Of a DNA stretch of 64,000 bases, positions 1 to 64,000 are shown piece by piece (position 1 is the first letter of the stretch; each line of letters opens with the position of its first letter). Both the position numbers and the translations under genes were made by a program. This stretch comes from Sphingobacteriales bacterium (GTDB lineage Bacteria > Bacteroidota > Bacteroidia > Chitinophagales > Chitinophagaceae). The stretch spans positions 1-64,000 of the forward strand of contig JAIXSZ010000068.1 of the NCBI GenBank assembly GCA_027484425.1, written 5' to 3'. The notes below the pieces were generated by a model. That model did not search any database. It saw only the letters and a list, made by a program, of their open reading frames with translations, and was not told the origin of the DNA.

Positions 1-405
1 GCATCGTTTGTGAGCACAGAGATAGCAAACAATGATGTGGTAAGTTGCAGCATCGTGAGCAGCGGCACATGTGGCGGTCAGGTAGCCAGCGGCAGTGTGG
101 TAATGAAGGTGAACAGTGTAAGCGTAACAGACGTAGCCGGCAACAACATGCAGGTGGTACTGATGCCAAACCCTAACAACGGAACGTTCACAGTAAAAGG
201 CACACTGAGCATGGTAAGCGGTGAAGCCACGATAGAGGTGACAAATATGTTAGGTCAGATCGTATACCGCAGCAAGGCAACCGTACGCAACAGCAGCCTA
301 GAAGAGCACATCACGCTCGACAATACGCTCGCCAACGGCATGTACCTGCTCAACGTACGCAGCGGCGAAAACAGCAAAGTGTTCCCAGTATCTGTTAGCA
401 GATAA
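1..405 (+). CDS. C-terminal part of a T9SS-exported protein (5'-truncated by window edge)
   Basis: The frame is open from the first base, so the gene begins outside the window and only about 134 C-terminal residues are visible. The last 80 or so residues form a typical type IX secretion sorting domain (type A): a MPNPNNGTFTV start, a central TIEVTNMLGQIVY strand pair, then NGMYLLNVRSG and a short basic end. In this family the domain carries the protein through the T9SS outer-membrane translocon and is cleaved when the cargo is anchored or released. The Ser/Gly/Val-rich stretch before it gives no functional clue. A strong terminator follows at once. Confidence 0.85.
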   Translation, partial: ASFVSTEIANNDVVSCSIVSSGTCGGQVASGSVVMKVNSVSVTDVAGNNMQVVLMPNPNNGTFTVKGTLSMVSGEATIEVTNMLGQIVYRSKATVRNSSLEEHITLDNTLANGMYLLNVRSGENSKVFPVSVSR

Positions 406-426
406 TAGTATAACTAGTAATACCCC

Positions 427-463
427 AAAGAGCAGTGCCCCACATCAGGCACTGCTCTTTTTT
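427..463 (+). terminator. Rho-independent terminator
   Basis: A perfect 13-bp inverted repeat (427-439 with 448-460, containing AGCAGTGCC/GGCACTGCT) is followed by a T-run. It ends transcription of the T9SS protein gene and insulates anmK. Confidence 0.85.
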
Positions 464-550
464 ACTCATCATTCCTTGGTGGAGTAGGGTAGCCACCCCT
501 CACCAATATATATACCATATCCCTATTCGCTTTTACCAGCAGCAATTCTT

Positions 551-558
551 TACTTTTG
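551..558 (+). promoter_or_regulatory. Bacteroidete -7 promoter box TACTTTTG for anmK
   Basis: An exact TAnnTTTG box ends only four bases before the ATG at 563. A start site at the usual distance would give a leaderless or nearly leaderless mRNA. Confidence 0.6.
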
Positions 559-562
559 CAGC

Positions 563-1648
563 ATGGTTTACAATGTTATCGGGCTCATGTCCGGCAGTTC
601 GCTCGACGGATTAGATATTGCTTATGTACAGCTTACAGAGGTCAGAGGAAAATGGGACTTCTCTATCCTCAATGCCGATTGTATTCCATATTCTCATGAA
701 TGGCACTCTTTACTCAAAGCAGCTAACAGTACTACCGTAAGTGAGTTTCTGAAACTCAACACCAGTTATGGCAGGTACATTGGCGAGCAAGTGGTGCAGT
801 TTATGACTAGGCACCACCTCGAGCACAAAGTACATTTTATCGCATCTCACGGTCACACTGTTTTTCACGATCCCTCTAGCAACACTACCTTTCAGCTGGG
901 CGATGGCGCCTCTATTGCCGCACTTACTGGCTTACCAGTAATCAACGACCTCCGCGCTGCCGATGTTGCTCTTGGTGGACAAGGTGCACCTATAGTTCCA
1001 ATCGGCGACAAATTGCTATTTTCAGAATATAAATATTTACTCAATCTCGGCGGCATAGCCAATCTTACTGTTCAGGGTGCTGATACCACTTCCATGGCGT
1101 TTGATATTTGCCCAGCCAATCAGCTCCTTAATGCACTATCAGCTCGCCTCGGCAAAACCATGGACGAGGGTGGCAATTTAGCTGCAAGCGGTAAAATCAT
1201 ACCTCAAATATTAGACGCGCTCAACAGCAACCCTTATTACCTGCAGCTACCGCCCAAGTCTCTCAGCAACGAGGCTGTCACACTCATGATTCAGTCAGTA
1301 GTCACTAACAACGATTATTCAGTTGAGGATCTACTTTGTACCGCTTCTTTTCACATAGCACAAAAGATAGTGGATGCTTTACAAATGGTCGATCACAACG
1401 ATACTTCTGCACTCATGTTGGTCACTGGTGGTGGCGCCTTCAATGAATTTTTAATCGAGGCTTTACGTAGTTTGTTGGCCAACAGAAATATCACGCTTGT
1501 TGTTCCTGCCTCAGATGTTGTTAAGTATAAAGAAGCACTCGTTATGGCGCTCATAGGTGCCTTGCGTTGGCGCGAGGAGGTCAATGTGCTCCAATCTGTA
1601 ACTGGTGCTTCTCGCGATAGTGTAGGTGGAGCTATTTGGTTGGCCTAA
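563..1648 (+). CDS. anmK: Anhydro-N-acetylmuramic acid kinase
   Basis: This enzyme phosphorylates and hydrolyses 1,6-anhydro-MurNAc to MurNAc-6-phosphate in cytoplasmic recycling of peptidoglycan. The 361-residue length matches the family (about 360-370). The N-terminal phosphate-binding motif GLMSGSSLDG lies at residues 7-16, and other AnmK landmarks are readable: ASHGHTVFHDP, the LRAADVALGGQGAP segment with catalytic Asp, and NLGGIANLT. The C-terminal VTGGGAFN is the ASKHA-fold nucleotide-binding loop. The first ATG sits four bases after a -7 promoter box. It is a single-gene unit with a divergent function from its neighbours. Confidence 0.95.
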   Translation: MVYNVIGLMSGSSLDGLDIAYVQLTEVRGKWDFSILNADCIPYSHEWHSLLKAANSTTVSEFLKLNTSYGRYIGEQVVQFMTRHHLEHKVHFIASHGHTVFHDPSSNTTFQLGDGASIAALTGLPVINDLRAADVALGGQGAPIVPIGDKLLFSEYKYLLNLGGIANLTVQGADTTSMAFDICPANQLLNALSARLGKTMDEGGNLAASGKIIPQILDALNSNPYYLQLPPKSLSNEAVTLMIQSVVTNNDYSVEDLLCTASFHIAQKIVDALQMVDHNDTSALMLVTGGGAFNEFLIEALRSLLANRNITLVVPASDVVKYKEALVMALIGALRWREEVNVLQSVTGASRDSVGGAIWLA

Positions 1649-1734
1649 ACTTTGTTAATTATTTTGTACGGCATTATTACATGCAAATTTATACTATTTA
1701 CCACCTATTATTATCTTAAATCAGTATTCTGCGC

Positions 1735-1742
1735 TATATTTG
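1735..1742 (+). promoter_or_regulatory. -7 promoter box TATATTTG for small lipoprotein gene
   Basis: A TAnnTTTG box lies 19 bases upstream of the ATG at 1762. Confidence 0.5.
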
Positions 1743-1761
1743 CACTTTAAAAATCTTCTAA

Positions 1762-2001
1762 ATGAAAACGCTGTTGAAAATCTCTATTCCCCGCTTACTT
1801 CTTTTAGCAGGTATCATTGCAGTTACAGCAGCCTCTTGCACCCGTGGCGACACCATGTGTGCTTGTTATAGTATGAATCCAGCAGCTCGAAATCATTTCA
1901 ATCTCGGTAAATCCATCAAATACGATCACGCTCGCGCCAAGTGCGATACCATCCAGACCACCGAACGATACGACACCTGCGAAATAATGAAAATTAAGTA
2001 A
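1762..2001 (+). CDS. Small putative lipoprotein, unknown function
   Basis: This encodes 79 residues. A basic, hydrophobic signal sequence (KTLLKISIPRLLLLAGIIAVTA) ends in the lipobox AASC at about residue 26, so the mature part would be a 53-residue lipid-anchored peptide. The mature part has four further cysteines (C-x-C in MCACY, plus two near the C-terminus), which suggests disulfides or metal binding. The family is not recognised. It has its own promoter box, and a long non-coding stretch follows. Confidence 0.7.
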   Translation: MKTLLKISIPRLLLLAGIIAVTAASCTRGDTMCACYSMNPAARNHFNLGKSIKYDHARAKCDTIQTTERYDTCEIMKIK

Positions 2002-2469
2002 CTATATTTTTTTATTTTTCCCTTTTCACAGGTCTCCAAACTGGTACTCCATCAAAGCTTATAAGCATTCATTTGGTTCATATTCAGCTCATATTTCAGT
2101 TTATCCGTTAGTGTTTATACCAGCTCTTTTATTTTCACCTACGTGGATTAATAAAGCAAGTATATTTCATTGTCATAGTCATTCATTGATTCACAGCTGT
2201 TTATCGCACTTTGGTTCATTAATGCTGCATTCCCTATAGAGCACATTCTTTTATCACTTTCCCAACCACTATTTATTAATACTGCACTTATTAGCTTTTA
2301 TACTTTATTCCACCGCAAGTATAAATTGCATGTATAATAATTGTATTTTCTAGCACCCACGCAACTGTACAATCAGTTAAATTTCCTTTCTCATTCTAAG
2401 CGCTGCTCGTTCACCACAATTAATTATCGCTTTACACTATTTACCCTTGAAAATCTCCTCATTGCTATA
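2002..2469. other. Non-coding gap of about 470 bp
   Basis: The + strand is rich in T and C and poor in G. I see no credible frame, no tRNA-like clover-leaf and no strong hairpin. The only recognisable element is the promoter box of the next gene at its right edge. Confidence 0.5.
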
Positions 2470-2477
2470 TACTTTTG
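2470..2477 (+). promoter_or_regulatory. -7 promoter box TACTTTTG
   Basis: An exact TAnnTTTG box lies 24 bases before the ATG of the large membrane/TPR gene. Confidence 0.55.
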
Positions 2478-2501
2478 ACATAATAGAACGTTATAAATGC
2501 C

Positions 2502-4784
2502 ATGGCAAAAAAACAACCCCAAAAGTCTGAACATACCATACCAAAGCAACCAGCCAATAGTGCGCCAGCACCTAAAGCTAATGCCACTACTGGTAAAAAC
2601 AATACCGTTGCTGCGGTCTCTATCCGCAACATTTGCATAGCGCTGGGTCTCATATCTATCGTCATTTATTTCAATACCGTTTGGAATGGCTTTGTCATGG
2701 ACGACGTTATGGTGCTCAAAGAAAACAGATATGTTCTTCAGGGCTTCGGCGGCGTGGCAGAATTGCTCAAGACCCCCCACATGAGGGGTTATCTCATCAT
2801 CCCCAACGATCTTTACCGTCCCCTGTCTCTAGTCATGTTTGCCATAGAGTATCAGTTGTTTGGGCTCTCACCCGCTTGGTTTCACTTTTTCAATATTGTC
2901 ACCTTCGCTGGTTGCACCATCATGTTTTTCCTTTTCCTCCACAAGTTTTTCAATGAGCAGCGCCTTGCCCTTGCAGTCCTTGCTGCATTAGTATTCGCTG
3001 TTCACCCCATACATACCGAGGTAGTAGCCAATATCAAGAGCCGCGACGAACTCATGTGTTTTTTCTTTGGCTTCCTCTCCCTTAGCCTGTTTATGGACTA
3101 CATGACGTCGGGCAAAATGCTACAACTCATCCTCGGCACGTTTATGTTCTATCTGTCCATCATCTCTAAGGAAACCGTTATTGCATTCGTAGGCATAGTA
3201 CCCATCATATTTTTCATTTACAAAAACGACGACACCAAACGAGCCACTTTCATCACTGGCGGTGTCATCCTAGCCACCATCATTTTTTGGTCTGTTCGCA
3301 CCTCCGTGCTCAATGCTTACGATGCCAATCAGCCCGCCGGTAGCGTCGAGTTCATCGACAATGCCCTGTCTGGCGCACCCGACTTCCCCCTCACAGCCGT
3401 TCAGGTATTCACCACCAAGGTCGTTGTGTTGGGTATGTACCTCAAGCTCATGTTTTTACCTTATCCGCTACTTAGTACCTACTCTTACAACAGCATCCCC
3501 TTTGCCGATTTTGCCAGCATCCGTTTCTGGCTCTCCCTCATTGCTTACGGTGCCCTGCTCTATTTTATGGTCACTCGTTTCCTCAAAGACCGCAAAGACC
3601 CCTGGGCTTTTGGTATCATGTTCTACCTTGCCACCATATTCCTTTTCTCCAACCTTCCCTTCCTCATGGGTGCCGAGTTGGCCGAACGTTTCGCATTTTT
3701 CGCCTCTGCCGGCACATGTTTGCTCATAGCGCTCGCCATAGAGCATTGGGTGCTCAAGGCTAAGGCTGTCGATATCCTCCAGCTCAAAACCTCCAAAGTC
3801 CTCACCGTTTTAGTACCCCTATGCCTGCTTTACGGTGGCTGGACTTTCGCCCGCAATGCCGAGTGGAAAGACAACCTTACTTTGTACAAGGCAGATATCA
3901 AACGTTCACCCGATGATGTTCGTCTATACCACAACGTAGCCTCCGCCCTCGCCGAAGAACTATACGAGGAGGAAAAAGACTCCCTCAAAAAACTGGAAAT
4001 CGACAACGAAGCACTGGTATACCTCCGCAAGGGCTTAGAGATATATCCTGGTTACTCCGACCTCTTTGTGGAAATGGCAAGAATCTACGACCGCAAAAAA
4101 ACCTACGACTCTGCCATCAAGTACAATACCTTGGCACTCAAGCTCACCCCCAACAACTTTACTGCCAACAACAACCTGGGTAGTGTGCTCCTTACTGCGG
4201 GCAGATACAGAGAGGCGATACCTTATTTCCAGATAGCCGTCCTCAACAACCCCAACTTCAAGTTCGCCTACCTCAACGCTGCCAGATGTTATCAGCAGCT
4301 CAAGCAGTTCGACTCGGCCATCTACAACTTCCGTAAAGTACTAGAGTTCGAGCCGCAGAATTACGACCTGTACACCGAAATAGGCACCTCGCATTTTATG
4401 TTGGCTAAGTACGACTCAGCCGAGTATTACTTCAAACTCGTATTGCAACAAAAGCCCGACGATGCCAATGTCATCAACAACATCGGAGCCATATTACTCA
4501 ACAATCAGCGGTATGCCGAGGCAGTCGAATACTTCAAAAAAGCAGTAGCCATCAATCCCGGCTATGTCAATGGCTATTCCAATCTTGCCCGTTCTTATTA
4601 TTTCTCAGGCCAATACCAGGCCGCCATCGATGCCATCAACAAAGAGCTACAACTCGACCAGCAGTCCGCCATCAAAGACATACCCTACATAGCCCTCTCT
4701 TACCAAAAAATGGGCAACATGCCCGAAGCCAAAAAATACGAAGCTATATCTAAACAATACTTCTCTAATTTTCAGTTAGAGTAG
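2502..4784 (+). CDS. GT-C-type multi-membrane protein with C-terminal TPR repeats (TMTC/O-mannosyltransferase-like)
   Basis: This encodes 760 residues. A polar N-terminus rich in Lys, Pro and Ala (1-38) precedes roughly ten membrane segments up to about residue 450, followed by about seven tetratricopeptide repeats (about 465-755) with regular Asn-Asn-x-Gly and Tyr-x-x-Ala patterns. In the first periplasmic loop FVMDDVMVLKEN provides the paired acidic residues of GT-C glycosyltransferases. YRPLS and the loop HPIHTEVVANIKSRDEL resemble the eukaryotic TMTC O-mannosyltransferases. A protein- or lipid-linked sugar transferase using a polyprenyl-phosphate sugar is therefore likely, but donor and acceptor are unknown. 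Codon use is rich in C, unlike the AT-rich genes that follow. Confidence 0.75.
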   Translation: MAKKQPQKSEHTIPKQPANSAPAPKANATTGKNNTVAAVSIRNICIALGLISIVIYFNTVWNGFVMDDVMVLKENRYVLQGFGGVAELLKTPHMRGYLIIPNDLYRPLSLVMFAIEYQLFGLSPAWFHFFNIVTFAGCTIMFFLFLHKFFNEQRLALAVLAALVFAVHPIHTEVVANIKSRDELMCFFFGFLSLSLFMDYMTSGKMLQLILGTFMFYLSIISKETVIAFVGIVPIIFFIYKNDDTKRATFITGGVILATIIFWSVRTSVLNAYDANQPAGSVEFIDNALSGAPDFPLTAVQVFTTKVVVLGMYLKLMFLPYPLLSTYSYNSIPFADFASIRFWLSLIAYGALLYFMVTRFLKDRKDPWAFGIMFYLATIFLFSNLPFLMGAELAERFAFFASAGTCLLIALAIEHWVLKAKAVDILQLKTSKVLTVLVPLCLLYGGWTFARNAEWKDNLTLYKADIKRSPDDVRLYHNVASALAEELYEEEKDSLKKLEIDNEALVYLRKGLEIYPGYSDLFVEMARIYDRKKTYDSAIKYNTLALKLTPNNFTANNNLGSVLLTAGRYREAIPYFQIAVLNNPNFKFAYLNAARCYQQLKQFDSAIYNFRKVLEFEPQNYDLYTEIGTSHFMLAKYDSAEYYFKLVLQQKPDDANVINNIGAILLNNQRYAEAVEYFKKAVAINPGYVNGYSNLARSYYFSGQYQAAIDAINKELQLDQQSAIKDIPYIALSYQKMGNMPEAKKYEAISKQYFSNFQLE

Positions 4785-4868
4785 GGGGGTATAGGCATTA
4801 TTTCTGATACAATTTTGATTTACATGATGGGTAAATATTTTTTGGACAGACATTAATAGTATGTTTTT

Positions 4869-5261
4869 ATGGAGAGTCGCCTTGAACATGGCGTAGATGA
4901 ATTGTTTAATCATGATTGTCTAAGTGTAAATCTGGGAAATCAAAAAGAAATTTGTTTTATCAATGATTCAATTTGGCTGCCAGTACACAATGACCTTATT
5001 GTAGGTGTTTCAACAGATTTGAGCGGTACACCGCTAAATGGTCTAAGGCATCCTACTGACATAGGAACTACAGGTTGGTTCATATGGTCAGGCGAATTTT
5101 CTGATGATGAGAATTTCTTTAAGCCAATATGTGTACAGCATTTACTTCAAATTCGACCAGATATAGTAATATATCTAGGGCTAGATGTAGGTTTTAGATT
5201 TCAAATTAACAGTAATGGTTACCAAGATGTGTGGTACGATGAAAGTCTACTAAATATTTGA
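4869..5261 (+). CDS. Imm33-like hypothetical protein
   Basis: This encodes 130 residues with no signal sequence or membrane segment. The C-terminal half has the pattern TGWFIWSGE, DDENFF, VQHLL, YLGLDVGFRF and a final GYQDVWYDESLL. I associate this with the Imm33-type immunity-protein family, whose members neutralise polymorphic toxins in the cytoplasm. The assignment rests on remembered motifs only. No toxin gene with an obvious Rhs or WXG delivery domain lies nearby, so it would be an orphan immunity gene. ATG 4869 is the first in-frame start. Confidence 0.5.
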   Translation: MESRLEHGVDELFNHDCLSVNLGNQKEICFINDSIWLPVHNDLIVGVSTDLSGTPLNGLRHPTDIGTTGWFIWSGEFSDDENFFKPICVQHLLQIRPDIVIYLGLDVGFRFQINSNGYQDVWYDESLLNI

Positions 5262-5278
5262 TTAAATATGTTACTGTC

Positions 5279-5340
5279 TCCCGACTGGTCCGAGCGTCTC
5301 CTCGCTCGGTTCCCGTTTATGTAAGCGTCGCATTTTCAAA
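5279..5340. repeat. REP-like interspersed repeat, module B (copy 1)
   Basis: It contains the hairpin GTCCGAGCG/CGCTCGG and a degenerate GTAAGCGTCG half of the second hairpin. It is related to the copies at 10072, 11504 and, more distantly, 8070. Confidence 0.65.
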
Positions 5341-5422
5341 ACAATTATTTATTTTCAAAAATCAATATCACTCACTTTAATACCATACCATTTTCTTAAT
5401 TTTACTATGCAAATTATATCAA

Positions 5423-6112
5423 ATGGAAAATAAGAAAGTATTGTACACATCCGAAGAAATTCTGGCCATATTTCAAGAGCAGTACCGTCTTTATCTATCG
5501 TTAAGTGATATACGTAGTCCTGATTTTTTTATAGAGCGTCAATGTACAATTATGGAGTGGAGAGATGCTCTCGATATATATCCTTGGTATCAATTTGGAG
5601 CATTTTTAAATGCTGAATTTCGTATTGATGTCAAATTGACTGTTTGGAAACAAGTACTTACTCCTTCTGACGACAAAACAATCGGAGATTTGTGCGATTT
5701 CCTTTCTACAGTAGCTTACAAAGAAATAGTTGCACCAGTTAAAAGGCTAGGTACAGATTGTTTATCAGCTGCAGTCTTTTTCACATTAAAAAAGAACCTT
5801 GAAAGTAGAGGTGTTGATGTTTCCCAACTCAAACCCTCAACACCGTTTGAGCCATTTTTACGGCAAAATTATGAACAGTTATTAATGGAGATAACACTTA
5901 CTGGAGTAAGAACTCTTGATACATTGACCTTTGGTGAGTTACAAACTAAAAATTTGCTCAAAAAATGGGTTAATCTATTATTGCCCAATGTGTTTTTTAA
6001 AGAACCTTTTAACACAGGTGATATTCACACCTTCCGTGACTTAGTAGAACGAATAATGGTAGGGGAAGTATTGGCTCAATCTGGTATTGAAAACTCCACT
6101 AGTTTAAACTAG
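5423..6112 (+). CDS. Hypothetical cytoplasmic protein
   Basis: This encodes 229 residues with no signal peptide, membrane segment or recognised catalytic motif, and is predicted mostly helical. Aromatic and acidic residues are common in the first half (MEWRDALDIYPWYQFG). It lies in a run of small AT-rich genes that includes an Imm33-like gene, so an accessory or immunity-type role is possible but unproven. The next gene starts about 60 bases after its stop and could be cotranscribed. Confidence 0.55.
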   Translation: MENKKVLYTSEEILAIFQEQYRLYLSLSDIRSPDFFIERQCTIMEWRDALDIYPWYQFGAFLNAEFRIDVKLTVWKQVLTPSDDKTIGDLCDFLSTVAYKEIVAPVKRLGTDCLSAAVFFTLKKNLESRGVDVSQLKPSTPFEPFLRQNYEQLLMEITLTGVRTLDTLTFGELQTKNLLKKWVNLLLPNVFFKEPFNTGDIHTFRDLVERIMVGEVLAQSGIENSTSLN

Positions 6113-6173
6113 TCTTATTTTGTAGAATTTGTCTTTTTTAATTACTACACATTATTATTATTATAAGTCCATA

Positions 6174-6785
6174 ATGCCTGCAATGTCATTTACACAATTA
6201 AATAAGAGAAAAATAGGCTATATATATCGTCTTATTCTTGTTTCATGCACATTTTTATGGGTTAGTAATTATTACTTATCAGAAAATGGTCGAAGCGAAC
6301 CTTTATTCGACAAAGAAGATAATTTGATTCTTTTTTACTTGATTGCTTTTACTTCATCATTAATTTTTGTTGGTAGTTTTTTCGGAGGAAGAGCTAATTT
6401 CTATGTTGCACGAAGATGTTTGTACGATATTATTTCATACAGCGTTTTTGATAACAATGAATATAAAATTGAATACAAGTACATTAATAGTCGCATAATG
6501 TACACACATGAATGTGCTTTTGGACATATCAATGGTTACCCAACAATAATTAGTGTTAATAAAAGAATTGGACGTTACACAGGTCCTATGTCAGTTGAAT
6601 TGTTTGTATTCATTGTAAAATTTAATAAAACTCGACCGGAAAGACTATTGGTTGAACTAAAGTATGGCAGGTTGCCGGAGAATGTCAAACAAATTTTTAC
6701 AAATTTTGTAATACAGTTAGAAGGAAAGGGATATTCAAAAGGAATCGTTACCAATAGCGCAGAAGCAATTGACATGCTTTTATAA
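6174..6785 (+). CDS. Hypothetical membrane protein with two N-terminal transmembrane helices
   Basis: Starting from the ATG at 6174 it encodes 203 residues. Two hydrophobic helices (about residues 12-35 and 50-72) form a hairpin, followed by a soluble domain of about 130 residues. The frame is open further upstream to a TTG at 6129, but that adds only a His/Tyr-rich tail, so the ATG is preferred. The family is not recognised. The C-terminal domain has mixed strand/helix character (ISVNKRIGRYTG, LLVELKYGRLPENV). The base composition is very AT-rich, which fits recent acquisition or weak selection. Confidence 0.5.
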   Translation: MPAMSFTQLNKRKIGYIYRLILVSCTFLWVSNYYLSENGRSEPLFDKEDNLILFYLIAFTSSLIFVGSFFGGRANFYVARRCLYDIISYSVFDNNEYKIEYKYINSRIMYTHECAFGHINGYPTIISVNKRIGRYTGPMSVELFVFIVKFNKTRPERLLVELKYGRLPENVKQIFTNFVIQLEGKGYSKGIVTNSAEAIDMLL

Positions 6786-6888
6786 ATGCCTTACCATCCG
6801 CTCAATGTGTACGATATTTCTTAGAATTATGGAGGAGGAATAAGCTATTTAGTTTCTCTCCTTTTTGTATTGTTTTATAATTACATGT

Positions 6889-7347
6889 CTACGGATAATT
6901 GACAGTAAAGTTATTGTTGTTCAAATAATCAAGGTCAACCTTTACTATTTTAAGTAGCCCTCTATTAGTACCATTAATCTGCTTCCAGCCTAATGCCAAT
7001 ACAGTATCGTGGCTGTAAAAATAATGATACTCAAAATAGCTACCAGAAAAATAATACTCCCAGCATCTTGCTAGTCCGGGAGTTCGTGTGTATGTTGCTC
7101 CTGATAATATAAGTCCATCCTCAACGTTTGGGTATGTAGAACCATTTAATACCCAAACAGTGTCATTTGGTGTTTCTGACCTTCGCCAATTTACAGATAC
7201 ATTGCTATTATTTTTAAAATATATAGTATTATGACTACCGTCTGGACATTGTCTATTGTTCCTACGACAATTGGAAGCAGTTAAAACAAAATAACACACA
7301 AATAAAGTAAATATGTATAATATATTATATGTTTTTGATGTTTTCAT
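6889..7347 (-). CDS. Hypothetical secreted protein or lipoprotein
   Basis: This encodes 152 residues from MKTSKTYN. The frame extends 20 residues further upstream, but the hydrophobic signal sequence begins here. The signal ends at LTASNC. This resembles a lipobox, but Asn at -1 is unusual, so Spase I cleavage is also possible. The mature part is rich in Asn, Tyr and Trp (VNWRRSETPNDTVWV) and looks beta-rich. The family is unknown. A second copy of its C-terminal nine codons survives at 8040-8069, so it was once duplicated. Confidence 0.55.
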   Translation of the reverse strand: MKTSKTYNILYIFTLFVCYFVLTASNCRRNNRQCPDGSHNTIYFKNNSNVSVNWRRSETPNDTVWVLNGSTYPNVEDGLILSGATYTRTPGLARCWEYYFSGSYFEYHYFYSHDTVLALGWKQINGTNRGLLKIVKVDLDYLNNNNFTVNYP

Positions 7348-7422
7348 GGTGATGACTAATTCTAATAAAATTATTGAAGGAATACCAAATTCACTTATCT
7401 TAAACAATCGTCTACATCATAA

Positions 7423-7857
7423 CTACTCCCAGTACATAAATTTGAAATTTATTGCGGTTAAATACCCTAGACAAATTCTTAGTTCCTTGGCAGATTTTAA
7501 AAACATTTTTTCAATAGTATTTTGAATTGAAAAAAGTTCGAATTGTACATTATTCAGTGTGATTTCATTTTCAGTAATTAATGGGAATATAAGTGTGTTT
7601 AATTTATTTAAATTAATGTTAAAGCGTTTGTCATCATGATCCTGCAACTTGCCGTTTTCTAGAAGAGATATATTGACACTAAAATAGCTCCCAATATTTT
7701 CGTAATAAATAGAGATTTTCATTTTATCGTCTGTATATGCAACAATATAGAAATAATTTCCAGCAATTGTAGCTTTTAGGGATTTCATGCCGAATTCTGT
7801 TTCAAGAAAACCGTAAAATTCTTTTACTATTTGCACATATTTATCGCCTTGTATCAT
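7423..7857 (-). CDS. Hypothetical cytoplasmic protein
   Basis: This encodes 144 residues with no signal peptide. Alternating strand-like segments (NYFYIVAYTDDKMKISIYYENIG) and a helical C-terminus suggest a small alpha/beta fold of the size typical of immunity proteins, but I recognise no family. It is on the same strand as the neighbouring gene at 6889-7347, 75 bases upstream of it. The start is the ATG at 7857. Confidence 0.5.
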   Translation of the reverse strand: MIQGDKYVQIVKEFYGFLETEFGMKSLKATIAGNYFYIVAYTDDKMKISIYYENIGSYFSVNISLLENGKLQDHDDKRFNINLNKLNTLIFPLITENEITLNNVQFELFSIQNTIEKMFLKSAKELRICLGYLTAINFKFMYWE

Positions 7858-8039
7858 TTTATCTATATAAAGGTATCGGGAAACAGTGAAAGATGATTTG
7901 TAATTATATTTTGTTCCTTTTGATGGAAAATAATTGGGTTTGCCTCGTATGGTCCAAGTATATTGTAGTTAATAGAAATCATACAGATATGGTCCATTCA
8001 CATTTTCGTCTTTTTTTTTTGCTCACTGTAATTCACTTC

Positions 8040-8069
8040 TAAGGATAAGTAATAGTAAAGTTATTGTTC
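8040..8069 (-). pseudogene. Remnant of a paralogue of the 6889-7347 gene (C-terminal tail only)
   Basis: On the minus strand this reads NNNFTITYP-stop, nearly identical to the NNNFTVNYP-stop end of the gene at 6889-7347, and the DNA also matches closely. The similarity stops exactly where the hairpin repeat (8070 onward) begins. The rest of the second copy seems to have been replaced or lost. Confidence 0.55.
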
Positions 8070-8206
8070 CCCACTCGTCCCCGTTTGCAACGGGGATGCT
8101 ACGGAATGGCGTTTGTAACGCCAGTAACATTAACCTTTATCCCCATTTGTCACAAGCGTTTTTCACTTGTGTCTAATATCTGCAAGTGTTTTCCACTTGC
8201 GAAAAT
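8070..8206. repeat. REP-like interspersed repeat, modules A and B-variant (copy 2)
   Basis: Module A (8070-8127) has two hairpins with a shared GTTTG(C/T)AAC core: CCCCGTT-TGC-AACGGGG and GGCGTT-TGT-AACGCC. A variant module B follows with CACAAG/CTTGTG and GCAAGTG-TTTTC-CACTTGC stems. The order and spacing match the copy at 10072. The repeat and the gene remnant fill most of the non-coding stretch 7858-8309; the rest holds nothing I recognise. Confidence 0.75.
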
Positions 8207-8309
8207 ACTTCACTTACGGTAAACTATCGTCTATGTCACAACGCTATCCCGTCAGGAGTCCAACCTATCATACGTGCAAATCTCATACCCCCTCAGTTTG
8301 TTTTCAGTA

Positions 8310-9488
8310 CTATGCCAGATAATTCGTCAGCCAGTTGTTCGTTCGCTCTATGTAGTTATCTACATGCAGTGTCTGCGCATCTATTTCTTTAGCCTTGTTT
8401 AGGTGCACTAGTGCCTCCTTATAGTTGCCAGTATAGTACATATATACACCTTCATTTCTTATAGCATCAGCATTGTTGGGGTCTATACTCAGGGCTATAT
8501 CATTGTCTTTTTTACCATCCTCCAGTTCATTCGTTATCATTTTAGCATAGGCTCTGTTGCTATACGCATACTGAAAGTTTTTGTCTATCGCTATAGCCTC
8601 ATCCAGCAGCGGTTTTGCTTTGTCAGGACTATCAAGTATCAAATACGTATACGCAAAATTATTTAAGTTAAATTTGTTCTTCTCACCCGTCAGCAACAGA
8701 TGTTTATAATAGGCTATCGCCTCATCATAGTTCCCTAGTCCAGCCTTTACTGCGGCTATGTTTATCCTATCTACAGAGTTTATATTGCCTATTTTCTGTA
8801 TCTGCTCCTGCAGCAGTCTATCAGCATCCCCATAGTTTTTTAGCATGATGCATGCCGTTACAGCATACTGATATACCTGTTTGTTTTTGGTGCCAGCTTG
8901 TATAATACCTATCATTATCTCATACGACTCTTTATACTTCATCTTGTCAAACAACTCCATCGCTTCATCTAGTTCAATAGGCATTTTTTTTTGCTCCCTA
9001 TATTGTTGCAAGTAGGCACCATCATTATAAGACATATCGCCATTCTTAATGCCAAATGTATTGTTGCTAGGTATTATGTTGTACACAAACACCAATCCAG
9101 ACCACACCACAAACATTAATAAAAAAGCACCTGTCAATCCTTCAGGAGTGTTGCTAAAGTATACAATACCCACAGTTACAAACAGTAGGAGTGAAGCTAT
9201 AGGGCCCGCAAGAATTATCTTATAATTATTTTCCTTTGAGGTACTTACAAAGCTACACAGCCCACCTTTCCACTTCAATGGATTAGTATAGATGTAAAAT
9301 ATAAATCTTCCTAGTCTTACCTTCAGGCTATTGTCCTCATTGCCATACGATCCTAGAAATACAGCCACATTTGCTGGTGTATAAAAATAAGCGGCTACGG
9401 CATGCCCCATCTCATGAACAAAGGTTGTAACCCCTCGTATCAAAAATATCGCTAATAATGTGCTTGCCACTAGTAGTATCCAATCCAT
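8310..9488 (-). CDS. M50-like membrane zinc protease with TPR repeats
   Basis: This encodes 392 residues. The first membrane helix leads into HEMGH at residues 25-29, the HExxH zinc-binding motif in the place used by site-2-type (M50) intramembrane proteases. Further membrane helices lie at about 88-110 and 118-140, followed by YNIIPSNN, which resembles the second M50 motif, though the usual Asp-Gly pair is displaced. From about residue 170 the protein is a soluble TPR domain (AYSNRAYAKM, NADAIRNEGVYMYYTGNYKEAL). It is probably a zinc peptidase or a related dead scaffold in the inner membrane with a protein-binding arm. Substrate is unknown. Confidence 0.65.
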   Translation of the reverse strand: MDWILLVASTLLAIFLIRGVTTFVHEMGHAVAAYFYTPANVAVFLGSYGNEDNSLKVRLGRFIFYIYTNPLKWKGGLCSFVSTSKENNYKIILAGPIASLLLFVTVGIVYFSNTPEGLTGAFLLMFVVWSGLVFVYNIIPSNNTFGIKNGDMSYNDGAYLQQYREQKKMPIELDEAMELFDKMKYKESYEIMIGIIQAGTKNKQVYQYAVTACIMLKNYGDADRLLQEQIQKIGNINSVDRINIAAVKAGLGNYDEAIAYYKHLLLTGEKNKFNLNNFAYTYLILDSPDKAKPLLDEAIAIDKNFQYAYSNRAYAKMITNELEDGKKDNDIALSIDPNNADAIRNEGVYMYYTGNYKEALVHLNKAKEIDAQTLHVDNYIERTNNWLTNYLA

Positions 9489-9536
9489 GGGTTTGTAGAT
9501 TAAGGAGTAAACTTAAGTTATTTCTAATATTATTTC

Positions 9537-10004
9537 TCACAAAACAGTCTCCCATCCAGGTCCAAGTTTTATATGCGGTTCTGGTGCTAAGTCCTTCATA
9601 TGATTTAATAAAATTGGGTTTTCACCCCTGGTAATTCTTTTATGCATATCCAGCAAGGTGTTCAAATGAAATGCCACATCATCATTTTGGGTATTGTTAT
9701 TGGTTTTAAGTAATGCCATCGCTTTTTGCGCCGCTTTCCAAAAGAAAACTCTATTCATTGGGGCAAAGGTTCTTAAGTCGAAATTCAACATTATATGCTC
9801 CTCCTGTCTTATGATGCCACCATATCCATTATACGTATCTCCCTTTTCTTCTCTGTATACATACTTTTCTAAATAGTCATAAAACGCCTCTGCTCCTTCT
9901 ATTGTTTTCAGTTCATCTGTTATTCTTTCTAACATATCAGTCATCGACGAAAATCTTTTCGCAAATACACGTCCATCTTCTAATGTCCAAAACGCTGATG
10001 CCAT
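9537..10004 (-). CDS. Hypothetical protein
   Basis: This encodes 155 residues from the ATG at 10004; the frame continues upstream to a TTG at 10043, which is less likely. There is no signal peptide. Conserved-looking segments are YNGYGGIIRQEEH, NFDLRTFAPMNRVFFWKAAQKA and a C-terminal KLGPGWE. The compact soluble form and the setting resemble immunity-type genes, but no family is recognised. It lies 48 bases upstream of the M50-like/TPR gene on the same strand. Confidence 0.5.
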   Translation of the reverse strand: MASAFWTLEDGRVFAKRFSSMTDMLERITDELKTIEGAEAFYDYLEKYVYREEKGDTYNGYGGIIRQEEHIMLNFDLRTFAPMNRVFFWKAAQKAMALLKTNNNTQNDDVAFHLNTLLDMHKRITRGENPILLNHMKDLAPEPHIKLGPGWETVL

Positions 10005-10071
10005 CAGTACACAATCCTTATTTACTAAATGTAAGAAATACAAATGAGGTACAAAATACTAAACCTAAATT

Positions 10072-10209
10072 CCCCACTCGTCCCCGTTTGCAACGGGGAT
10101 GCCATGGAATGGCGTTTGCAACGCCAGTAATAATTAACCTTTATCTTACCCCCATCTGGTCCGAGCGTCTCGCTCGGTCCTTCCTTTTGCAAGCGTCGCG
10201 CTTGCGAAA
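10072..10209. repeat. REP-like interspersed repeat, complete modules A+B (copy 3)
   Basis: This is the best-formed copy. Hairpins are CCCCGTT-TGC-AACGGGG, GGCGTT-TGC-AACGCC, GGTCCGAGCG-TCT-CGCTCGG and GCAAGCG-TCG-CGCTTGC, in that order. Short linkers separate them, including TAATTAACCTTTAT, which is also seen in copy 2. Confidence 0.8.
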
Positions 10210-10326
10210 AAAGACTCGATTTGATACCTTTAGTCCAAGTTTATCCGGCGGTACGCACTTCTCCTTCCATCTCCCTCCCTACATAATATTATCCCCAATA
10301 TTACGTTGTACTAACAAACAATACTT

Positions 10327-10812
10327 ATGTCAAAATTTATACTTCCCCTCTGCATTATATTATTTGCTATCTCCTCCTGTTGCAAGAAGATAGCTTGTGT
10401 TGAAAACAAAACTATAATGGTAACGTTTCATGGCTTTACCAAAGCAGAGGTAGATACTATTTATACCACTGGCTATTCGCTCGGCTCTGGTTTTACAATC
10501 GTTGGGCGTCCCCAGCAAAGAGATACAGCCATGCATGACATTTCCACTCCCGACAGCGTCTATTCACTATTCATTAGTGCGCAGTATAACGGCTTTACTA
10601 GCTATAGTGCCTACGGTCTATATGACGACTACGAATGGAAGCTTTACATCCCTGCCACCGGTAAAACCATAACTATTCACAATTATGGCTATAGCACATA
10701 CCGTTGCAGCAATGGCTGCGGCTTCCGCAAGGGCCAAGAAGTAAAGACCCTTTCTACCTGCTCCCTCGATAACACCACCACACCAGTAGGCAGTATCAAA
10801 ATTTACAAATAG
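10327..10812 (+). CDS. Hypothetical lipoprotein
   Basis: This encodes 161 residues. A signal sequence ends in the lipobox ISSC (residues 15-18), followed by CKK, a common bacteroidete lipoprotein start. The mature domain is polar and beta-rich, with several paired cysteines near the C-terminus (YRCSNGCG, LSTCSLD). The function is not recognised. It is flanked on both sides by the hairpin repeats, and no clear promoter box is seen. Confidence 0.6.
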   Translation: MSKFILPLCIILFAISSCCKKIACVENKTIMVTFHGFTKAEVDTIYTTGYSLGSGFTIVGRPQQRDTAMHDISTPDSVYSLFISAQYNGFTSYSAYGLYDDYEWKLYIPATGKTITIHNYGYSTYRCSNGCGFRKGQEVKTLSTCSLDNTTTPVGSIKIYK

Positions 10813-10848
10813 TAATCACATTACGTTAATCCCACCAGCCAGCTCCGT

Positions 10849-10906
10849 CCCCACTCGTCCTTGTTTGCAACGAGGATGCCACGGAACGGCGTTTGCAACG
10901 CCAGTA
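10849..10906. repeat. REP-like interspersed repeat, module A only (copy 4)
   Basis: It carries the CCCACTCGTCC start, the GTTTGCAAC hairpin pair and the CGCCAGTA end. The compensating pair CTTGTT/AACGAGG shows that stem pairing is only partly kept in the first hairpin. Confidence 0.7.
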
Positions 10907-10971
10907 GCCCTTCTGTTCCTATTGGCTCGCTATTATTGATGAAGGGTAGGTTTTGTTTTTTGTTTTTTACT

Positions 10972-10979
10972 TAACTTTG
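10972..10979 (+). promoter_or_regulatory. -7 promoter box TAACTTTG of the toxin-antitoxin operon
   Basis: A TAnnTTTG box ends four bases before the antitoxin ATG at 10984. This again implies a leaderless or very short leader. Confidence 0.55.
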
Positions 10980-10983
10980 TTAC

Positions 10984-11226
10984 ATGGTAACCAGCTATCG
11001 TTTAAACGCTAATGAGCTTTCAATGGATGTATTGAATGCAATACGTTTGTTGTTTAAAGATAAGGAGATCGAAATTAATGTATCTGAGGCTTTCGACGAA
11101 ACTGAATATTTACTAGCATCTACTGCCAATAAGGAGCAAATCATGGCTTCCATCAGAGAATTGGAAGAAGGAAAAGGGGTTGAAATGACTATCGAAGAAC
11201 TTCAAAGAAAATTCATTGCTAAATGA
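10984..11226 (+). CDS. Antitoxin of a YoeB-type module
   Basis: This encodes 80 residues. The N-terminal MVTSYRLNANELSMDVLNAI is a strand-helix segment likely to form the dimer and DNA-binding part. A linker with DETEYLLAS follows, and then a helical, charged C-terminus (about 50-80) that would wrap the toxin. Its ATGA stop overlaps the start of the toxin gene by four bases, the classic coupling for type II modules. Such antitoxins usually repress their own promoter, here the box at 10972. The family is assigned by context more than by motif. Confidence 0.75.
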   Translation: MVTSYRLNANELSMDVLNAIRLLFKDKEIEINVSEAFDETEYLLASTANKEQIMASIRELEEGKGVEMTIEELQRKFIAK

Positions 11227-11483
11227 AGCCAGTCACCCTGAGCACAAATGCTATTAAGCATTTGGAAGAATGGAAAAATTCTGACCCTAAATTATTGGCA
11301 AAAATTGTTTCACTTATTGCAGAAACTGCTATTGATCCGTTCAAAGGTACAGGAAAGCCTGAACCATTAAAACATGAACTAAAAGGTAAATGGTCAAGAA
11401 GGATCAACCATGAACACAGATTAGTCTACGAGGTAAAGGAGAATTCAATTTGGATTATATCTTGTAGATACCATTACGAATAG
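11223..11483 (+). CDS. YoeB/Txe-family mRNA interferase toxin
   Basis: This encodes 86 residues, the usual YoeB length. The family pattern is complete: EEWKNSDPKLLAKI near the N-terminus, PFKGTGKPEPLKHELKG, then the catalytic block KWSRRINHEHRLVYEV with Arg, Glu and His residues of the RelE fold, and the C-terminal ISCRYHYE. Free toxin cleaves ribosome-bound mRNA and halts translation. Nothing suggests inactivation. Confidence 0.88.
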   Translation: MKPVTLSTNAIKHLEEWKNSDPKLLAKIVSLIAETAIDPFKGTGKPEPLKHELKGKWSRRINHEHRLVYEVKENSIWIISCRYHYE

Positions 11484-11503
11484 GCTTTAATGTTACGTCC
11501 TTA

Positions 11504-11562
11504 CCCCTACTAGTCCGAGCGGCTTGCTCGGTTCACTTTTCTGCAAGAGTCGCTCTTGCGAA
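11504..11562. repeat. REP-like interspersed repeat, module B only (copy 5)
   Basis: Hairpins are CCGAGC-GGCTT-GCTCGG and GCAAGAG-TCG-CTCTTGC. The second stem differs from copy 3 (GCAAGCG/CGCTTGC) by a compensated base pair, a sign that the hairpin itself is maintained. Confidence 0.7.
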
Positions 11563-11800
11563 AAAAATGTGGATAAGATACACTCTGCCACACCCCACTT
11601 TGGCTCGTTATTTGTGGCATAGGGTAGGGGATATGTGGTATTAAATAAGTAGGTCACTTAACCCCCCCCACAGCAATACCCACATTTTATTCATCTACAA
11701 CAATAACCACCCATCGCCGCCATGAAACCAAACGTATTATACTATAACACATCAATATAAATTACCTTATCAATATTCGAACAGTAATTTCATGCAAAAT

Positions 11801-12996
11801 GGAATAGTATTGATAATCAATCACTTACACCCAAAAACACAGGAAACAACCGGAAACAAACCGGAAAATCTTCAACACATATACAAAAAATATCCGTACT
11901 AACCGTATTTCATTTAACCCATAAACCTGAAAAATTAAGATGTCTACTACCCATAACCCACCACAGAAAATACACATCAATAAATACCGCTACATCACTC
12001 ATTTTACCCCTCACAACCGGAAAAGTGAATAGTATTGATAATCAACCACTTATGCGCCAAAACATAGGAAACAACCGGAAACAGACCGGAAAATCGTCAA
12101 TACACATACCAAAAATATCCGTACTAACTGTATTTCAATCAACCCATCAACCTAAAAAATAATGATGTCTACTACCCATAACCCACCACAGAAAATACAC
12201 ATAAATAAAAACCACTACATCACCCATTTCACCCCTCACAACCGGAAAAGTGAATAGTATTGATTATCAACCACTTATGCACCAAAACATAGGAAACAAC
12301 CGGAAACAAACCGGAAAATCCAGTAAACACATAGCAAAAATATCCGTACTAACTGTATTTCAATCAACCCATAAACCTAAAAAACTATGATGCCTACTAC
12401 CCATCATCCACCACAGAAAATACACATAAATAAATACCGATACATCACCCATTCCACCCCTCACAACCGGAAAAATGAATAGCATTGATAATCAACCACT
12501 TATGCACCAAAACATAGGAAACAACCGGAAACAGACCGGAAAAGTCGGCAACACATATACCAAAAATATCCGTACTAACTGTATTCCATTTAACCCATAA
12601 ACCTAAAAAACTATGATGCCTACTACCCATCATCCACCACAGAAAATACACATCAATAAATACCGCTACATCACCCATTTCACCCCTCACAACCGGAAAA
12701 GTGAATACCATTGATAATCAATCACTTACACCCAAAAACATAGGAAACAACCGGAAACAGACCGGAAAATCGGCAACACACATACCAAAAATATCCGTAC
12801 TAACTCTATTGCAATTAACCCATAATCCTAAAAAATTGTGATGCCTACTGCCTGTCACACACTACAGAAAATAAACATCAACAAATACTGCTACATCACC
12901 CATTCCGCTCATAACAACCGGAAAAATGAATAGCATTGATTATCAACTACTTATGCACCAAAACATAGGAAACAACCGGCAACAAACCGGCAAAAC
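11801..12996. repeat. 225-bp tandem repeat array, about 5.3 units
   Basis: The anchor AGGAAACAACCGG recurs at 11841, 12066, 12291, 12516, 12742 and 12967, a period of 225, 225, 225, 226 and 225 bases. Each unit has a near-palindrome TTGATWATCAA, the segment CACTTATGCACC (variable), two or three CCGGAAA motifs about 11 bases apart, ATATCCGTACTAAC, and a G-poor stretch of about 120 bases. The + strand is strongly A/C-rich throughout. It is not coding: the minus-strand frames are broken by stops. The array lies between the 3' ends of two convergent genes. The bases 11563-11800 before it show no gene. Confidence 0.92.
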
Positions 12997-13048
12997 ATAT
13001 TAGTTGCCATAGCTATTTAGCGAAAGCTACAGAAATGAATAATTAACC

Positions 13049-14338
13049 TTATAACAGCTTCCCAAACCGCTCAAAAAAAGCTTTTTCCAGCATTTCCCTA
13101 TGCATAGGAGCCGCAATACCAGTCAGCAGCCGCGCACGTTGCTCCATATTTTTTCCATATAGGTTCACCACGCCATGTTCAGTAGCCACATAGTGTATGT
13201 GCCCTCTAGTGGTCACCACACCCGCACCCGGTTTTAGTTGCGGCACTATCCTCGATATACCCTTGCCGGTCATTGATGGCAGCGCTATTATGGGCTTGCC
13301 ACCATCGCTCAGGGCAGCACCCCGCATAAAATCCATCTGACCACCTATACCCGAGTACTGGTAAGTACCTATCGAGTCTGCACACACCTGCCCTGTCAGG
13401 TCTATCTCTATAGCACTGTTTATAGCAGCCACCTTGGGGTTCATCCTAATGATGTGGGTATCATTCACAAACGATACATTCATACAGTTTACATACGGAT
13501 TATCATGCACAAAATCATATACTTTTTTGGTTCCCAGCACAAACGAACTCACTATTTTGCCCGGCTCCACCTTCTTCAGGCTATTGTTTATGGCTCCGCT
13601 TTGCACCAGTGGTATCACCCCGTCCGAGAACATCTCCGTATGCACACCCAGGTTCTTGTGGTGTGTCAGTTGCCGCAGCACTGCATCCGGTATAGCACCT
13701 ATACCCATTTGCAGCGTCGCACCATCCTCTATCAGCGATGCCACCTGCCTGCCTATACTGTCAGTCACAGCGTCAGTTTTGGCACTGTAGTCTACCTCAG
13801 GCAGTGGGGTGTCTTCCCATATCGCCGCCGCAAACTTCGACACATGCACAAAACCCTCACCTAGCACTCTCGGCATTTGTGGGTTCACCTGGGCTATCAC
13901 TATTCGTGCATTTTTCACCGCACTTATAGCCACATCTGCCGATGTGCCCAGTGTGCAGTATCCATGCCTATCTGGCGGCGACACCTGCACCATAGCCACA
14001 TCCAGTGGCAGTATCCCTTTATCAAACAGTCGGGGTATCTCACTCAGAAACACAGGTACATAGCCACCATGACCGCTATTCGCCCACCCCCTCACATTAT
14101 CCGATACAAACAACGAATTAAGATAAAAACTGTTCAGTACCTCAGCATGGTTCCAGTCTATAGCCCCGTAGGTCGATATAGCTACTATCTCCACATTGTT
14201 GATCTCATTGACCCTTTTCAGCAGCGCATTTATCAGGGCTATAGGGGTGGCAGCACTGCCATGCATAAACACTCTATTTCCTGTTTGTATGAGCTTCACT
14301 GCCTCATGGGCAGTAGTGTATTCTAGTATTGCAGACAT
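13049..14338 (-). CDS. Acetyl-CoA hydrolase/transferase family protein (4-hydroxybutyrate CoA-transferase-like)
   Basis: This encodes 429 residues, typical of Cat1/AbfT-type family I CoA-transferases. The catalytic glutamate lies in VHTEMFSDG (Glu235), which forms the glutamyl-CoA thioester. The CoA-binding block is GIGGQMDFMRGA, followed by SRIVPQLKPGAGVVTTRGHIHYVATEHGVV. It moves CoA between acetate, butyrate or related acids, or hydrolyses the thioester; the exact acid cannot be read. The GSAATPIALINAL segment at the N-terminus is also family-typical. It is monocistronic, with the tandem array just beyond its 3' end. Confidence 0.88.
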   Translation of the reverse strand: MSAILEYTTAHEAVKLIQTGNRVFMHGSAATPIALINALLKRVNEINNVEIVAISTYGAIDWNHAEVLNSFYLNSLFVSDNVRGWANSGHGGYVPVFLSEIPRLFDKGILPLDVAMVQVSPPDRHGYCTLGTSADVAISAVKNARIVIAQVNPQMPRVLGEGFVHVSKFAAAIWEDTPLPEVDYSAKTDAVTDSIGRQVASLIEDGATLQMGIGAIPDAVLRQLTHHKNLGVHTEMFSDGVIPLVQSGAINNSLKKVEPGKIVSSFVLGTKKVYDFVHDNPYVNCMNVSFVNDTHIIRMNPKVAAINSAIEIDLTGQVCADSIGTYQYSGIGGQMDFMRGAALSDGGKPIIALPSMTGKGISRIVPQLKPGAGVVTTRGHIHYVATEHGVVNLYGKNMEQRARLLTGIAAPMHREMLEKAFFERFGKLL

Positions 14339-14436
14339 GTTGGTTCTTACTTTGTTACTTCGGTTCTAGTGTAAAGTTATCTGTTTTGTAACGGCGCTCA
14401 TGTTAATGTTAGGGCACATATTGCCTAAAATTGTTG

Positions 14437-14580
14437 TACTTTGTGTAAGCTAGCGGGTATTAGCTTACGCAGGCATCAAAAGTATACATTCACCTAGGCG
14501 CAAAGCCTGACGGTAGTCACTCGGCACTTTTTATCGATTACTTACCTTCGTTCCTTGCACCCACTACCACGCTCAAAGCC
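14437..14580 (+). promoter_or_regulatory. Promoter-like box and structured leader upstream of mlaE
   Basis: TACTTTG (14437-14443) resembles the -7 box with one base missing from the spacer. It is followed at once by an 8-bp hairpin, GTAAGCTA (14445-14452) with TAGCTTAC (14461-14468), and by a small AGGC-GCAAA-GCCT hairpin. The leader of about 140 bases is long for this genome. No known riboswitch class fits convincingly. Confidence 0.35.
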
Positions 14581-14585
14581 ACTAT

Positions 14586-15356
14586 ATGAAGTTACCCGTA
14601 AATCTTTCAGACTTTCTGCGCGAGGCGGGCTCTTTGGCTTTGTTCGTATCCCGTTTTGTCACAGAGCTTTTTCATCCACATCAGGAGTGGCGTCAGTTTG
14701 TTAGGCAGTGTTTTGTCATCGGTGTTCAGTCTTTTGCGCTTATTGGTATCACCGGGTTTATAATGGGTTTGGTACTCACCATGCAGCTCCGTCCTTCGCT
14801 CATGTCTTATGGTGTCGAGGCTCAATTGCCGGTTATGGTAGGGCTTGCCATCGTACGCGAGATAGGACCAGTCATCACTGCGCTCATTTTTGCAGGCAAG
14901 ATCAGCTCTGGTATAGGTGCCGAGCTGGGTTCTATGAAGGTCACAGAGCAGATAGATGCTATGGAGGTCTCAGGCACCAATCCTTTCAGGTATTTGGTCG
15001 TTACGCGCGTATTGGCTACTACAGTTATGCTGCCCATACTCACCGTCCTGTCTGATGCCATCTCGCTTTATGGCTCTTATTTAGGGGTCAATATCAAAGG
15101 GCATACCAGCCTTACGCTGTTTTTCTTTCAGGTATTCCATACATTGACTTATAGCGATGTCCTGCCGGCTATGATAAAAACCTTGTTTTTCGGTTTTGCC
15201 ATAGGTATCATAGGCTGCTACAAAGGCTATAACTCGCAGAAGGGAACTGAGGGCGTTGGCAAGTCTGCCAACGCGGCTGTCGTTATATCATCATTGCTTA
15301 TTTTCATTATAGATCTTATTACCGTACAAATCACAGACCTCTTAGGCCTCAACTAA
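14586..15356 (+). CDS. mlaE: MlaE-type lipid ABC transporter permease
   Basis: This encodes 256 residues of the MlaE/YrbE permease family, the inner-membrane core of the MCE transporter that moves phospholipids between the inner and outer membranes. Landmarks are the amphipathic N-terminal helix, GFIMGLVLTMQ, the REIGPVITALIFAGKISSGIGAELGSM block that contacts the ATPase, and the C-terminal GCYKGYNSQKGTEGVG followed by a last membrane helix. It is the first gene of an mlaE-mlaF-mlaD operon, 22 bases before mlaF. Confidence 0.92.
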   Translation: MKLPVNLSDFLREAGSLALFVSRFVTELFHPHQEWRQFVRQCFVIGVQSFALIGITGFIMGLVLTMQLRPSLMSYGVEAQLPVMVGLAIVREIGPVITALIFAGKISSGIGAELGSMKVTEQIDAMEVSGTNPFRYLVVTRVLATTVMLPILTVLSDAISLYGSYLGVNIKGHTSLTLFFFQVFHTLTYSDVLPAMIKTLFFGFAIGIIGCYKGYNSQKGTEGVGKSANAAVVISSLLIFIIDLITVQITDLLGLN

Positions 15357-15378
15357 CAAAAAGTAGCATAGCATAATT

Positions 15379-16134
15379 TTGGATAACAACACTTCACATA
15401 TCCCCACAGATCCGGTTATTCGCATCTCCCACCTGCACAAGCAGTTTGGAAGCAAGGTAGTGCTCAACGATTTCTCCCTCGATCTTCGTCGTGGCGAAAG
15501 CATTGTAGTGTTGGGGCGATCAGGTAGCGGGAAGTCTGTATTAATAAAATGCCTTATTGGGTTGTATATGCCCGATGGGGGTAGTATCAGCATTTTAGGC
15601 AAAGACACCAGTCAGCTAGACCATGAAGGATTAGATACTATGCGTGCGCATGTAGGTTTTCTATTTCAAAGTAATGCCCTCTACGACTCAATGACAGTTC
15701 GCGAAAATCTGGAATTCCCCATGAGGCATCACCTCAAGAATATCAGTAAAGAAGATGCCAATAAACGGGTAATGGAGGCATTGACTAATGTAGGTTTGGC
15801 ACATACCGTAGATATGATGCCTTCTGAACTATCGGGCGGTATGCAAAAACGAGTAGCCTTGGCGCGTACGCTTATCCTCAATCCCGAGATTATGTTATAT
15901 GACGAACCTACAACCGGACTTGACCCCGTAACTGGTAAAGAAATAAGTACCCTAATGACAGAAATTCAGCGCATTTACAATACATCTTCCATCATTATTT
16001 CGCACGATATGAAGTGTGTAGAGCGCACTGCCGATAGAATTGCAGTGTTAATAGATGGCACCTGTTATGCGCTGGGTACTTACGACGAATTACAACAATC
16101 GAACGATCAAAACATTAAACAATTTTTTGAATAA
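15379..16134 (+). CDS. mlaF: MlaF-type ABC transporter ATP-binding protein
   Basis: This encodes 251 residues. Walker A is GRSGSGKS (about residue 51), the Q-loop is FLFQSNALYDSMTV, the signature is ELSGGMQKRVALAR, Walker B is IMLYDEPTTGLDP, and the H-loop is IIISHD. It powers phospholipid transfer with MlaE and MlaD. No ATG lies near the conserved N-terminus. TTG at 15379 gives LDNNTSH before the first strand VIRISHLHKQFG and is the best start. It ends six bases before mlaD. Confidence 0.92.
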   Translation: MDNNTSHIPTDPVIRISHLHKQFGSKVVLNDFSLDLRRGESIVVLGRSGSGKSVLIKCLIGLYMPDGGSISILGKDTSQLDHEGLDTMRAHVGFLFQSNALYDSMTVRENLEFPMRHHLKNISKEDANKRVMEALTNVGLAHTVDMMPSELSGGMQKRVALARTLILNPEIMLYDEPTTGLDPVTGKEISTLMTEIQRIYNTSSIIISHDMKCVERTADRIAVLIDGTCYALGTYDELQQSNDQNIKQFFE

Positions 16135-16140
16135 CGACTT

Positions 16141-17151
16141 ATGGCAAACAAATCTGCTGATAGCATAAAACTGGGATTGTTGGTCACTGCTGGAGTGTTC
16201 TTACTAGTGGTATCATTATATCTTATTGGCAAAAACCAGAGTTTATTTGGGTCAACCTTTCATTTAAGGGCTCGTTTCACAAATGTAAACGGACTCATGG
16301 CCGGCAACAACATCCGCTATTCAGGTATACAGGCAGGTACAGTTAATAAAATTACTATAATCAACGATACCACAATAGAAGTAGACCTTTTGATAGAAGA
16401 TGAGATGAAACCCTATATCAAAAAAAATGCACTCGTGAGTATAGGTAATGAAGGGCTTATGGGCAATAAAGTAATCAATATCACTCCATCTCGTTTTACT
16501 GCCGATCCAGTAGATGAAGGTGAACTATTGATGACCAAAACGCAAATGATAACCGATGATATGCTCAGTACGTTATCTAACACCAACGATAATGTAGAAG
16601 TAATATCCGGAAATCTCATTACTACAGTCAACCGCATAAATGAGAGTAAAGCACTTTGGCGAATATTGAATGATACCACGCTCTCAGATGGGTTGCGCAT
16701 ATCTATGCACAACCTACAAATAGCTACTGAAAACATCAATGAAATGTCTGTATCGCTGCTTGCTGTAATAAAAGATGCAAAAGCAGGCAATGGCGCTGCA
16801 GGTGCCATAATAGCCAACGACACAGTAGCCCGAAATATAAAAGCAGCAGTAGCCAATATCAATGCCGCATCCAAAGAGTCTGTAGAGGTGCTAGCAAAGC
16901 TTGATAGCATAGCGTCTGTAACGCACCGTAACATTGAAAATGGCAATGGGGTAGTACATGCACTACTGAAAGACCCTGCGATGGTCAAATCAGTAAATAC
17001 TAGTCTGAATAACGTTGAAAAAGGTACAGCGGCATTTGAAGAAAGTATGCAAGCGTTAAAAAACAATTTTCTCTTCAGGGGCTACTTCCGGAAATTAGAG
17101 AAACGTAACAACAGAGCCCGAAAGTCAACAACTGACACTACTCATAAATAG
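16141..17151 (+). CDS. mlaD: MCE-family lipid-binding protein (MlaD-like)
   Basis: This encodes 336 residues. An N-terminal membrane anchor (about 11-29) leads into one MCE domain (about 38-115), with FTNVNGLMAGNNIRYSGIQAGTV and the following IGNEGLMGNKVINI typical of the fold. The remaining 200 residues are long, largely helical and coiled (repeated Asn/Ala-rich heptads). They are likely to form a periplasmic tube or needle extending from the hexamer, longer than the tail of E. coli MlaD. No mlaC or mlaB follows, as is common in this phylum. Confidence 0.88.
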   Translation: MANKSADSIKLGLLVTAGVFLLVVSLYLIGKNQSLFGSTFHLRARFTNVNGLMAGNNIRYSGIQAGTVNKITIINDTTIEVDLLIEDEMKPYIKKNALVSIGNEGLMGNKVINITPSRFTADPVDEGELLMTKTQMITDDMLSTLSNTNDNVEVISGNLITTVNRINESKALWRILNDTTLSDGLRISMHNLQIATENINEMSVSLLAVIKDAKAGNGAAGAIIANDTVARNIKAAVANINAASKESVEVLAKLDSIASVTHRNIENGNGVVHALLKDPAMVKSVNTSLNNVEKGTAAFEESMQALKNNFLFRGYFRKLEKRNNRARKSTTDTTHK

Positions 17152-17236
17152 AACTGACAGCAGTCACTATCAATGGAATAAAATGTAATTAACATTGTAC
17201 TATCATGAACATCCACAAAAAGTAAAATCAAATACC

Positions 17237-18085
17237 ATGAAAAGAATAGTACAGGTTTTCGATGCACAGCACTTTACTCCAGAGGCACTTGCTTTTTCAG
17301 CTGATATAGTTCGCCACACAGGTGCTACACTGACTGGGTTGTTTGTACAAGATACCAGTTTTATAAATGACCCGGGTATGAATATCATAGCTGGTCAGTT
17401 TTATGTGGAGGAAATAGTGTTAACTGCCGAAGAAAAACAGAAAATTCAGCATGCCACAGATGCTAGTGTTGCTGCATTTATGCAAGGTTGCGCTCAGCAC
17501 AACATTAATGGTAAGGTAATAGTAAAACAAGGTATTCCGGCTGAAATTTTGAAAACCGAAAGTCGTTTTTGCGATATGATGATAGTATCTCCATTGCTAT
17601 CTTTCGATGGTGAGCAGGCAGTGCCCACAGTATTTATTTATAATTTATTATCAGCAGCTGAATGTCCTGTTTTGTTGTCCCCTGAGCAGTTTCAGCGTAT
17701 AGATGAAGTGATTTTTGCGTTTGATGGCAGCAAGTCCGCATCCTTTGCTATCAGGCAGTTTGCATACATGTTACCTTCATTTTGTGCAGCAAAGGTTATT
17801 GTTATTAATATATCTGAAGAAGGCGGCAAAGATACCTCTATTGCTGCTCACCATCCATCATTTACCCAATGGATGGAGTTACATTGTCCAAACTATCGTC
17901 AAATAACACTTGTTGGAAACGCGAGAGATGTTCTCTTCAATTACTTTATGGAGAATGATAATAACAATAAGCTCTTAGTAGCTGGTTCGTTTGGTAGGAG
18001 CGCCGTTTCTCGATTCTTTAATCCTGGCACTACCGAGTTAGTTTTAAAAACTGCCGATGTTCCAGTGTTTATTGTGCATAATTAA
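17237..18085 (+). CDS. Universal stress protein family (tandem UspA domains)
   Basis: This encodes 282 residues from MKRIVQVFD. The frame continues 14 residues upstream to a TTG, but the ATG begins the first Usp strand. Two Usp-like halves are present (about 1-145 and 150-282). The first is degenerate. The second starts with IDEVIFAFDGSKSASFAI and ends with LLVAGSFGRSAVSRFF, the G-x(2)-G-x(9)-G/S type ATP-binding pattern in altered form. The role in stress survival is inferred from the family. It ends before a strong two-way terminator. Confidence 0.8.
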   Translation: MKRIVQVFDAQHFTPEALAFSADIVRHTGATLTGLFVQDTSFINDPGMNIIAGQFYVEEIVLTAEEKQKIQHATDASVAAFMQGCAQHNINGKVIVKQGIPAEILKTESRFCDMMIVSPLLSFDGEQAVPTVFIYNLLSAAECPVLLSPEQFQRIDEVIFAFDGSKSASFAIRQFAYMLPSFCAAKVIVINISEEGGKDTSIAAHHPSFTQWMELHCPNYRQITLVGNARDVLFNYFMENDNNNKLLVAGSFGRSAVSRFFNPGTTELVLKTADVPVFIVHN

Positions 18086-18193
18086 ATGCATTTAGGAGTA
18101 GTGCAATTTGTTGATTTATAATGAGTTTTTCAGCTTGCTAGATCTAAAAACTTCAGCATCAGAATAAAATATTACGATAGTTCTAACTTAGAA

Positions 18194-18240
18194 TAAATAA
18201 CGATGGGGCTATCTGTGAAAGATAGCCCCATCGTTATTTA
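18194..18240. terminator. Bidirectional terminator, perfect 20-bp stem
   Basis: Bases 18194-18213 and 18221-18240 are exact inverted repeats with a 7-base loop. An A-run precedes the stem and TTATTTA closes it, so it can end both the usp gene (+) and pgk (-), which converge here. Confidence 0.85.
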
Positions 18241-18258
18241 TGAATATTTGATAGATTA

Positions 18259-19470
18259 TTATCCTTTTATAGCAGCAATACCTGGCAATGTTTTACCCTC
18301 AAAAAACTCGAGCATTGCACCACCACCCGTAGAAACATAACTTACTTTATCTGCCAAGTTAAATTTGTTGACAGCAGCAACACTGTCGCCACCACCTACT
18401 AGTGAGAAAGCACCATTTTCAGTAGCAGCAACCACTGCCATAGCTATCGCCTTAGTGCCGTGTTGAAATTTATCCATTTCAAACACGCCCATAGGGCCAT
18501 TCCACAAAATGGTTTTTGATTCGCTCACTATCTTAGAAAACTGTGCTATAGCCATTTGACCTATATCTAGCCCCATCCAGCCTGTAGGTATTTCATTACT
18601 TACCGAAGATGAAGTAGCAGCATCTGCAGCAAATTTGTCGGCGAGAATACTATCTCCGGGCAGGTGTATACATACTCCTTTATCGGCTGCTTTTTTTAGC
18701 AGGTCTAGTGCCATATCTAGTCTATCATCTTCGCATAGTGAATTGCCGATATGACCACCTTGTGCCTTGAAGAAGGTATACGCCATGCCACCACCTATTA
18801 TGATATCTGTAGCTTTATCCAACAGGTTTTCTATGATTAATATTTTGTCAGATACTTTAGCGCCACCTATAATAGCGGTAAATGGCTTTCTATTGTTGTG
18901 CATTACTTCCTCAGCAGCCTTTACTTCTCCTTCCATCAGCAACCCAAACATTTTCTTGTCGCCAGGGAAAAACTCTGCTATAACCGCAGTAGAAGCATGT
19001 GCCCTATGTGCAGTGCCAAAGGCATCATTGACATAAACATCGCCCAGTTTGGCTAGTTTTTCTGCGAAGTCCTTGTCACCTTTCTCTTCTTGTTTGTAGT
19101 AGCGCAAGTTTTCTAGTAGTAGCACTTCACCTGCTTTTAGGTTAGCAGCCATGCTGGCGGCATCATCACTTATGCAATCAGTAGCAAACTGTACAGGAAT
19201 ACCCAATAATGTAGAGAGGTGAGTAGCAACCGGAGCAAGCGTGAAGTCGGCAAGAGTAAGGTGTGGTTTTTTCTCAATATCCTTCAGTGGACGACCCCAA
19301 TGGCTCATCAATACTACGCTGCCACCATCTGAAAGCACTTTGCTGATAGTAGGCAAGGCTGCTCGCATACGAGTATCGTCAGTAATAACGCCATTTTTTA
19401 TAGGCACATTAAAATCTACGCGTATCAATGCACGCTGATTGGTGAAACTGTGTGTGGAGAAAGAAGACAT
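18259..19470 (-). CDS. pgk: Phosphoglycerate kinase
   Basis: This encodes 403 residues. It converts 1,3-bisphosphoglycerate and ADP to 3-phosphoglycerate and ATP in cytoplasmic glycolysis. The family signature [11 protein letters not shown] lies at residues 17-27, with [14 protein letters not shown], and [11 protein letters not shown] for substrate binding, and [18 protein letters not shown] and [13 protein letters not shown] for nucleotide binding. It lies downstream of gap on the same strand, but a terminator separates them, so expression is probably only partly coupled. The + strand here is C-rich, against the trend of this part of the window. Confidence 0.97.
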
Positions 19471-19556
19471 AATATATTATTTGAAGGTGGTTATATACTA
19501 GTTTGAAATTTAAAAGTAAAGTTCGATTAAAGAATCTGAACGAAAGCAATTTAGTT

Positions 19557-19595
19557 ATAAAACAATAGCCTTCGAATGGAAGGCTATTGTTTTAT
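19557..19595 (-). terminator. Terminator after gap
   Basis: A 17-bp perfect inverted repeat (19557-19573 with 19579-19595) has a 5-base loop. Read on the minus strand, the stem ends in TTGTTTTAT. It lies between the gap stop and the pgk start. Confidence 0.8.
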
Positions 19596-19652
19596 GAGTT
19601 GATTAGTTGAATTGCATTTTACATGTAATTAAACACAACATTTCCCAAAAAA

Positions 19653-20663
19653 TTACTTTATCAATCCAGCGAAGTACTTCACTGTACGAACCAGTTGGCT
19701 AACATAGCTCATTTCGTTGTCGTACCAGCTAATGGTTTTTACCATTTGTGTGTCGCCTACGGTGATTACTTTAGTTTGTGTAGCATCGAACAAAGAACCG
19801 AAAGATGTACCGATGATGTCGCTGCTTACGATTTCGTCTTCGTTGTATCCGAAGCTTTCGTTAGCTGCGGCTTTCATAGCGGCGTTTACTTCTTCTACGC
19901 TCGTCTTTTTGCCTAGTACAGTTACCAATTCAGTAAGTGAACCTGTAACAGTAGGTACGCGTTGTGCCGAACCGTCCAGCTTGCCTTTAAGTTCAGGTAA
20001 TACTAAACCTATAGCTTTTGCTGCACCAGTAGAATTTGGTACTATATTTTCAGCAGCAGCACGAGCGCGACGAAGATCGCCTTTTGCGTGAGGTGCATCT
20101 AGTGTATTTTGGTCGTTAGTGTAGGCGTGTACAGTAGTCATAAGACCAGTAACTATGCCATAGCTATCATTCAATACTTTAGCCATAGGGGCCAAGCAGT
20201 TGGTAGTGCAAGATGCACAACTGATAACTGTTTCGCTACCGTCTAGAATGCTGTGGTTAACGTTGAAAACTACAGTTTTCATTTCGCCGGTGGCAGGTGC
20301 AGATATTACCACACGTTTAGCGCCAGCTGTTATGTGAGCTTCTGCTTTTTCTCTGTCTGTAAAGAAGCCAGTGCACTCTAAAACTACATCCACTTCGTGT
20401 GTTCCCCAAGGTATCTGAGCTGGGTCTTTTTGGGCATAGATATTTATTTCTTTGCCATTTACCACGATTGATGTGTCAGTGTGCGAAACTGTCTGACCAA
20501 AACGACCTTGTGCAGTGTCGTATTTTAGTAGATGAGCCAATACATTTGGCTTAGTAAGGTCATTGATTGCTACAACTTCGATACCTTCCATGTTATAAAT
20601 CTGACGGAAAGCAAGACGACCGATACGGCCAAAACCATTAATGGCAACTTTTACTTTATTCAT
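19653..20663 (-). CDS. gapA: Glyceraldehyde-3-phosphate dehydrogenase, type I
   Basis: This encodes 336 residues. It oxidises glyceraldehyde 3-phosphate with NAD+ and phosphate. The Rossmann motif is INGFGRIGR (residues 8-16), the active-site Cys lies in [12 protein letters not shown] (about residue 150), and the substrate-binding [14 protein letters not shown] and the C-terminal [12 protein letters not shown] are intact. AINDL after the second strand fits NAD preference. It has its own promoter box at 20705 and its own terminator. Confidence 0.97.
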
Positions 20664-20704
20664 TGTTAGAACGGATTAAAAAGAACGTTTTCTTAAATGT
20701 GGCG

Positions 20705-20712
20705 CAAAGGTA
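20705..20712 (-). promoter_or_regulatory. -7 promoter box TACCTTTG for gap
   Basis: A TAnnTTTG box on the minus strand (CAAAGGTA on +) lies 41 bases upstream of the gap ATG. Confidence 0.55.
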
Positions 20713-20809
20713 AGGAAATAAAAATCTAATATTGTTTCGAGCAAAAAAATGTATTAACAATTGAATTCTACGAGCCTTTCATTTTGAAAGGATAAATAGC
20801 GGATCAAAC

Positions 20810-22117
20810 TTAAATTACCTCTCCTTCCAAATCATAATCGAATGCTTTAGTGATTTTTACATTTACAAAGTCACCGATGGGCAACGGTTTTTTGCTGTGA
20901 ATAACCACCTCGTTATCGACCTCCACACTATCAAACTCAGTGCGTGCCAAATATCTACCTGCTTCTTTCTTGTCGATAAGAACCTTGTAGGTATTTCCTA
21001 TTTTTTCTTGATTGATTTCGTAAGATATTTCCTGTTGCACCTCCATTATTTCTTGTGCTCTGGCTTCCTTTTCTTCTGACGTAAGAGTATCTTCCAGTTC
21101 GTATGCAGTAGTGTTTTCCTCATGCGAATAAGTGAAGATACCAACTCTGTCAAGTCGGGTATCGGTAAGGAACTGCTTAAGATCTTCTACATCATCTCTA
21201 GTTTCGCCAGGGAAACCAGCTATAAGTGTTGTGCGAATACAAATGCCAGGTACTCGGTCGCGGATACCTGCAATAAGGTCAGTTATTTCACTGCGGGTAA
21301 TCTGCCTTTTCATAGCCTTCAGCATGTTGTCTGAAATATGCTGAAGTGGCATATCCAGATAGTTGCAGATATTATCCCTTTCTTTCATTACATCTAGTAT
21401 TTCCATCGGGAATTTGGATGGATATGCATAGTGTAACCTGATCCAATGCAGCCCTTCAATATCAGATAGGTGTTTGAGGAGGTCGGGTAGGGCGCGTTTT
21501 TTGTAGATATCTAAGCCATAATAAGTAAGCTCTTGAGCTATCAGCATTATTTCTTTGACGCCCATTTTCACCAAGCGTTTTGCTTCGGCAATAACTTCTT
21601 CAATAGTTTTAGACACGTGGTTGCCGCGCATGAGCGGGATAGCACAGAAGGAACAGGTACGGTTGCAACCTTCTGCTATTTTCAAATAAGCATAGTGTTT
21701 GGGCGTACTGAGCAGCCTTTCTCCTACGAGCTCTGCTTTGTAATCAGCATCAAATTGTTTGAGCATTAACGGCAGTTCCATAGTGCCAAACCAAGCATCC
21801 ACTTCTGGTATTTCCTGTAATAGGTTTTCTCTGTAACGTTCGCTGAGGCAACCGGTGACATAGACTTTATCCAGTTTTCCCCTGCGTTTCAATTCTACCT
21901 GTTGAAGAATCGTGTTAACGCTCTCTTCTTTTGCTTTGTCAATAAAACCACAAGTGTTGACCACCACTATGTTGTGGTCAGTTTTTTTGTTTTCGTGTAT
22001 TACATCAATACCGTTGGCAGATAGCTGCCCACCAAGTGCCTCGCTGTCGACCATGTTTTTGGAGCAGCCTAAAGTAATGATATTGACTTTATCGTTTTTA
22101 AGAGTTCTTGTTTTCAA
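20810..22117 (-). CDS. rimO: Ribosomal protein S12 methylthiotransferase RimO
   Basis: This encodes 435 residues. It is a radical-SAM enzyme that methylthiolates an aspartate of ribosomal protein S12. The N-terminal MTTase domain has LGCSKNMVDSE, VVNTCGFI and VTGCLSERY, providing the three cysteines of the auxiliary 4Fe-4S cluster. The radical-SAM triad is CNRTCSFC. GCSKN and RGNHVSKTIEEV indicate RimO rather than MiaB. A C-terminal TRAM domain (about 370-432) completes it. Confidence 0.95.
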   Translation of the reverse strand: MKTRTLKNDKVNIITLGCSKNMVDSEALGGQLSANGIDVIHENKKTDHNIVVVNTCGFIDKAKEESVNTILQQVELKRRGKLDKVYVTGCLSERYRENLLQEIPEVDAWFGTMELPLMLKQFDADYKAELVGERLLSTPKHYAYLKIAEGCNRTCSFCAIPLMRGNHVSKTIEEVIAEAKRLVKMGVKEIMLIAQELTYYGLDIYKKRALPDLLKHLSDIEGLHWIRLHYAYPSKFPMEILDVMKERDNICNYLDMPLQHISDNMLKAMKRQITRSEITDLIAGIRDRVPGICIRTTLIAGFPGETRDDVEDLKQFLTDTRLDRVGIFTYSHEENTTAYELEDTLTSEEKEARAQEIMEVQQEISYEINQEKIGNTYKVLIDKKEAGRYLARTEFDSVEVDNEVVIHSKKPLPIGDFVNVKITKAFDYDLEGEVI

Positions 22118-22200
22118 AAATCAGAAAGTATAAATTGGTTATTACAAGTCGTTGATTTTCAATTAATTATTAGTGAAATCTAAAGTGCAGGTTCTATTTT

Positions 22201-23526
22201 TTATTTCTTTCTCATGAATATACGCACTGGCACACCGCTAAAATTGAAGTGGCTACGTATCTTATTTTCCAAGAAGTTTTTATAGGCTTCTTTGATAGAC
22301 TCTGGGTGATTAGAGAAAAAGGCAAAAGAAGGAACAACTGTAGGTACTTGCTGCACAAATTTGATTTTAACAGCATACCCTCTAGCCATTGGTGGTGGAT
22401 AGTGTTCTATTTCTTTCAACATTACTTCGTTGAGTACAGAAGTAGTGATACGTTTACTTCTGTTTTCATACACTTCCAATGCTTTTTCCATGCCTTGGAA
22501 TATTCTTGTTTTCTCGCTGGCAGAAATAAAAACGATAGGTACATCAGTAAAAGGTTCCAATTTTTCTTTCACATCCTTTTCGTAATCACGAGCACTATTA
22601 GTGTTTTTTTCGGGTATTAGATCCCATTTGTTTACCAAAATTACTACTCCTTTTCCTTTACGGGTAGCAAGGCTAAAAATACTAACGTCCTGTGCAGTAA
22701 GTCCATTCTGAGCATCGACTAAAAGCATACAAACATCTGATTCGTCCATCGCCTTGATAGCACGAATTACAGAATAAAATTCAAGGTCTTCGTGTACATT
22801 CTTTTTCTTTCTGATACCTGCAGTATCGATGAGTACAAACTCCTTGCCAAAAAGTTTGTAGTGGGTGTGTATGGTGTCGCGGGTTGTGCCTGCTACATCT
22901 GACACAATGGTGCGTTCTTGATTAATAAGCGCATTCAATAAAGTAGATTTACCAGCATTAGGCTGACCAATAATCGCGAACTTAGGTATGGGGTTACCCT
23001 CTTTATCTCTCAGTTCTGTATTAGCTTCTTCTACGATGTGGGTAACAACTTCATCCAGTAACTCACCCGAACCACTTCCGGATATAGATGATATCATAAA
23101 TGTTTTGTCGAAACCTAAGCCATAAAATTCGGTGCCATACAATGCTCTTTCACTATTGTCCACCTTGTTTACAACCAATAAAACGGGTTTTGCTGACTTT
23201 CTTAGCACATCTGCCATATCTTGATCCTGGGCGGTAATACCAGTTGTAGTATCGCAGACAAACAGAATCAAGTCGGCTTCGTCAACTGCAATATGCACCT
23301 GTTTGCGAATTTCGCGTTCAAAAACATCTTCAGATCTTGATACAAAACCACCTGTATCTATAACGTTAAATACCTTGCCGTTCCAGTCGGCTATGCCATA
23401 TTGGCGATCGCGGGTGACACCGCTTTGGTCATCAACTATAGCCTTGCGCTGCTCAAGCAGGCGGTTGAATAAAGTTGATTTTCCTACATTTGGTCTTCCC
23501 ACTATGGCTACCGTAAAACCGGACAT
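22201..23526 (-). CDS. der: Ribosome-associated GTPase Der (EngA)
   Basis: This encodes 441 residues with two consecutive G domains, unique to Der, which assists 50S ribosome assembly. G1 of domain one is GRPNVGKST at residues 9-17, with switch motif DTGGF and NKVD. Domain two has GQPNAGKST (about 181), DTAGIRKK and NKWD. A C-terminal KH-like domain (about 350-441) ends in PVRIFMRKK. The promoter box lies just upstream at 23552. Confidence 0.96.
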   Translation of the reverse strand: MSGFTVAIVGRPNVGKSTLFNRLLEQRKAIVDDQSGVTRDRQYGIADWNGKVFNVIDTGGFVSRSEDVFEREIRKQVHIAVDEADLILFVCDTTTGITAQDQDMADVLRKSAKPVLLVVNKVDNSERALYGTEFYGLGFDKTFMISSISGSGSGELLDEVVTHIVEEANTELRDKEGNPIPKFAIIGQPNAGKSTLLNALINQERTIVSDVAGTTRDTIHTHYKLFGKEFVLIDTAGIRKKKNVHEDLEFYSVIRAIKAMDESDVCMLLVDAQNGLTAQDVSIFSLATRKGKGVVILVNKWDLIPEKNTNSARDYEKDVKEKLEPFTDVPIVFISASEKTRIFQGMEKALEVYENRSKRITTSVLNEVMLKEIEHYPPPMARGYAVKIKFVQQVPTVVPSFAFFSNHPESIKEAYKNFLENKIRSHFNFSGVPVRIFMRKK

Positions 23527-23551
23527 GATAATATTTTTTATTTTGAGTGTG

Positions 23552-23559
23552 CAAAGGTA
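23552..23559 (-). promoter_or_regulatory. -7 promoter box TACCTTTG for der
   Basis: Minus-strand TAnnTTTG (CAAAGGTA on +), 25 bases upstream of the der ATG. It is identical to the gap box. Confidence 0.55.
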
Positions 23560-23726
23560 CTCCTAAAATCGTTCCTAAAGGCCATTTTCTAATATTAATG
23601 TTGTTAAAAATATATCTGTTGCGTAGGGTCTTACTGTTTTAACCAAACTTGAGTAAAATGCAACCCAAAAAAAGACTACCCACACCTTGTGTATAAATGG
23701 TAGAAAAGGATTGAGGTAAAATCAGG

Positions 23727-23734
23727 TATTTTTG
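23727..23734 (+). promoter_or_regulatory. -7 promoter box TATTTTTG for recR
   Basis: A TAnnTTTG box lies 35 bases upstream of the recR ATG. Confidence 0.5.
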
Positions 23735-23769
23735 CTGTCGCATATAGCACATGATGCGGCAAACCAATC

Positions 23770-24399
23770 ATGATATTTTCGTCTAAATTAATAGAAGAAG
23801 CAGTACAGGAATTCTCTAAATTGCCAGGGATAGGCAAAAAAACTGCGTTACGCATGGTACTGCAGTTGCTTCGTACTAGCAAAAATGAAGTTGATGGGTT
23901 TACGGGAGCCATATCGAGAATGCGGCATGGTATACGTTTTTGTGTAGATTGTCATAATGTGGCTGATGCAGAAAGGTGTGATATATGCGCTAACCCAGGT
24001 AGAAATCGTAATCAGATATGCGTGGTGGAAACGATAAGAGATGTGATAGCGATAGAAAGTACGCAACAGTACAGCGGTTTGTATCATGTACTAGGCGGGA
24101 TATTATCGCCACTAGATGGGATAGGGCCAGAGCAGCTAAACATTACTAGCTTGCATGCTAGAGTAAAGGATACGGGGGTATCGGAAATCATAATGGCGCT
24201 AAGTCCGACTATAGAGGGCGACACTACCGTATATTACATAGCTCGTCAGTTGGGAGATTCAGGAGTGAACATTACCACAATAGCAAGGGGAATAGCTTTT
24301 GGTGGAGAACTGGAGTATGCGGATGAAATGACTCTCGCAAGATCTATAGCCAAGCGATTACCCATAGATAATTACGTAAAGGTGGCCAGTAGTTCTTGA
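23770..24399 (+). CDS. recR: Recombination mediator RecR
   Basis: This encodes 209 residues, close to the usual 200. It works with RecO (and RecF) to load RecA on gapped DNA. The N-terminal helix-hairpin-helix has FSKLPGIGKKTALRM, the zinc finger is CVDCHN-x-ADAERCDIC (about 57-72), and the Toprim domain starts at ICVVETIRDVIAIE, with HVLGGILSPLDGIGPEQLN. All four zinc cysteines are present. Its stop abuts the 3' end of the convergent oxidoreductase gene with no spacer. Confidence 0.96.
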   Translation: MIFSSKLIEEAVQEFSKLPGIGKKTALRMVLQLLRTSKNEVDGFTGAISRMRHGIRFCVDCHNVADAERCDICANPGRNRNQICVVETIRDVIAIESTQQYSGLYHVLGGILSPLDGIGPEQLNITSLHARVKDTGVSEIIMALSPTIEGDTTVYYIARQLGDSGVNITTIARGIAFGGELEYADEMTLARSIAKRLPIDNYVKVASSS

Positions 24400-25461
24400 T
24401 TAGCTAAGGTTGAGAATACGTCGATACCTATTCACATCTGCGTGTGGCATGATAGGTGTTCCGTTTAAGAGGTTATTAGCTAATTGTGTAGCAAAATAAG
24501 GGCCCATTGTGAAGCCTTTGCCACCCATACCATTGAGTATACCAATATTGTTGTGTGTAGGGTGTAGTCCCACAAAAGGTTTTCTGTCGATATTGGCTGG
24601 GCGCAGCGCTGCGATGTGGTCTACTATTTTGTAAGGTATTCTTAGCCAATCATTCAATTGTGCAATCGTTTGTAATCTGAAAGCATCAGATGGATGAGGG
24701 GAGGTGTATTTCCAGTCGTGAGCAGCACCGACCCAGAATAGCCCATTTTGCCAAGGCGCTATGGTGAGGCTACCTTGTTTGTATAGTTCTGTAGGTGCAA
24801 GGTTAGGAATGTCAACAATCAAGGCTTCCCCTTTATCTTTAGACCAAGGCAACATGTGAAACCATGGATTGCTAGCAGCTGTAACCCCATCGCAAAAAAT
24901 GATTTTTTCTGCATTGATGTCTTTGTAGCGTATACCCTCGATGTCTAGCTTTATAGCTGTTATGTCTAAAGTTTCGGTTACTAAGATGTTGTCTGATAAC
25001 ATTTTTAGTCGCCAGTCGGCAAGTAGTGGAGCTACTTTTAGGTGGTAGCTACCAGTAATGCTGCCTACGCCATATGAGTAGTTGAAGAATTGTTGCCATA
25101 ATTTTTCGTCGGGAACGGTTTGCAGATATTCAGATTCGGTATTTAGTTTTGTGTTATACAATTCATGTTGTTCTCTACTGTGCAAGAATTCCGTTATTGG
25201 CATAGGGGTAATGTATTGGCCACCCAACTCTTGTCCGACAGCCTTGTACTCTGAAACAGCGGTAGGTATTAGTTCTTCTGCCAACCAACTGCGTACCATA
25301 CGCATGCCAGTAATAGGATTGAGAATGCCACCAGCGGATCTGCTGGCAGTGCTGGGGCTACCGTTGTCGATAATCAAAACACTTTTGCCTGCCTGCAAGA
25401 GTTTGCGGCTAAGTAGCGTGCCACAGATTCCCTGCCCGACAATTAGATAGTCACAGCGCAT
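24400..25461 (-). CDS. FAD-dependent oxidoreductase of the DAO family
   Basis: This encodes 353 residues from MRCDYLIVG. The frame runs 15 residues further up into dapF, but the Rossmann strand begins here. The dinucleotide motif is VGQGICGTLLSRKLLQAG (G-x-G-x-x-G). The C-terminal segment NIGILNGMGGKGFTMGP closes the FAD site as in glycine/sarcosine oxidase-like proteins. It probably oxidises an amine or D-amino acid; the substrate cannot be read. The start overlaps the end of dapF by 11 bases, so the two genes are translationally coupled. Confidence 0.8.
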   Translation of the reverse strand: MRCDYLIVGQGICGTLLSRKLLQAGKSVLIIDNGSPSTASRSAGGILNPITGMRMVRSWLAEELIPTAVSEYKAVGQELGGQYITPMPITEFLHSREQHELYNTKLNTESEYLQTVPDEKLWQQFFNYSYGVGSITGSYHLKVAPLLADWRLKMLSDNILVTETLDITAIKLDIEGIRYKDINAEKIIFCDGVTAASNPWFHMLPWSKDKGEALIVDIPNLAPTELYKQGSLTIAPWQNGLFWVGAAHDWKYTSPHPSDAFRLQTIAQLNDWLRIPYKIVDHIAALRPANIDRKPFVGLHPTHNNIGILNGMGGKGFTMGPYFATQLANNLLNGTPIMPHADVNRYRRILNLS

Positions 25462-26227
25462 GGATATGGCCTTTGAACACAAATACAGCTGGTCCGGTAA
25501 GCACAATGTTACGAGCGCTGGTAGCAGTGTCTTTTTGGAATGAAACAGTTAATTGCCCACCAGGAGTATCGATATGGGTGGTATAATGACCCGAGCTATG
25601 ACAAGTAGCCGCAATTGCAGCAGCAGTAACTCCGGTGCCGCAACTCATGGTTTCGTCCTCTACTCCCCGCTCGTAAGTGCGAACGGTGAGTCTGTCGCCA
25701 GAAAAAGCGACAAAGTTGACGTTAATTCCTTTGCTACCAAACACAGGTAGGTGTCTTATTCTTCTTCCTTCTGATACTACATCAATATTGTCGACGCTTT
25801 TTTGCCAGCTAATATAGTGAGGTGAACCAGTATTGAGCACTGTATATCCATCATGTATTTCCATAGTCGGAACATCTTGCATATGCAGACTTATTGTTGC
25901 ATTAGCATTGATGATGGCCTCATGTGCGCCATCTATTGCCAGAAAACTTGCTTTTTCGGTAACAATATTTAATGAGCGTGCAAAAGCAACTATACATCTG
26001 CCGCCATTGCCACACATCGTGCTCTCGTTGCCATCAGCATTGTAATACACCATCCTGAAATCATACCCTTCTGCATTTTCCAGCAGCATTAGTCCATCGG
26101 CACCTATGCCTGTGCGCCTATGGCATAGGGCTGACACTTGTGCGGTAGTTAACTGTATTTGCCCATCACGGTTGTCTATGATTACAAAGTCGTTACCGGT
26201 TCCATGATATTTGTAAAAGGGTATCAT
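25451..26227 (-). CDS. dapF: Diaminopimelate epimerase
   Basis: This encodes 258 residues. It interconverts LL- and meso-diaminopimelate for lysine and peptidoglycan synthesis. The fold is two similar halves, each giving one catalytic cysteine: MCGNGGRC (about residue 72) and MSCGTGVTAAA (about 195). YHGTGNDFVIIDNR at the N-terminus and ERGVEDET before the second cysteine are family hallmarks. It is the first gene of a two-gene unit with the FAD oxidoreductase. Confidence 0.96.
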   Translation of the reverse strand: MIPFYKYHGTGNDFVIIDNRDGQIQLTTAQVSALCHRRTGIGADGLMLLENAEGYDFRMVYYNADGNESTMCGNGGRCIVAFARSLNIVTEKASFLAIDGAHEAIINANATISLHMQDVPTMEIHDGYTVLNTGSPHYISWQKSVDNIDVVSEGRRIRHLPVFGSKGINVNFVAFSGDRLTVRTYERGVEDETMSCGTGVTAAAIAATCHSSGHYTTHIDTPGGQLTVSFQKDTATSARNIVLTGPAVFVFKGHIHAL

Positions 26228-26244
26228 TGGGTAAAATTTGTGTG

Positions 26245-26252
26245 CAAAATTA
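26245..26252 (-). promoter_or_regulatory. -7 promoter box TAATTTTG for dapF
   Basis: Minus-strand TAnnTTTG (CAAAATTA on +), 17 bases upstream of the dapF ATG. Confidence 0.5.
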
Positions 26253-26341
26253 GACTATTTAATGCTACTTGATGTAGTTGAATGTTGGTACAAATAATGT
26301 AATATTAACACGCTGATTGTGCATTGGCATGGTATTTGATC

Positions 26342-26349
26342 TACTTTTG
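26342..26349 (+). promoter_or_regulatory. -7 promoter box TACTTTTG, upstream folK candidate
   Basis: An exact box lies 11 bases before an ATG (26361) that opens the folK frame 37 codons earlier than the conserved domain. A TTG at 26317 is suitably placed as the -33 element. Confidence 0.45.
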
Positions 26350-26458
26350 ACATAGTAGCAATGCTACAAGAAATTGCCCCAATGGCGCTGTCGGACAGTG
26401 AACTGTTGGGGGATTTTCATTTTAATACCGATGGGTATGTAGTTCCGTCTGGCTTGTT

Positions 26459-26466
26459 TACTTTTG
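26459..26466 (+). promoter_or_regulatory. -7 promoter box TACTTTTG, inner folK candidate
   Basis: A second exact box ends five bases before GTG 26472, the start that matches the conserved HPPK N-terminus. Confidence 0.4.
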
Positions 26467-26471
26467 TTATT

Positions 26472-26960
26472 GTGGCGATAATTCATTCTGCATATCTGTC
26501 GTTAGGCAGTAACCAAGGCAATAGTTTTCAAATACTAACACAAGCTGTAGCTGATATAGGTGAAAACTGTGGAGAAGTAAATGCTGTGTCGAAAATGTTT
26601 AGAACAGCTGCATGGGGAATTGAAGAACAGCCAGATTTTTTGAATATGGTGGTGGGAATATCGACTTTACAAGATCCGTTGTCATTGTTGAAAGCGATAC
26701 AAGAAATTGAGCACCAACATCAACGAATAAGAACAACTAAATGGGGGCAGCGTACGCTAGATATAGATATTCTGTATTATGATAATTTGGTATTAAGTAT
26801 GCCTGAGCTAGTAATACCACATCCATATCTTCATGAGCGAGGGTTTGTATTAGTGCCATTAGCTAAGATAGCACCTGACCTTGTACATCCTATTTTGAAG
26901 CTAACTACACAGCAACTTTTGGAGAAATGTGAGGATAGATTGGACGTAGTAGAGATTTGA
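26472..26960 (+). CDS. folK: 2-amino-4-hydroxy-6-hydroxymethyldihydropteridine diphosphokinase (HPPK)
   Basis: It transfers pyrophosphate from ATP to 6-hydroxymethyl-dihydropterin in folate synthesis. From GTG 26472 it gives 162 residues, the normal HPPK length, beginning AIIHSAYLSLGSNQGN. An ATG at 26361 would add 37 residues with no family counterpart. Motifs include YLSLGSN, the AAWGIEEQPDFLN loop, KWGQRTLDIDILYYDN with the two Mg-binding aspartates, and IPHPYLHERGFVLVPLAKIAP. The start choice is uncertain; the family call is not. The next frame overlaps its stop. Confidence 0.9.
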   Translation: MAIIHSAYLSLGSNQGNSFQILTQAVADIGENCGEVNAVSKMFRTAAWGIEEQPDFLNMVVGISTLQDPLSLLKAIQEIEHQHQRIRTTKWGQRTLDIDILYYDNLVLSMPELVIPHPYLHERGFVLVPLAKIAPDLVHPILKLTTQQLLEKCEDRLDVVEI

Positions 26961-26989
26961 GATCAAAAGGAAAATGTAACTTTAATAAA

Positions 26990-28435
26990 ATGCACCACAA
27001 ACATATGAGTTTAATTTTCAAGCATTGCTTTACTGTAATCCTACTCATTACTTTACCTTTTATCTCTATGGGTCAAAATAAAGAATTTGTTATCAATGCC
27101 TTAGCAGAAAAATACAATACTGACAAGTATAAAGATTTGTACGGCATGCTTACCGAAGAGTTTAAAAAGCAAGCCAAAGAAGAGCAAATTACTGGTTTTT
27201 TTAGCAATAACCTGAAAGCGCAGTTGGGAAATATAATATCATGGAAGGTAGATGGAACTGATAAAGCAAATTATGTAGTGAGATTTGAGAATGGTAAACT
27301 ATTGTTGAAACTCTATGTAGACAAGGATAACAATATCTCTGGCATGCAATGGTTGCCGTACAAAGAAAAGAAAGTAGCAATTGAAAAAAGTAAAAGAGCG
27401 TCCATGACAGATAATCCAATGAAGACTGAACTGCAGTTGTATGTGGATTCTGTGGCTGTAGCTTATTTGAATGATACAGTTAATAGCGGGCTAAGTATTG
27501 GAGTAATATCAGGTAATAAAATTGAATGTTATCATTATGGAGAGGTGGAAAAGGGTAGTGGTAAGCTGGCAACAAATGAGACAATCTATGAAATAGGATC
27601 ATTGACTAAAACATTTACCGGAATTCTGCTGGCCCATGCAGTTAATGAAGGTAAATTGAAACTAGATGATGATATTCGAAAGTACTTGAATGGTAGTTAC
27701 CCAAAGTTGGAATATGCTGGAAAACCAATTTTGATAAAACACCTAGCCAATCACACATCGGGATTACCAAGGATACCTGACAATTTGGAGGCACAGCAAT
27801 CGTATGATGAAAATGATCCTTATCGTAACTACAATAAAGATATGATAATGGAATACCTCAAAACTGTAGCTATAGCTACAGAACCAGGTGCTAAAATGGA
27901 GTATTCGAATCTGGGTGTAGGCTTGTTAGGGATGATTTTGGAGAAAGTATATAAAAAGCCATTGCAGGAATTGGTAAATGTATACATCAACAGACCAGCT
28001 GGAATGAAAAATACATATTTTGCTAAAGCAGGAGATAAGAACTTTAATGTTGCAAAAGGATATAGAGAAAAAGATGGGCAATTGACACCGTACTGGCACT
28101 TAGGTGATATGCAAGCTGCGGGTGGTTTGAGAAGTAATTTGGTGGATATGATGGCTTTTCTGAAGGCAAATATGGATGATATCAATAAAGACTTTTCATT
28201 GTCTCATAATGCTGTGCTAAGTAATAATGATAGTAGCGTAGGTTTTTGCTGGATGCTGGGTAAGACCGCTAAACAACAAACACTGGTGTGGCACAACGGA
28301 GCTACTTTTGGATTTACATCTTTCTGCGGCTACATACCTGAGAAGAAAATTGGTATAGTAGTGTTATCTAACTCTGGAAATAGTGTAGATGAAGTAGCTA
28401 TGAAGCTTCTTAAGCAATTATTGGAAAAATACTAA
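26990..28435 (+). CDS. Secreted serine hydrolase (beta-lactamase/class C fold) with N-terminal DUF3887-like domain
   Basis: This encodes 481 residues from ATG 26990; ATG 27005 is equally good and begins the signal peptide itself. After the signal (ending near SMGQ), a domain of about 100 residues resembles DUF3887 (VINALAEKYNTDKYKDLYGMLTEEF). Then comes a serine beta-lactamase/penicillin-binding fold: Ser204-x-x-Lys207 in GSLTKTF, the YSN motif in EYSNLGVG, and HNGATFGF in place of KTG. Such proteins are esterases, D-aminopeptidases or D,D-peptidases; resistance is not implied. It is periplasmic. Confidence 0.82.
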   Translation: MHHKHMSLIFKHCFTVILLITLPFISMGQNKEFVINALAEKYNTDKYKDLYGMLTEEFKKQAKEEQITGFFSNNLKAQLGNIISWKVDGTDKANYVVRFENGKLLLKLYVDKDNNISGMQWLPYKEKKVAIEKSKRASMTDNPMKTELQLYVDSVAVAYLNDTVNSGLSIGVISGNKIECYHYGEVEKGSGKLATNETIYEIGSLTKTFTGILLAHAVNEGKLKLDDDIRKYLNGSYPKLEYAGKPILIKHLANHTSGLPRIPDNLEAQQSYDENDPYRNYNKDMIMEYLKTVAIATEPGAKMEYSNLGVGLLGMILEKVYKKPLQELVNVYINRPAGMKNTYFAKAGDKNFNVAKGYREKDGQLTPYWHLGDMQAAGGLRSNLVDMMAFLKANMDDINKDFSLSHNAVLSNNDSSVGFCWMLGKTAKQQTLVWHNGATFGFTSFCGYIPEKKIGIVVLSNSGNSVDEVAMKLLKQLLEKY

Positions 28436-28506
28436 TGTCGCAAATTTCCTGATAACTGTCGTATTGCCACCCTACGGAAATTGATTTAGCAAGTAGATTT
28501 GTGTAA

Positions 28507-28974
28507 ATGATACAAAATCAAGGTATGCAAAAAATAACACCTTATTTATGGTTTAATGGTAGAGCGGAAGAGGCAATGAACTTCTATGTATCTGTGTTTG
28601 AAGATGCTGTGGTTGTGAATGTGAATAGAATAGGTGACAATATCGTAACCGGTTCGTTTAGGCTGTTTGGTCAGGAATTCATGGTGCTGGATGGAGGTCC
28701 TATGTTTTCGTTTTCCCCAGCCATTTCGTTTTTTGTGAATTGTGCAACACAAGATGAAGTAGACAGATTATGGGCGAGACTACTTGAGGGTGGGGAAGAG
28801 CAGAGTTGCGGCTGGCTTACCGACAAGTTTGGCCTATCATGGCAAATAATACCCTCGGCGCTGGGTAAACTGATGAATAGTAATGATGCAAATGCGGCTC
28901 AGCGAGTAATGCAGGCAATGCTAAAAATGAAAAAAATTATCATTGCAGACTTAGAAGTGGCACATTCAGGTTAG
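28507..28974 (+). CDS. VOC-fold protein of the PhnB/3-demethylubiquinone methyltransferase-like family
   Basis: This encodes 155 residues, or 149 from the second Met (MQKITPYLWF), which is the usual start in the family. Typical markers are PYLWFNGRAEEAMNFYVSVF, GQEFMVLDGGP and the C-terminal GWLTDKFGLSWQIIPSAL. The family has the glyoxalase/bleomycin-resistance fold, and most members have no known reaction. It is convergent with mtgA, whose stop is one base away. Confidence 0.85.
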   Translation: MIQNQGMQKITPYLWFNGRAEEAMNFYVSVFEDAVVVNVNRIGDNIVTGSFRLFGQEFMVLDGGPMFSFSPAISFFVNCATQDEVDRLWARLLEGGEEQSCGWLTDKFGLSWQIIPSALGKLMNSNDANAAQRVMQAMLKMKKIIIADLEVAHSG

Positions 28975-28975
28975 A

Positions 28976-29704
28976 TTATTTGCGCTGCACTAAATCGTAA
29001 GTAAGTGGGTCGCCGTTGAGATTGTTCATTTGAGAGACAATATTTGGGAAGCGCCATTTAACACGGCGGCTTAGGGGTTTTACAGTGAATTTTTTCGGGT
29101 TGGGAAGACACGCTATAATCATAGCTGCCTCGCTTTGGGTTAGTTTGCTGGCTGGTTTGTGGAAATACTCTTGCGCAGCAGCTTCGATGCCGAAAATACC
29201 TGGACCCATTTCTATCACATTTAGGTATACTTCCAAGATCCGTTGTTTTCCCCATGTCCACTCAATGAGTTGGGTAAAATAAAACTCAGGCACTTTTCTA
29301 ATGTATCTACCTATGCCACTGCCCTGCCATAAGAATACATTTTTAGCAGTTTGCTGGCTAATAGTACTAGCTCCGCCGCCTTTTACTTTCTTCTTTCGCT
29401 TTTTCTTTTGGGGTCCGTTAATGCTTTTGTCTAGTGCTTTCCAGTCGAAGCCATTGTGTTTTGGGAACAATTGATCTTCGCTAGCTATGGCAGCAAGCTT
29501 AACATTGGGCGATATTTCATTCCAGCTTACGTAATCTCGTTTTAGTCCATAACCTTCTACAAGGGCTCCAATTTGAGTGAACGTAATTGCTGGCATCATC
29601 CATTTATATAGGACCAAATAGATAGTAGATGAAAGAAATAGAACTAACAATCCTTTAAGGAAATATGTTAGGATTTTTTTTCTGGCAGTGCCATTTTTGC
29701 TCAT
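28976..29704 (-). CDS. mtgA: Monofunctional biosynthetic peptidoglycan transglycosylase
   Basis: This encodes 242 residues from MSKNGTARKK. The longer frame adds 36 residues that are unlikely because a -7 box lies at 29712. One membrane helix (about 12-32) anchors a GT51 domain. Catalytic glutamates lie in AAIASEDQLFPKHNGFDW and in NVIEMGPGIFGIEAAAQ; GGASTISQQTAKNVFL is the glycosyltransferase signature. It polymerises lipid II glycan strands without transpeptidase activity. An unusually basic loop (PQKKKRKKKVKGG) precedes the signature. Confidence 0.93.
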   Translation of the reverse strand: MSKNGTARKKILTYFLKGLLVLFLSSTIYLVLYKWMMPAITFTQIGALVEGYGLKRDYVSWNEISPNVKLAAIASEDQLFPKHNGFDWKALDKSINGPQKKKRKKKVKGGGASTISQQTAKNVFLWQGSGIGRYIRKVPEFYFTQLIEWTWGKQRILEVYLNVIEMGPGIFGIEAAAQEYFHKPASKLTQSEAAMIIACLPNPKKFTVKPLSRRVKWRFPNIVSQMNNLNGDPLTYDLVQRK

Positions 29705-29711
29705 AGATATA

Positions 29712-29719
29712 CAAAAGTA
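29712..29719 (-). promoter_or_regulatory. -7 promoter box TACTTTTG for mtgA
   Basis: Minus-strand TAnnTTTG (CAAAAGTA on +) ends seven bases before the chosen ATG, so it decides the start and implies a very short leader. Confidence 0.55.
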
Positions 29720-29797
29720 GTTTCTTTTAGGTATGTTTTTGTCGATTTTGCAGTAAATACAAGTATTATTGTGTTTGCACAATACAGTGCAAAAGTT

Positions 29798-29805
29798 TAC
29801 TTTTG
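29798..29805 (+). promoter_or_regulatory. -7 promoter box TACTTTTG for the His-rich protein/hldD unit
   Basis: An exact box lies 20 bases before ATG 29826, with TTTG at 29774 as a possible -33 element. It is divergent from the mtgA promoter. Confidence 0.55.
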
Positions 29806-29825
29806 CTAACAAAACAAATACATAA

Positions 29826-30161
29826 ATGAGCCACGATACACATCACTCACACGGTACAGAAAACAAGGCCATCATTTCTTTCAAAAATTCTTTTTGGCTA
29901 GTTATTATTCTTGTAGGGCTTTTTGTCGCTGCACTTAACTTTGTACAAGTAGAAAGCGCTGGTAGCGAGGAAGGTCATGGTGCACACGGTGCTGCTGCTG
30001 GTCATGGTGCACACGGTGCTGCAGGTGGACATGAAGCACACGGTGCTGGTGCGAAATCTGAAAAGCACGAAGCAGCAGGTCATGAAGCTACTGGTCATGA
30101 AGCCGCTACGTCTACTGAGGCTGCAAAGCCAGCAGAGGCAGATCATAAAGCTGGCCATTAA
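29826..30161 (+). CDS. Small membrane protein with Gly/Ala/His-rich repeat tail
   Basis: This encodes 111 residues. A short His-containing N-terminus (SHDTHHSHG) is followed by one membrane helix (about 22-42). Then comes a low-complexity tail of about 65 residues with repeats of GHGAHGAA and GHEA-type units carrying more than a dozen histidines, ending DHKAGH. The tail could bind Zn, Ni or Cu, or act as a flexible spacer on the periplasmic side. Function is unknown. It lies 15 bases before hldD and is probably cotranscribed with it. Confidence 0.75.
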   Translation: MSHDTHHSHGTENKAIISFKNSFWLVIILVGLFVAALNFVQVESAGSEEGHGAHGAAAGHGAHGAAGGHEAHGAGAKSEKHEAAGHEATGHEAATSTEAAKPAEADHKAGH

Positions 30162-30176
30162 TAAATAGACTATTTA

Positions 30177-31157
30177 ATGCTTCGAAATAATGTAATTGTA
30201 GTAACCGGTGCTGCCGGTTTTATTGGCAGCTATTTGGTGGGCTATCTTAATACTATGGGATTCAATCAGTTGATTCTGGTTGATGATTTTTCTGCTGAAA
30301 AAAAGTTGCCAAATCTTGTTGGCAAACATTACTTGGAGCAAGTAAACAGAGACAACTTCTTTGAATGGCAGAAAACCTGTAACTATAATATTGATTACAT
30401 TTTTCATTTAGGAGCACGTACAGATACTACTGAAATGGATTATGCTGTACACAAAAAACTGAATCTCGATTATTCTATCAAGATTTGGCAGCTGTGTACA
30501 GCATCAAATATTCCACTGGTGTATGCGTCTTCAGCTGCTACCTATGGCAATGGGGAGCACGGTTATGATGACAGGCATGACATTGTAAGTAGTTTAGCGC
30601 CCCTCAATCCATATGGGGTGTCGAAAAATGAGTTTGATATTTGGGCTTTGGCGCAAGTGAAGCACCCGCCTTTTTGGGCTGGTATGAAATTCTTTAATGT
30701 TTTTGGGCCGAATGAGTATCATAAAGGCAGAATGGCCTCAGTTATATTTCATGCTTACAATAGTATTAAAAATACTGGGCAGGTAAAGCTGTTTCGCTCA
30801 CATCATCCTGATTATCGGGACGGCGAGCAAATACGTGATTTTATATATGTAAAAGATATTGTGCAGCTTTGTGTGTGGTTAATGCAGTATCAACCTACAA
30901 GTGGCTTGTATAATGCTGGCACAGGAACTGCTAGAACTTTTAATGATTTGGTGAAAGCTATATTCAATGCCTTGGCAGTGGAGCCTAAAATTGAGTATGT
31001 AGACACCCCGTTAGACATTCGTGACAAGTATCAGTATTTTACTGAGGCTAATATGACCAAAGTGAAAAAAGCAGGTTACGATGCACCTTTTTACTCTTTA
31101 GAAGAAGGTGTGCGAGAATATGTGTCTGAATATCTTACGAAAGGTGAGTACTTCTAA
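30177..31157 (+). CDS. hldD: ADP-L-glycero-D-manno-heptose 6-epimerase
   Basis: This encodes 326 residues of the extended short-chain dehydrogenase family. It makes the heptose precursor of the LPS inner core. NAD(P) binding is GAAGFIG (residues 11-17); the catalytic Tyr-x-x-x-Lys is in NPYGVSKNEFD; Ser is in YASSAATYG. HldD-specific features are VDDFS near the N-terminus, FFNVFGPNEYHKGRMASV, and FRSHHPDYRDGEQIRDFIYVKD. All catalytic residues are present. Confidence 0.95.
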   Translation: MLRNNVIVVTGAAGFIGSYLVGYLNTMGFNQLILVDDFSAEKKLPNLVGKHYLEQVNRDNFFEWQKTCNYNIDYIFHLGARTDTTEMDYAVHKKLNLDYSIKIWQLCTASNIPLVYASSAATYGNGEHGYDDRHDIVSSLAPLNPYGVSKNEFDIWALAQVKHPPFWAGMKFFNVFGPNEYHKGRMASVIFHAYNSIKNTGQVKLFRSHHPDYRDGEQIRDFIYVKDIVQLCVWLMQYQPTSGLYNAGTGTARTFNDLVKAIFNALAVEPKIEYVDTPLDIRDKYQYFTEANMTKVKKAGYDAPFYSLEEGVREYVSEYLTKGEYF

Positions 31158-31180
31158 CGTATTGATTATTAGTAGTTTAG

Positions 31181-34100
31181 CTATTGAAATACTACTTTTA
31201 ATGTATTAGTGTAATTGCTGGATGTAGCTTTTACAAAATACACACCTTTAGTTTTTGGTATTGTGGTAAGAGTAGTTGTGTTATCCCATTCTGCTGCAGT
31301 TAGTGTGTACTGTTCTATAAATCTTCCAGTAATATCATAAATCGAAAATCTCATTTCAGTGCCAGGGTCCGCAAACCAATGGATAGAAATTTTATCATTT
31401 GAAGTAGGGTTGGGGTAGATGTCAGAAAGGGCAATACGATCTATCCACTGAACTTTTTGTATAGGTAGTGTTACTTTGGAATTATCGTTAAGTACTGCAG
31501 TGAGTTTATAACTCAAAACCGCCCCAGAGGGTATGTTGGCTGGCGCATCAGTGATGTAGTAAAGTTGTCCGTAATTTTTTTGTGAGGATACATTGGCTAT
31601 TTCAGTGTAACTACCATCGTTAATGGCGCGCTCGAGGAGGTAGTTTTTTACCATACCGTCAATAAATGACTGCCATTTGGTGATGACATGGTTGCTACTG
31701 GCCATTGAGGCGTTGAATTTCACCCAACCTTCCGTCTCTTCATTCTGTTCAATTTTCCTTACTGGCGAGTAATGCAGCGTAGTGCTATTTTTCATTGTCC
31801 ACTTCAGTCTGAAGTACACGATACCAGATAGTTCTTCAGTAGCAGTGACTGTGTATTCGCCGGGATTGTCATTGCGAGCACTGATAGTGGCGACTTCAGT
31901 GAACATGACATTGTCGACACTAGATTCTAATACGTATTGATAGACTGCAGTATCGATTAGTGAGTGCCAAAACGTAGTTGCGTAAGCGCCTTTTTTGAAA
32001 GCTATAAAGTTGAGGTAGTCGTCGCCAGCCACAAATTCATTAGTTGGGCCACCGTTGTTGAACCATAATTCCCCCAAATCTTTAATTCTCGCTTCTGCAC
32101 GATACCCACTCATGTACGGAACCCAATTTACTTTTTCACTGTTGTAATATCGGGTAATACCAGCAGTATTATCATTTAGTGTTCCATTTACAGTATTGTT
32201 TTTTTTGTTATCGACGTATTGAGTAATACCCAATGTGTATGCATCTTCAATTTTGGTGCAAGATGGACAGGTAGTATCGGTAGTGATTTTTATGATGTCT
32301 TGTTCAGTAAGAAACAACCTAACTAGAAAACTATCTGAAGATTCTTGGTCTGTATAAAGAGCGTAGCTTCTTGGTATCAAATATTGTGTTTTACCTTGAT
32401 TGTAGAGCGTATCGATCTGATAAAGAGAAACAGATAGGTTGTGGAAATTTTGAAATGGTTGTACTTCAGCAGCTATTTGATTATTGGTTTCAAAAATATG
32501 CCATGTATTGGCAGATTGGTTGTTTAGCATTGTTATCTTACCATTAGCGGGTAATATGTCTTTGTTTTTGTCATAAATATGAATGTCGTCTATGGCTACA
32601 CCTTCGTAGGCTACTGCTGGGTCGGAGAAAAAAACAAATCTAAGGTGTAGTACTTTTGAAGCAGCAGGTATGGGTAATGGAGCAGTGACTACGTGCCACC
32701 TACTAAATCCTGCTGTATTCCATATATGGTGGGTAGTGTCATACCAGTTTGTGGTATAGTCATTAGCATCTAGTTTAGTCCATATATTTCCATCATAGGA
32801 ATATTCCAAATAAGCGCCATCGCACAGAATATTACCGCAGTTCTCGATATCTTCAGCCATACTGAAGCTCAGCATTGGATTGCTTAATGCCGAAAGATCG
32901 TAACAGGGAGAGTATAGGTAAGACTGTTCCAAGTCATTATGATTCCCGGTAAGATTAGTTTTCCATGCTTTTTTGCCACTTGCAGCCTTGTTTATTCTGG
33001 TTGATGATGGAGTGCCATATTGCCAAGAGCTCATAAATCCGTCTGTGTAGAATCCACCATTATCTTTTTCGAACTGCTCGAGATAGGGGTAATCTGTAAT
33101 GATTTTACTATTTAAGAATTGATAGTTTAGAATACTATCATTGTCTCTGTAAGTGTCACCGGCAGCACTTATCCATATTTTTATAGAGTGCTTACTGCCG
33201 GTAGTGATATCCATTAATTGCGGAAAAGTATAATTCAATGAGTCTTTAGATTTCAAAGAATCAATAGAGCCATGATAAACCAATCCATTATCTAAAGCAT
33301 AATAAACTGATATGTTTTTGATAGTATAGTTGACGCCGTTTTTAACCTTAACAGTAAGCGGAATAGAAGATGGCAGACCGCAATTGTTGGGGGTTGGAGA
33401 TACGACAGCAGATAATAAAGCATCATTAGCAACTGTATACATTCTGAAGTTATCTATTGTGATACCTGTACCAAAATTTGTGGCAGCTATGATGGTAGTA
33501 TCATTTTGACCAAAAGCTATTTGTGTACTTGTAGAGAAATTCTGATTGCTATGACGAACAATGTCGGTTAATGACATTGATTTCACTTGTTTCAGTGTGC
33601 CAGGATAGCTGTTTGAGTCATAATTATAGATTGTTTTCCAGGCAGAAGTATCAGTGGCACGAGCAAAAACAGCATTGCCGTTTTTGTTGTTGGGAATGCT
33701 ATGCACTATGTAGTCATAGTCGATTCTTATTTCATGTAAGCTAGTATCGTAACTAGATAAATTGAAAGTGCCAGAGAACAAATTATGACTACCGCTCCTC
33801 ATTGGCATAAATTGATCCATACTGACAGATCTGTTTCCCTTAATTACAATTTTATCGTAGATGTATGACCTAATTCTTCCAGAGTCATCATCATTGAAAT
33901 AGTCCCAGTGACCATTTGGAGAAATGCCGATGGAATCGTGCGTGGTACTAAACAACTGCATATCTTCAAAACCATCTTCGTACAGGTTGGTTAGGTCCAT
34001 TGGGTCGTTTGGAAGGCATTTTATAATCTTAGTAACTGTATCGTTGGATGACTGAGGGTCGGGAACAGAAGTATTTTGGACGGCAATTTTGAGCGTATAA

Positions 34101-36799
34101 TTGCCTGCTAGTGAGAAATCTAATCCAGGTAAATCGAGATATGTGATTGAGTTAGCACGTATTGTATAACCAGGATTAATTAGTTGTTGCCATGTGCCAT
34201 TGTTTATTTGCCATGATAGTGTGTAGCTACCGCAGTCGGTATTGTATAGGTTTCTGATGCCAACTTTTATTGTTTTTCCAGCTTGTATAGCAGAGCTTGT
34301 TAACTTTCTGCCACTTTCAAGACCAGAAATATTATCGATCATCAAATCTCCGATGGTAGCAGCAAGTTGGCAATCGCCATTATTAGCAATGCCTGATAGT
34401 GCAACACTTCTGTAACCACTTAAGCCATTAATTATAGGTTGGACTGCGACATAGGTGCGATCATGTAAAGACAAGCCACTGAACACGTAATTAGTATCAG
34501 TTGTTGTATCAATTACTGACATTTCTGGACCTATTTTTTTAAGTACTGCATAAGCATTAGCTCCAGGAAGTGGCGACCAATGAACATTCATGTAACCTGG
34601 GCACTGAGTGTTGGCAAGCGACAGTTTAGGTTTGGGGTTGACGATGAATCGCTGCGATGTGGAAATTTGTGTAGTATTGTTTCTGCTTACTCTAACCAAA
34701 CAATTTCCTGAGCTCACTCCTTCTGGTATCCAACTGAAATATCTTTTTTCTGCAGGAACGGCATTTGCCATGGTGACCCAGCTGCTGCCGTTATCTTTGC
34801 TAAATTCTACTTTGAAGGTATTGCCATCTGTAATTGCTTGCCAAAAAACTCTAAAAGAGTCAATATCCGTAGCTTGTTCACCACCTAATGGGAATGTTAG
34901 TGATAAGTTCACCGGGGCCAGGTCATAAGCAATAACAAAAGGTTGGGGTCCCAATGGTACATTGTACCCTCTGACAGTTAAAGTATAGTTACCTGGTTCT
35001 GGATTGTTGATTATTATTTGTTCTACATTGTTCAGGTGGTCTGCTTGCTCAGTAGCTGGTTTTTGAGCATTAGCAGGAGTGGCATCTGGAACTAATGGTA
35101 ATTTTATTTGACCATTTGGCAGCTTGAGCACACCATCTAAGTCATTCACTAGTTGTTTTGAAGCAGATGGGCTAGCTGGTGCGTCATTCCAATACAACAT
35201 TATTTTAGCTTGAGCCGTGCCAGTTGGTATGTTAATGACGTATGATTGTGAGTCGTTGTGGTTTAAAATGCCAGATCCGTACCAGTTGTTTTCTAAAGTC
35301 TTTAGTGCGCGGCCAATATCCATCATACCGAAGCCAAAGCTAAAGTCGGGACCAGTAACACCTAGATCGGTGGCAGAGTTGAGTAAAACTGTTTTTAGAA
35401 GGTCGGCTCTGGGTTGTGTACCATTATGCAACTGTTTGTAACGCTGGGTAAGAATGGCTAATCCGCTGGCGACTTGTGGCGAGGCCATGCTAGTGCCTCC
35501 AGCCCATCCGTAGGTGTTGTTTCGCAACCCTGAGTAGACGCTTGCACCAACAGCTACGATATCGGGTTTGATTCTTCCGTCTTTTACAGGGCCACGAGAT
35601 TGGTCCCATGCCTGTACCAAATTATGACTTGTACTGCCAACCACGATTATATTTTTGGAAGGCTGATATCCACCGCCCACAGTTGCATAGCCCGGGGCAT
35701 GAGGAGCACAAGTCAGCTCGCCGTCATTGCCAGCAGCAAACACATGCTGCACAGTCGGGAACTGTATAGCCATTGTATCCAAAAAACGTGAATAAAGGTC
35801 GTAAGTGCCAAAATATGGACAATTATCTTCTGCAATGGTGTATGAGTTGTTGGTGATAGTCATGTTGTGTTGCGCCAGCATACTTCCAGTGGCAGGAAGA
35901 AGGCTGCTAAAGAAGAAATTCAACAATTTGACTTTGGGCGTCATACTAATAGCCAGCGGATCTAATATCGCGGCACCACCAGCAATCCCATTTATATGGA
36001 TGCCATGATTGGTCATGGGCGCTGGGTTGTAGTTAGTGATACGATCTACCATATCTGTGTGGAAAATTCCTGAAGTGTTGTCGCCAACACCAATTGTAAC
36101 ACTATCTCCATTAAGGTTGTAACCACCTAATGGAAATGGTGCGATAGCAATGTTTCCATTAACGGCAGGTATTGATTGACGGTCTAATAGCACAGGCTTT
36201 GTTCTTATTGATATACTGCGAGTACCATACCATCCTGCTAGGTTTCGAAGCTTTGAAGCGGCTATGTTAACATAATAGTTCCCGTAGGCTTCCATATCTC
36301 CTGCCAGCAACTGTCCACCAATACTTTTTACAAGATCTAGCAATTCCTGTTTGCCAACAATGCCGTAAATAGATACCACAAGTTCGAGATTGCCTGTGGT
36401 TGCTGATTGCCATAAATATTTTTCAGCTTTCCATTCTGGCAACATTGGTGTGATACTATAGGAAAGAGATAATAACTGTTTAGCTCGATCTGATAACTGA
36501 TTTACAATTGCGACATATGTATTGTCGGGTATGTAATCGAGTAAAGTAATGCCTGCACGAGAGAGGCTGTCGAGCAAAGTGCTACTGGGTTTTTTATCGA
36601 AATGCAACAGAACTTGTTCGGCACTGGTTTTGTAGCCTCTGTTATTAACCCATTCAGCAGAGTTGCTGATTGTAGAGGTATCGCCGCTTTTTAAATGTAT
36701 ATTGTGAGAAGGTAACGAGCTTTGCGCACGTGCAATGGTGATACACAGTAGGTATATACTTAGTAGAATTGAACTGAATTTATAGGCTTTCCTAGTCAT
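31181..36799 (-). CDS. Giant subtilisin-like (S8) serine protease with T9SS sorting domain
   Basis: This encodes 1872 residues from MTRKAYKFSS, where the signal peptide begins; the frame is open 39 residues further up. A propeptide-like region is followed by the S8 catalytic domain (about 200-500): GVGDNTSG, HGIHINGIAGG and GGTSMASPQVASG with Ser437. Then come several beta-sandwich modules (fibronectin-III/PKD-like, MAM-like with WRYG/YLEYSYDG-type segments). A T9SS type A sorting domain closes the protein: YPNPTSNDKISI, FSIYDITGRFI, TKGVYFVKA. It is exported and probably surface-bound or released, and likely acts in nutrient or matrix proteolysis. Confidence 0.9.
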   Translation of the reverse strand: MTRKAYKFSSILLSIYLLCITIARAQSSLPSHNIHLKSGDTSTISNSAEWVNNRGYKTSAEQVLLHFDKKPSSTLLDSLSRAGITLLDYIPDNTYVAIVNQLSDRAKQLLSLSYSITPMLPEWKAEKYLWQSATTGNLELVVSIYGIVGKQELLDLVKSIGGQLLAGDMEAYGNYYVNIAASKLRNLAGWYGTRSISIRTKPVLLDRQSIPAVNGNIAIAPFPLGGYNLNGDSVTIGVGDNTSGIFHTDMVDRITNYNPAPMTNHGIHINGIAGGAAILDPLAISMTPKVKLLNFFFSSLLPATGSMLAQHNMTITNNSYTIAEDNCPYFGTYDLYSRFLDTMAIQFPTVQHVFAAGNDGELTCAPHAPGYATVGGGYQPSKNIIVVGSTSHNLVQAWDQSRGPVKDGRIKPDIVAVGASVYSGLRNNTYGWAGGTSMASPQVASGLAILTQRYKQLHNGTQPRADLLKTVLLNSATDLGVTGPDFSFGFGMMDIGRALKTLENNWYGSGILNHNDSQSYVINIPTGTAQAKIMLYWNDAPASPSASKQLVNDLDGVLKLPNGQIKLPLVPDATPANAQKPATEQADHLNNVEQIIINNPEPGNYTLTVRGYNVPLGPQPFVIAYDLAPVNLSLTFPLGGEQATDIDSFRVFWQAITDGNTFKVEFSKDNGSSWVTMANAVPAEKRYFSWIPEGVSSGNCLVRVSRNNTTQISTSQRFIVNPKPKLSLANTQCPGYMNVHWSPLPGANAYAVLKKIGPEMSVIDTTTDTNYVFSGLSLHDRTYVAVQPIINGLSGYRSVALSGIANNGDCQLAATIGDLMIDNISGLESGRKLTSSAIQAGKTIKVGIRNLYNTDCGSYTLSWQINNGTWQQLINPGYTIRANSITYLDLPGLDFSLAGNYTLKIAVQNTSVPDPQSSNDTVTKIIKCLPNDPMDLTNLYEDGFEDMQLFSTTHDSIGISPNGHWDYFNDDDSGRIRSYIYDKIVIKGNRSVSMDQFMPMRSGSHNLFSGTFNLSSYDTSLHEIRIDYDYIVHSIPNNKNGNAVFARATDTSAWKTIYNYDSNSYPGTLKQVKSMSLTDIVRHSNQNFSTSTQIAFGQNDTTIIAATNFGTGITIDNFRMYTVANDALLSAVVSPTPNNCGLPSSIPLTVKVKNGVNYTIKNISVYYALDNGLVYHGSIDSLKSKDSLNYTFPQLMDITTGSKHSIKIWISAAGDTYRDNDSILNYQFLNSKIITDYPYLEQFEKDNGGFYTDGFMSSWQYGTPSSTRINKAASGKKAWKTNLTGNHNDLEQSYLYSPCYDLSALSNPMLSFSMAEDIENCGNILCDGAYLEYSYDGNIWTKLDANDYTTNWYDTTHHIWNTAGFSRWHVVTAPLPIPAASKVLHLRFVFFSDPAVAYEGVAIDDIHIYDKNKDILPANGKITMLNNQSANTWHIFETNNQIAAEVQPFQNFHNLSVSLYQIDTLYNQGKTQYLIPRSYALYTDQESSDSFLVRLFLTEQDIIKITTDTTCPSCTKIEDAYTLGITQYVDNKKNNTVNGTLNDNTAGITRYYNSEKVNWVPYMSGYRAEARIKDLGELWFNNGGPTNEFVAGDDYLNFIAFKKGAYATTFWHSLIDTAVYQYVLESSVDNVMFTEVATISARNDNPGEYTVTATEELSGIVYFRLKWTMKNSTTLHYSPVRKIEQNEETEGWVKFNASMASSNHVITKWQSFIDGMVKNYLLERAINDGSYTEIANVSSQKNYGQLYYITDAPANIPSGAVLSYKLTAVLNDNSKVTLPIQKVQWIDRIALSDIYPNPTSNDKISIHWFADPGTEMRFSIYDITGRFIEQYTLTAAEWDNTTTLTTIPKTKGVYFVKATSSNYTNTLKVVFQ

Positions 36800-37026
36800 A
36801 ATAATTTCATCTGTAATCACGAGGTCAATCAATACATAAATATCACAAATTTCAGGGTAATAGCCTAAAAAAATACATTTATTAACTATTGAGTTTGGTT
36901 TTGAATTATGATACATCGATTGTCATTTTATCATTGTAGTTCTTCATTTTAACATTATAAAACAAGCTTCACACTCTCATTTCGTTATCTTTATCGCATT
37001 CATAAAACTGTATGATGTAAAGTGAT

Positions 37027-39321
37027 ATGCTTAATTTGTTTTTAATGTCTGCTCTACCGCCTCTTATTTCAGACCTTGGATTGATAATGGGCGCTGCAGC
37101 GGTGACTACCTTATTGTTCAAGAAACTGAAGCAGCCTACAGTGCTGGGATATATATTAGTAGGGATACTAGTAGGTCCTCATTTTCCATTGTTTCCAAGT
37201 GTAGCGGACACTAAAAGTGTAGAAATATGGGCCCAGATAGGCGTAATTATTTTGCTTTTCTGTCTTGGGTTAGAATTTAGTTTCAAGAAGTTGTTGAGGG
37301 TCGGAGGTACTGCCTCTATTATGGCCATAACCGAAATTGTGGCCATGTTGTTGATAGGGTTTGGTATAGGTAAAATGCTCAATTGGACGACGACAGATAG
37401 TATATTTCTAGGTGCTATGATATCGATTTCATCGACCACCATTATCTTCAGAGCATTTGAGGAATCGGGCGTAAAAGAGAAAAAATTTGCAGGTTTAGTA
37501 TTTGGTGTCTTGGTTGTGCAAGATTTGGCAGCTATATTGATGTTGGTTTTGCTTCCCACATTAGCAATTAGCAGTAGTTTGACAGGACCAGCATTGTTGT
37601 TTCCGGTCGGAAAGCTGATGTTTTTTCTTGTATTATGGTTTGTTTCTGGGATTTTTTTCTTGCCTACGATGCTAAGGAGGTTGGAAAAATCTTTGAATAA
37701 TGAGATGTTACTTATTGTATCATTGGCGCTGTGTTTCATTATGGTTATTCTTGCAGCCGGCGCCGGTTTCTCCCCAGCATTGGGTGCATTTATTATGGGC
37801 TCGATACTAGCCGAAACACCAGTAGGCGGCAAAATTGAGCATCTTACGATGTCTATCAAAGAGATGTTTGGTGCAGTATTTTTTGTATCGGTAGGGATGA
37901 TGATAGACCCAGCAATGATACCCACCTATTGGCAGCCAATTTTGCTTATTAGTATGGTAGTACTTATCGGCCAGCCCATTACAGCAATCATAGGCGGTCT
38001 ACTATCTCGACAACCATTAAAAATAGCCGTACAGGCTGGTATGAGCCTATCGCAGATAGGTGAGTTTTCGTTTATTATTGCCACTGCAGGATTGTCTATG
38101 GGGATCATAAGCCCTTATTTATACCCCATAGCCGTGGCAGTTTCTGCACTTACTACGTTTACTACCCCATATATGATTCGTTTTTCTACGCCATTGTATT
38201 TGCTGCTACAGAAAAAGCTACCCCCCAATTGGATAAATGCAATAGATAGATACAGCTTGGAGGGGCAAACTGTAAAACCTACCAGTGACTGGAAGGAGTA
38301 TATTACATCTTTTGCTGTACAAACAATTATCTATGCCATCTTGGTGATAGGAGTAATACTGATCATGTCTAATGTGGTGCTACCAGCGATAGGGCAGGGA
38401 ACACAGTCGCCATTGATAAGACTGGCAATGGCGGCAGTAACTATATTGTTGGCTACACCTTTTTTATGGGCCTTGACATTGAGGCGAATAGCTCCGAAAG
38501 TAGCGAAAAATTTGTGGCAAAACCGGTCGTTCAGAGGTCCAATGATTGTTTTGCAAGTGTTCAGGTTCGTGATTGGGTTTATCATTATTGGCTTTCTAAT
38601 AGACAATATAGTTTCATCAGAGTGGGCATTTGCTTTATTTATTTTATCTGTCTTTTTGTTAGTGATTAATTATAAGAAGCTACAAACTATCAATTACTTT
38701 ATTGAAAAACGATTTATCACTAATTTGAATGAAAAGGAACAAAATGACAAAAAAGTGAGTGGTTCTCATCTTACTCCCTGGGACGCCCACATCACGAGTT
38801 TCTTGATTTCCCCTGACTTTCGCGGTGTTGGATTAACACTTTGGGAACTGAAACTAAGAGAAGAATATGGTGTGAATGTTGCGATGATAAAAAGAGGGGC
38901 TTTTACGATACAGGCACCTGATAGACAGGAGCGCATATATCCGGATGACACATTGTACGTCATAGGCACAGATGACCAAGTAGTGGCATTCAAAAAATAT
39001 CTTGATTTTTGTAGCCCGGTACGATCAAAAAATATATTACCAGAAGATGAACTTACTCTGCAGCGTATAGAGGTAACGCCCTATTCTGTATTGGCAGGGA
39101 AAACAATTAAGGAATCCTCTATCAGAGAGCGTACTAAGGGGTTGGTGGTAGGTATTGAGCGCAATGGTGAACGTATTTTGAATCCTGAATCGACAGCTTT
39201 GATTCAAGCTGGTGACTTGTTGTGGATTGTAGGTAATACCCGAAGAATAATGGTCTTGGAAAAGATGATGGTAAAAACATCGTTACAAAGTGAGCGTACA
39301 TTGAATCTAGTATCACAATAA
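37027..39321 (+). CDS. CPA2-family monovalent cation:proton antiporter with TrkA-C domain (KefB/RosB type)
   Basis: This encodes 764 residues. Twelve or so membrane helices (about 10-390) have the CPA2 motifs PTVLGYILVGILVGPH, ISISSTTIIF, VQDLAAI (the ion-binding Asp) and GAFIMGSILAETP. Further hydrophobic helices lie at about 420-560, an extra membrane block not present in KefB. Two cytosolic segments follow: a TrkA-C-like domain (YGVNVAMIKRG, DTLYVIGTDDQVVAFKKY) and a second (ALIQAGDLLWIVGN). It probably exports K+ or Na+ in exchange for H+; the ion is not readable. Confidence 0.88.
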   Translation: MLNLFLMSALPPLISDLGLIMGAAAVTTLLFKKLKQPTVLGYILVGILVGPHFPLFPSVADTKSVEIWAQIGVIILLFCLGLEFSFKKLLRVGGTASIMAITEIVAMLLIGFGIGKMLNWTTTDSIFLGAMISISSTTIIFRAFEESGVKEKKFAGLVFGVLVVQDLAAILMLVLLPTLAISSSLTGPALLFPVGKLMFFLVLWFVSGIFFLPTMLRRLEKSLNNEMLLIVSLALCFIMVILAAGAGFSPALGAFIMGSILAETPVGGKIEHLTMSIKEMFGAVFFVSVGMMIDPAMIPTYWQPILLISMVVLIGQPITAIIGGLLSRQPLKIAVQAGMSLSQIGEFSFIIATAGLSMGIISPYLYPIAVAVSALTTFTTPYMIRFSTPLYLLLQKKLPPNWINAIDRYSLEGQTVKPTSDWKEYITSFAVQTIIYAILVIGVILIMSNVVLPAIGQGTQSPLIRLAMAAVTILLATPFLWALTLRRIAPKVAKNLWQNRSFRGPMIVLQVFRFVIGFIIIGFLIDNIVSSEWAFALFILSVFLLVINYKKLQTINYFIEKRFITNLNEKEQNDKKVSGSHLTPWDAHITSFLISPDFRGVGLTLWELKLREEYGVNVAMIKRGAFTIQAPDRQERIYPDDTLYVIGTDDQVVAFKKYLDFCSPVRSKNILPEDELTLQRIEVTPYSVLAGKTIKESSIRERTKGLVVGIERNGERILNPESTALIQAGDLLWIVGNTRRIMVLEKMMVKTSLQSERTLNLVSQ

Positions 39322-39334
39322 TAAAACTGAACAG

Positions 39335-39913
39335 ATGAATATAAATTTGGTTAATCGTTTTTTGCTGTTGTTCGTTAGCGTGTTAGTGGTTACAGGTCTC
39401 AATAGCTGTTTTCATAGATTGGCGCCCGCATCTAAAACTGAAGCGCAGTATGATGCAAATGCTAATAGCACGATATACACGGTGTTGCCACATGGCAATG
39501 TGGTACTGCCAGGGAAGTGGGAAACCGGCAAATACGCTAAAACGAGCAGACAACAGTATTTTTATAGAGCCGACACCACGACACTGATAGTATCGGTGGG
39601 TATGTGTAGCAGCTATGAGTTTGGTAAAGGAAAAGTGGCAGATGCAGATTTTATAAATAACTACTACAACATGGAAGCTAACTATCAGATTAAACTACAA
39701 GAACAGACACCTGTAGTTTTGGAATCTGATAGCACCGCGCGCTATAAAATATGGATGGTGAGAGCAGATGGGATAGACCAATACTACTTGTGTGGTACCA
39801 AAGATTGTGCATGTAAGGAATGTAGTTATCGAACACTGATACTTAAAAACCGTAAAATCAATCAAACGGATGCTATTGCACTACTGAAGCAAGTTTTTGC
39901 TTCAGGCAAATAA
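39335..39913 (+). CDS. Hypothetical lipoprotein
   Basis: This encodes 192 residues. The signal sequence ends with the lipobox LNSC (about residue 25). The mature part is a single soluble domain: a VVLPGKWETGKYAKTSRQQYFYRADTTTLIV opening, then a Cys-rich CGTKDCACKECSY near the C-terminus that looks like a small metal or disulfide site. No family is recognised. It starts 13 bases after the antiporter stop and is likely cotranscribed with it. Confidence 0.65.
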   Translation: MNINLVNRFLLLFVSVLVVTGLNSCFHRLAPASKTEAQYDANANSTIYTVLPHGNVVLPGKWETGKYAKTSRQQYFYRADTTTLIVSVGMCSSYEFGKGKVADADFINNYYNMEANYQIKLQEQTPVVLESDSTARYKIWMVRADGIDQYYLCGTKDCACKECSYRTLILKNRKINQTDAIALLKQVFASGK

Positions 39914-40018
39914 GACTTGTTAACTTTTAAGTTGTTTGCTCAGGTTGTGGTGAGCATATGTTCCCAATTCCAAAAAGAACAACTATCTTGCACAGCAATT
40001 ATAACAACACTAATAAAC

Positions 40019-41032
40019 ATGGAATTATATCTCGATTCGGCCAACCTGAAAGAAATAGAAGAAGGTTTTAAACTCGGTTTTCTTACCGGACTTACTACTA
40101 CACCTACCTTTATGCAACGTGAGGGCATCACGGATATTGACGGCACTATAGTAAAGTTGTCTAAAATGGTGCCAGTGTTGCAAATAGAAGCGCTGGGCAA
40201 TACTGCAGAAGAAGTTGTGGCAGAAGCAGTTCGTCAGTTGAATCTGGGATTGGATCCTAAAACGACAGTTTTTAAAATACCTGTTTCTTTGGAAGGTCTA
40301 AGAGCTTGTAAGATGCTGCGCAATCAGGGATTGTTAGTGAATGTACACCTTGTATATACACTACAGCAAGCGTATATGGCTATGCAAGCAGGAGCAAGCT
40401 ATGTTTGTCCGCTAGTAGGTCGTTTGCAAGATCAGGGTCATGATGCTGTGGCGCTGGTGGAGCAATGTGTGAAGGCTGTGAAGCAATATGGCTACGATAC
40501 AAAAATCATGTTTAGTTCTGTGCGTAATTCTGAGCATGTGCGCAACGCACTTACAGCAGGAGCGCACACGATTACTGTACCACTTAAAATATTGAAATCT
40601 CTTACAGAGAATAATTTCACTACTATAGGAACAGAACAGTTTTTGAGCGATACTCGCCTAATGACTGTGCGTGTAAAAGATGCTATCAATAGTATCAATC
40701 CACTTGTGAATGCTGACACAAACCTAAAAGATGCTATTGTAAAGATGACTGAATATGGATTTGGTTGTATAACAGTGGTAAATGATAACGGCGAAGTTGC
40801 TGGTGTGTTTACAGACGGTGATTTACGCAGATTGTTGCAAAATGATGGAGAACACATTTTGGACAAAAAAATAGGTAGTTTGGAATACAAAACACCTATA
40901 AGTATAGACGTAAATGCACTATTGAATGATGCGGCAGCAATATTTAAGAAAATGAAAGTAGATACTATACTGGCTACTGACAATAACAAACCTGTAGGTA
41001 TGCTAGACATACAGGATTTGAAAGCATACTAA
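40019..41032 (+). CDS. Transaldolase/fructose-6-phosphate aldolase-like protein fused to a CBS-domain pair
   Basis: This encodes 337 residues from the ATG at 40019; the frame extends upstream without similarity. Residues 1-222 form the small-transaldolase (FSA/TalC) barrel: YLDSANLKEIEE with Asp6, FKIPVSLEGL with the Schiff-base Lys86, YVCPLVGRL, and SSVRNSEHV. Three otherwise conserved positions differ: Thr28 for Asn in TTNP, His110 for Thr in VNVTL, and Gln137 for Asp in GRLDD. Residues 229-337 are two CBS modules; the first, with AGVFTDGDLRRLL, resembles the CBS part of KdsD/GutQ. The next genes are kdsC-like and kdsB, so it probably supplies, or senses and controls, the Kdo pathway. It could also be an ordinary nucleotide-regulated aldolase. 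Confidence 0.85.
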   Translation: MELYLDSANLKEIEEGFKLGFLTGLTTTPTFMQREGITDIDGTIVKLSKMVPVLQIEALGNTAEEVVAEAVRQLNLGLDPKTTVFKIPVSLEGLRACKMLRNQGLLVNVHLVYTLQQAYMAMQAGASYVCPLVGRLQDQGHDAVALVEQCVKAVKQYGYDTKIMFSSVRNSEHVRNALTAGAHTITVPLKILKSLTENNFTTIGTEQFLSDTRLMTVRVKDAINSINPLVNADTNLKDAIVKMTEYGFGCITVVNDNGEVAGVFTDGDLRRLLQNDGEHILDKKIGSLEYKTPISIDVNALLNDAAAIFKKMKVDTILATDNNKPVGMLDIQDLKAY

Positions 41033-41147
41033 TCTAATATTGTTTAGCATTTATTTTTTACAAATGGTATGATGGTCCTTTCAGGAACTTTATGCCATTT
41101 GTTTTTATTACCAGTATTCACTTTCTCTGCAAGTATAGTTTTTGATT

Positions 41148-41864
41148 ATGACTAATATAAATACAGATTTTATTCAAAATTCGTTTTCTGGAACATTTGT
41201 GACAGGGGCAAGTGAACTGGGTATGAAACTGGACCGAATAAATGCCTATATTTTTGATTGGGATGGTGTATTTAATAATGGCTCAAAGGGTGCTGATGGT
41301 TCAAGTCCTTTTAACGAAGTAGATTCAATGGGCATAAACATGCTTAGGTACAATCATTACATTCGCAAGTCTCTAAATCCCATAGCAGGTATTATAACTG
41401 GCGAAAAAAATCCTGTTGCATTTACTTTTTCCAGACGCGAGCATTTTCATGCCGTATATTATGGTATAAAAAACAAAAAAGATGCGTTAATGCATCTTTG
41501 TGATGCGCATGATATACAACCAGACGAAGTGGCCTATTTTTTTGATGATATCACGGATCTGGAAGTTGCATCTATGTGTGGGATAAGCATAATGGTGGGT
41601 AGAAACTGCAATCCAATGTTGGTGAATATGGCAAAAGAAAAACACCTTGCCGACTATATAACATCAAATGATGGTGGCAACAATGCGATACGAGAAGCCA
41701 CTGAATTGCTGAAAGCACTAAGTGGAAAATATGACGAAACGATAATGCAACGGTCTATATACTCAGAACACTATCGCGATTACCTCAATAGTAGAAATAT
41801 TCCTTCTCCAGCATTTTACACAGTGACAGATTCTAAGATTTCAGAAACCAATCCATTAATATGA
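41148..41864 (+). CDS. KdsC-like HAD phosphatase (3-deoxy-D-manno-octulosonate 8-phosphate phosphatase)
   Basis: This encodes 238 residues from ATG 41148. The HAD nucleophile motif is FDWDGVF (Asp37 and Asp39), motif II is IITGE, and the acidic motif is FFDDITDLEVASMCGISIMVG, matching the GDDxxD region of KdsC. The C-terminal ADYIT-x-NDGGNNAIREATELLKALSGKYDE follows KdsC almost position for position (GGxGAVRE, GKLDE). The N-terminal 25 residues and the last 35 are extra to the usual 170-190. Loss of the Gly in GDD (here Phe) is unusual. Its stop overlaps the kdsB start by four bases. Confidence 0.8.
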   Translation: MTNINTDFIQNSFSGTFVTGASELGMKLDRINAYIFDWDGVFNNGSKGADGSSPFNEVDSMGINMLRYNHYIRKSLNPIAGIITGEKNPVAFTFSRREHFHAVYYGIKNKKDALMHLCDAHDIQPDEVAYFFDDITDLEVASMCGISIMVGRNCNPMLVNMAKEKHLADYITSNDGGNNAIREATELLKALSGKYDETIMQRSIYSEHYRDYLNSRNIPSPAFYTVTDSKISETNPLI

Positions 41865-42601
41865 TAGCAGGTATAATACCAGCAAGATTTGCTTCTTCTC
41901 GTTTTCCGGGTAAACCGCTAGCTGACATAAACGGTAAAACCATGATTCAGCGTGTGTATGAACAGGCTGCTATGAGCCAACATTTGGACATAGTGGTGGT
42001 GGCGACTGATGATGAGAGGATATATAACCATGTACTTTCTTTTGGAGGTAAGGTGGTAATGACCGCTACTGAACACCCAAGTGGAACTGACAGGTGCTAT
42101 GAAGCGCTTACGCAACTGGGCGATGGCTATGAGTATGTTATCAATATACAGGGAGACGAACCATTTATAGTGCCAGCGCAAATTGATGAACTCGCCGTGG
42201 TTCTAAAGCAGGGAGGTGTGGAAATCGCAACTCAAATGATTGCGGTAAATGATTATGATTCACTGTTTGACAAGGGAGAGGTGAAAATAGTGCTTAATGA
42301 TAATATGGAAGGTATTTACTTTAGTAGGATGGTGATACCTTTTATGAAGGGTGTAGATGAAAAAGAATGGCATCTGCACCATACCTATTACAGGCATGTG
42401 GGTATGTATGCTTATAGGAGTGACATATTAGCCCAATTAACTAAGCTTCCAGTATCTAAGTTAGAAAAAGCAGAATCGTTAGAGCAACTGAGGTGGGTAG
42501 AAAGTGGATATAAGATAAAATGCGTGCCAACAACATATGAAAGTCATTGTATAGATACCCCTGAAGACTTGGCAAGGCTACAGAATAATGCTGCTTTGTA
42601 G
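41861..42601 (+). CDS. kdsB: 3-deoxy-manno-octulosonate cytidylyltransferase (CMP-Kdo synthetase)
   Basis: This encodes 246 residues. It activates Kdo with CTP for lipid A-core assembly. The N-terminal IIPARFASSRFPGKPLADINGKTMIQRVY is the nucleotide-binding signature. VVATDDERI, HPSGTDR, INIQGDEPF (Mg-binding Asp) and the C-terminal EKAESLEQLRW, VPTTYESHCIDTPEDLA are all KdsB-specific. It is coupled to the kdsC-like gene by an ATGA overlap. Confidence 0.96.
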   Translation: MIAGIIPARFASSRFPGKPLADINGKTMIQRVYEQAAMSQHLDIVVVATDDERIYNHVLSFGGKVVMTATEHPSGTDRCYEALTQLGDGYEYVINIQGDEPFIVPAQIDELAVVLKQGGVEIATQMIAVNDYDSLFDKGEVKIVLNDNMEGIYFSRMVIPFMKGVDEKEWHLHHTYYRHVGMYAYRSDILAQLTKLPVSKLEKAESLEQLRWVESGYKIKCVPTTYESHCIDTPEDLARLQNNAAL

Positions 42602-42628
42602 CATTGTGTTCATTGGTTTCATTTTGAT

Positions 42629-42636
42629 TATTTTTG
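42629..42636 (+). promoter_or_regulatory. -7 promoter box TATTTTTG
   Basis: A TAnnTTTG box lies 15 bases before ATG 42652. It argues against the upstream TTG start, which lies inside the box. Confidence 0.5.
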
Positions 42637-42651
42637 ACAAAACTTGTTTTC

Positions 42652-43050
42652 ATGCATAGGCTGCCACTGTTGTTGTTATTTGTTTTTAGTTGCGCTTCAG
42701 TTGCTTTGGGCCAAAACAAAGCTAGATATAGTGATGTGAAAGCTAGCATGAAAAAGCCTCAATTAGAAGCACATGCACTCTATGTGGCTAATAAAAGGGC
42801 TGCCGCCCTGAGATGTAGGGAAGAATTCAAGATTGCAAAGATAGTTTCTGACGACTGGGAAGTGATGCGTAATGATCATGGCATGGTAATAGCGAGATAC
42901 ATACATATGGAGCTATATGGCGAAACAACAGATGGGCGATGTGGCATGTCGCACTGTATATTCAGGCAAAATATGCTAGCAGATAATACGTATTCTCCTC
43001 GACTTAAAGTAGAAAACTTAGGAGCGTTCTATGACCTAGAATGCGAGTAG
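42652..43050 (+). CDS. Hypothetical secreted protein
   Basis: This encodes 132 residues from MHRLPLLLL. A clear signal peptide ends near ALGQ; the cysteine inside it (FSCASVALG) is early, so export as a soluble periplasmic protein is more likely than a lipoprotein. The mature part is about 110 residues, basic at first and then strand-rich, with four cysteines (RCREEF, RCGMSHC, LECE). No family is recognised. Confidence 0.6.
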   Translation: MHRLPLLLLFVFSCASVALGQNKARYSDVKASMKKPQLEAHALYVANKRAAALRCREEFKIAKIVSDDWEVMRNDHGMVIARYIHMELYGETTDGRCGMSHCIFRQNMLADNTYSPRLKVENLGAFYDLECE

Positions 43051-44133
43051 TTAGCTAATAAAATCTATCTCTAATTTTTCAGCTAGTTCTTCTAGCTCGT
43101 TTATCACACTATCTACTATTGGTATTCCTTCTATGGTCCTAATTTTCTCCATTTCGCGCTCAGGGTCGCCGGGTATCAGTACTTTTTCGTGCCCTGGAGC
43201 AGGTGTAGCTGTACGGAAACGGGCAATCCAGTTGTCCATATGTTCCTTAAACTCCTCTGATGTGCGAAATGCATCAATACGCATAGCACCAAAAAAATGA
43301 CCTAAACCTTTCCCAGGCATATCAGGAGGCATTGGCACATAAGCTGGGAAAGGTGGAGCCCATGGGCCATAGCTGGCGCCGCTGAGCACTGCCGAAAAAA
43401 TGTCGACAATACAGCCTAATGCATAACCTTTGTGGCTACCGTGCTCACGGTCGCTACCTAATGGCAGTAATGCACCTTGTTTTTTGAGTGCATGTGCATC
43501 AGTAGAGCTGTTGCCCACTTGGTCTTGCACCCAACCTTCGGGTGTAGGTGCATTTTTGCGTTGTAAAATTTCCAGCTTTCCATTTGCCGCAGTAGTAGTG
43601 GCAAAATCTGCTACGAATGGAGGTTGACTGCCGGCAGGTATAGCTACTGCTATAGGATTGGTGCCCAACATACGCTCTATAGAAAAAGTAGGGGCGACCA
43701 GCGCGCTGGCATTGGTCATGGCTATACCAATCATATCATGGTCTAATGCCATCATGGCATGATACCCTGCGATGCCAAAATGATTACTATTCTTTACGCT
43801 TACCCAGCCAGTACCCGCTACCTTAGCTTTTTCTATGGCAACGTTCATAGCATATGGTGCTACGACTAGGCCTAGACCAGCACCACCATCGACAACTGCA
43901 GTTGATGGAGTTTGGTGGGTGATACAAATTTTTGGAGTTGCATTGATTCGTCCTGCTTCCCAAAGCCTAACATAGCCTGTTAGCCTTGCTATGCCATGGC
44001 TATCAATTCCACGCATATCGGCTGATAACAGAACCTTTGTAGCAAGTGCAGCAGCTTGTTCATCACAACCTATTCTTGTAAAGACTGAGTTCGTGAATGA
44101 GTATAAACTTTGGTAGGAGTAAGTATGCTGCAT
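43051..44133 (-). CDS. Ldh/YlbC-family NAD(P)-dependent oxidoreductase (malate/L-lactate/ureidoglycolate dehydrogenase type)
   Basis: This encodes 360 residues. The family is unrelated to classical Ldh and reduces or oxidises 2-hydroxy/2-oxo acids. Family blocks: ADMRGIDSHGIARLTGYV with the catalytic His, NSNHFGIAGYHAMMALDHDMIGIAMTNASALVAP, GTNPIAVAIP, and HKGYALGCIVDIFSAVLSGA. The true substrate cannot be inferred. It is convergent with the preceding small secreted gene, with no gap between stops. Confidence 0.88.
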   Translation of the reverse strand: MQHTYSYQSLYSFTNSVFTRIGCDEQAAALATKVLLSADMRGIDSHGIARLTGYVRLWEAGRINATPKICITHQTPSTAVVDGGAGLGLVVAPYAMNVAIEKAKVAGTGWVSVKNSNHFGIAGYHAMMALDHDMIGIAMTNASALVAPTFSIERMLGTNPIAVAIPAGSQPPFVADFATTTAANGKLEILQRKNAPTPEGWVQDQVGNSSTDAHALKKQGALLPLGSDREHGSHKGYALGCIVDIFSAVLSGASYGPWAPPFPAYVPMPPDMPGKGLGHFFGAMRIDAFRTSEEFKEHMDNWIARFRTATPAPGHEKVLIPGDPEREMEKIRTIEGIPIVDSVINELEELAEKLEIDFIS

Positions 44134-44189
44134 GGGTTGCTGACTTAATTAGTTGAAAATGGTTGCACTTAAAGAGACCGTAAGCCTTT

Positions 44190-45710
44190 TCAAATGCTTT
44201 GCTGCAAATAGGGTAGCAATTCTTCAATGTATTTACGTTCATTGCTCAATCGTGGTACTTTGTGCTGACCTCCAAGTTTACCTTTATCTTTCAACCAACG
44301 TTTGAAGCCATCCTTAGGCATCTGATGAACTACTGGCATTCTCAAAGCTATATCTTTATGACGCTTCGCTTCGTAGTCTGAATTGATAGCTTGTAGTGAT
44401 TTATCGAGTAACGAGATGAATACCTCGATAGGCACAGGTAGATGCTCAAATTCAATAATCCATTCGTGGGCTCCGTTGCTAGCACCAGTCATATATACTG
44501 GGGCGGCAGTATAATCGGCAACAATAGCTCCTGTTTCAGCAGATGCTATAGCTATGGCATTGTCTGCATTGTCTACAATTAGTTCCTCGCCAAATGCATT
44601 AATAAAGTGTTTGAGCCTGCCAGTTACCTTGATTCGATATGGAACCAAAGATGTGAACTGTATGGTATCGCCAACTAGGTATCGCCATAGGCCACCGTTA
44701 GTACTGATTACAATTGCATAATTGGTATATAGTTCTACATTTTTGAGGGTGAGTGTTCTGGGGTTTTCTTTGCCGTATTCATCCATTGGCATAAACTCAT
44801 AGAAAATACCATGGTTTAAGAATAGTAACATTCCTTCCTCATCTTCCCGGTCTTGAGCAGCAAAAAATCCTTCAGACGCATTGTATGTTTCTCTATAAAA
44901 CATTTTGGGAGAAGGTATAAACTGTTCGAACTGCCGTCGATAGGGAGTGAAATTTACGCCACCATGTATATACAGCTCTAGATTCGGCCAAATATCCAAT
45001 AGGTTATTAGCACCAGTGATCTCGAAAATTCTTTTGATAAGTACAATAGTCCAAGTAGGAACACCTGCTATATATGTAACGTTCTCGCGTATAGTGCTGT
45101 GTGCCATACGCTCAATTTTTTCTTCCCATTCGGTCATCAATGCTATAGATAGCTCAGGTAAGCGAAACATTTGACCTGCAAAAGGCATGTTTTGCAACAT
45201 AACAGCAGATAGATCTCCAAAAAATGATGCAGCGTTTAATTGATTGATTTGGTGACTGCCGCCCATCACTACACATTTACCAGATGTAAGATCAGAGTTT
45301 GGATTCTCTCTGAGGTAGAGTGCTAGCACGTCTCTTGCACCTCTGAAGTGAGTGTCGTCTAATGATTCTTTACTGACAGGGATAAATTTGCTTTTATCGC
45401 TGGTAGTACCACTTGATTTTGCAAACCAGGTAATAGGGGAGGGCCATAGCACGTTTTGGGTGCCTTCTAGTATACGTTGGATATAAGGTTTTAGCGTTTC
45501 GTAGTCATTGATAGGTACCTTTTTTTGAAAATCGGTAATGTTATCAATATTTTCGAATTTGTATTTTTTACCGTACTCAGTAAATTGAGCTGACCCAATA
45601 AGATGATTAAACACTTGCTGTTGTGTATCTATAGGGTTGTGCGTGAAATTATCAATTGCACTTTGGCGCAACTTGATAAATCCTCTGAATGCCGGACTAA
45701 TTATACTCAT
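44190..45710 (-). CDS. GH3 family acyl-adenylate/amide synthetase-like protein
   Basis: This encodes 506 residues. It belongs to the ANL-related GH3 family, known in plants for joining amino acids to jasmonate or auxin. Bacterial members are common in Bacteroidota, with unknown substrates. Visible motifs are the ATP-binding WFAKSSGTTSDKSKFIPVS (P-loop-like), the YNASEGFFAAQD segment, and NGGLWRYLVGDTIQFTSLVPYRIKVTGRLKHFINAFGEEL. The length is slightly short of plant GH3 (about 600). It lies 53 bases downstream of lptB on the same strand. Confidence 0.88.
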   Translation of the reverse strand: MSIISPAFRGFIKLRQSAIDNFTHNPIDTQQQVFNHLIGSAQFTEYGKKYKFENIDNITDFQKKVPINDYETLKPYIQRILEGTQNVLWPSPITWFAKSSGTTSDKSKFIPVSKESLDDTHFRGARDVLALYLRENPNSDLTSGKCVVMGGSHQINQLNAASFFGDLSAVMLQNMPFAGQMFRLPELSIALMTEWEEKIERMAHSTIRENVTYIAGVPTWTIVLIKRIFEITGANNLLDIWPNLELYIHGGVNFTPYRRQFEQFIPSPKMFYRETYNASEGFFAAQDREDEEGMLLFLNHGIFYEFMPMDEYGKENPRTLTLKNVELYTNYAIVISTNGGLWRYLVGDTIQFTSLVPYRIKVTGRLKHFINAFGEELIVDNADNAIAIASAETGAIVADYTAAPVYMTGASNGAHEWIIEFEHLPVPIEVFISLLDKSLQAINSDYEAKRHKDIALRMPVVHQMPKDGFKRWLKDKGKLGGQHKVPRLSNERKYIEELLPYLQQSI

Positions 45711-45763
45711 GTTTGTAGTTGGTCTGCTACTTTGTTAATTACTAATGTTGATAACTGAGGCTT

Positions 45764-46528
45764 TTATTTTACAGAATTTTCGTAGCCAAGTTTCAAATAA
45801 TCTTTTCTTTTGAGCTCAAAATTCTGACCAAGATACACTTTTCTTACTTGTTCATCGGCAGCCAGTTCTTCTGCACTACCTGCTTTCAATATCCTGCCTT
45901 CGAATAGGAGGTAAGCTCTATCTGTGATAGATAGTGTTTCCTGTACGTTATGGTCTGTAATGAGTATGCCTATGTTTTTGTACTTGAGGGTAGCAACAAT
46001 ACTTTGTATGTCTTCAACAGCGATTGGGTCAATACCAGCAAAAGGTTCATCTAGTAGAATGAACTTAGGATTAACAGCCAATGCACGAGCAATTTCAGTT
46101 CGTCTGCGTTCGCCACCACTTAGTACATCACCAGGGCTTTTGCGTACATGTTGTAATCTAAATTCGTCCAAAAGTTCTTCCAGCTTTTTTTGTTGCTCAG
46201 CCCGGGTAAGTTTGGTCATTTCCAGCACTGCAGCTATGTTATCAGCCACTGAAAGCTTACGGAAAATAGAGGCTTCTTGAGGAAGATAACCAATTCCCAT
46301 TTGGGCACGTTTGTACATTGGGAGTTTAGTAATGTCTTCTTCGTTTAGAAAAACCTGCCCTTTATCTGGTTTTACCAAACCCACAACCATGTAAAAAGAG
46401 GTGGTTTTACCTGCTCCGTTGGGACCTAGTAGACCGACAATTTCGCCTTGGCTTACCTCGAAAGATACGTTGTTCACGACGGTGCGTTTACCGTATTGCT
46501 TTACGAGGTTTTGAGTGTAAATTTTCAA
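45764..46528 (-). CDS. lptB: LPS export ABC transporter ATP-binding protein LptB
   Basis: This encodes 254 residues from TTG 46528 ([13 protein letters not shown]); no ATG is available, and the longer frame reads into the promoter box. Walker A is [36 protein letters not shown] is the LptB Q-loop; the signature is [16 protein letters not shown]; Walker B is [19 protein letters not shown]. It drives extraction of LPS from the inner membrane with LptF and LptG, which lie outside this window. Confidence 0.93.
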
Positions 46529-46545
46529 AAGAAGTTGTTTAGCTA

Positions 46546-46553
46546 CAAAAATA
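46546..46553 (-). promoter_or_regulatory. -7 promoter box TATTTTTG for lptB
   Basis: Minus-strand TAnnTTTG (CAAAAATA on +), 17 bases before the TTG start. It supports that start. Confidence 0.5.
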
Positions 46554-46620
46554 ACAAACAGTGTCAAGTAACAGACTGTGTCTGGTGTATATTTAACACT
46601 TTGACCTAGACTATGTTTTG

Positions 46621-47556
46621 TTAGTTTTCGTAGGTTCTTGGCACCTTAGGGTCTGTGATGATGATATAATTTCCCAGCTTTTCGTAATCACTCCATTTGA
46701 TGTTGGGGAAAGAGTCATCGCTGGAAGTAGAAACGATCATTCTTTTAATTTTGGAGTTGTAATTGTAGAGTTGAGTAGCCACAGCAAACCCCTCATCGCT
46801 ATGAAATCTACCATTGACATGTAAAACCTTTTTACCCTTATTTTTTTTCATGTATCTGGTAATTGAATGCGCCATGGTGGCATCCCACAATGACTGAGCC
46901 ATTACCATATTAAATCCACCCATCATAGCTGCCATTGAAGGTGCTGCTTTAGCCTTAGCAGTATCATTGGGGGCTGCTGCTGGGGTATGATCTAGTCCCA
47001 TGAGTTTTTTATAATATTTCCCACTCGCAGTATCGTAAGGTATAGGTGCGAAGTACTCTTTGTTAGCGGATGGTAGCACATCTAGCGCATCTTGTCCTTT
47101 GCGACCGGCCAAATTGGTGTAACGAGTAGGTGCATTTGCGCAAATAACATTTAATTGTTTCTGACGGGCAAACTCTACCATAGGGCGATAGTCGCGGTAG
47201 TTGCTCCATACTCTTGCATCTTTTTTGAAGTGTTTTTCCTTAATAAACCCTTGAAGGTATTCGTCCATAACAGGTTGTACATCACGGTCGAACATCTCGA
47301 GAGATAATGCTATTTCATTGCCAAATTTTAGATGAAGAAGTTCTAATATTGAATTTTCAAGATAGTGTGTTACACTGTCATTATGCTCCTCACCAAAGAG
47401 TAAAACATCGTAATTGTCCATATCTGATACAATTTCTTTGAGTGATACTTCCTTACCTTGTTTGACTGAGTAGATTCTATAATTGCTCTCAGATAATTTG
47501 TCTTGTGCCGACACTATTTGTGGTAACAACAGTAATGATAATAATAGCTTCTTCAT
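46621..47556 (-). CDS. ChaN-like (DUF399) secreted protein
   Basis: This encodes 311 residues. A signal peptide ([17 protein letters not shown]) is followed by [19 protein letters not shown] and [18 protein letters not shown], the ChaN hallmarks, and a C-terminal [18 protein letters not shown]. Some relatives bind heme and belong to iron-regulated genes; whether this one does is unknown. An Ala-rich insert (about 195-215) is unusual. It lies 10 bases downstream of cutC, so the two form an operon. Confidence 0.85.
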
Positions 47557-47566
47557 GTTAGTAAAA

Positions 47567-48250
47567 TTAAGATTGATATTTATGTAGTGTGCTTACCATT
47601 GAATGAACCTCCTCATGGTTGGCGTATTGTGATATGTTAATGTTGACTATGCCAGAGCTATGATACTCTTTTGCGCCTGTGCTGTCTATTAAGGTTTTTA
47701 AGTTTGAAGACCTAACGCCACCTCCAGGCATAATAACGATACGATCGCCAGCTTGTTCTATGAGTGTAATAAGCGTTGCAGCGCCATCGGTAGCTGTTTT
47801 GTGGAGTCCGGATGTTAGTATGCGTGAGCAGCCGGATTGAATAACGTCTTCTAAAGCCTGAAATGCATCGGGAGTGCGATCGAAGACCTTGTGGCATGTT
47901 ACCTGCATAGGATAAGCCCATTCCACTAAACGCTTTAGATTTTCGGTGTCAATAGAGCTATCAGTTAGTTGAATACCTGTAGCTATTCCAACGCACCCCA
48001 TTTGTTTAAACACCAGAATATCTTGCTTCATAATATCTAGCTCGTGAGTGTCGTATACAAAATTACCTCCTCGCGGCCGAACCATAGGGAAAACAGGAAT
48101 GGATATGTTTTGTAAAGAGTAAGAAACCAATCCATGGGAGGGAGTAACTCCTCCGTCTGCAGGGCTACTACATAATTCTATTCTGCCGGCACCTGCATGC
48201 ATGGCGGTGAAACAAGACTGAATGTTGTATGCGCAAAGTTCTAGTAGCAA
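47567..48250 (-). CDS. cutC: CutC-family protein
   Basis: This encodes 227 residues of a TIM-barrel family named for copper homeostasis in E. coli, though a direct copper role is doubtful. Motifs are LLELCAYNIQSCFTAMHAGAGRIELCSSPADGGVTPS, VMVRPRGGNFVY, VTCHKVFDRTPDAFQALEDV, RILTSG and IVIMPGGGVRSSN. It starts at TTG 48250, directly matching the conserved N-terminus; no ATG is in range. It is the first gene of a pair with the ChaN-like gene. Confidence 0.9.
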   Translation of the reverse strand: MLLELCAYNIQSCFTAMHAGAGRIELCSSPADGGVTPSHGLVSYSLQNISIPVFPMVRPRGGNFVYDTHELDIMKQDILVFKQMGCVGIATGIQLTDSSIDTENLKRLVEWAYPMQVTCHKVFDRTPDAFQALEDVIQSGCSRILTSGLHKTATDGAATLITLIEQAGDRIVIMPGGGVRSSNLKTLIDSTGAKEYHSSGIVNINISQYANHEEVHSMVSTLHKYQS

Positions 48251-48326
48251 CTAATGGTCATTATAATTTGAGTTAAAAGTAATGTTATAGTAGTTCATTA
48301 TCAAGTAAGAAGATAGGGTATTAGGT

Positions 48327-50138
48327 TTATTTTTTTTCGGAGTTAAAGTAATCCCAAACGATTTTTGCTTTGGAAGCACCGATGACCCTTGTCAATTCTC
48401 TTTCTGTAAGAGTTTTTATGTTTTTTACAGATCTGAATTCTTTGAGCAAATCGGTAGCAGTTTTATCGCCAATACCTTGTATGGCTTCTAACTCGTTTTT
48501 GATAGTGCCTTTGCTTCTGGTTTGTCTGTGAAATGTGATACCAAAACGATGCACTTCATCCCTAATGCGCCGTACTAGTAAGTGTGGGGCACTATCATAA
48601 GGTAGTTGTAGTGGCTCGCTGTCGCCCGGGAAAAATATAGATTCCTCGCGCTTTGCTAAACCTACGATTGTCATTCTTCCAATCAATCCGAGTTTTTCAA
48701 TACTTTCCAGAGCCGCACCCAATTGACCTTTGCCCCCGTCTATGATTACTAATTGGGGTAGTGGTTTTTTTTCATCAGTTAGTCGCTTATAGCGTCGGTA
48801 GACAACTTCGCTCATAGAAGCAAAGTCGTTGATTCCTTCCACTGTTTTGATGTGGAAATGGCGATATTCTTTGTTAGCTGCCTGACCATTTTTAAAACAT
48901 ACCATAGCAGCAACAGGGTACGACCCTTGAAAATTTGAGTTATCGAAACATTCTATATGTACAGGTAGATCTGGTAATTGTAATGCATCTTGCAATTCCT
49001 CTAATACCTGCATGTATTGTTCATCAGTCTGCTCAGTGAGCATCAATGATTTTTTTCGTCTTATATCTTCTTTGAATATTTCGGCATTCCTAAAACTTAA
49101 ATCCAGTAACTTTTTCTTGTCACCTACCTTGGGGACAGTTACTCGTACAGTACTGTTGGTCACTTGTACTGGTATCGGTACTATTACTTCCTCCGCATTG
49201 CTTTGAAATGTATTGCGCAAGCTTTCTAATGCTAGTGACAATACATCGCTTTCCTCTTCGTCCAATATTTTTTCTACTACTAGTGTCTTGACGTGTATGA
49301 TGCTGCCCATGCAAACCATCATGTAATTGATGTAGAAACTATTTTCGTCGGTAAGGATGGTAGCTACATCGAGGTTGTCGAGTCTAGGATTAACTACTGT
49401 TGACTTGCTACTATAGTTTTGTAAAGAATCTATTTTAGATTTTAGCACTTGAGCCTTTTCGAATTCTAGTTTTTCGGCATGTTGCATCATTTCGCTCTTG
49501 AGGTAGCGTATTACATCCGTAATGTTGCCCTTAAGAATATGCCTTACCTGCTGTAAATTAATATCATAGTCGGCAGCAGATTGAAATCCTTGACAAGGAC
49601 CTTTGCAATTGCCAATATGATATTCCAAACAAACTTTGTACTTGGACTTGGCGAGATTGGCGGGGGAAAGGTTGAGGCTACAAGTTCGTAAGGGAATGTT
49701 TTGTTTAACCATCTCTAACAAGTCCTTAACCTGAAGTACGCCCGTAAATGGTCCTAAGTATTCAGAGCCATCTCTTATCAGTCTTCGTGTTAGAAAAACT
49801 CTAGGGAAAGCTTCTTTTTTGATGACAATATACGGATATGTTTTATCGTCCTTGAGGGCGATGTTGAATCTGGGTTGAAAATGTTTTATTAGGGAATTTT
49901 CTAATAAAAATGCGTCGTGTTCAGAATCTGTAACAGTAAAGTCGAGACTACGAATAAGAGAAACCAATCGTCTAGTTTTGGTGCTTTCAACAGTTTTGTT
50001 GAAATAAGAACTCACTCTCTTGCGTAGATCCTTAGCCTTCCCTACATAGAGTAGCTCGTTGGACGCACTGTAATATTTGTAACAGCCAGGATTGTGGGGT
50101 ATTGTTTTTGAGATTTCGCTAAACTCCTCTCTAGTCAT
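48327..50138 (-). CDS. uvrC: UvrABC system endonuclease subunit C
   Basis: This encodes 603 residues. It makes both incisions in nucleotide excision repair. The GIY-YIG-type nuclease domain is at about 15-90 (PGCYKYYSASNELLYVGKAKDLRKRV, here CYKYY in place of GIY). A Cys-rich segment follows (CSLN-CLEYHIGNCKGPC), then the UVR motif (about 205-240). The RNase H-like domain has IECFDNSN, VIDGGKGQL, LAKREESIF and HRFGITFHR. A C-terminal helix-hairpin-helix (about 550-600, IQGIGDKTATDLL) closes it. Confidence 0.96.
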   Translation of the reverse strand: MTREEFSEISKTIPHNPGCYKYYSASNELLYVGKAKDLRKRVSSYFNKTVESTKTRRLVSLIRSLDFTVTDSEHDAFLLENSLIKHFQPRFNIALKDDKTYPYIVIKKEAFPRVFLTRRLIRDGSEYLGPFTGVLQVKDLLEMVKQNIPLRTCSLNLSPANLAKSKYKVCLEYHIGNCKGPCQGFQSAADYDINLQQVRHILKGNITDVIRYLKSEMMQHAEKLEFEKAQVLKSKIDSLQNYSSKSTVVNPRLDNLDVATILTDENSFYINYMMVCMGSIIHVKTLVVEKILDEEESDVLSLALESLRNTFQSNAEEVIVPIPVQVTNSTVRVTVPKVGDKKKLLDLSFRNAEIFKEDIRRKKSLMLTEQTDEQYMQVLEELQDALQLPDLPVHIECFDNSNFQGSYPVAAMVCFKNGQAANKEYRHFHIKTVEGINDFASMSEVVYRRYKRLTDEKKPLPQLVIIDGGKGQLGAALESIEKLGLIGRMTIVGLAKREESIFFPGDSEPLQLPYDSAPHLLVRRIRDEVHRFGITFHRQTRSKGTIKNELEAIQGIGDKTATDLLKEFRSVKNIKTLTERELTRVIGASKAKIVWDYFNSEKK

Positions 50139-50160
50139 TCTGTCACTGAAATTTAAAACC

Positions 50161-50751
50161 TCATCTTATAAATTCATATTCTGTCACTGTATGCTTTTTT
50201 TCACCAAACATAGGTGTTTCTATTTCCTGTATTTGAATACGTTTCATGGGTTTGTAATACAGCTTTACTACTTTTTCATCAAAAATGGTTTTATCGATAG
50301 CCTCGATGTAAATACCCCTCACCATTTGATTGTATTGGTCGATAGTAATGAGTAGTTTTCTGGTATAAAGGTCTTCATCTAAGGCTTCATAGAAAAAGTT
50401 GCGAGTGTCATCTTGATTGTCATCAAACTGAGTGAATTTATATTTTCCAAGATTGCTACGGTCGCTAATATCAGTTTTGAAAAATACTTTGAAAATGCCT
50501 CCCCAATTTAGGGTGTCGGAGGTAGTATAACTGCTGTCATATTTCCCACTATTGATTCTTACAGTTTTCACAATTAGAAACGGTTCATTGCTGAAAGTAT
50601 TCCATTGGTCCAATGCATATTGTCTTACAGAAAAGTACGTACCCTGCACTTTGGCGTATTCGTCGGGTATCTCGTCTTCTTTGCAAGAAGAGAAAGCAAG
50701 AACAATTAAAGACAATATTACGGTGAACGAAAGTTTGTATTTGTGTATCAC
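50161..50751 (-). CDS. Hypothetical lipoprotein
   Basis: This encodes 196 residues from GTG 50751. The signal sequence ends in the lipobox FSSC (about 23), followed by KEDEIPDEY, a typical bacteroidete surface-lipoprotein start. The mature domain is strand-rich with many Tyr and Phe. No family is recognised with confidence. It is 22 bases upstream of uvrC on the same strand and may share its transcript. Confidence 0.65.
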   Translation of the reverse strand: MIHKYKLSFTVILSLIVLAFSSCKEDEIPDEYAKVQGTYFSVRQYALDQWNTFSNEPFLIVKTVRINSGKYDSSYTTSDTLNWGGIFKVFFKTDISDRSNLGKYKFTQFDDNQDDTRNFFYEALDEDLYTRKLLITIDQYNQMVRGIYIEAIDKTIFDEKVVKLYYKPMKRIQIQEIETPMFGEKKHTVTEYEFIR

Positions 50752-50911
50752 GCCCTAAAATTAATAAAGTTGAAGTTATTTGAGCCAAAGGTTTTGTACA
50801 TGTGGTGAATACTATTTGAAAAGAAGGCTTATTATAGATTTATTGGCACTCATAGTAATTTAAAATTGTTCTACGAGTTTGGTTGTCAGGACTGGTTAAT
50901 CGATTTAGTAT

Positions 50912-50944
50912 AAAAAAAGCCTTGGCATTATGGCTGCCAAGGCT
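50912..50944 (-). terminator. Terminator after the zinc metalloprotease gene
   Basis: A 10-bp perfect stem (50918-50927 AGCCTTGGCA with 50935-50944) is followed on the minus strand by seven T residues. It lies 23 bases past the metalloprotease stop. Confidence 0.85.
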
Positions 50945-50967
50945 GATGATATTCGCAATAATTTTAA

Positions 50968-53511
50968 CTATCCGTTGGGGCTAAGAGATTTTTTAATTCT
51001 GTCTGATATGTCCATCAGGTGGTATTTGCTTAGTTTGTCTGAAGTAGCTGGAATTGCACTGTCTACTTCACGTTTTAACGCTACAAGCTGAGCTCTAGCT
51101 ACAGAAACGGCATCAGTGTTCCAAGTGTTGTTTTTGATTGTTTGCACTGGTTGGCCAGGTGCTATGGGTTCTGGATTGATGATATCATTTAGCGCATCTA
51201 TGTATGCCTTTTGTAGGTTTCTGCGGTAGCCATCAATTGTTTTATGAGATGATAGTTCGCTCCAAACACCATTTTTCAGGTCATCCATCATTACTTCTAG
51301 CGGATAGACGTTTGCAGCCCCAAAGCGTGTAGCACTTATAGACATTCTATTCATTCTGCTTACAGAAAGCAAACTATTCAAAATGTTTACCTGAACATTA
51401 GTAACCATATCGCTACTTACAGGGTTGTTTATCATGTTCAGGATGTCTTTGTTAACTAGCCATTCTGGTGTTTCGAAAAGTTGTTTGTTCAGAAAGTCTA
51501 AAGCTTCTTTTTGTTTTGCTTTTGGTGTTGGTTCGTAAACTACTTCTCCTTCTTGTTCTACACTTTTTGGAGACTCATATACACCGCCTACATTTTTAAG
51601 AACATGGCCCATGTATCTGGTGTACTGCGACACAGCAGCATTGTACATAACCGACAGATTTTCATACTTGTCAGCTTCTTCTTTTGTCCACTCTTTCAGT
51701 TTCGGTAATATCCGCTTCAGGTTAAGTATACCATAGTGGCTAGCTCGCACATTATTGTCACTAAGATCCTCGGTTTGAGAACGAGGGTCAAAAGGGTTGG
51801 TTTCGGTGCCAAACCATAATCTTGGGTTTGCTTTTAGGCTATCATTAACCCATTTATTTACTATAGCCCTATCTGCTTTTTCATCGGCAGCAAATGTTGA
51901 TTTGTAACCCCATTGTATCGCCCACTTATCATAGTCGCCAATTCTTGGGAACATACCGCGGTCTGTGATTCCGTCTCCAGGCTGGGCTACGTAGTTGAAT
52001 CGGGCATAATCCATTATAGATGCTGTATGCCCGTGAGCTTCTACCCATGCTTTATTTCTTAGCAACTCTACAGGCGTTCTGCTACTGCTACCCATGTTAT
52101 GTCTTAAGCCTAGTGTGTGACCCACCTCGTGTGAAGAGACAAATCTTATTAGTTGTCCCATCAATTCATCGTCAAACTCCATTCCTCTGGCCCGATCGTC
52201 AACTGCGGCAGCCTGTACAAAATACCAGTCGTGTACCAGTTTCATTACATTATGGTACCAGCCTATATGACTTTCAATTATTTCGCCGCTACGTGGGTCA
52301 TGTACATTTGGGCCGTAAGCGTTAGGGATATCAGATGGTAAGTATCTGACAACTGAATATCTTGCATCTTCCAAATTCATAGTTGAGTCAGCCTCATTCC
52401 ACTCTTTACCCATGATGGCGTTTTTAAAACCAGCTCTTTCAAATGCAACTTGCCAGTCATTGATACCTTGGATAAGGAATCTGCGCCATTTTTTAGGAGT
52501 AGCGGGGTCAATATAATACACGATGGGTTGCTTGGGTTCTACTAATTCGCCACGTTTCCATTTCTCCATGTCTTCATCTTTGGCTTCCAATCTCCAACGA
52601 ACGGCAAAAACTTGTTCTTCTGTTTTTTGTTGTTTGTCGTCAAATTTTACGAAATCATCAGCAAAGAAACCAACTCTTGGATCAAATAGTCTTTTCACCA
52701 TAGGTACTTTGGGTAAGAGTACGAATGAGTTGTTCATTTCGAGTGTTACAGCCCCTGCTACATATGCTGCTGGTAAAGTAACAGAGGAACTTCTGCCTTG
52801 TGGTCCACCGGTAGGTGCAGCGGGTGGAGCGGAGGTAAAAGTGCGAACTACTTTTACCTCGGTATTGATAGGGAAAGTGCTAACAGAAGAAATGTACGTT
52901 CTATCTGCTACTTGATTGCCCAAATTGAATCTTCGTTTTGTATTGCTATTGAGACTTACTGGTTGGTTATCACCTTCGAAGAAGTCACTCACTTCGATAA
53001 CAACGGTACCTTCATTTTTACCAAAAGCCTTAATATCGAAAGAGCGAGCTATTGGATTGAGGTTAGAATTGCTTACTGCTTTAAAAATATCGGTGGTAGA
53101 GTCTGCCACGCTAATTACTGTAACTACTCGCAAAAAGACTTTATTGTTTGGTCCTTTTTCCCAAATAACTGTGTTGCGATTTTCCATTTCTCCCGCATAA
53201 ACTCCACCACCACCAGCAACCTTACTGTATCGGGTAGTAACTATCATTTCTCTATTAAGGATAGAATCTGGTATTTCGAAGTACCATTTATCATCTACTT
53301 TATGAATAGTAAATAGACCTTGTTTGGATATTGCCTTTTCGGTAATAACCTTATTATATGGTTTTGGGCCTTTTTTAGAGCTACTACTATCTGATTTGGT
53401 AGCTGGGCTGGATGTAATAACACCCCCATTTTCTTTTTTCTTTTTTTTATTTCTAGCAGTAGCCGAAAGCGCCAAACAAGCTACTAATGGCAACACAATG
53501 TATTTCTTCAT
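50968..53511 (-). CDS. Secreted zinc metalloprotease (DUF5117/DUF4953 type, metzincin-like)
   Basis: This encodes 847 residues. A signal peptide (1-19) is followed by a Lys/Ser-rich spacer, then a region of about 350 residues typical of this bacteroidete family (DUF5117). The catalytic site is HEVGHTLGLRH: zinc ligands His461, His465 and His471, and Glu462. A Met-turn follows in ASIMDYARFNYV. The C-terminal third is helical and repetitive. Related proteins are abundant in Bacteroidota, but substrates are unknown. No T9SS sorting domain is visible, so it is probably periplasmic. Confidence 0.88.
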   Translation of the reverse strand: MKKYIVLPLVACLALSATARNKKKKKENGGVITSSPATKSDSSSSKKGPKPYNKVITEKAISKQGLFTIHKVDDKWYFEIPDSILNREMIVTTRYSKVAGGGGVYAGEMENRNTVIWEKGPNNKVFLRVVTVISVADSTTDIFKAVSNSNLNPIARSFDIKAFGKNEGTVVIEVSDFFEGDNQPVSLNSNTKRRFNLGNQVADRTYISSVSTFPINTEVKVVRTFTSAPPAAPTGGPQGRSSSVTLPAAYVAGAVTLEMNNSFVLLPKVPMVKRLFDPRVGFFADDFVKFDDKQQKTEEQVFAVRWRLEAKDEDMEKWKRGELVEPKQPIVYYIDPATPKKWRRFLIQGINDWQVAFERAGFKNAIMGKEWNEADSTMNLEDARYSVVRYLPSDIPNAYGPNVHDPRSGEIIESHIGWYHNVMKLVHDWYFVQAAAVDDRARGMEFDDELMGQLIRFVSSHEVGHTLGLRHNMGSSSRTPVELLRNKAWVEAHGHTASIMDYARFNYVAQPGDGITDRGMFPRIGDYDKWAIQWGYKSTFAADEKADRAIVNKWVNDSLKANPRLWFGTETNPFDPRSQTEDLSDNNVRASHYGILNLKRILPKLKEWTKEEADKYENLSVMYNAAVSQYTRYMGHVLKNVGGVYESPKSVEQEGEVVYEPTPKAKQKEALDFLNKQLFETPEWLVNKDILNMINNPVSSDMVTNVQVNILNSLLSVSRMNRMSISATRFGAANVYPLEVMMDDLKNGVWSELSSHKTIDGYRRNLQKAYIDALNDIINPEPIAPGQPVQTIKNNTWNTDAVSVARAQLVALKREVDSAIPATSDKLSKYHLMDISDRIKKSLSPNG

Positions 53512-53723
53512 TTTAAAATCGCTGTAAGTTAGGCATGTAATATAATAACGAATACTGATTTTTTAATCACTACATTAAAACTAACATACAAATTCACCTC
53601 ATTGTGACAATGTGTGGGAAATATAGCATGACAAGAAAATACCACTGTACGCTTTTTTGTAAAAAGGAATGTACTGTATAGCTTTAGAAAAGTATACGTT
53701 TGTGAAAAAGTAGACTAAGGCGA

Positions 53724-55373
53724 CTACTCGAAATATTGCTTGAGTTCTGCATCAAAATATTGCAAAGCATTGCGAATGGGTAAGGGTAACCCACCACCTA
53801 ATGCACAAAGAGAACCAATTTCCATAGTAGTGATTAGATCAGTAAACAATTCTCTGTCCATCTTGTAGTCACTATTCATAGCCTTTTCTATCATTTCATA
53901 CCCCCTGGTAGAGCCAAGTCTACAAGGGAAACACTTACCACAACTTTCGTGAGCTGTAAACTTGAATAAATGATTGATATAACTGATTACTGGGTAGGAT
54001 TCGGGCAAACACACTACTGAGGCATGCCCCAATAAAAAGCCGTTTTGGGAGAAGGATTCGAAATCTACAGTCAGCGAGTTTATCTTTTCTACAGGTACTA
54101 GTCCGCCTAAAGGACCTCCAATATGCATTGCTTTCACATTACTTTTGAAACCTTGCCCTAAGTCATTGACTACCACAGTAAGTGGTGTACCCATATCTAC
54201 CTCATATATGCCTGGCCTGTTAAAAAAACCGTCTAACGAAACCAGTTTGGTTCCGGTAGATCTTCCTTTGCCGATAGCTGCAAATGCAGCACCTCCATTA
54301 TCTATAACCCAAGGTATACATGCCAGCGTTTCTACATTGTTGACAACGGTCGGCTTGTTAAATAAGCCATGCTGCGTAGGGTAGGGTGGGCGAACTCTGA
54401 CCTCTGGTCGTTGCCCTTCTATAGATGAAAGTAGAGCTGTTTCTTCTCCGCATATGTAAGCACCTTGTGCCTTTATAACTTTGAAATCATAATTGAAACC
54501 AGAGTTTAAAATGTTTTGCCCGATGTAGCCTAGTTCTTTTATTTCTGCTATGGCTTCTTGGGTTATGGCAATAGCTTCGGGGTATTCTCCTCTTATATAT
54601 ACTACTCCAGTGTTGGCACCTGAAATATAGCCTGCAATAATCATTCCGAGCAGCACTGAATGTGGTCTTTGCTCTAACAAGTATCTATCGCTATATGCGC
54701 CTGGGTCGCCTTCATCGGCATTGCAAACAATAAATTTTACATTGCCTTCGGTGTTTTTGCAAGATTCTAATTTGAAGCCAATAGGGAAACCTGCTCCTCC
54801 ACGTCCACGAAGTCCAGAAGTCTTCAATTCAGTAAGTAGCTCGGTAGGCGTCATTTTGAGCGCCTTTTCTAGTATCTTGTAGAATTGTTTAGTGCCAGGA
54901 AAAGCTGTTGTTAGAATAGGTGTTCCCACGCTTGCTACATGGTAGGAGTCCATGGGTATAGTTATACCTGCTTTTATATCGGAAATATTGTCAATGTCTG
55001 CGCCAGAGTAATTTCGATTATTTATGTTGAAAGCACTATTTTCGTGACATCTACCAAGGCAGCACATTTCGCCTATTTCATCTTGTGAGAATTCCTTGCA
55101 TAGTTTTGATTTTAACTCATCCTGAGTACCTGCTGTGAGGCATGCGCTTCCGTTGCATACGTATACTTTTTTGCCCTGATTTTCTGGTCGCAGGAAATCG
55201 TAGAATGTGGCTGCACCATATACATTGGCACTACCCATCAGAAAATCTTTTGCTAAAGATTCTGCTTTCTCTTTGGATACAGCACCAGTTTCAGTAGCTG
55301 CAATACCCAATTCCTCAAACAGATTTTCTCTTAGGCCTTTTCTGCCAGACAGTTCACTCAGATTTTTAGACAT
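53724..55373 (-). CDS. NuoE/NuoF-fusion NADH-dehydrogenase/hydrogenase-type flavoprotein
   Basis: This encodes 549 residues. The N-terminal part (about 1-125) is a NuoE-like thioredoxin fold; its [2Fe-2S] cysteines are in VCNGSACLTAG and EMCCLGRCHENSA. The rest is NuoF-like: SGLRGRGGAGFPIGFKLES (NADH/FMN site), CNADEGDPGAYSDR, GAYICGEETALLSSIEG, and the 4Fe-4S motif CGKCFPCRLG with a later GSLCALGGG. Such fusions (HoxF, FdsB, HydB types) accept electrons from NADH for hydrogenase or formate dehydrogenase. No partner subunit lies on either side. Confidence 0.88.
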   Translation of the reverse strand: MSKNLSELSGRKGLRENLFEELGIAATETGAVSKEKAESLAKDFLMGSANVYGAATFYDFLRPENQGKKVYVCNGSACLTAGTQDELKSKLCKEFSQDEIGEMCCLGRCHENSAFNINNRNYSGADIDNISDIKAGITIPMDSYHVASVGTPILTTAFPGTKQFYKILEKALKMTPTELLTELKTSGLRGRGGAGFPIGFKLESCKNTEGNVKFIVCNADEGDPGAYSDRYLLEQRPHSVLLGMIIAGYISGANTGVVYIRGEYPEAIAITQEAIAEIKELGYIGQNILNSGFNYDFKVIKAQGAYICGEETALLSSIEGQRPEVRVRPPYPTQHGLFNKPTVVNNVETLACIPWVIDNGGAAFAAIGKGRSTGTKLVSLDGFFNRPGIYEVDMGTPLTVVVNDLGQGFKSNVKAMHIGGPLGGLVPVEKINSLTVDFESFSQNGFLLGHASVVCLPESYPVISYINHLFKFTAHESCGKCFPCRLGSTRGYEMIEKAMNSDYKMDRELFTDLITTMEIGSLCALGGGLPLPIRNALQYFDAELKQYFE

Positions 55374-55474
55374 AACTAATGCGCTTATTATCTACAATAT
55401 TCAACTGTAATATACATATTTTCTTAAAAAAGGGAAATATGAAGAAGAGAATATCTAGGTATAAAAGCAAAATA

Positions 55475-57370
55475 TTAGTTCATTAATTCACTTAGTTCCA
55501 GCCATCTCATTTCCATTTCTTCAAGTTGTGAGGTGATTTGGGTAATGCGGAAACTGAGTTTTTGTATTTCATCATAATTGATTGATGGATCTGCCATTTT
55601 ATCTGCTATTTGGTTCTTTTCAGCTTCCAAAGCTGGCATATCTTTCTCAATTTGTTCAAATTCACGTTTTTCCTTGAAACTCAATTTGCGTTTTTCTGGT
55701 TCAACTGCCTTGGATACAGGTGGAGCAGGCGTTTCTTTTGCCGTAGTTACAGGAACATCTTTATTTTTTTCTTTGTTGCGTTCATCAACGCGGTATTGGG
55801 AATAGTTTCCTGGGAAATCACGAACGACGCCACTACCTTCGAAAACAAACAGGTGATCTACCAGTCTGTCCATAAAATATCTATCATGCGATACTATTAG
55901 TAAACACCCTTGATATTCGCTCAGGAAATTTTCTAATACTGAAAGAGTGGGTAGATCTAAATCATTGGTAGGTTCATCCAGTATAAGAAAATTGGGATTT
56001 TGGAATAATATAGCTAATAATTGCAATCTCTTTTTTTCGCCTCCACTCAACTTTGATAGGTAGGTATATTGTTGGTCTGGTGGGAAAAGAAAAAGTGTTA
56101 GAAATTGAGAAGCACTTATGGTGCTGCCATCAGCAAGTGGGAAGTTTTCGGCTATATTTTTTACAAATTCAATGATCCTCATGTCTTCCTTAATTTCAAG
56201 CCCTTGTTGCGAGAAATTACCGAATACTACTGTTTCTCCGATGTTTATTTTGCCGCTGTCCGCTTCTTCTTGTCCTTGCAATAAGTGAAGAAAGGTACTT
56301 TTACCTGCGCCGTTTTTACCTACAATTCCGATTCGTTCGCCTTTTTTGAATGTGTAGTCAAATCCTTTTAGGATTATTTTTTCGCCATACCTTTTATAAA
56401 CCTTTTTGAGTTCAGCAACTTTGCCACCTAAGCGTGTCATTTTAACCTGTAATTCCACCTGAGCATCTACCACTTTTTGTTTTGCTCTTGATTCTACTTC
56501 ATAAAAATTGTCTTGTCTGCTTTTCGATTTTGTAGTTCTCGCTTTCGGTTGCTTACGCATCCACTCCAGTTCCTTTCGATATTGGTTTTTAGCTTTGTCT
56601 ATACTTGCAAGAGTACTATCTATCCTAGCTGCTTTCTTTTCCAGATAGTTCTGATAATCGCCTGCATATGAGTATAGATTTTCATTATCTAGTTCCCAAA
56701 TTACATCACAAACATCTTCTAAGAAATATCTGTCGTGGGTTACCATTAGTAGTGTTACTTTCTGCTGGTTGAGGTAGTTTTCCAACCACTCTACCATTTC
56801 CACATCTAGGTGATTGGTAGGTTCGTCCATGATTAACAACACATGTTTATGTTCAAAACCTATGTCTATGAGGACTTGAGCAAGAGCTACTCGCTTGCGT
56901 TGCCCACCAGAAAGAGTTTTGACTTGTTGGTTCAGGTTGGTAATGTTGAGTTTGCCCAGTATTTGGTGTACTTTGGCTTCAAAGTCCCATGCCCCTAGTT
57001 CGTCAAGTTTAGCTAAAGCTGCGGCTAATACTTCTGGATCTTTGTCTTCTTTGATTAATATTTGTTCATAGTTCCGTAGGGCCTCTGCTACTGGATGTCG
57101 GTAATGAAATATGTTGTCCAGAACAGTTGCTTGTTCGTCAAATACAGGCTCCTGTTCAAACAATGCTACGGTAACATCTTTATGTATCCAAACATTGCCA
57201 TTATCTACATTGTCTTTGCCTGCAAGTATTTTTAGCAACGTAGATTTACCACTGCCATTTCTGGCAATTAACGCAATTTTATCACCTTCGCTGATGTGGA
57301 AGGTAATATTAGTGAATAAAGGCTTTATGCCATAGGACTTGGAAATTCGCTCAGCTGAAACGTAATGCAT
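55475..57370 (-). CDS. ABC-F family ATPase (Uup-like)
   Basis: This encodes 631 residues from MHYVSAERISKSYG; the frame is open 18 residues further up. Two ABC domains: Walker A GSGKST and GAGKST, signatures LSGGQRKRVALAQ and LSGGEKKRLQLLA, Walker B LLIMDEPTNHLD and LILDEPTNDLD. A charged inter-domain linker (about 240-320) is typical of ABC-F, and a C-terminal coiled coil (about 560-630) resembles Uup. It has no membrane domain and most likely acts on ribosomes; antibiotic resistance is not indicated. Confidence 0.92.
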   Translation of the reverse strand: MHYVSAERISKSYGIKPLFTNITFHISEGDKIALIARNGSGKSTLLKILAGKDNVDNGNVWIHKDVTVALFEQEPVFDEQATVLDNIFHYRHPVAEALRNYEQILIKEDKDPEVLAAALAKLDELGAWDFEAKVHQILGKLNITNLNQQVKTLSGGQRKRVALAQVLIDIGFEHKHVLLIMDEPTNHLDVEMVEWLENYLNQQKVTLLMVTHDRYFLEDVCDVIWELDNENLYSYAGDYQNYLEKKAARIDSTLASIDKAKNQYRKELEWMRKQPKARTTKSKSRQDNFYEVESRAKQKVVDAQVELQVKMTRLGGKVAELKKVYKRYGEKIILKGFDYTFKKGERIGIVGKNGAGKSTFLHLLQGQEEADSGKINIGETVVFGNFSQQGLEIKEDMRIIEFVKNIAENFPLADGSTISASQFLTLFLFPPDQQYTYLSKLSGGEKKRLQLLAILFQNPNFLILDEPTNDLDLPTLSVLENFLSEYQGCLLIVSHDRYFMDRLVDHLFVFEGSGVVRDFPGNYSQYRVDERNKEKNKDVPVTTAKETPAPPVSKAVEPEKRKLSFKEKREFEQIEKDMPALEAEKNQIADKMADPSINYDEIQKLSFRITQITSQLEEMEMRWLELSELMN

Positions 57371-57542
57371 ATTGATGGCAAAGGTAACATGGCTGAGTGA
57401 ATAGCCTACAGGTTTTTGTTTCAATTTAGCCTTCTCTTGTTTAAACAGTTGTTAATGTAAATGAATGCATAAAAATGTCGTTGTGAGTAACCCTTTTATT
57501 ATACTATATTGCAACCGTTATACCCTTAGCACTGCTATAATT

Positions 57543-59519
57543 ATGAATTTAAGATTCTCGGTACTGTTGTTGCTTCTTTTTAGTTTTAACGCATCGTCTC
57601 AAACCGAAGCTTCAAAGCTGATTATAAATCTTAATAAATCAATAGATCCCCTCAACAGAATAGAAGCTTACACTGCACTATATAAGTATTATGAATTCGC
57701 AAATGCAGACTCATCGGTTTACTACGCCGAAAAAGGCCTACAAGAATTTACAAAAAGCAATAAAGAAATTGGCATTGGTTCAATGCTAACTTTTTTGGGT
57801 GTTATAGATGGGAAGCAAGGCAGGATTGTGCGATCTATGGAGAGATTCAATAAAGCACTGGACCTATTTAGTAAAAATAATTATGAAAGAGGTATAGCTA
57901 CAGTGCATAATTCAATAGGGGTACTGGATGGTAAAAGGGGAAGACATGTTGAAGCGATTAAACATTTTGTAACGGCCCTTAAGTTATTTGAAAAAATCAA
58001 TGATAAAGACGGCATTGTAGATACATATCTGAAACTGGGCGTAATAAACGAACAAAGTAACAATCTGGAAGTTGCACTCGAGTACTACCACGAAACAATG
58101 CTACAAATTTATAAGTGGAACATAAAAGGCACTCAACCCATGTATGTTTTTAATAACATAGGTGTAGTGTATGCCAAAATGAATATGATGGATTCTGCTC
58201 TAAAGTATTTCGAAATAGCTTTAGCTGGTACTACAGAACCTAGTTTTGAAGTAGTTAGAATTTTGACCCTCAATAATTTGGGGATTTTATATGACAAACA
58301 AAATAATGACTCCAAAGCACTTTATTATTTTGACAAGGCATTACAAATAACTAAAGACAAAAACCTTCCAGAAGATCAAGCACGCATACTGGTAAGCAGA
58401 GCATCTGTAATCAGTAAAACAAGCCCAGCCGCAGCTATTGCACCTCTTTATGAGGCATTATTATTGGCTCAAATGATTGGTCAACAGTCTATTATGACCG
58501 ATGTATACGAAAACCTATCAGAAACCTATGAAAGACTAGGGAGATACAAAGAATCAACAGAAGTATTAAAAAAACTCAGGTCGCTGGAAGACAGCTTGTT
58601 TAATGTAAACAAGTCAAAGGAAATTATGAATTTACTTTCTGTTCATGAATTAGAAAATGCTAACGCGAAATTAACTGTGGCTCAACAACAATCAGAAACG
58701 AGTAGATTTAAAAAGAATATCTTTCTGGGCGTAGCTATTTTCTTAGCTTTAGTTGTCATCATTATGTTGGTAGTATACAAGCAAACATTAATGCTAAACA
58801 ATACACTTTCGAAACGTGAAGTGGAACTAAAAAAATCTAACGATGTTAAAGATAGGCTTTTTTCAATAATTGGTCATGACTTAAGAGGGCCTATTGGTAG
58901 CATACCTGTAATGTTGGAACTAATGAACGACGAAAGCACTACCGAGCAAGAAAGGGTATATATGTATGAGAGTATAATGAGTCATGTTTCGGCATCTAAA
59001 GAAACACTTGATAAATTGTTGTATTGGGGTGGTGCACAGATAAAAGGTACCGGAGTGAATAAAATGAACTTTACTGTGGGAGATACTATTGAAAACATAT
59101 TAAAATTAACTCAAAACATAGCAAAGCAAAAGAATATAACAATAGACAATGAGATTGATGACGATCTAGAGTTGAATTCAGATCCAACTCATTTTGATTT
59201 TGTTGTTCGTAATTTGTTATCAAATGCAATAAAATTTACTCATAATGATGGCAGAGTACTATTGTGTGCGGAGAAAAATCCTGATAGCAAACAAGTAATA
59301 TTTAGTGTGAAAGATAACGGTATCGGTATAAGCGCTGAAAAACAACAAGACATTTTCAAGCCTTTTAGTAGCAGCGAAAGGGGAACTGCCAATGAAAAAG
59401 GAACTAGTATTGGTTTAATGCTGTGTAAGGAGTTTGTAAATGAAAATGGTGGAGAAATTTGGGTGAAGTCTGAACTTGGGAAGGGTTCAACTTTCTATTT
59501 TACGCTTAATGCAGCTTAA
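57543..59519 (+). CDS. TPR-containing sensor histidine kinase
   Basis: This encodes 658 residues from MNLRFSVLLLLL, which starts a signal peptide; 26 upstream residues are excluded. A periplasmic-looking stretch of about eight TPRs (about 30-370) is followed by one membrane helix (about 396-418) and a short coil. The kinase follows: H-box IIGHDLRGPIGS with His445, N-box NLLSNAIKFTH, G1 VKDNGIGIS, F-box and G2 GTSIGLMLCKEFV. No response regulator is adjacent. The ligand or protein sensed by the TPR part is unknown. Confidence 0.9.
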   Translation: MNLRFSVLLLLLFSFNASSQTEASKLIINLNKSIDPLNRIEAYTALYKYYEFANADSSVYYAEKGLQEFTKSNKEIGIGSMLTFLGVIDGKQGRIVRSMERFNKALDLFSKNNYERGIATVHNSIGVLDGKRGRHVEAIKHFVTALKLFEKINDKDGIVDTYLKLGVINEQSNNLEVALEYYHETMLQIYKWNIKGTQPMYVFNNIGVVYAKMNMMDSALKYFEIALAGTTEPSFEVVRILTLNNLGILYDKQNNDSKALYYFDKALQITKDKNLPEDQARILVSRASVISKTSPAAAIAPLYEALLLAQMIGQQSIMTDVYENLSETYERLGRYKESTEVLKKLRSLEDSLFNVNKSKEIMNLLSVHELENANAKLTVAQQQSETSRFKKNIFLGVAIFLALVVIIMLVVYKQTLMLNNTLSKREVELKKSNDVKDRLFSIIGHDLRGPIGSIPVMLELMNDESTTEQERVYMYESIMSHVSASKETLDKLLYWGGAQIKGTGVNKMNFTVGDTIENILKLTQNIAKQKNITIDNEIDDDLELNSDPTHFDFVVRNLLSNAIKFTHNDGRVLLCAEKNPDSKQVIFSVKDNGIGISAEKQQDIFKPFSSSERGTANEKGTSIGLMLCKEFVNENGGEIWVKSELGKGSTFYFTLNAA

Positions 59520-59547
59520 TAAAAACTACAAGAAATTGCTGATTTCG

Positions 59548-60378
59548 TTATGTCTTTTTCGCAACAAAATTTAATCCAAAAAAGAAATATTCTCGCCTCA
59601 ACCCATCTGATGATTGGATTTTCAATTCGTTTTGCAAAAGTTTTAGAGGGTCGGAAAATCGATAAATAAAAGGTAAATAATACCTAACATATTCTACGGA
59701 ATCAGTAGTAATAATAAAACCGTTCTCTTGCATTAATGATTTCCAATCAGCGAGACTGCGTATGTTTTCATTGCCTATCAAGATGTCTTTTTGTAGCTTC
59801 TCGTCCCATATAGTTATGATTCGGTTATTGCCCCTATATTTGTACAATTTAGCACGTTGTATTAGATTATTTCCATTTTCTTCAATAGAGAGTATACGTC
59901 CGCCAGTTTTTAGGCTACCCTTAAATATCTGTAAAGCCTCGTTGATTGGCTCTAGATGATGTAATGTGTCTTGGACTATTATCCAGTCATAGCTGTTTGC
60001 AGAGGGTTTGTTATCAAATAAGTTTTCGTAAGTACATGTGAATAATGATGTGTCGCCATATTGGCTCCAATATTCTTTACGCTTTTGCACTGTTTCAAAA
60101 TAAAATTCTAAAGTAGTGCCATAAGTAGCAATACCATTCATAGCCAAGTAGAGACAAGTAGTTCCATAGCCACAACCACAATCCCAAATAGATACTTGTT
60201 TATTAGGATTATTTTCTTCAATAAGGTACTTATGAATGTATTTTAACCTTTGCAGGAAATAATTTCGTCGAAAATGCCAAGAGGACTTTTTTCCCAGAAA
60301 CTTGTAATATGGCTGCATTTCAGTGTGAACTTCTAACTCTTTTAGCAGCAGTTCAAAGAACTGTTCGGGAGACATCAT
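59548..60378 (-). CDS. SAM-dependent methyltransferase (class I)
   Basis: This encodes 276 residues from ATG 60378 (MMSPEQFFELL). The SAM site is VSIWDCGCGYGTTCLYLAMNG (D-x-G-x-G-x-G in altered form). YDWIIVQDTLHHLEPINEAL is motif post-II/III, and LKTGGRILSIEENG is motif III. The C-terminal 80 residues have aromatic, strand-rich content (YYLPFIYRFSDPLKLL). Substrate is unknown, possibly a small molecule or lipid. It converges with the histidine kinase gene. Confidence 0.8.
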   Translation of the reverse strand: MMSPEQFFELLLKELEVHTEMQPYYKFLGKKSSWHFRRNYFLQRLKYIHKYLIEENNPNKQVSIWDCGCGYGTTCLYLAMNGIATYGTTLEFYFETVQKRKEYWSQYGDTSLFTCTYENLFDNKPSANSYDWIIVQDTLHHLEPINEALQIFKGSLKTGGRILSIEENGNNLIQRAKLYKYRGNNRIITIWDEKLQKDILIGNENIRSLADWKSLMQENGFIITTDSVEYVRYYLPFIYRFSDPLKLLQNELKIQSSDGLRREYFFFGLNFVAKKT

Positions 60379-60555
60379 GAATTTTGGCAAACTATTGATA
60401 AGTAAACAAATAAAACAGGGTCAAATGTAACAAGTAAAATGTAAAATGCTATTCTAGCAATGAGCAAAAAATCTAAAAGCTATCAGAAAACTGGGCATTT
60501 GCGGTAAAATCGAGATCAATTATTATGGAATTGAGCAATTGTAGTTTTAGGACGT

Positions 60556-60563
60556 TAATTTTG
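60556..60563 (+). promoter_or_regulatory. -7 promoter box TAATTTTG for mutS2
   Basis: A TAnnTTTG box lies 74 bases upstream of ATG 60638, with TTG at 60531 as a candidate -33 element. Confidence 0.5.
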
Positions 60564-60637
60564 CTACACTGTGGATGAGTCATAGCAAACGATAAATTTT
60601 TGTTTTTAAAAGATGAGCCTGAATAAGTGATACTGAT

Positions 60638-62746
60638 ATGATGCAATTATACCCTGCCAATGCCATAGAATCATTGGAGTTTTCTAAGATAAAAAACCTT
60701 TTGTTGCATAAGTGCCGAACTGATGCTGCGCGCGAAAGAGTTGAAAATATACGTTTTCATACACATAAAGACCATGCTACAAGGGACCTACAGCAGACAT
60801 ATGACTATCGTAATATATTGCTGAGCGGAGATTATTTCCCTAATGATTTTACGAGAAACCTACACAAAGAACTAAAGCTACTTTCGATACATGGTGGTGT
60901 ACTCAGTGGCGAACAGCTATTAGCGGTACAACATTTGGCGTTGACAATTAGAGATATTCTGCTGTGGTTTAAAAAGAATAATGAGCTTTTTGATTCATTG
61001 AGGTCGGTTGCATCCAAGGTTGTTTATGAGAAGAAGATCTATGAAACCATATCTGCAATAATTGACGAAACAGGAACTGTACGAGATAATGCGTCTCGTG
61101 AGTTAATGAGTATAAGAGCTGATTTGGGGAGGGTGAGAAATGAGGCAAGAAAAGTATTTGAAAGTGTACTACGTAAACTAAATAAGCAAGGATACCTCGC
61201 TGATATTTCTGAAAGTTTCCTAAATGGCAGGCGTACTGTAGCGGTATTAGCAGAGTATAAACGAATAGTGAAGGGAATATTGCATGGTGAAAGCGATACG
61301 CAGAAAACAGTATTTATAGAGCCGGAGGAAACTACCGAACTTAACAATGAGATTTTTTCGTTGGAGCGTGCTGAAGGAAGAGAGATTCAAAGAATTCTAG
61401 CACAGCTTACTAAAGATCTAGCAATATATTCCCCTTTACTTGAAACATATTACCACTTGTGTGGTTTGTATGATTTTATTAGAGCTAAGGCCCTTTTGGC
61501 TATAGATATGAATGGGAATATGCCAAGAGTGACACAACATCCAGGTTTTCAATTAGAAAAAGCATATCATCCTTTATTATACTTGCACAATAAAAATAGT
61601 AACAAACCTACTATTCCGCTTAATCTATCGCTGGATAGACAGCAAAGGATATTGATAATCAGTGGTCCAAATGCTGGAGGAAAGACAGTGGCAATGAAGA
61701 CTGTAGGGTTGTTGCAGCTGATGATGCAAGCTGGTTTGCTAATACCTGTTGGAGATAATTCTGAGGTGGGTATTTTCAGGCAAATTATGGTGCAAATAGG
61801 AGATACTCAATCTATTGAACATGAATTGAGCACTTATAGCGCTCACTTGCAACACATGAAGCATTTCATGGATTTTGCAGATGGCAAAACATTATTTTTT
61901 ATAGATGAACTAGGAAGTGGATCTGATCCTAATTTGGGAGGTGCATTTGCAGAGGCAATTGTAGAACATCTTGCTTCAAAAAACGCATTAGGAATTATAA
62001 CCACCCACTATCTGAACCTGAAAGTGATGGCTGGTAAAGTAAAAGGCATTATGAATGGTGCGATGTCATTTGACGAACAGAGACTAGAACCACTGTACAG
62101 ACTAACTACAGGTAAGCCTGGCAGTTCCTACACTTTTGCCATAGCGCAAAGGAGTGGACTGTCGTCCGATGTCATAGAGAGAGCAAGACAACTTACTCAA
62201 CGAGAGCACTTTAAACTAGACAACATGCTGCACCAAGCAGAGCAGCAAACTGTGAAACTGAGCGACAAAGAAAAACAGCTTGATAAACTACTTAGAGAAA
62301 ACGAACAGCTAAAGAAACATTATGAAGAAGCTACAAACAAAGCAAAACAGCGACAAATTTACGAAACGCTGAAACTTCAAAACCAAATAAAAAAGGAAGA
62401 GCTAGAATATCTACGAGATACAGAAAGAAAGTTTAAACAGATAATTCACGACTGGAAAAAATCTGAGAATAAACAAGATGTAATCAAGGCAGCTGAAAAT
62501 GTATTATTTCGTAAAAAACAAGTGGATGCTAATGCAACTGCAGCGAAAAAAACAGACAAAATCTACGACACTATAGGTGGCGTGCCCCATATTGGTGATT
62601 TGGTGCGAAATAAGCTCAATCATCAGGTTGGGACACTCACTGAACTTACAGACAGGAGAGCTGTAGTGAAAATAGGTAAAATGCCATTTACTGTGGATAT
62701 AGAAACCTGGGTAGTAGTAAAAAAGAAAAATGCCGAAAAACAATAG
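60638..62746 (+). CDS. mutS2: MutS2-family ATPase lacking the Smr nuclease domain
   Basis: This encodes 702 residues. Domain order: clamp/lever region (about 1-280), ABC-type ATPase (about 325-520) with Walker A SGPNAGGKTVAMKTVG and Walker B LFFIDELGSGSDP, an ATP-signature STYSAHLQHM and the trans-acting GIITTHYLNLK. A charged coiled coil (about 530-625) and a KOW-like beta barrel (about 645-695, IGDLVRNKL, GKMPFTVDIETW) follow. Classic MutS2 (about 780) ends in an Smr endonuclease domain, which is missing here. Roles in recombination control or in rescue of collided ribosomes are known for the family. Confidence 0.92.
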   Translation: MMQLYPANAIESLEFSKIKNLLLHKCRTDAARERVENIRFHTHKDHATRDLQQTYDYRNILLSGDYFPNDFTRNLHKELKLLSIHGGVLSGEQLLAVQHLALTIRDILLWFKKNNELFDSLRSVASKVVYEKKIYETISAIIDETGTVRDNASRELMSIRADLGRVRNEARKVFESVLRKLNKQGYLADISESFLNGRRTVAVLAEYKRIVKGILHGESDTQKTVFIEPEETTELNNEIFSLERAEGREIQRILAQLTKDLAIYSPLLETYYHLCGLYDFIRAKALLAIDMNGNMPRVTQHPGFQLEKAYHPLLYLHNKNSNKPTIPLNLSLDRQQRILIISGPNAGGKTVAMKTVGLLQLMMQAGLLIPVGDNSEVGIFRQIMVQIGDTQSIEHELSTYSAHLQHMKHFMDFADGKTLFFIDELGSGSDPNLGGAFAEAIVEHLASKNALGIITTHYLNLKVMAGKVKGIMNGAMSFDEQRLEPLYRLTTGKPGSSYTFAIAQRSGLSSDVIERARQLTQREHFKLDNMLHQAEQQTVKLSDKEKQLDKLLRENEQLKKHYEEATNKAKQRQIYETLKLQNQIKKEELEYLRDTERKFKQIIHDWKKSENKQDVIKAAENVLFRKKQVDANATAAKKTDKIYDTIGGVPHIGDLVRNKLNHQVGTLTELTDRRAVVKIGKMPFTVDIETWVVVKKKNAEKQ

Positions 62747-62786
62747 ATGTTTTTTAGGTTACATAACGTCATTACCCGCCGAAAGA

Positions 62787-62824
62787 AAAACAGGAGCTAC
62801 TTCAATAGAGCTCCTGTTTTAATT
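62787..62824. terminator. Bidirectional terminator between mutS2 and hppD
   Basis: A 12-bp perfect stem (62787-62798 with 62809-62820, AAAACAGGAGCT/AGCTCCTGTTTT) has a 10-base loop. A- and T-runs on the two sides allow it to serve both convergent genes. Confidence 0.8.
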
Positions 62825-62840
62825 AAATGACCATTTGAAG

Positions 62841-63971
62841 TTATAAATTTCCTCGTTTGGCTTGTTCTCTTTCCAACGATTCGAAAAGAGCTTTAAAGTT
62901 ACCTGCTCCGAAACTTTGTGCTCCTTTGCGCTGAATGATTTCGAAGAATAAGGTCGGGCGGTCTTCTACGGGCTTAGTGAAAAGTTGTAGAAGGTATCCT
63001 TCTTCGTCGCAGTCTACTAGTATGCCTAGTTCTTGCAGTGGAGCAATATCTTCATCTATTTTGCCTACTCTGTTAGGTAGGTCTTCGTAATAGGCATTAG
63101 GTGGTGCGTCGAGGAACTCTACGCCACGGGCTTTGAGTTCGCGAACTGTTTTTACGATATCGGCTGTTGCAATGGCTACGTGTTGCACGCCTTCGCCTTC
63201 GTAGTAGTCGAGATATTCTTCTATTTGTGATTTTTTCTTTCCTTCGGCTGGTTCGTTGATAGGGAATTTTACATATCCGTTTCCGTTACTCATTACCTTG
63301 CTCATCAGGGCAGAGTATTCGGTATTGATTTGTTTGTCATCGAAGGAGAGGATATTGACGAAGCCCATCACTTTTTCGTACCACTCTATGGTAGGGTTCA
63401 TGCGGTTCCAGCCCACATTGCCTACACAATGGTCTACGTATAGCAGGCCGGTTTCGGTGGGGTTGTAGTTGCTTTTCCACTCTTTATAGCCCGGCATAAA
63501 TATACCAGAGTAGTTTTTGCGCTCTACAAAAAGGTGCACCGTTTCGCCATAGGTATAAATGCCGCTCATACGCACCTCTCCATTATCATCAGATAATGTT
63601 TGAGGCTCCATGTATGATTTTCCGCCACGACTTATTGTTTCTTCATAGGCTTTGTAGGCATCATCAACCCAGAGGGCTAGGATTTTAACACCATCACCGT
63701 GTTTTTTTACGTGTTCTGCTATAGGGTGATCTGAATTAAGTGCAGTGGTGAGTACTAATCTTATTTTACCTTGTTTTAGGACATAAGAAGCACGGTCTCT
63801 AACACCAGTTTCGGGGCCAGCATAAGCCAAAGATTGAAATCCAAACGCTGTTTTGTAGAAGTGTGCAGCTTGCTTAGCATTACCTACATAAAACTCTACG
63901 TGGTCTGTACCGTTGATAGGCAAAAAATCTTGTGCCTGTTGCATTTTCTGGCTTACTGTAAGTGTATCCAT
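62841..63971 (-). CDS. hppD: 4-hydroxyphenylpyruvate dioxygenase
   Basis: This encodes 376 residues. It converts 4-hydroxyphenylpyruvate to homogentisate in tyrosine breakdown. Two VOC-type halves are present. Iron ligands are His in YVDHCVGNV, His in GVQHVAIAT and Glu in LFFEIIQRKG, all present. The C-terminal GAGNFKALFESLEREQAKRG is family-typical. It is monocistronic here, with the terminator just past its stop; no other tyrosine-pathway gene is adjacent. Confidence 0.95.
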   Translation of the reverse strand: MDTLTVSQKMQQAQDFLPINGTDHVEFYVGNAKQAAHFYKTAFGFQSLAYAGPETGVRDRASYVLKQGKIRLVLTTALNSDHPIAEHVKKHGDGVKILALWVDDAYKAYEETISRGGKSYMEPQTLSDDNGEVRMSGIYTYGETVHLFVERKNYSGIFMPGYKEWKSNYNPTETGLLYVDHCVGNVGWNRMNPTIEWYEKVMGFVNILSFDDKQINTEYSALMSKVMSNGNGYVKFPINEPAEGKKKSQIEEYLDYYEGEGVQHVAIATADIVKTVRELKARGVEFLDAPPNAYYEDLPNRVGKIDEDIAPLQELGILVDCDEEGYLLQLFTKPVEDRPTLFFEIIQRKGAQSFGAGNFKALFESLEREQAKRGNL

Positions 63972-64000
63972 TGTATCGTTGTTGTATGATGGTTGTGATT

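Follow-up and report, generated by a model that had tools for sequence, protein, structure and literature searches.

Which enzyme opens the synthesis of a Kdo-type sugar when an aldolase gene stands where the isomerase gene would be expected? For most Gram-negative bacteria Kdo synthesis is indispensable, and an isomerase is taken to catalyse its first step. In the 64,000-nucleotide stretch of DNA analysed here (the window), a gene that joins a transaldolase-like domain to a pair of CBS domains stands before a kdsC-like gene and kdsB, and the question is whether its product does the work of KdsD, the SIS-type arabinose 5-phosphate (A5P) isomerase. Our data suggest an undescribed natural start of Kdo-type sugar synthesis in a group of Bacteroidota, in which an unrelated aldolase comes with a control domain of the same type.

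The fusion protein and its neighbours

The genes and domains concerned are the following:

40019..41032, + strand: transaldolase/FSA-CBS fusion, 337 aa; start placed by the N-terminus MELYLDS, conserved in relatives
40019..40660, + strand: TalC/FSA-type (beta/alpha)8 domain, residues 1-214, by Pfam match and fold
40661..41029, + strand: KdsD-type CBS pair, residues 215-337, with the FTDGDLRR motif, by sequence, fold and tree
41142..41864, + strand: divergent kdsC-like HAD phosphatase; likely start ATG 41148, DxD-type motif FDWDGVFNNG in the translation
41861..42601, + strand: kdsB, CMP-Kdo synthetase family; its first 4 bases lie within the preceding gene

The reading frame 40019-41032 starts with ATG and encodes 337 aa. 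Pfam places TAL_FSA (PF00923) at residues 3-201 (E 3.5e-37) and also finds CBS (PF00571, E 2.4e-16), while the NCBIfam model fsa_talC (TIGR00875) reaches 163.6 bits, under its curated cut-off of 245.95, and kpsF matches no more than residues 213-329 (67.4 bits vs a cut-off of 203.7). These matches confirmed that an FSA/TalC-type aldolase domain is joined to a CBS pair, as the first-pass annotation had claimed from the sequence, and the motif that it had noted in the first CBS module, AGVFTDGDLRRLL, is indeed present in the translation. The kpsF match is to the CBS part only; the SIS domain is absent and TAL_FSA stands in its place. The Pfam match and a fold search of the predicted model (pLDDT 87.0, pTM 0.60) agree on the (beta/alpha)8 fold of the TAL_FSA family.

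The proposed resemblance of the CBS pair to that of KdsD was borne out by sequence (the two best PDB matches are KdsD-type), by fold (so are the top five fold matches) and by a tree. In this unrooted tree with long branches, the fusion CBS pair groups with KdsD CBS pairs with 100/100 support, apart from the 18 other CBS proteins; because only CBS proteins that score on the kpsF profile entered, the tree is no test of all CBS families. KdsD, KpsF and GutQ (SIS plus CBS pair) therefore share with the fusion the same kind of C-terminal CBS pair, but the fusion has no SIS domain, and its catalytic domain, a Schiff-base aldolase barrel, is unrelated to theirs.

A chance fusion or an assembly artefact can be ruled out. 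We collected 88 fusions of 334-340 aa (83 distinct sequences, 64 clusters at 95% identity), and full-length fusions with 61-100% identity recur in dozens of other genomes, mostly with the same neighbours. The fusion is a conserved family.

The neighbouring kdsB clears the TIGR00466 cut-off (209 vs 155.2 bits). The KdsC-like protein matches the KdsC models weakly (61.9 bits vs cut-off 208; 49.8 vs 106.95) and has no Pfam match at E 0.001; its frame opens with TTG at 41142 and ends at 41864, with the in-frame ATG at 41148 being the likelier start. The coordinates 41864 and 41861 reproduce the four-base overlap (ATGA) of the two genes. The claim that the fusion stands at the head of a Kdo-type cluster held for these three local genes but not beyond them: the cluster is split over two contigs in this genome, with kdsA, a kdnA-like and a kdnB-like gene and a Kdo-transferase gene on contig C34, so that only the three local genes have the fusion at their head.

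In relatives the commonest setting is kdnA-kdnB-kdsA-fusion-kdsC'-kdsB. Among the 80 closest fusion loci, kdsC' is a neighbour at 63, kdsB at 57, kdsA at 56, and kdnA and kdnB at 48 each. The KdsD tally of this survey excluded matches beginning past residue 190 of KdsD; the 29 KdsD matches shown in it all fall on the fusion, end in its CBS part and are not counted as KdsD. In a survey of 91 loci, a few of them entered twice, the fusion is preceded at 64 by a same-strand kdsA, without any other tested pathway gene in between; eight have no tested neighbour, some of them being short contigs, and in genome G552 the fusion lies away from the kds genes. The two surveys thus substantiate the expected conserved linkage of the fusion with kdsA, kdsB and the kdsC-like gene, placing it in a Kdo operon. 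The module genes also gave a signal of co-inheritance (Mantel r 0.62-0.84, 0/999 permutations as high), a result that we keep out of the evidence because it is without control for species relatedness.

Exchange with KdsD across genomes

The first-pass annotation had proposed that the fusion stands in for KdsD, and had held that a KdsD elsewhere in the genome, together with no kds linkage in relatives, would refute this. In the window's genome the kpsF model found no SIS-type KdsD or A5P isomerase at E 0.001, kdsA was found on another contig, and the linkage is conserved. Among the 18 same-family genomes of our order sample, kdsA occurs in 18/18 and KdsD scores over the cut-off in 14/18; the four without KdsD are exactly the four with the fusion (n=18; Fisher 3.3e-4). 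Across the host family (244 genomes), the fusion occurs in 24 and SIS-type KdsD in 207, and the two largely replace one another: 3 genomes have both, 21 the fusion only, 204 KdsD only and 16 neither (Fisher 1.9e-17, uncorrected for relatedness). Better evidence than this value, which ignores relatedness, are the swaps within genera, since g5, g91, g102, g115 and g163 each contain fusion-only and KdsD-only species. The fusion is also found without KdsD in all three genomes from outside the family (G512, G552 and G742, which represent a further two families of the class and a different class), and in LGM1 (G300), whose genome is a complete single contig.

The presence of kdsA without KdsD is alone no proof of replacement, because there are genomes with neither supplier. 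In family f19 of the order (13 genomes sampled) neither KdsD nor the fusion was found, kdsA occurs in 10 and kdsB in 11/11 tested (10 over the cut-off); G223 (99% complete) has kdsA1 and kdsB and neither supplier. We recognised no candidate A5P supplier in eleven stretches near kdsA or kdsB of f19 and in the kdsB stretch of G223, which were read by eye. Both suppliers are retained in three family genomes, among them G260, which has only KdsA2, the synthase class discussed below, beside KdsD.

The case for a replacement role of the fusion is fairly strong, and we consider it probable that the fusion supplies A5P and does KdsD's job. It would then act at the same pathway step as KdsD, KpsF and GutQ, with which it is exchanged between genomes. 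If this is true, a C-C bond-forming enzyme would have replaced an essential Kdo step non-homologously, and the same kind of regulatory domain sits on two unrelated catalytic domains with apparently one job.

Active site and proposed reaction

The codons of the decisive active-site positions are:

40274..40276, + strand: K86, Schiff-base lysine (K85 of E. coli FsaA); Lys in 88/88 fusions and 24/24 ordinary transaldolases (TALs)
40100..40102, + strand: T28, donor-recognition position (Asn28 in FsaA and in 24/24 TALs); Thr in 88/88 fusions
40346..40348, + strand: H110, catalytic-water position (Thr109 in FsaA, Thr in 24/24 TALs); His in 88/88 fusions
40406..40414, + strand: C130 and L132, donor-pocket and proton-relay positions (Ala129, Tyr131 in FsaA; Ser, Phe in 24/24 TALs); fixed in 88/88 fusions

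The residues D6, E57, K86, N108, R135, S167 and R169 are invariant in the 88 fusions, the acceptor-phosphate residues among them, and K86 and D6 align to K85 and D6 of FsaA. At four positions of the donor and water pocket a different residue has become fixed (N28T, T110H, S130C, F132L; 88/88). At the corresponding sites of the E. coli FsaA alignment (N28, T109, A129, Y131), the fusions read T, H, C, L, FsaA reads N, T, A, Y, and the ordinary TALs, 24 kept of the 26 best matches fetched after a motif filter dropped L013 and L026, read N, T, S, F. The three distant fusions from other families and another class show the same active-site residues. The likeness to the TalC/FSA transaldolases (the T. 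acidophilum, T. maritima and B. subtilis TALs and E. coli FsaA) thus covers the fold, in which they are the top Foldseek matches, the lysine, and the acidic and phosphate residues; the differences are the fixed T28, H110, C130 and L132, the CBS pair and the Kdo-type operon. According to a mechanistic paper on FSA, Asp6 and Asn28 serve donor recognition, Gln59, Thr109 and Tyr131 form the catalytic-water site, and Asn28 and position 129 belong to the donor pocket for dihydroxyacetone (PMC13259622). Since the pocket of the fusion (E57, H110, C130, L132) is not that of FsaA (Q59, T109, A129, Y131), the donor choice of FsaA is not simply transferable, and because L132 removes the Tyr/Phe relay position, the aldolase activity itself is uncertain.

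On balance, the best explanation as a whole is that the fusion feeds KdsA2 with A5P instead of KdsD, acting as a class I (Schiff-base) aldolase with a rebuilt donor pocket. Glycolaldehyde would most likely be held as an enamine on K86 and joined to glyceraldehyde 3-phosphate (G3P) to give A5P directly, which would bypass the isomerisation of ribulose 5-phosphate. This exact reaction is a tentative assignment made by analogy. FsaA and FsaB are reported to favour glycolaldehyde as the donor when they form A5P with G3P as the acceptor (PMC6298115), and FsaA runs this reaction in a synthetic assimilation pathway in engineered E. coli (PMC9947464, PMC6298115). The reaction is the one proposed here, but the synthetic pathway is engineered, consumes glycolaldehyde and is no natural Kdo route, and the pocket of FsaA differs. 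One improvement named for it is to find or build an A5P aldolase with very high affinity for glycolaldehyde (PMC9947464); the fusion, if the proposal is true, would be a natural A5P aldolase and give glycolaldehyde a natural biosynthetic use. Against the proposed reaction counts that the operon has no linked glycolaldehyde source. Dihydroneopterin aldolase would provide too little of it.

The A5P would pass via KdsA2 to the KdsC-like phosphatase, usually on to KdnB and KdnA (the 8-amino-Kdo branch), and then to KdsB and the Kdo transferase, and the KdsD-type CBS pair would probably sense the end product of the pathway, as is presumable for KdsD, and so exert feedback control. Our searches of the open-access literature found nothing that combines arabinose 5-phosphate, transaldolase and CBS domain, and those for transaldolase, CBS domain and fusion gave papers that were off topic, judged by title only.

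Partner synthase, Kdo8N branch and other readings

On sequence grounds, the KdsA of the fusion genomes is a second, divergent class, KdsA2, which the first-pass annotation did not contain. It occurs in 27/27 fusion genomes examined, and G220 and G370 have both suppliers and both KdsA classes. KdsA2 differs from KdsA1 at otherwise fixed positions, some of which we take to lie on the acceptor side of the enzyme: Arg is missing where A. aeolicus has R106, KANR has become KDNR and HSVQxP has become HAIRxY. Because of these changes its acceptor is perhaps not A5P, and because both KdsA2 and the phosphatase are divergent, the sugar of the pathway is perhaps not ordinary Kdo.

In the window's genome, kdsA is adjoined by a DegT-family aminotransferase gene and an Fe-ADH-family gene, which we take to be kdnA and kdnB; no NCBIfam model named them. 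The Kdo8N pathway of Shewanella uses KdnA and KdnB and has KdsD as its first step; the aminotransferase and Fe-ADH genes beside kdsA are alike, but here the fusion stands in the place of KdsD. The fusion pathway is probably often a Kdo8N branch, a feature absent from the earlier description. A strict coupling can be ruled out, since the Fe-ADH is present in 13/16 fusion genomes tested and was not found in G113, G135 and G300 (E 1e-60).

The fusion could make another aldose phosphate, which KdsA2 would join with PEP to an isomer or relative of Kdo, to be followed by KdsC', KdnB/KdnA and KdsB. The differences at fixed KdsA2 positions, the phosphatase below the KdsC cut-offs, the joint occurrence of KdsA2 and fusion (27/27) and the fusion-linked KdnB, which forms its own group (66-100% identity within vs 47-50% outside), would fit. 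KdsA2 of G000 nevertheless exceeds the Kdo8P-synthase cut-off (328 vs 314 bits) and has retained the NRS motif, kdsB is ordinary, and the Q -> R change in KdsA2 could just relocate the lost Arg, so that we regard this reading as unlikely. Equally unlikely is its widest form, in which fusion, KdsA2 and KdsC-like phosphatase would be a second, independent route to a non-Kdo eight-carbon outer-membrane sugar, in which a re-specialised aldolase would determine another pentose phosphate and a synthase, likewise re-specialised, would accept it.

Slightly less likely still is that the fusion releases A5P from octulose 8-phosphate by transferring a dihydroxyacetone unit. No glycolaldehyde would be required, and the fusions still share E57, N108 and the phosphate residues with the TALs; the FSA residues of the dihydroxyacetone pocket (Asn28, position 129) are, however, among those changed, and each of the four fusion genomes in the order sample encodes an ordinary TalC-type protein in addition to the fusion. 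Transketolase has been described to form octulose 8-phosphate, A5P to take part in an L-type pentose pathway, and LmbR of lincomycin synthesis to be a transaldolase that makes octulose phosphate (PMC5854111). As the fusion would, LmbR acts on C5 aldose phosphates for one dedicated pathway, but in the opposite direction, and it is not known to carry a CBS pair.

We consider it improbable that the fusion serves the Kdo operon as a sensor or regulatory partner, as the first-pass annotation had alternatively offered, with A5P coming from some other enzyme, as it must in f19. Genomes with kdsA and kdsB and neither supplier (f19, G223) and the replaced active-site residues would allow it, but the Schiff-base lysine and phosphate residues, invariant in the 88 fusions and the three distant ones, and the exchange with KdsD within five genera, which fits a shared catalytic job, disfavour a pure sensor. 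That the fusion is a pentose phosphate pathway transaldolase of the ordinary sort, regulated by its CBS pair and merely located in the operon, fits its fold and overall similarity to TalC but is highly implausible given the unusual pocket residues fixed in 88/88 fusions, the separate TalC of the four genomes and the near-exclusion with KdsD.

The fusion gene and its CBS pair

The first-pass annotation had described a transaldolase-CBS fusion followed by a kdsC-like gene and kdsB, and we found exactly this arrangement, with the four-base overlap at 41861-41864:

40019-41032, + strand: transaldolase/FSA-CBS fusion, 337 residues, TAL_FSA domain at residues 3-201 and a CBS pair
ending at 41864, + strand: kdsC-like gene, 3' of the fusion
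41861-42601, + strand: kdsB, overlapping the kdsC-like gene by four bases

The open frame of the fusion reaches back to 39917 via an upstream TTG; because the aligned relatives start at MELYLDS, we place the start at ATG 40019. The kpsF/KdsD models cover only the C-terminal part (residue 193 onward). This CBS pair is indeed like that of KdsD, the SIS-type arabinose 5-phosphate (A5P) isomerase, as had been proposed: its two top PDB sequence matches are CBS pairs of putative KdsD proteins, the top five fold matches of the predicted pair (pLDDT 91.9) are KdsD CBS chains from Klebsiella, Methylococcus and E. coli, and in an unrooted tree the CBS pairs of the fusion and of KdsD fall on one side of a 100/100 split, with 18 other CBS proteins on the other. 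The ligand of the Methylococcus structure is, we assume, CMP-Kdo. The full-length model (pLDDT 87.0, pTM 0.60) does not fix the relative domain placement.

Exchange with KdsD and linkage to kds genes

At the head of a Kdo-type pathway the fusion is a genuine and conserved replacement, a role well supported by genomics; an earlier description of such a replacement was not found in open-access text. The window's own genome (4.58 Mb on 95 contigs, with completeness estimated at 100% and contamination at 3.96%) was searched for both kdsD and kdsA, as first suggested. At E 0.001 the kpsF model gave no SIS-type A5P isomerase, with or without CBS; its only matches were the CBS part of the fusion and a further CBS stretch within a frame of 495 residues, probably IMP dehydrogenase. 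The kdsA gene is present on a contig other than the fusion's.

In the order sample the fusion occurs in 4 of 149 genomes, all from the window's family. Of the 18 genomes of that family in this sample, all have kdsA and 14 have KdsD, the remaining four being exactly the fusion carriers. Among 244 family genomes (KdsD tallied at E 1e-25, with 206/207 exceeding the cut-off), 24 carry the fusion: 21 have the fusion only, 204 KdsD only, three both and 16 neither. Fusion-only and KdsD-only species stand side by side within five genera, and in three further genera one species with both suppliers accompanies KdsD-only species. Across the phylum the fusion was found in 6/395 genomes, and its carriers there include members of two further families of the class and of a further class. 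KdsD over the cut-off was absent from all 14 fusion entries checked, three of which come from other families or another class (G512, G552, G742). The 14 entries represent 12 distinct genomes, and the family count already includes at least four of these.

Counting against replacement of KdsD is another family of the order, f19, in which 13 sampled genomes gave kdsA, as kdsA1, in 10 and kdsB in 11/11 tested (example stretches: L146-L152, L207-L210), with neither KdsD nor the fusion found. None of the kds neighbours read there suggests an A5P source. The genome G223 likewise has kdsA and kdsB with neither supplier. There must be another A5P source in these genomes, or else a detection gap.

For the replacement itself, linkage to kds genes is kept in most loci, as the survey of neighbours across Bacteroidota revealed. 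The best 80 of 456 related stretches in the genome-contig scan are all fusions (77-100% identity), chiefly from metagenome assemblies labelled Bacteroidetes, Chitinophagaceae or similar; LGM1, a complete chromosome, and IBVUCB1 are without such labels. Within these 80 loci, the KdsC-like phosphatase gene (kdsC') was found in 63, kdsB in 57, kdsA in 56, and kdnA and kdnB in 48 each. The commonest order, kdnA-kdnB-kdsA-fusion-kdsC'-kdsB, accounts for 30 of 91 loci (37 if an epimerase gene is added; a few loci are present twice in this set); in 64/91, kdsA precedes the fusion in the same orientation and none of the other pathway genes tested intervenes, and 8/91 have no tested neighbour gene. In G742, from another class, kdsB-kdsA-fusion stand together with kdnA and kdnB close by; the genes of G552 are scattered. 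The kdsA2-fusion-kdsC' group of G113 and G135 adjoins the same epimerase gene as the ordinary kdsA of G107 and shares its ilvE-rpsL-rpsG neighbourhood (genes recognised by eye), as if swapped in place for that kdsA.

Several side observations were made. An NAD-dependent epimerase gene adjoins kdsA1 in three KdsD-type genomes (L170 5809-7790; L171 6594-8422; L172 7764-9625; 80-85% identical to the G070 fusion-operon epimerase) and the fusion operon in others. In the metagenome loci L069-L071, L073-L075, L079 and L080 the fusion is followed by kdsB and a KdsC-like protein was not detected, perhaps because the phosphatase has been lost or has diverged too far. G742 has a second kdsB over the cut-off apart from the fusion locus (contig 37, 67127-67843). 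Contigs labelled Azovibrio (L095) and Saccharibacteria (L139) carry fusions of 81% and 77% identity and are probably mis-binned Bacteroidota DNA.

The aldolase active site

We aligned 88 fusions (83 of them distinct; 64 clusters when grouped at 95% identity) with 24 ordinary TalC-type transaldolases (TALs). D6, T26, T27, E57, K86, N108, R135, S167 and R169 are kept as in TALs, whereas T28, H110, C130 and L132 of all 88 fusions replace N, T, S and F of all 24 TALs; three distant fusions have the same residues at each of these sites. In E. coli fructose-6-phosphate aldolase (FsaA) the counterparts of these four are N28, T109, A129 and Y131, K86 is K85, and E57 falls at Q59. According to a study of FSA, Asp6 and Asn28 recognise the donor, Gln59/Thr109/Tyr131 form the catalytic-water site, Ala129 lines the donor pocket, and Ser30, Ser166 and Lys168 were targeted by mutation for phosphate recognition (PMC13259622). 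At these last three sites the fusion carries T30, S167 and R169. Judged from these residues, the acceptor-phosphate side is largely conserved and the donor side rebuilt.

What reaction results is something we infer. D-Arabinose C2-C4 match fructose C3-C5, so the stereochemistry of A5P formation fits. Two papers report that FsaA and FsaB favour glycolaldehyde as donor and glyceraldehyde 3-phosphate as acceptor, giving A5P (PMC6298115), and that engineered E. coli employs FsaA for this reaction, its glycolaldehyde affinity being judged insufficient (PMC9947464). Since the fusion pocket resembles neither that of FsaA nor that of TALs, a donor switch from dihydroxyacetone to glycolaldehyde is our guess, with which the rebuilt pocket would be compatible. 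An alternative, glycolaldehyde-free route would release A5P from octulose 8-phosphate (background in PMC5854111).

KdsA classes and the pathway product

Two KdsA classes exist: KdsA2 of the window's genome is 41-45% identical to the compared KdsA1 of KdsD genomes and f19. By its KDNR motif KdsA2 occurs in 27/27 fusion genomes checked (a fragment only in G168), and 26/27 exceed the Kdo8P-synthase cut-off. Two genomes with both suppliers (G220, G370) have both classes; G260 has KdsD, yet its sole class is KdsA2. Over 54 sequences (31 KdsA2, 23 KdsA1), at sites where each class is at least 90% uniform, KANR changes to KDNR, CRQ to CMQ, KKGQ to KHGQ and HSVQxP to HAIRxY from KdsA1 to KdsA2. The CRQ/CMQ site aligns with A. 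aeolicus R106, which, like the HSVQxP/HAIRxY loop, presumably contacts A5P. Because KdsA2 and the phosphatase are divergent, the sugar made by the fusion-type pathway may be unusual.

The kdsA of the window's genome is adjoined by DegT aminotransferase, Fe-ADH and Kdo-transferase family genes; the Kdo8N branch has such a pair of aminotransferase and Fe-ADH genes (Shewanella KdnA, KdnB). Of 14 KdsD-only genomes, 10 (G047, G081, G088, G095, G101, G125, G130, G140, G144, G148) have a KdnB-like protein of a second kind, at 47-50% identity. Because KdsD-only genomes carry a KdnB-like protein too, both the KdsD-type and the fusion-type pathway may yield Kdo8N.
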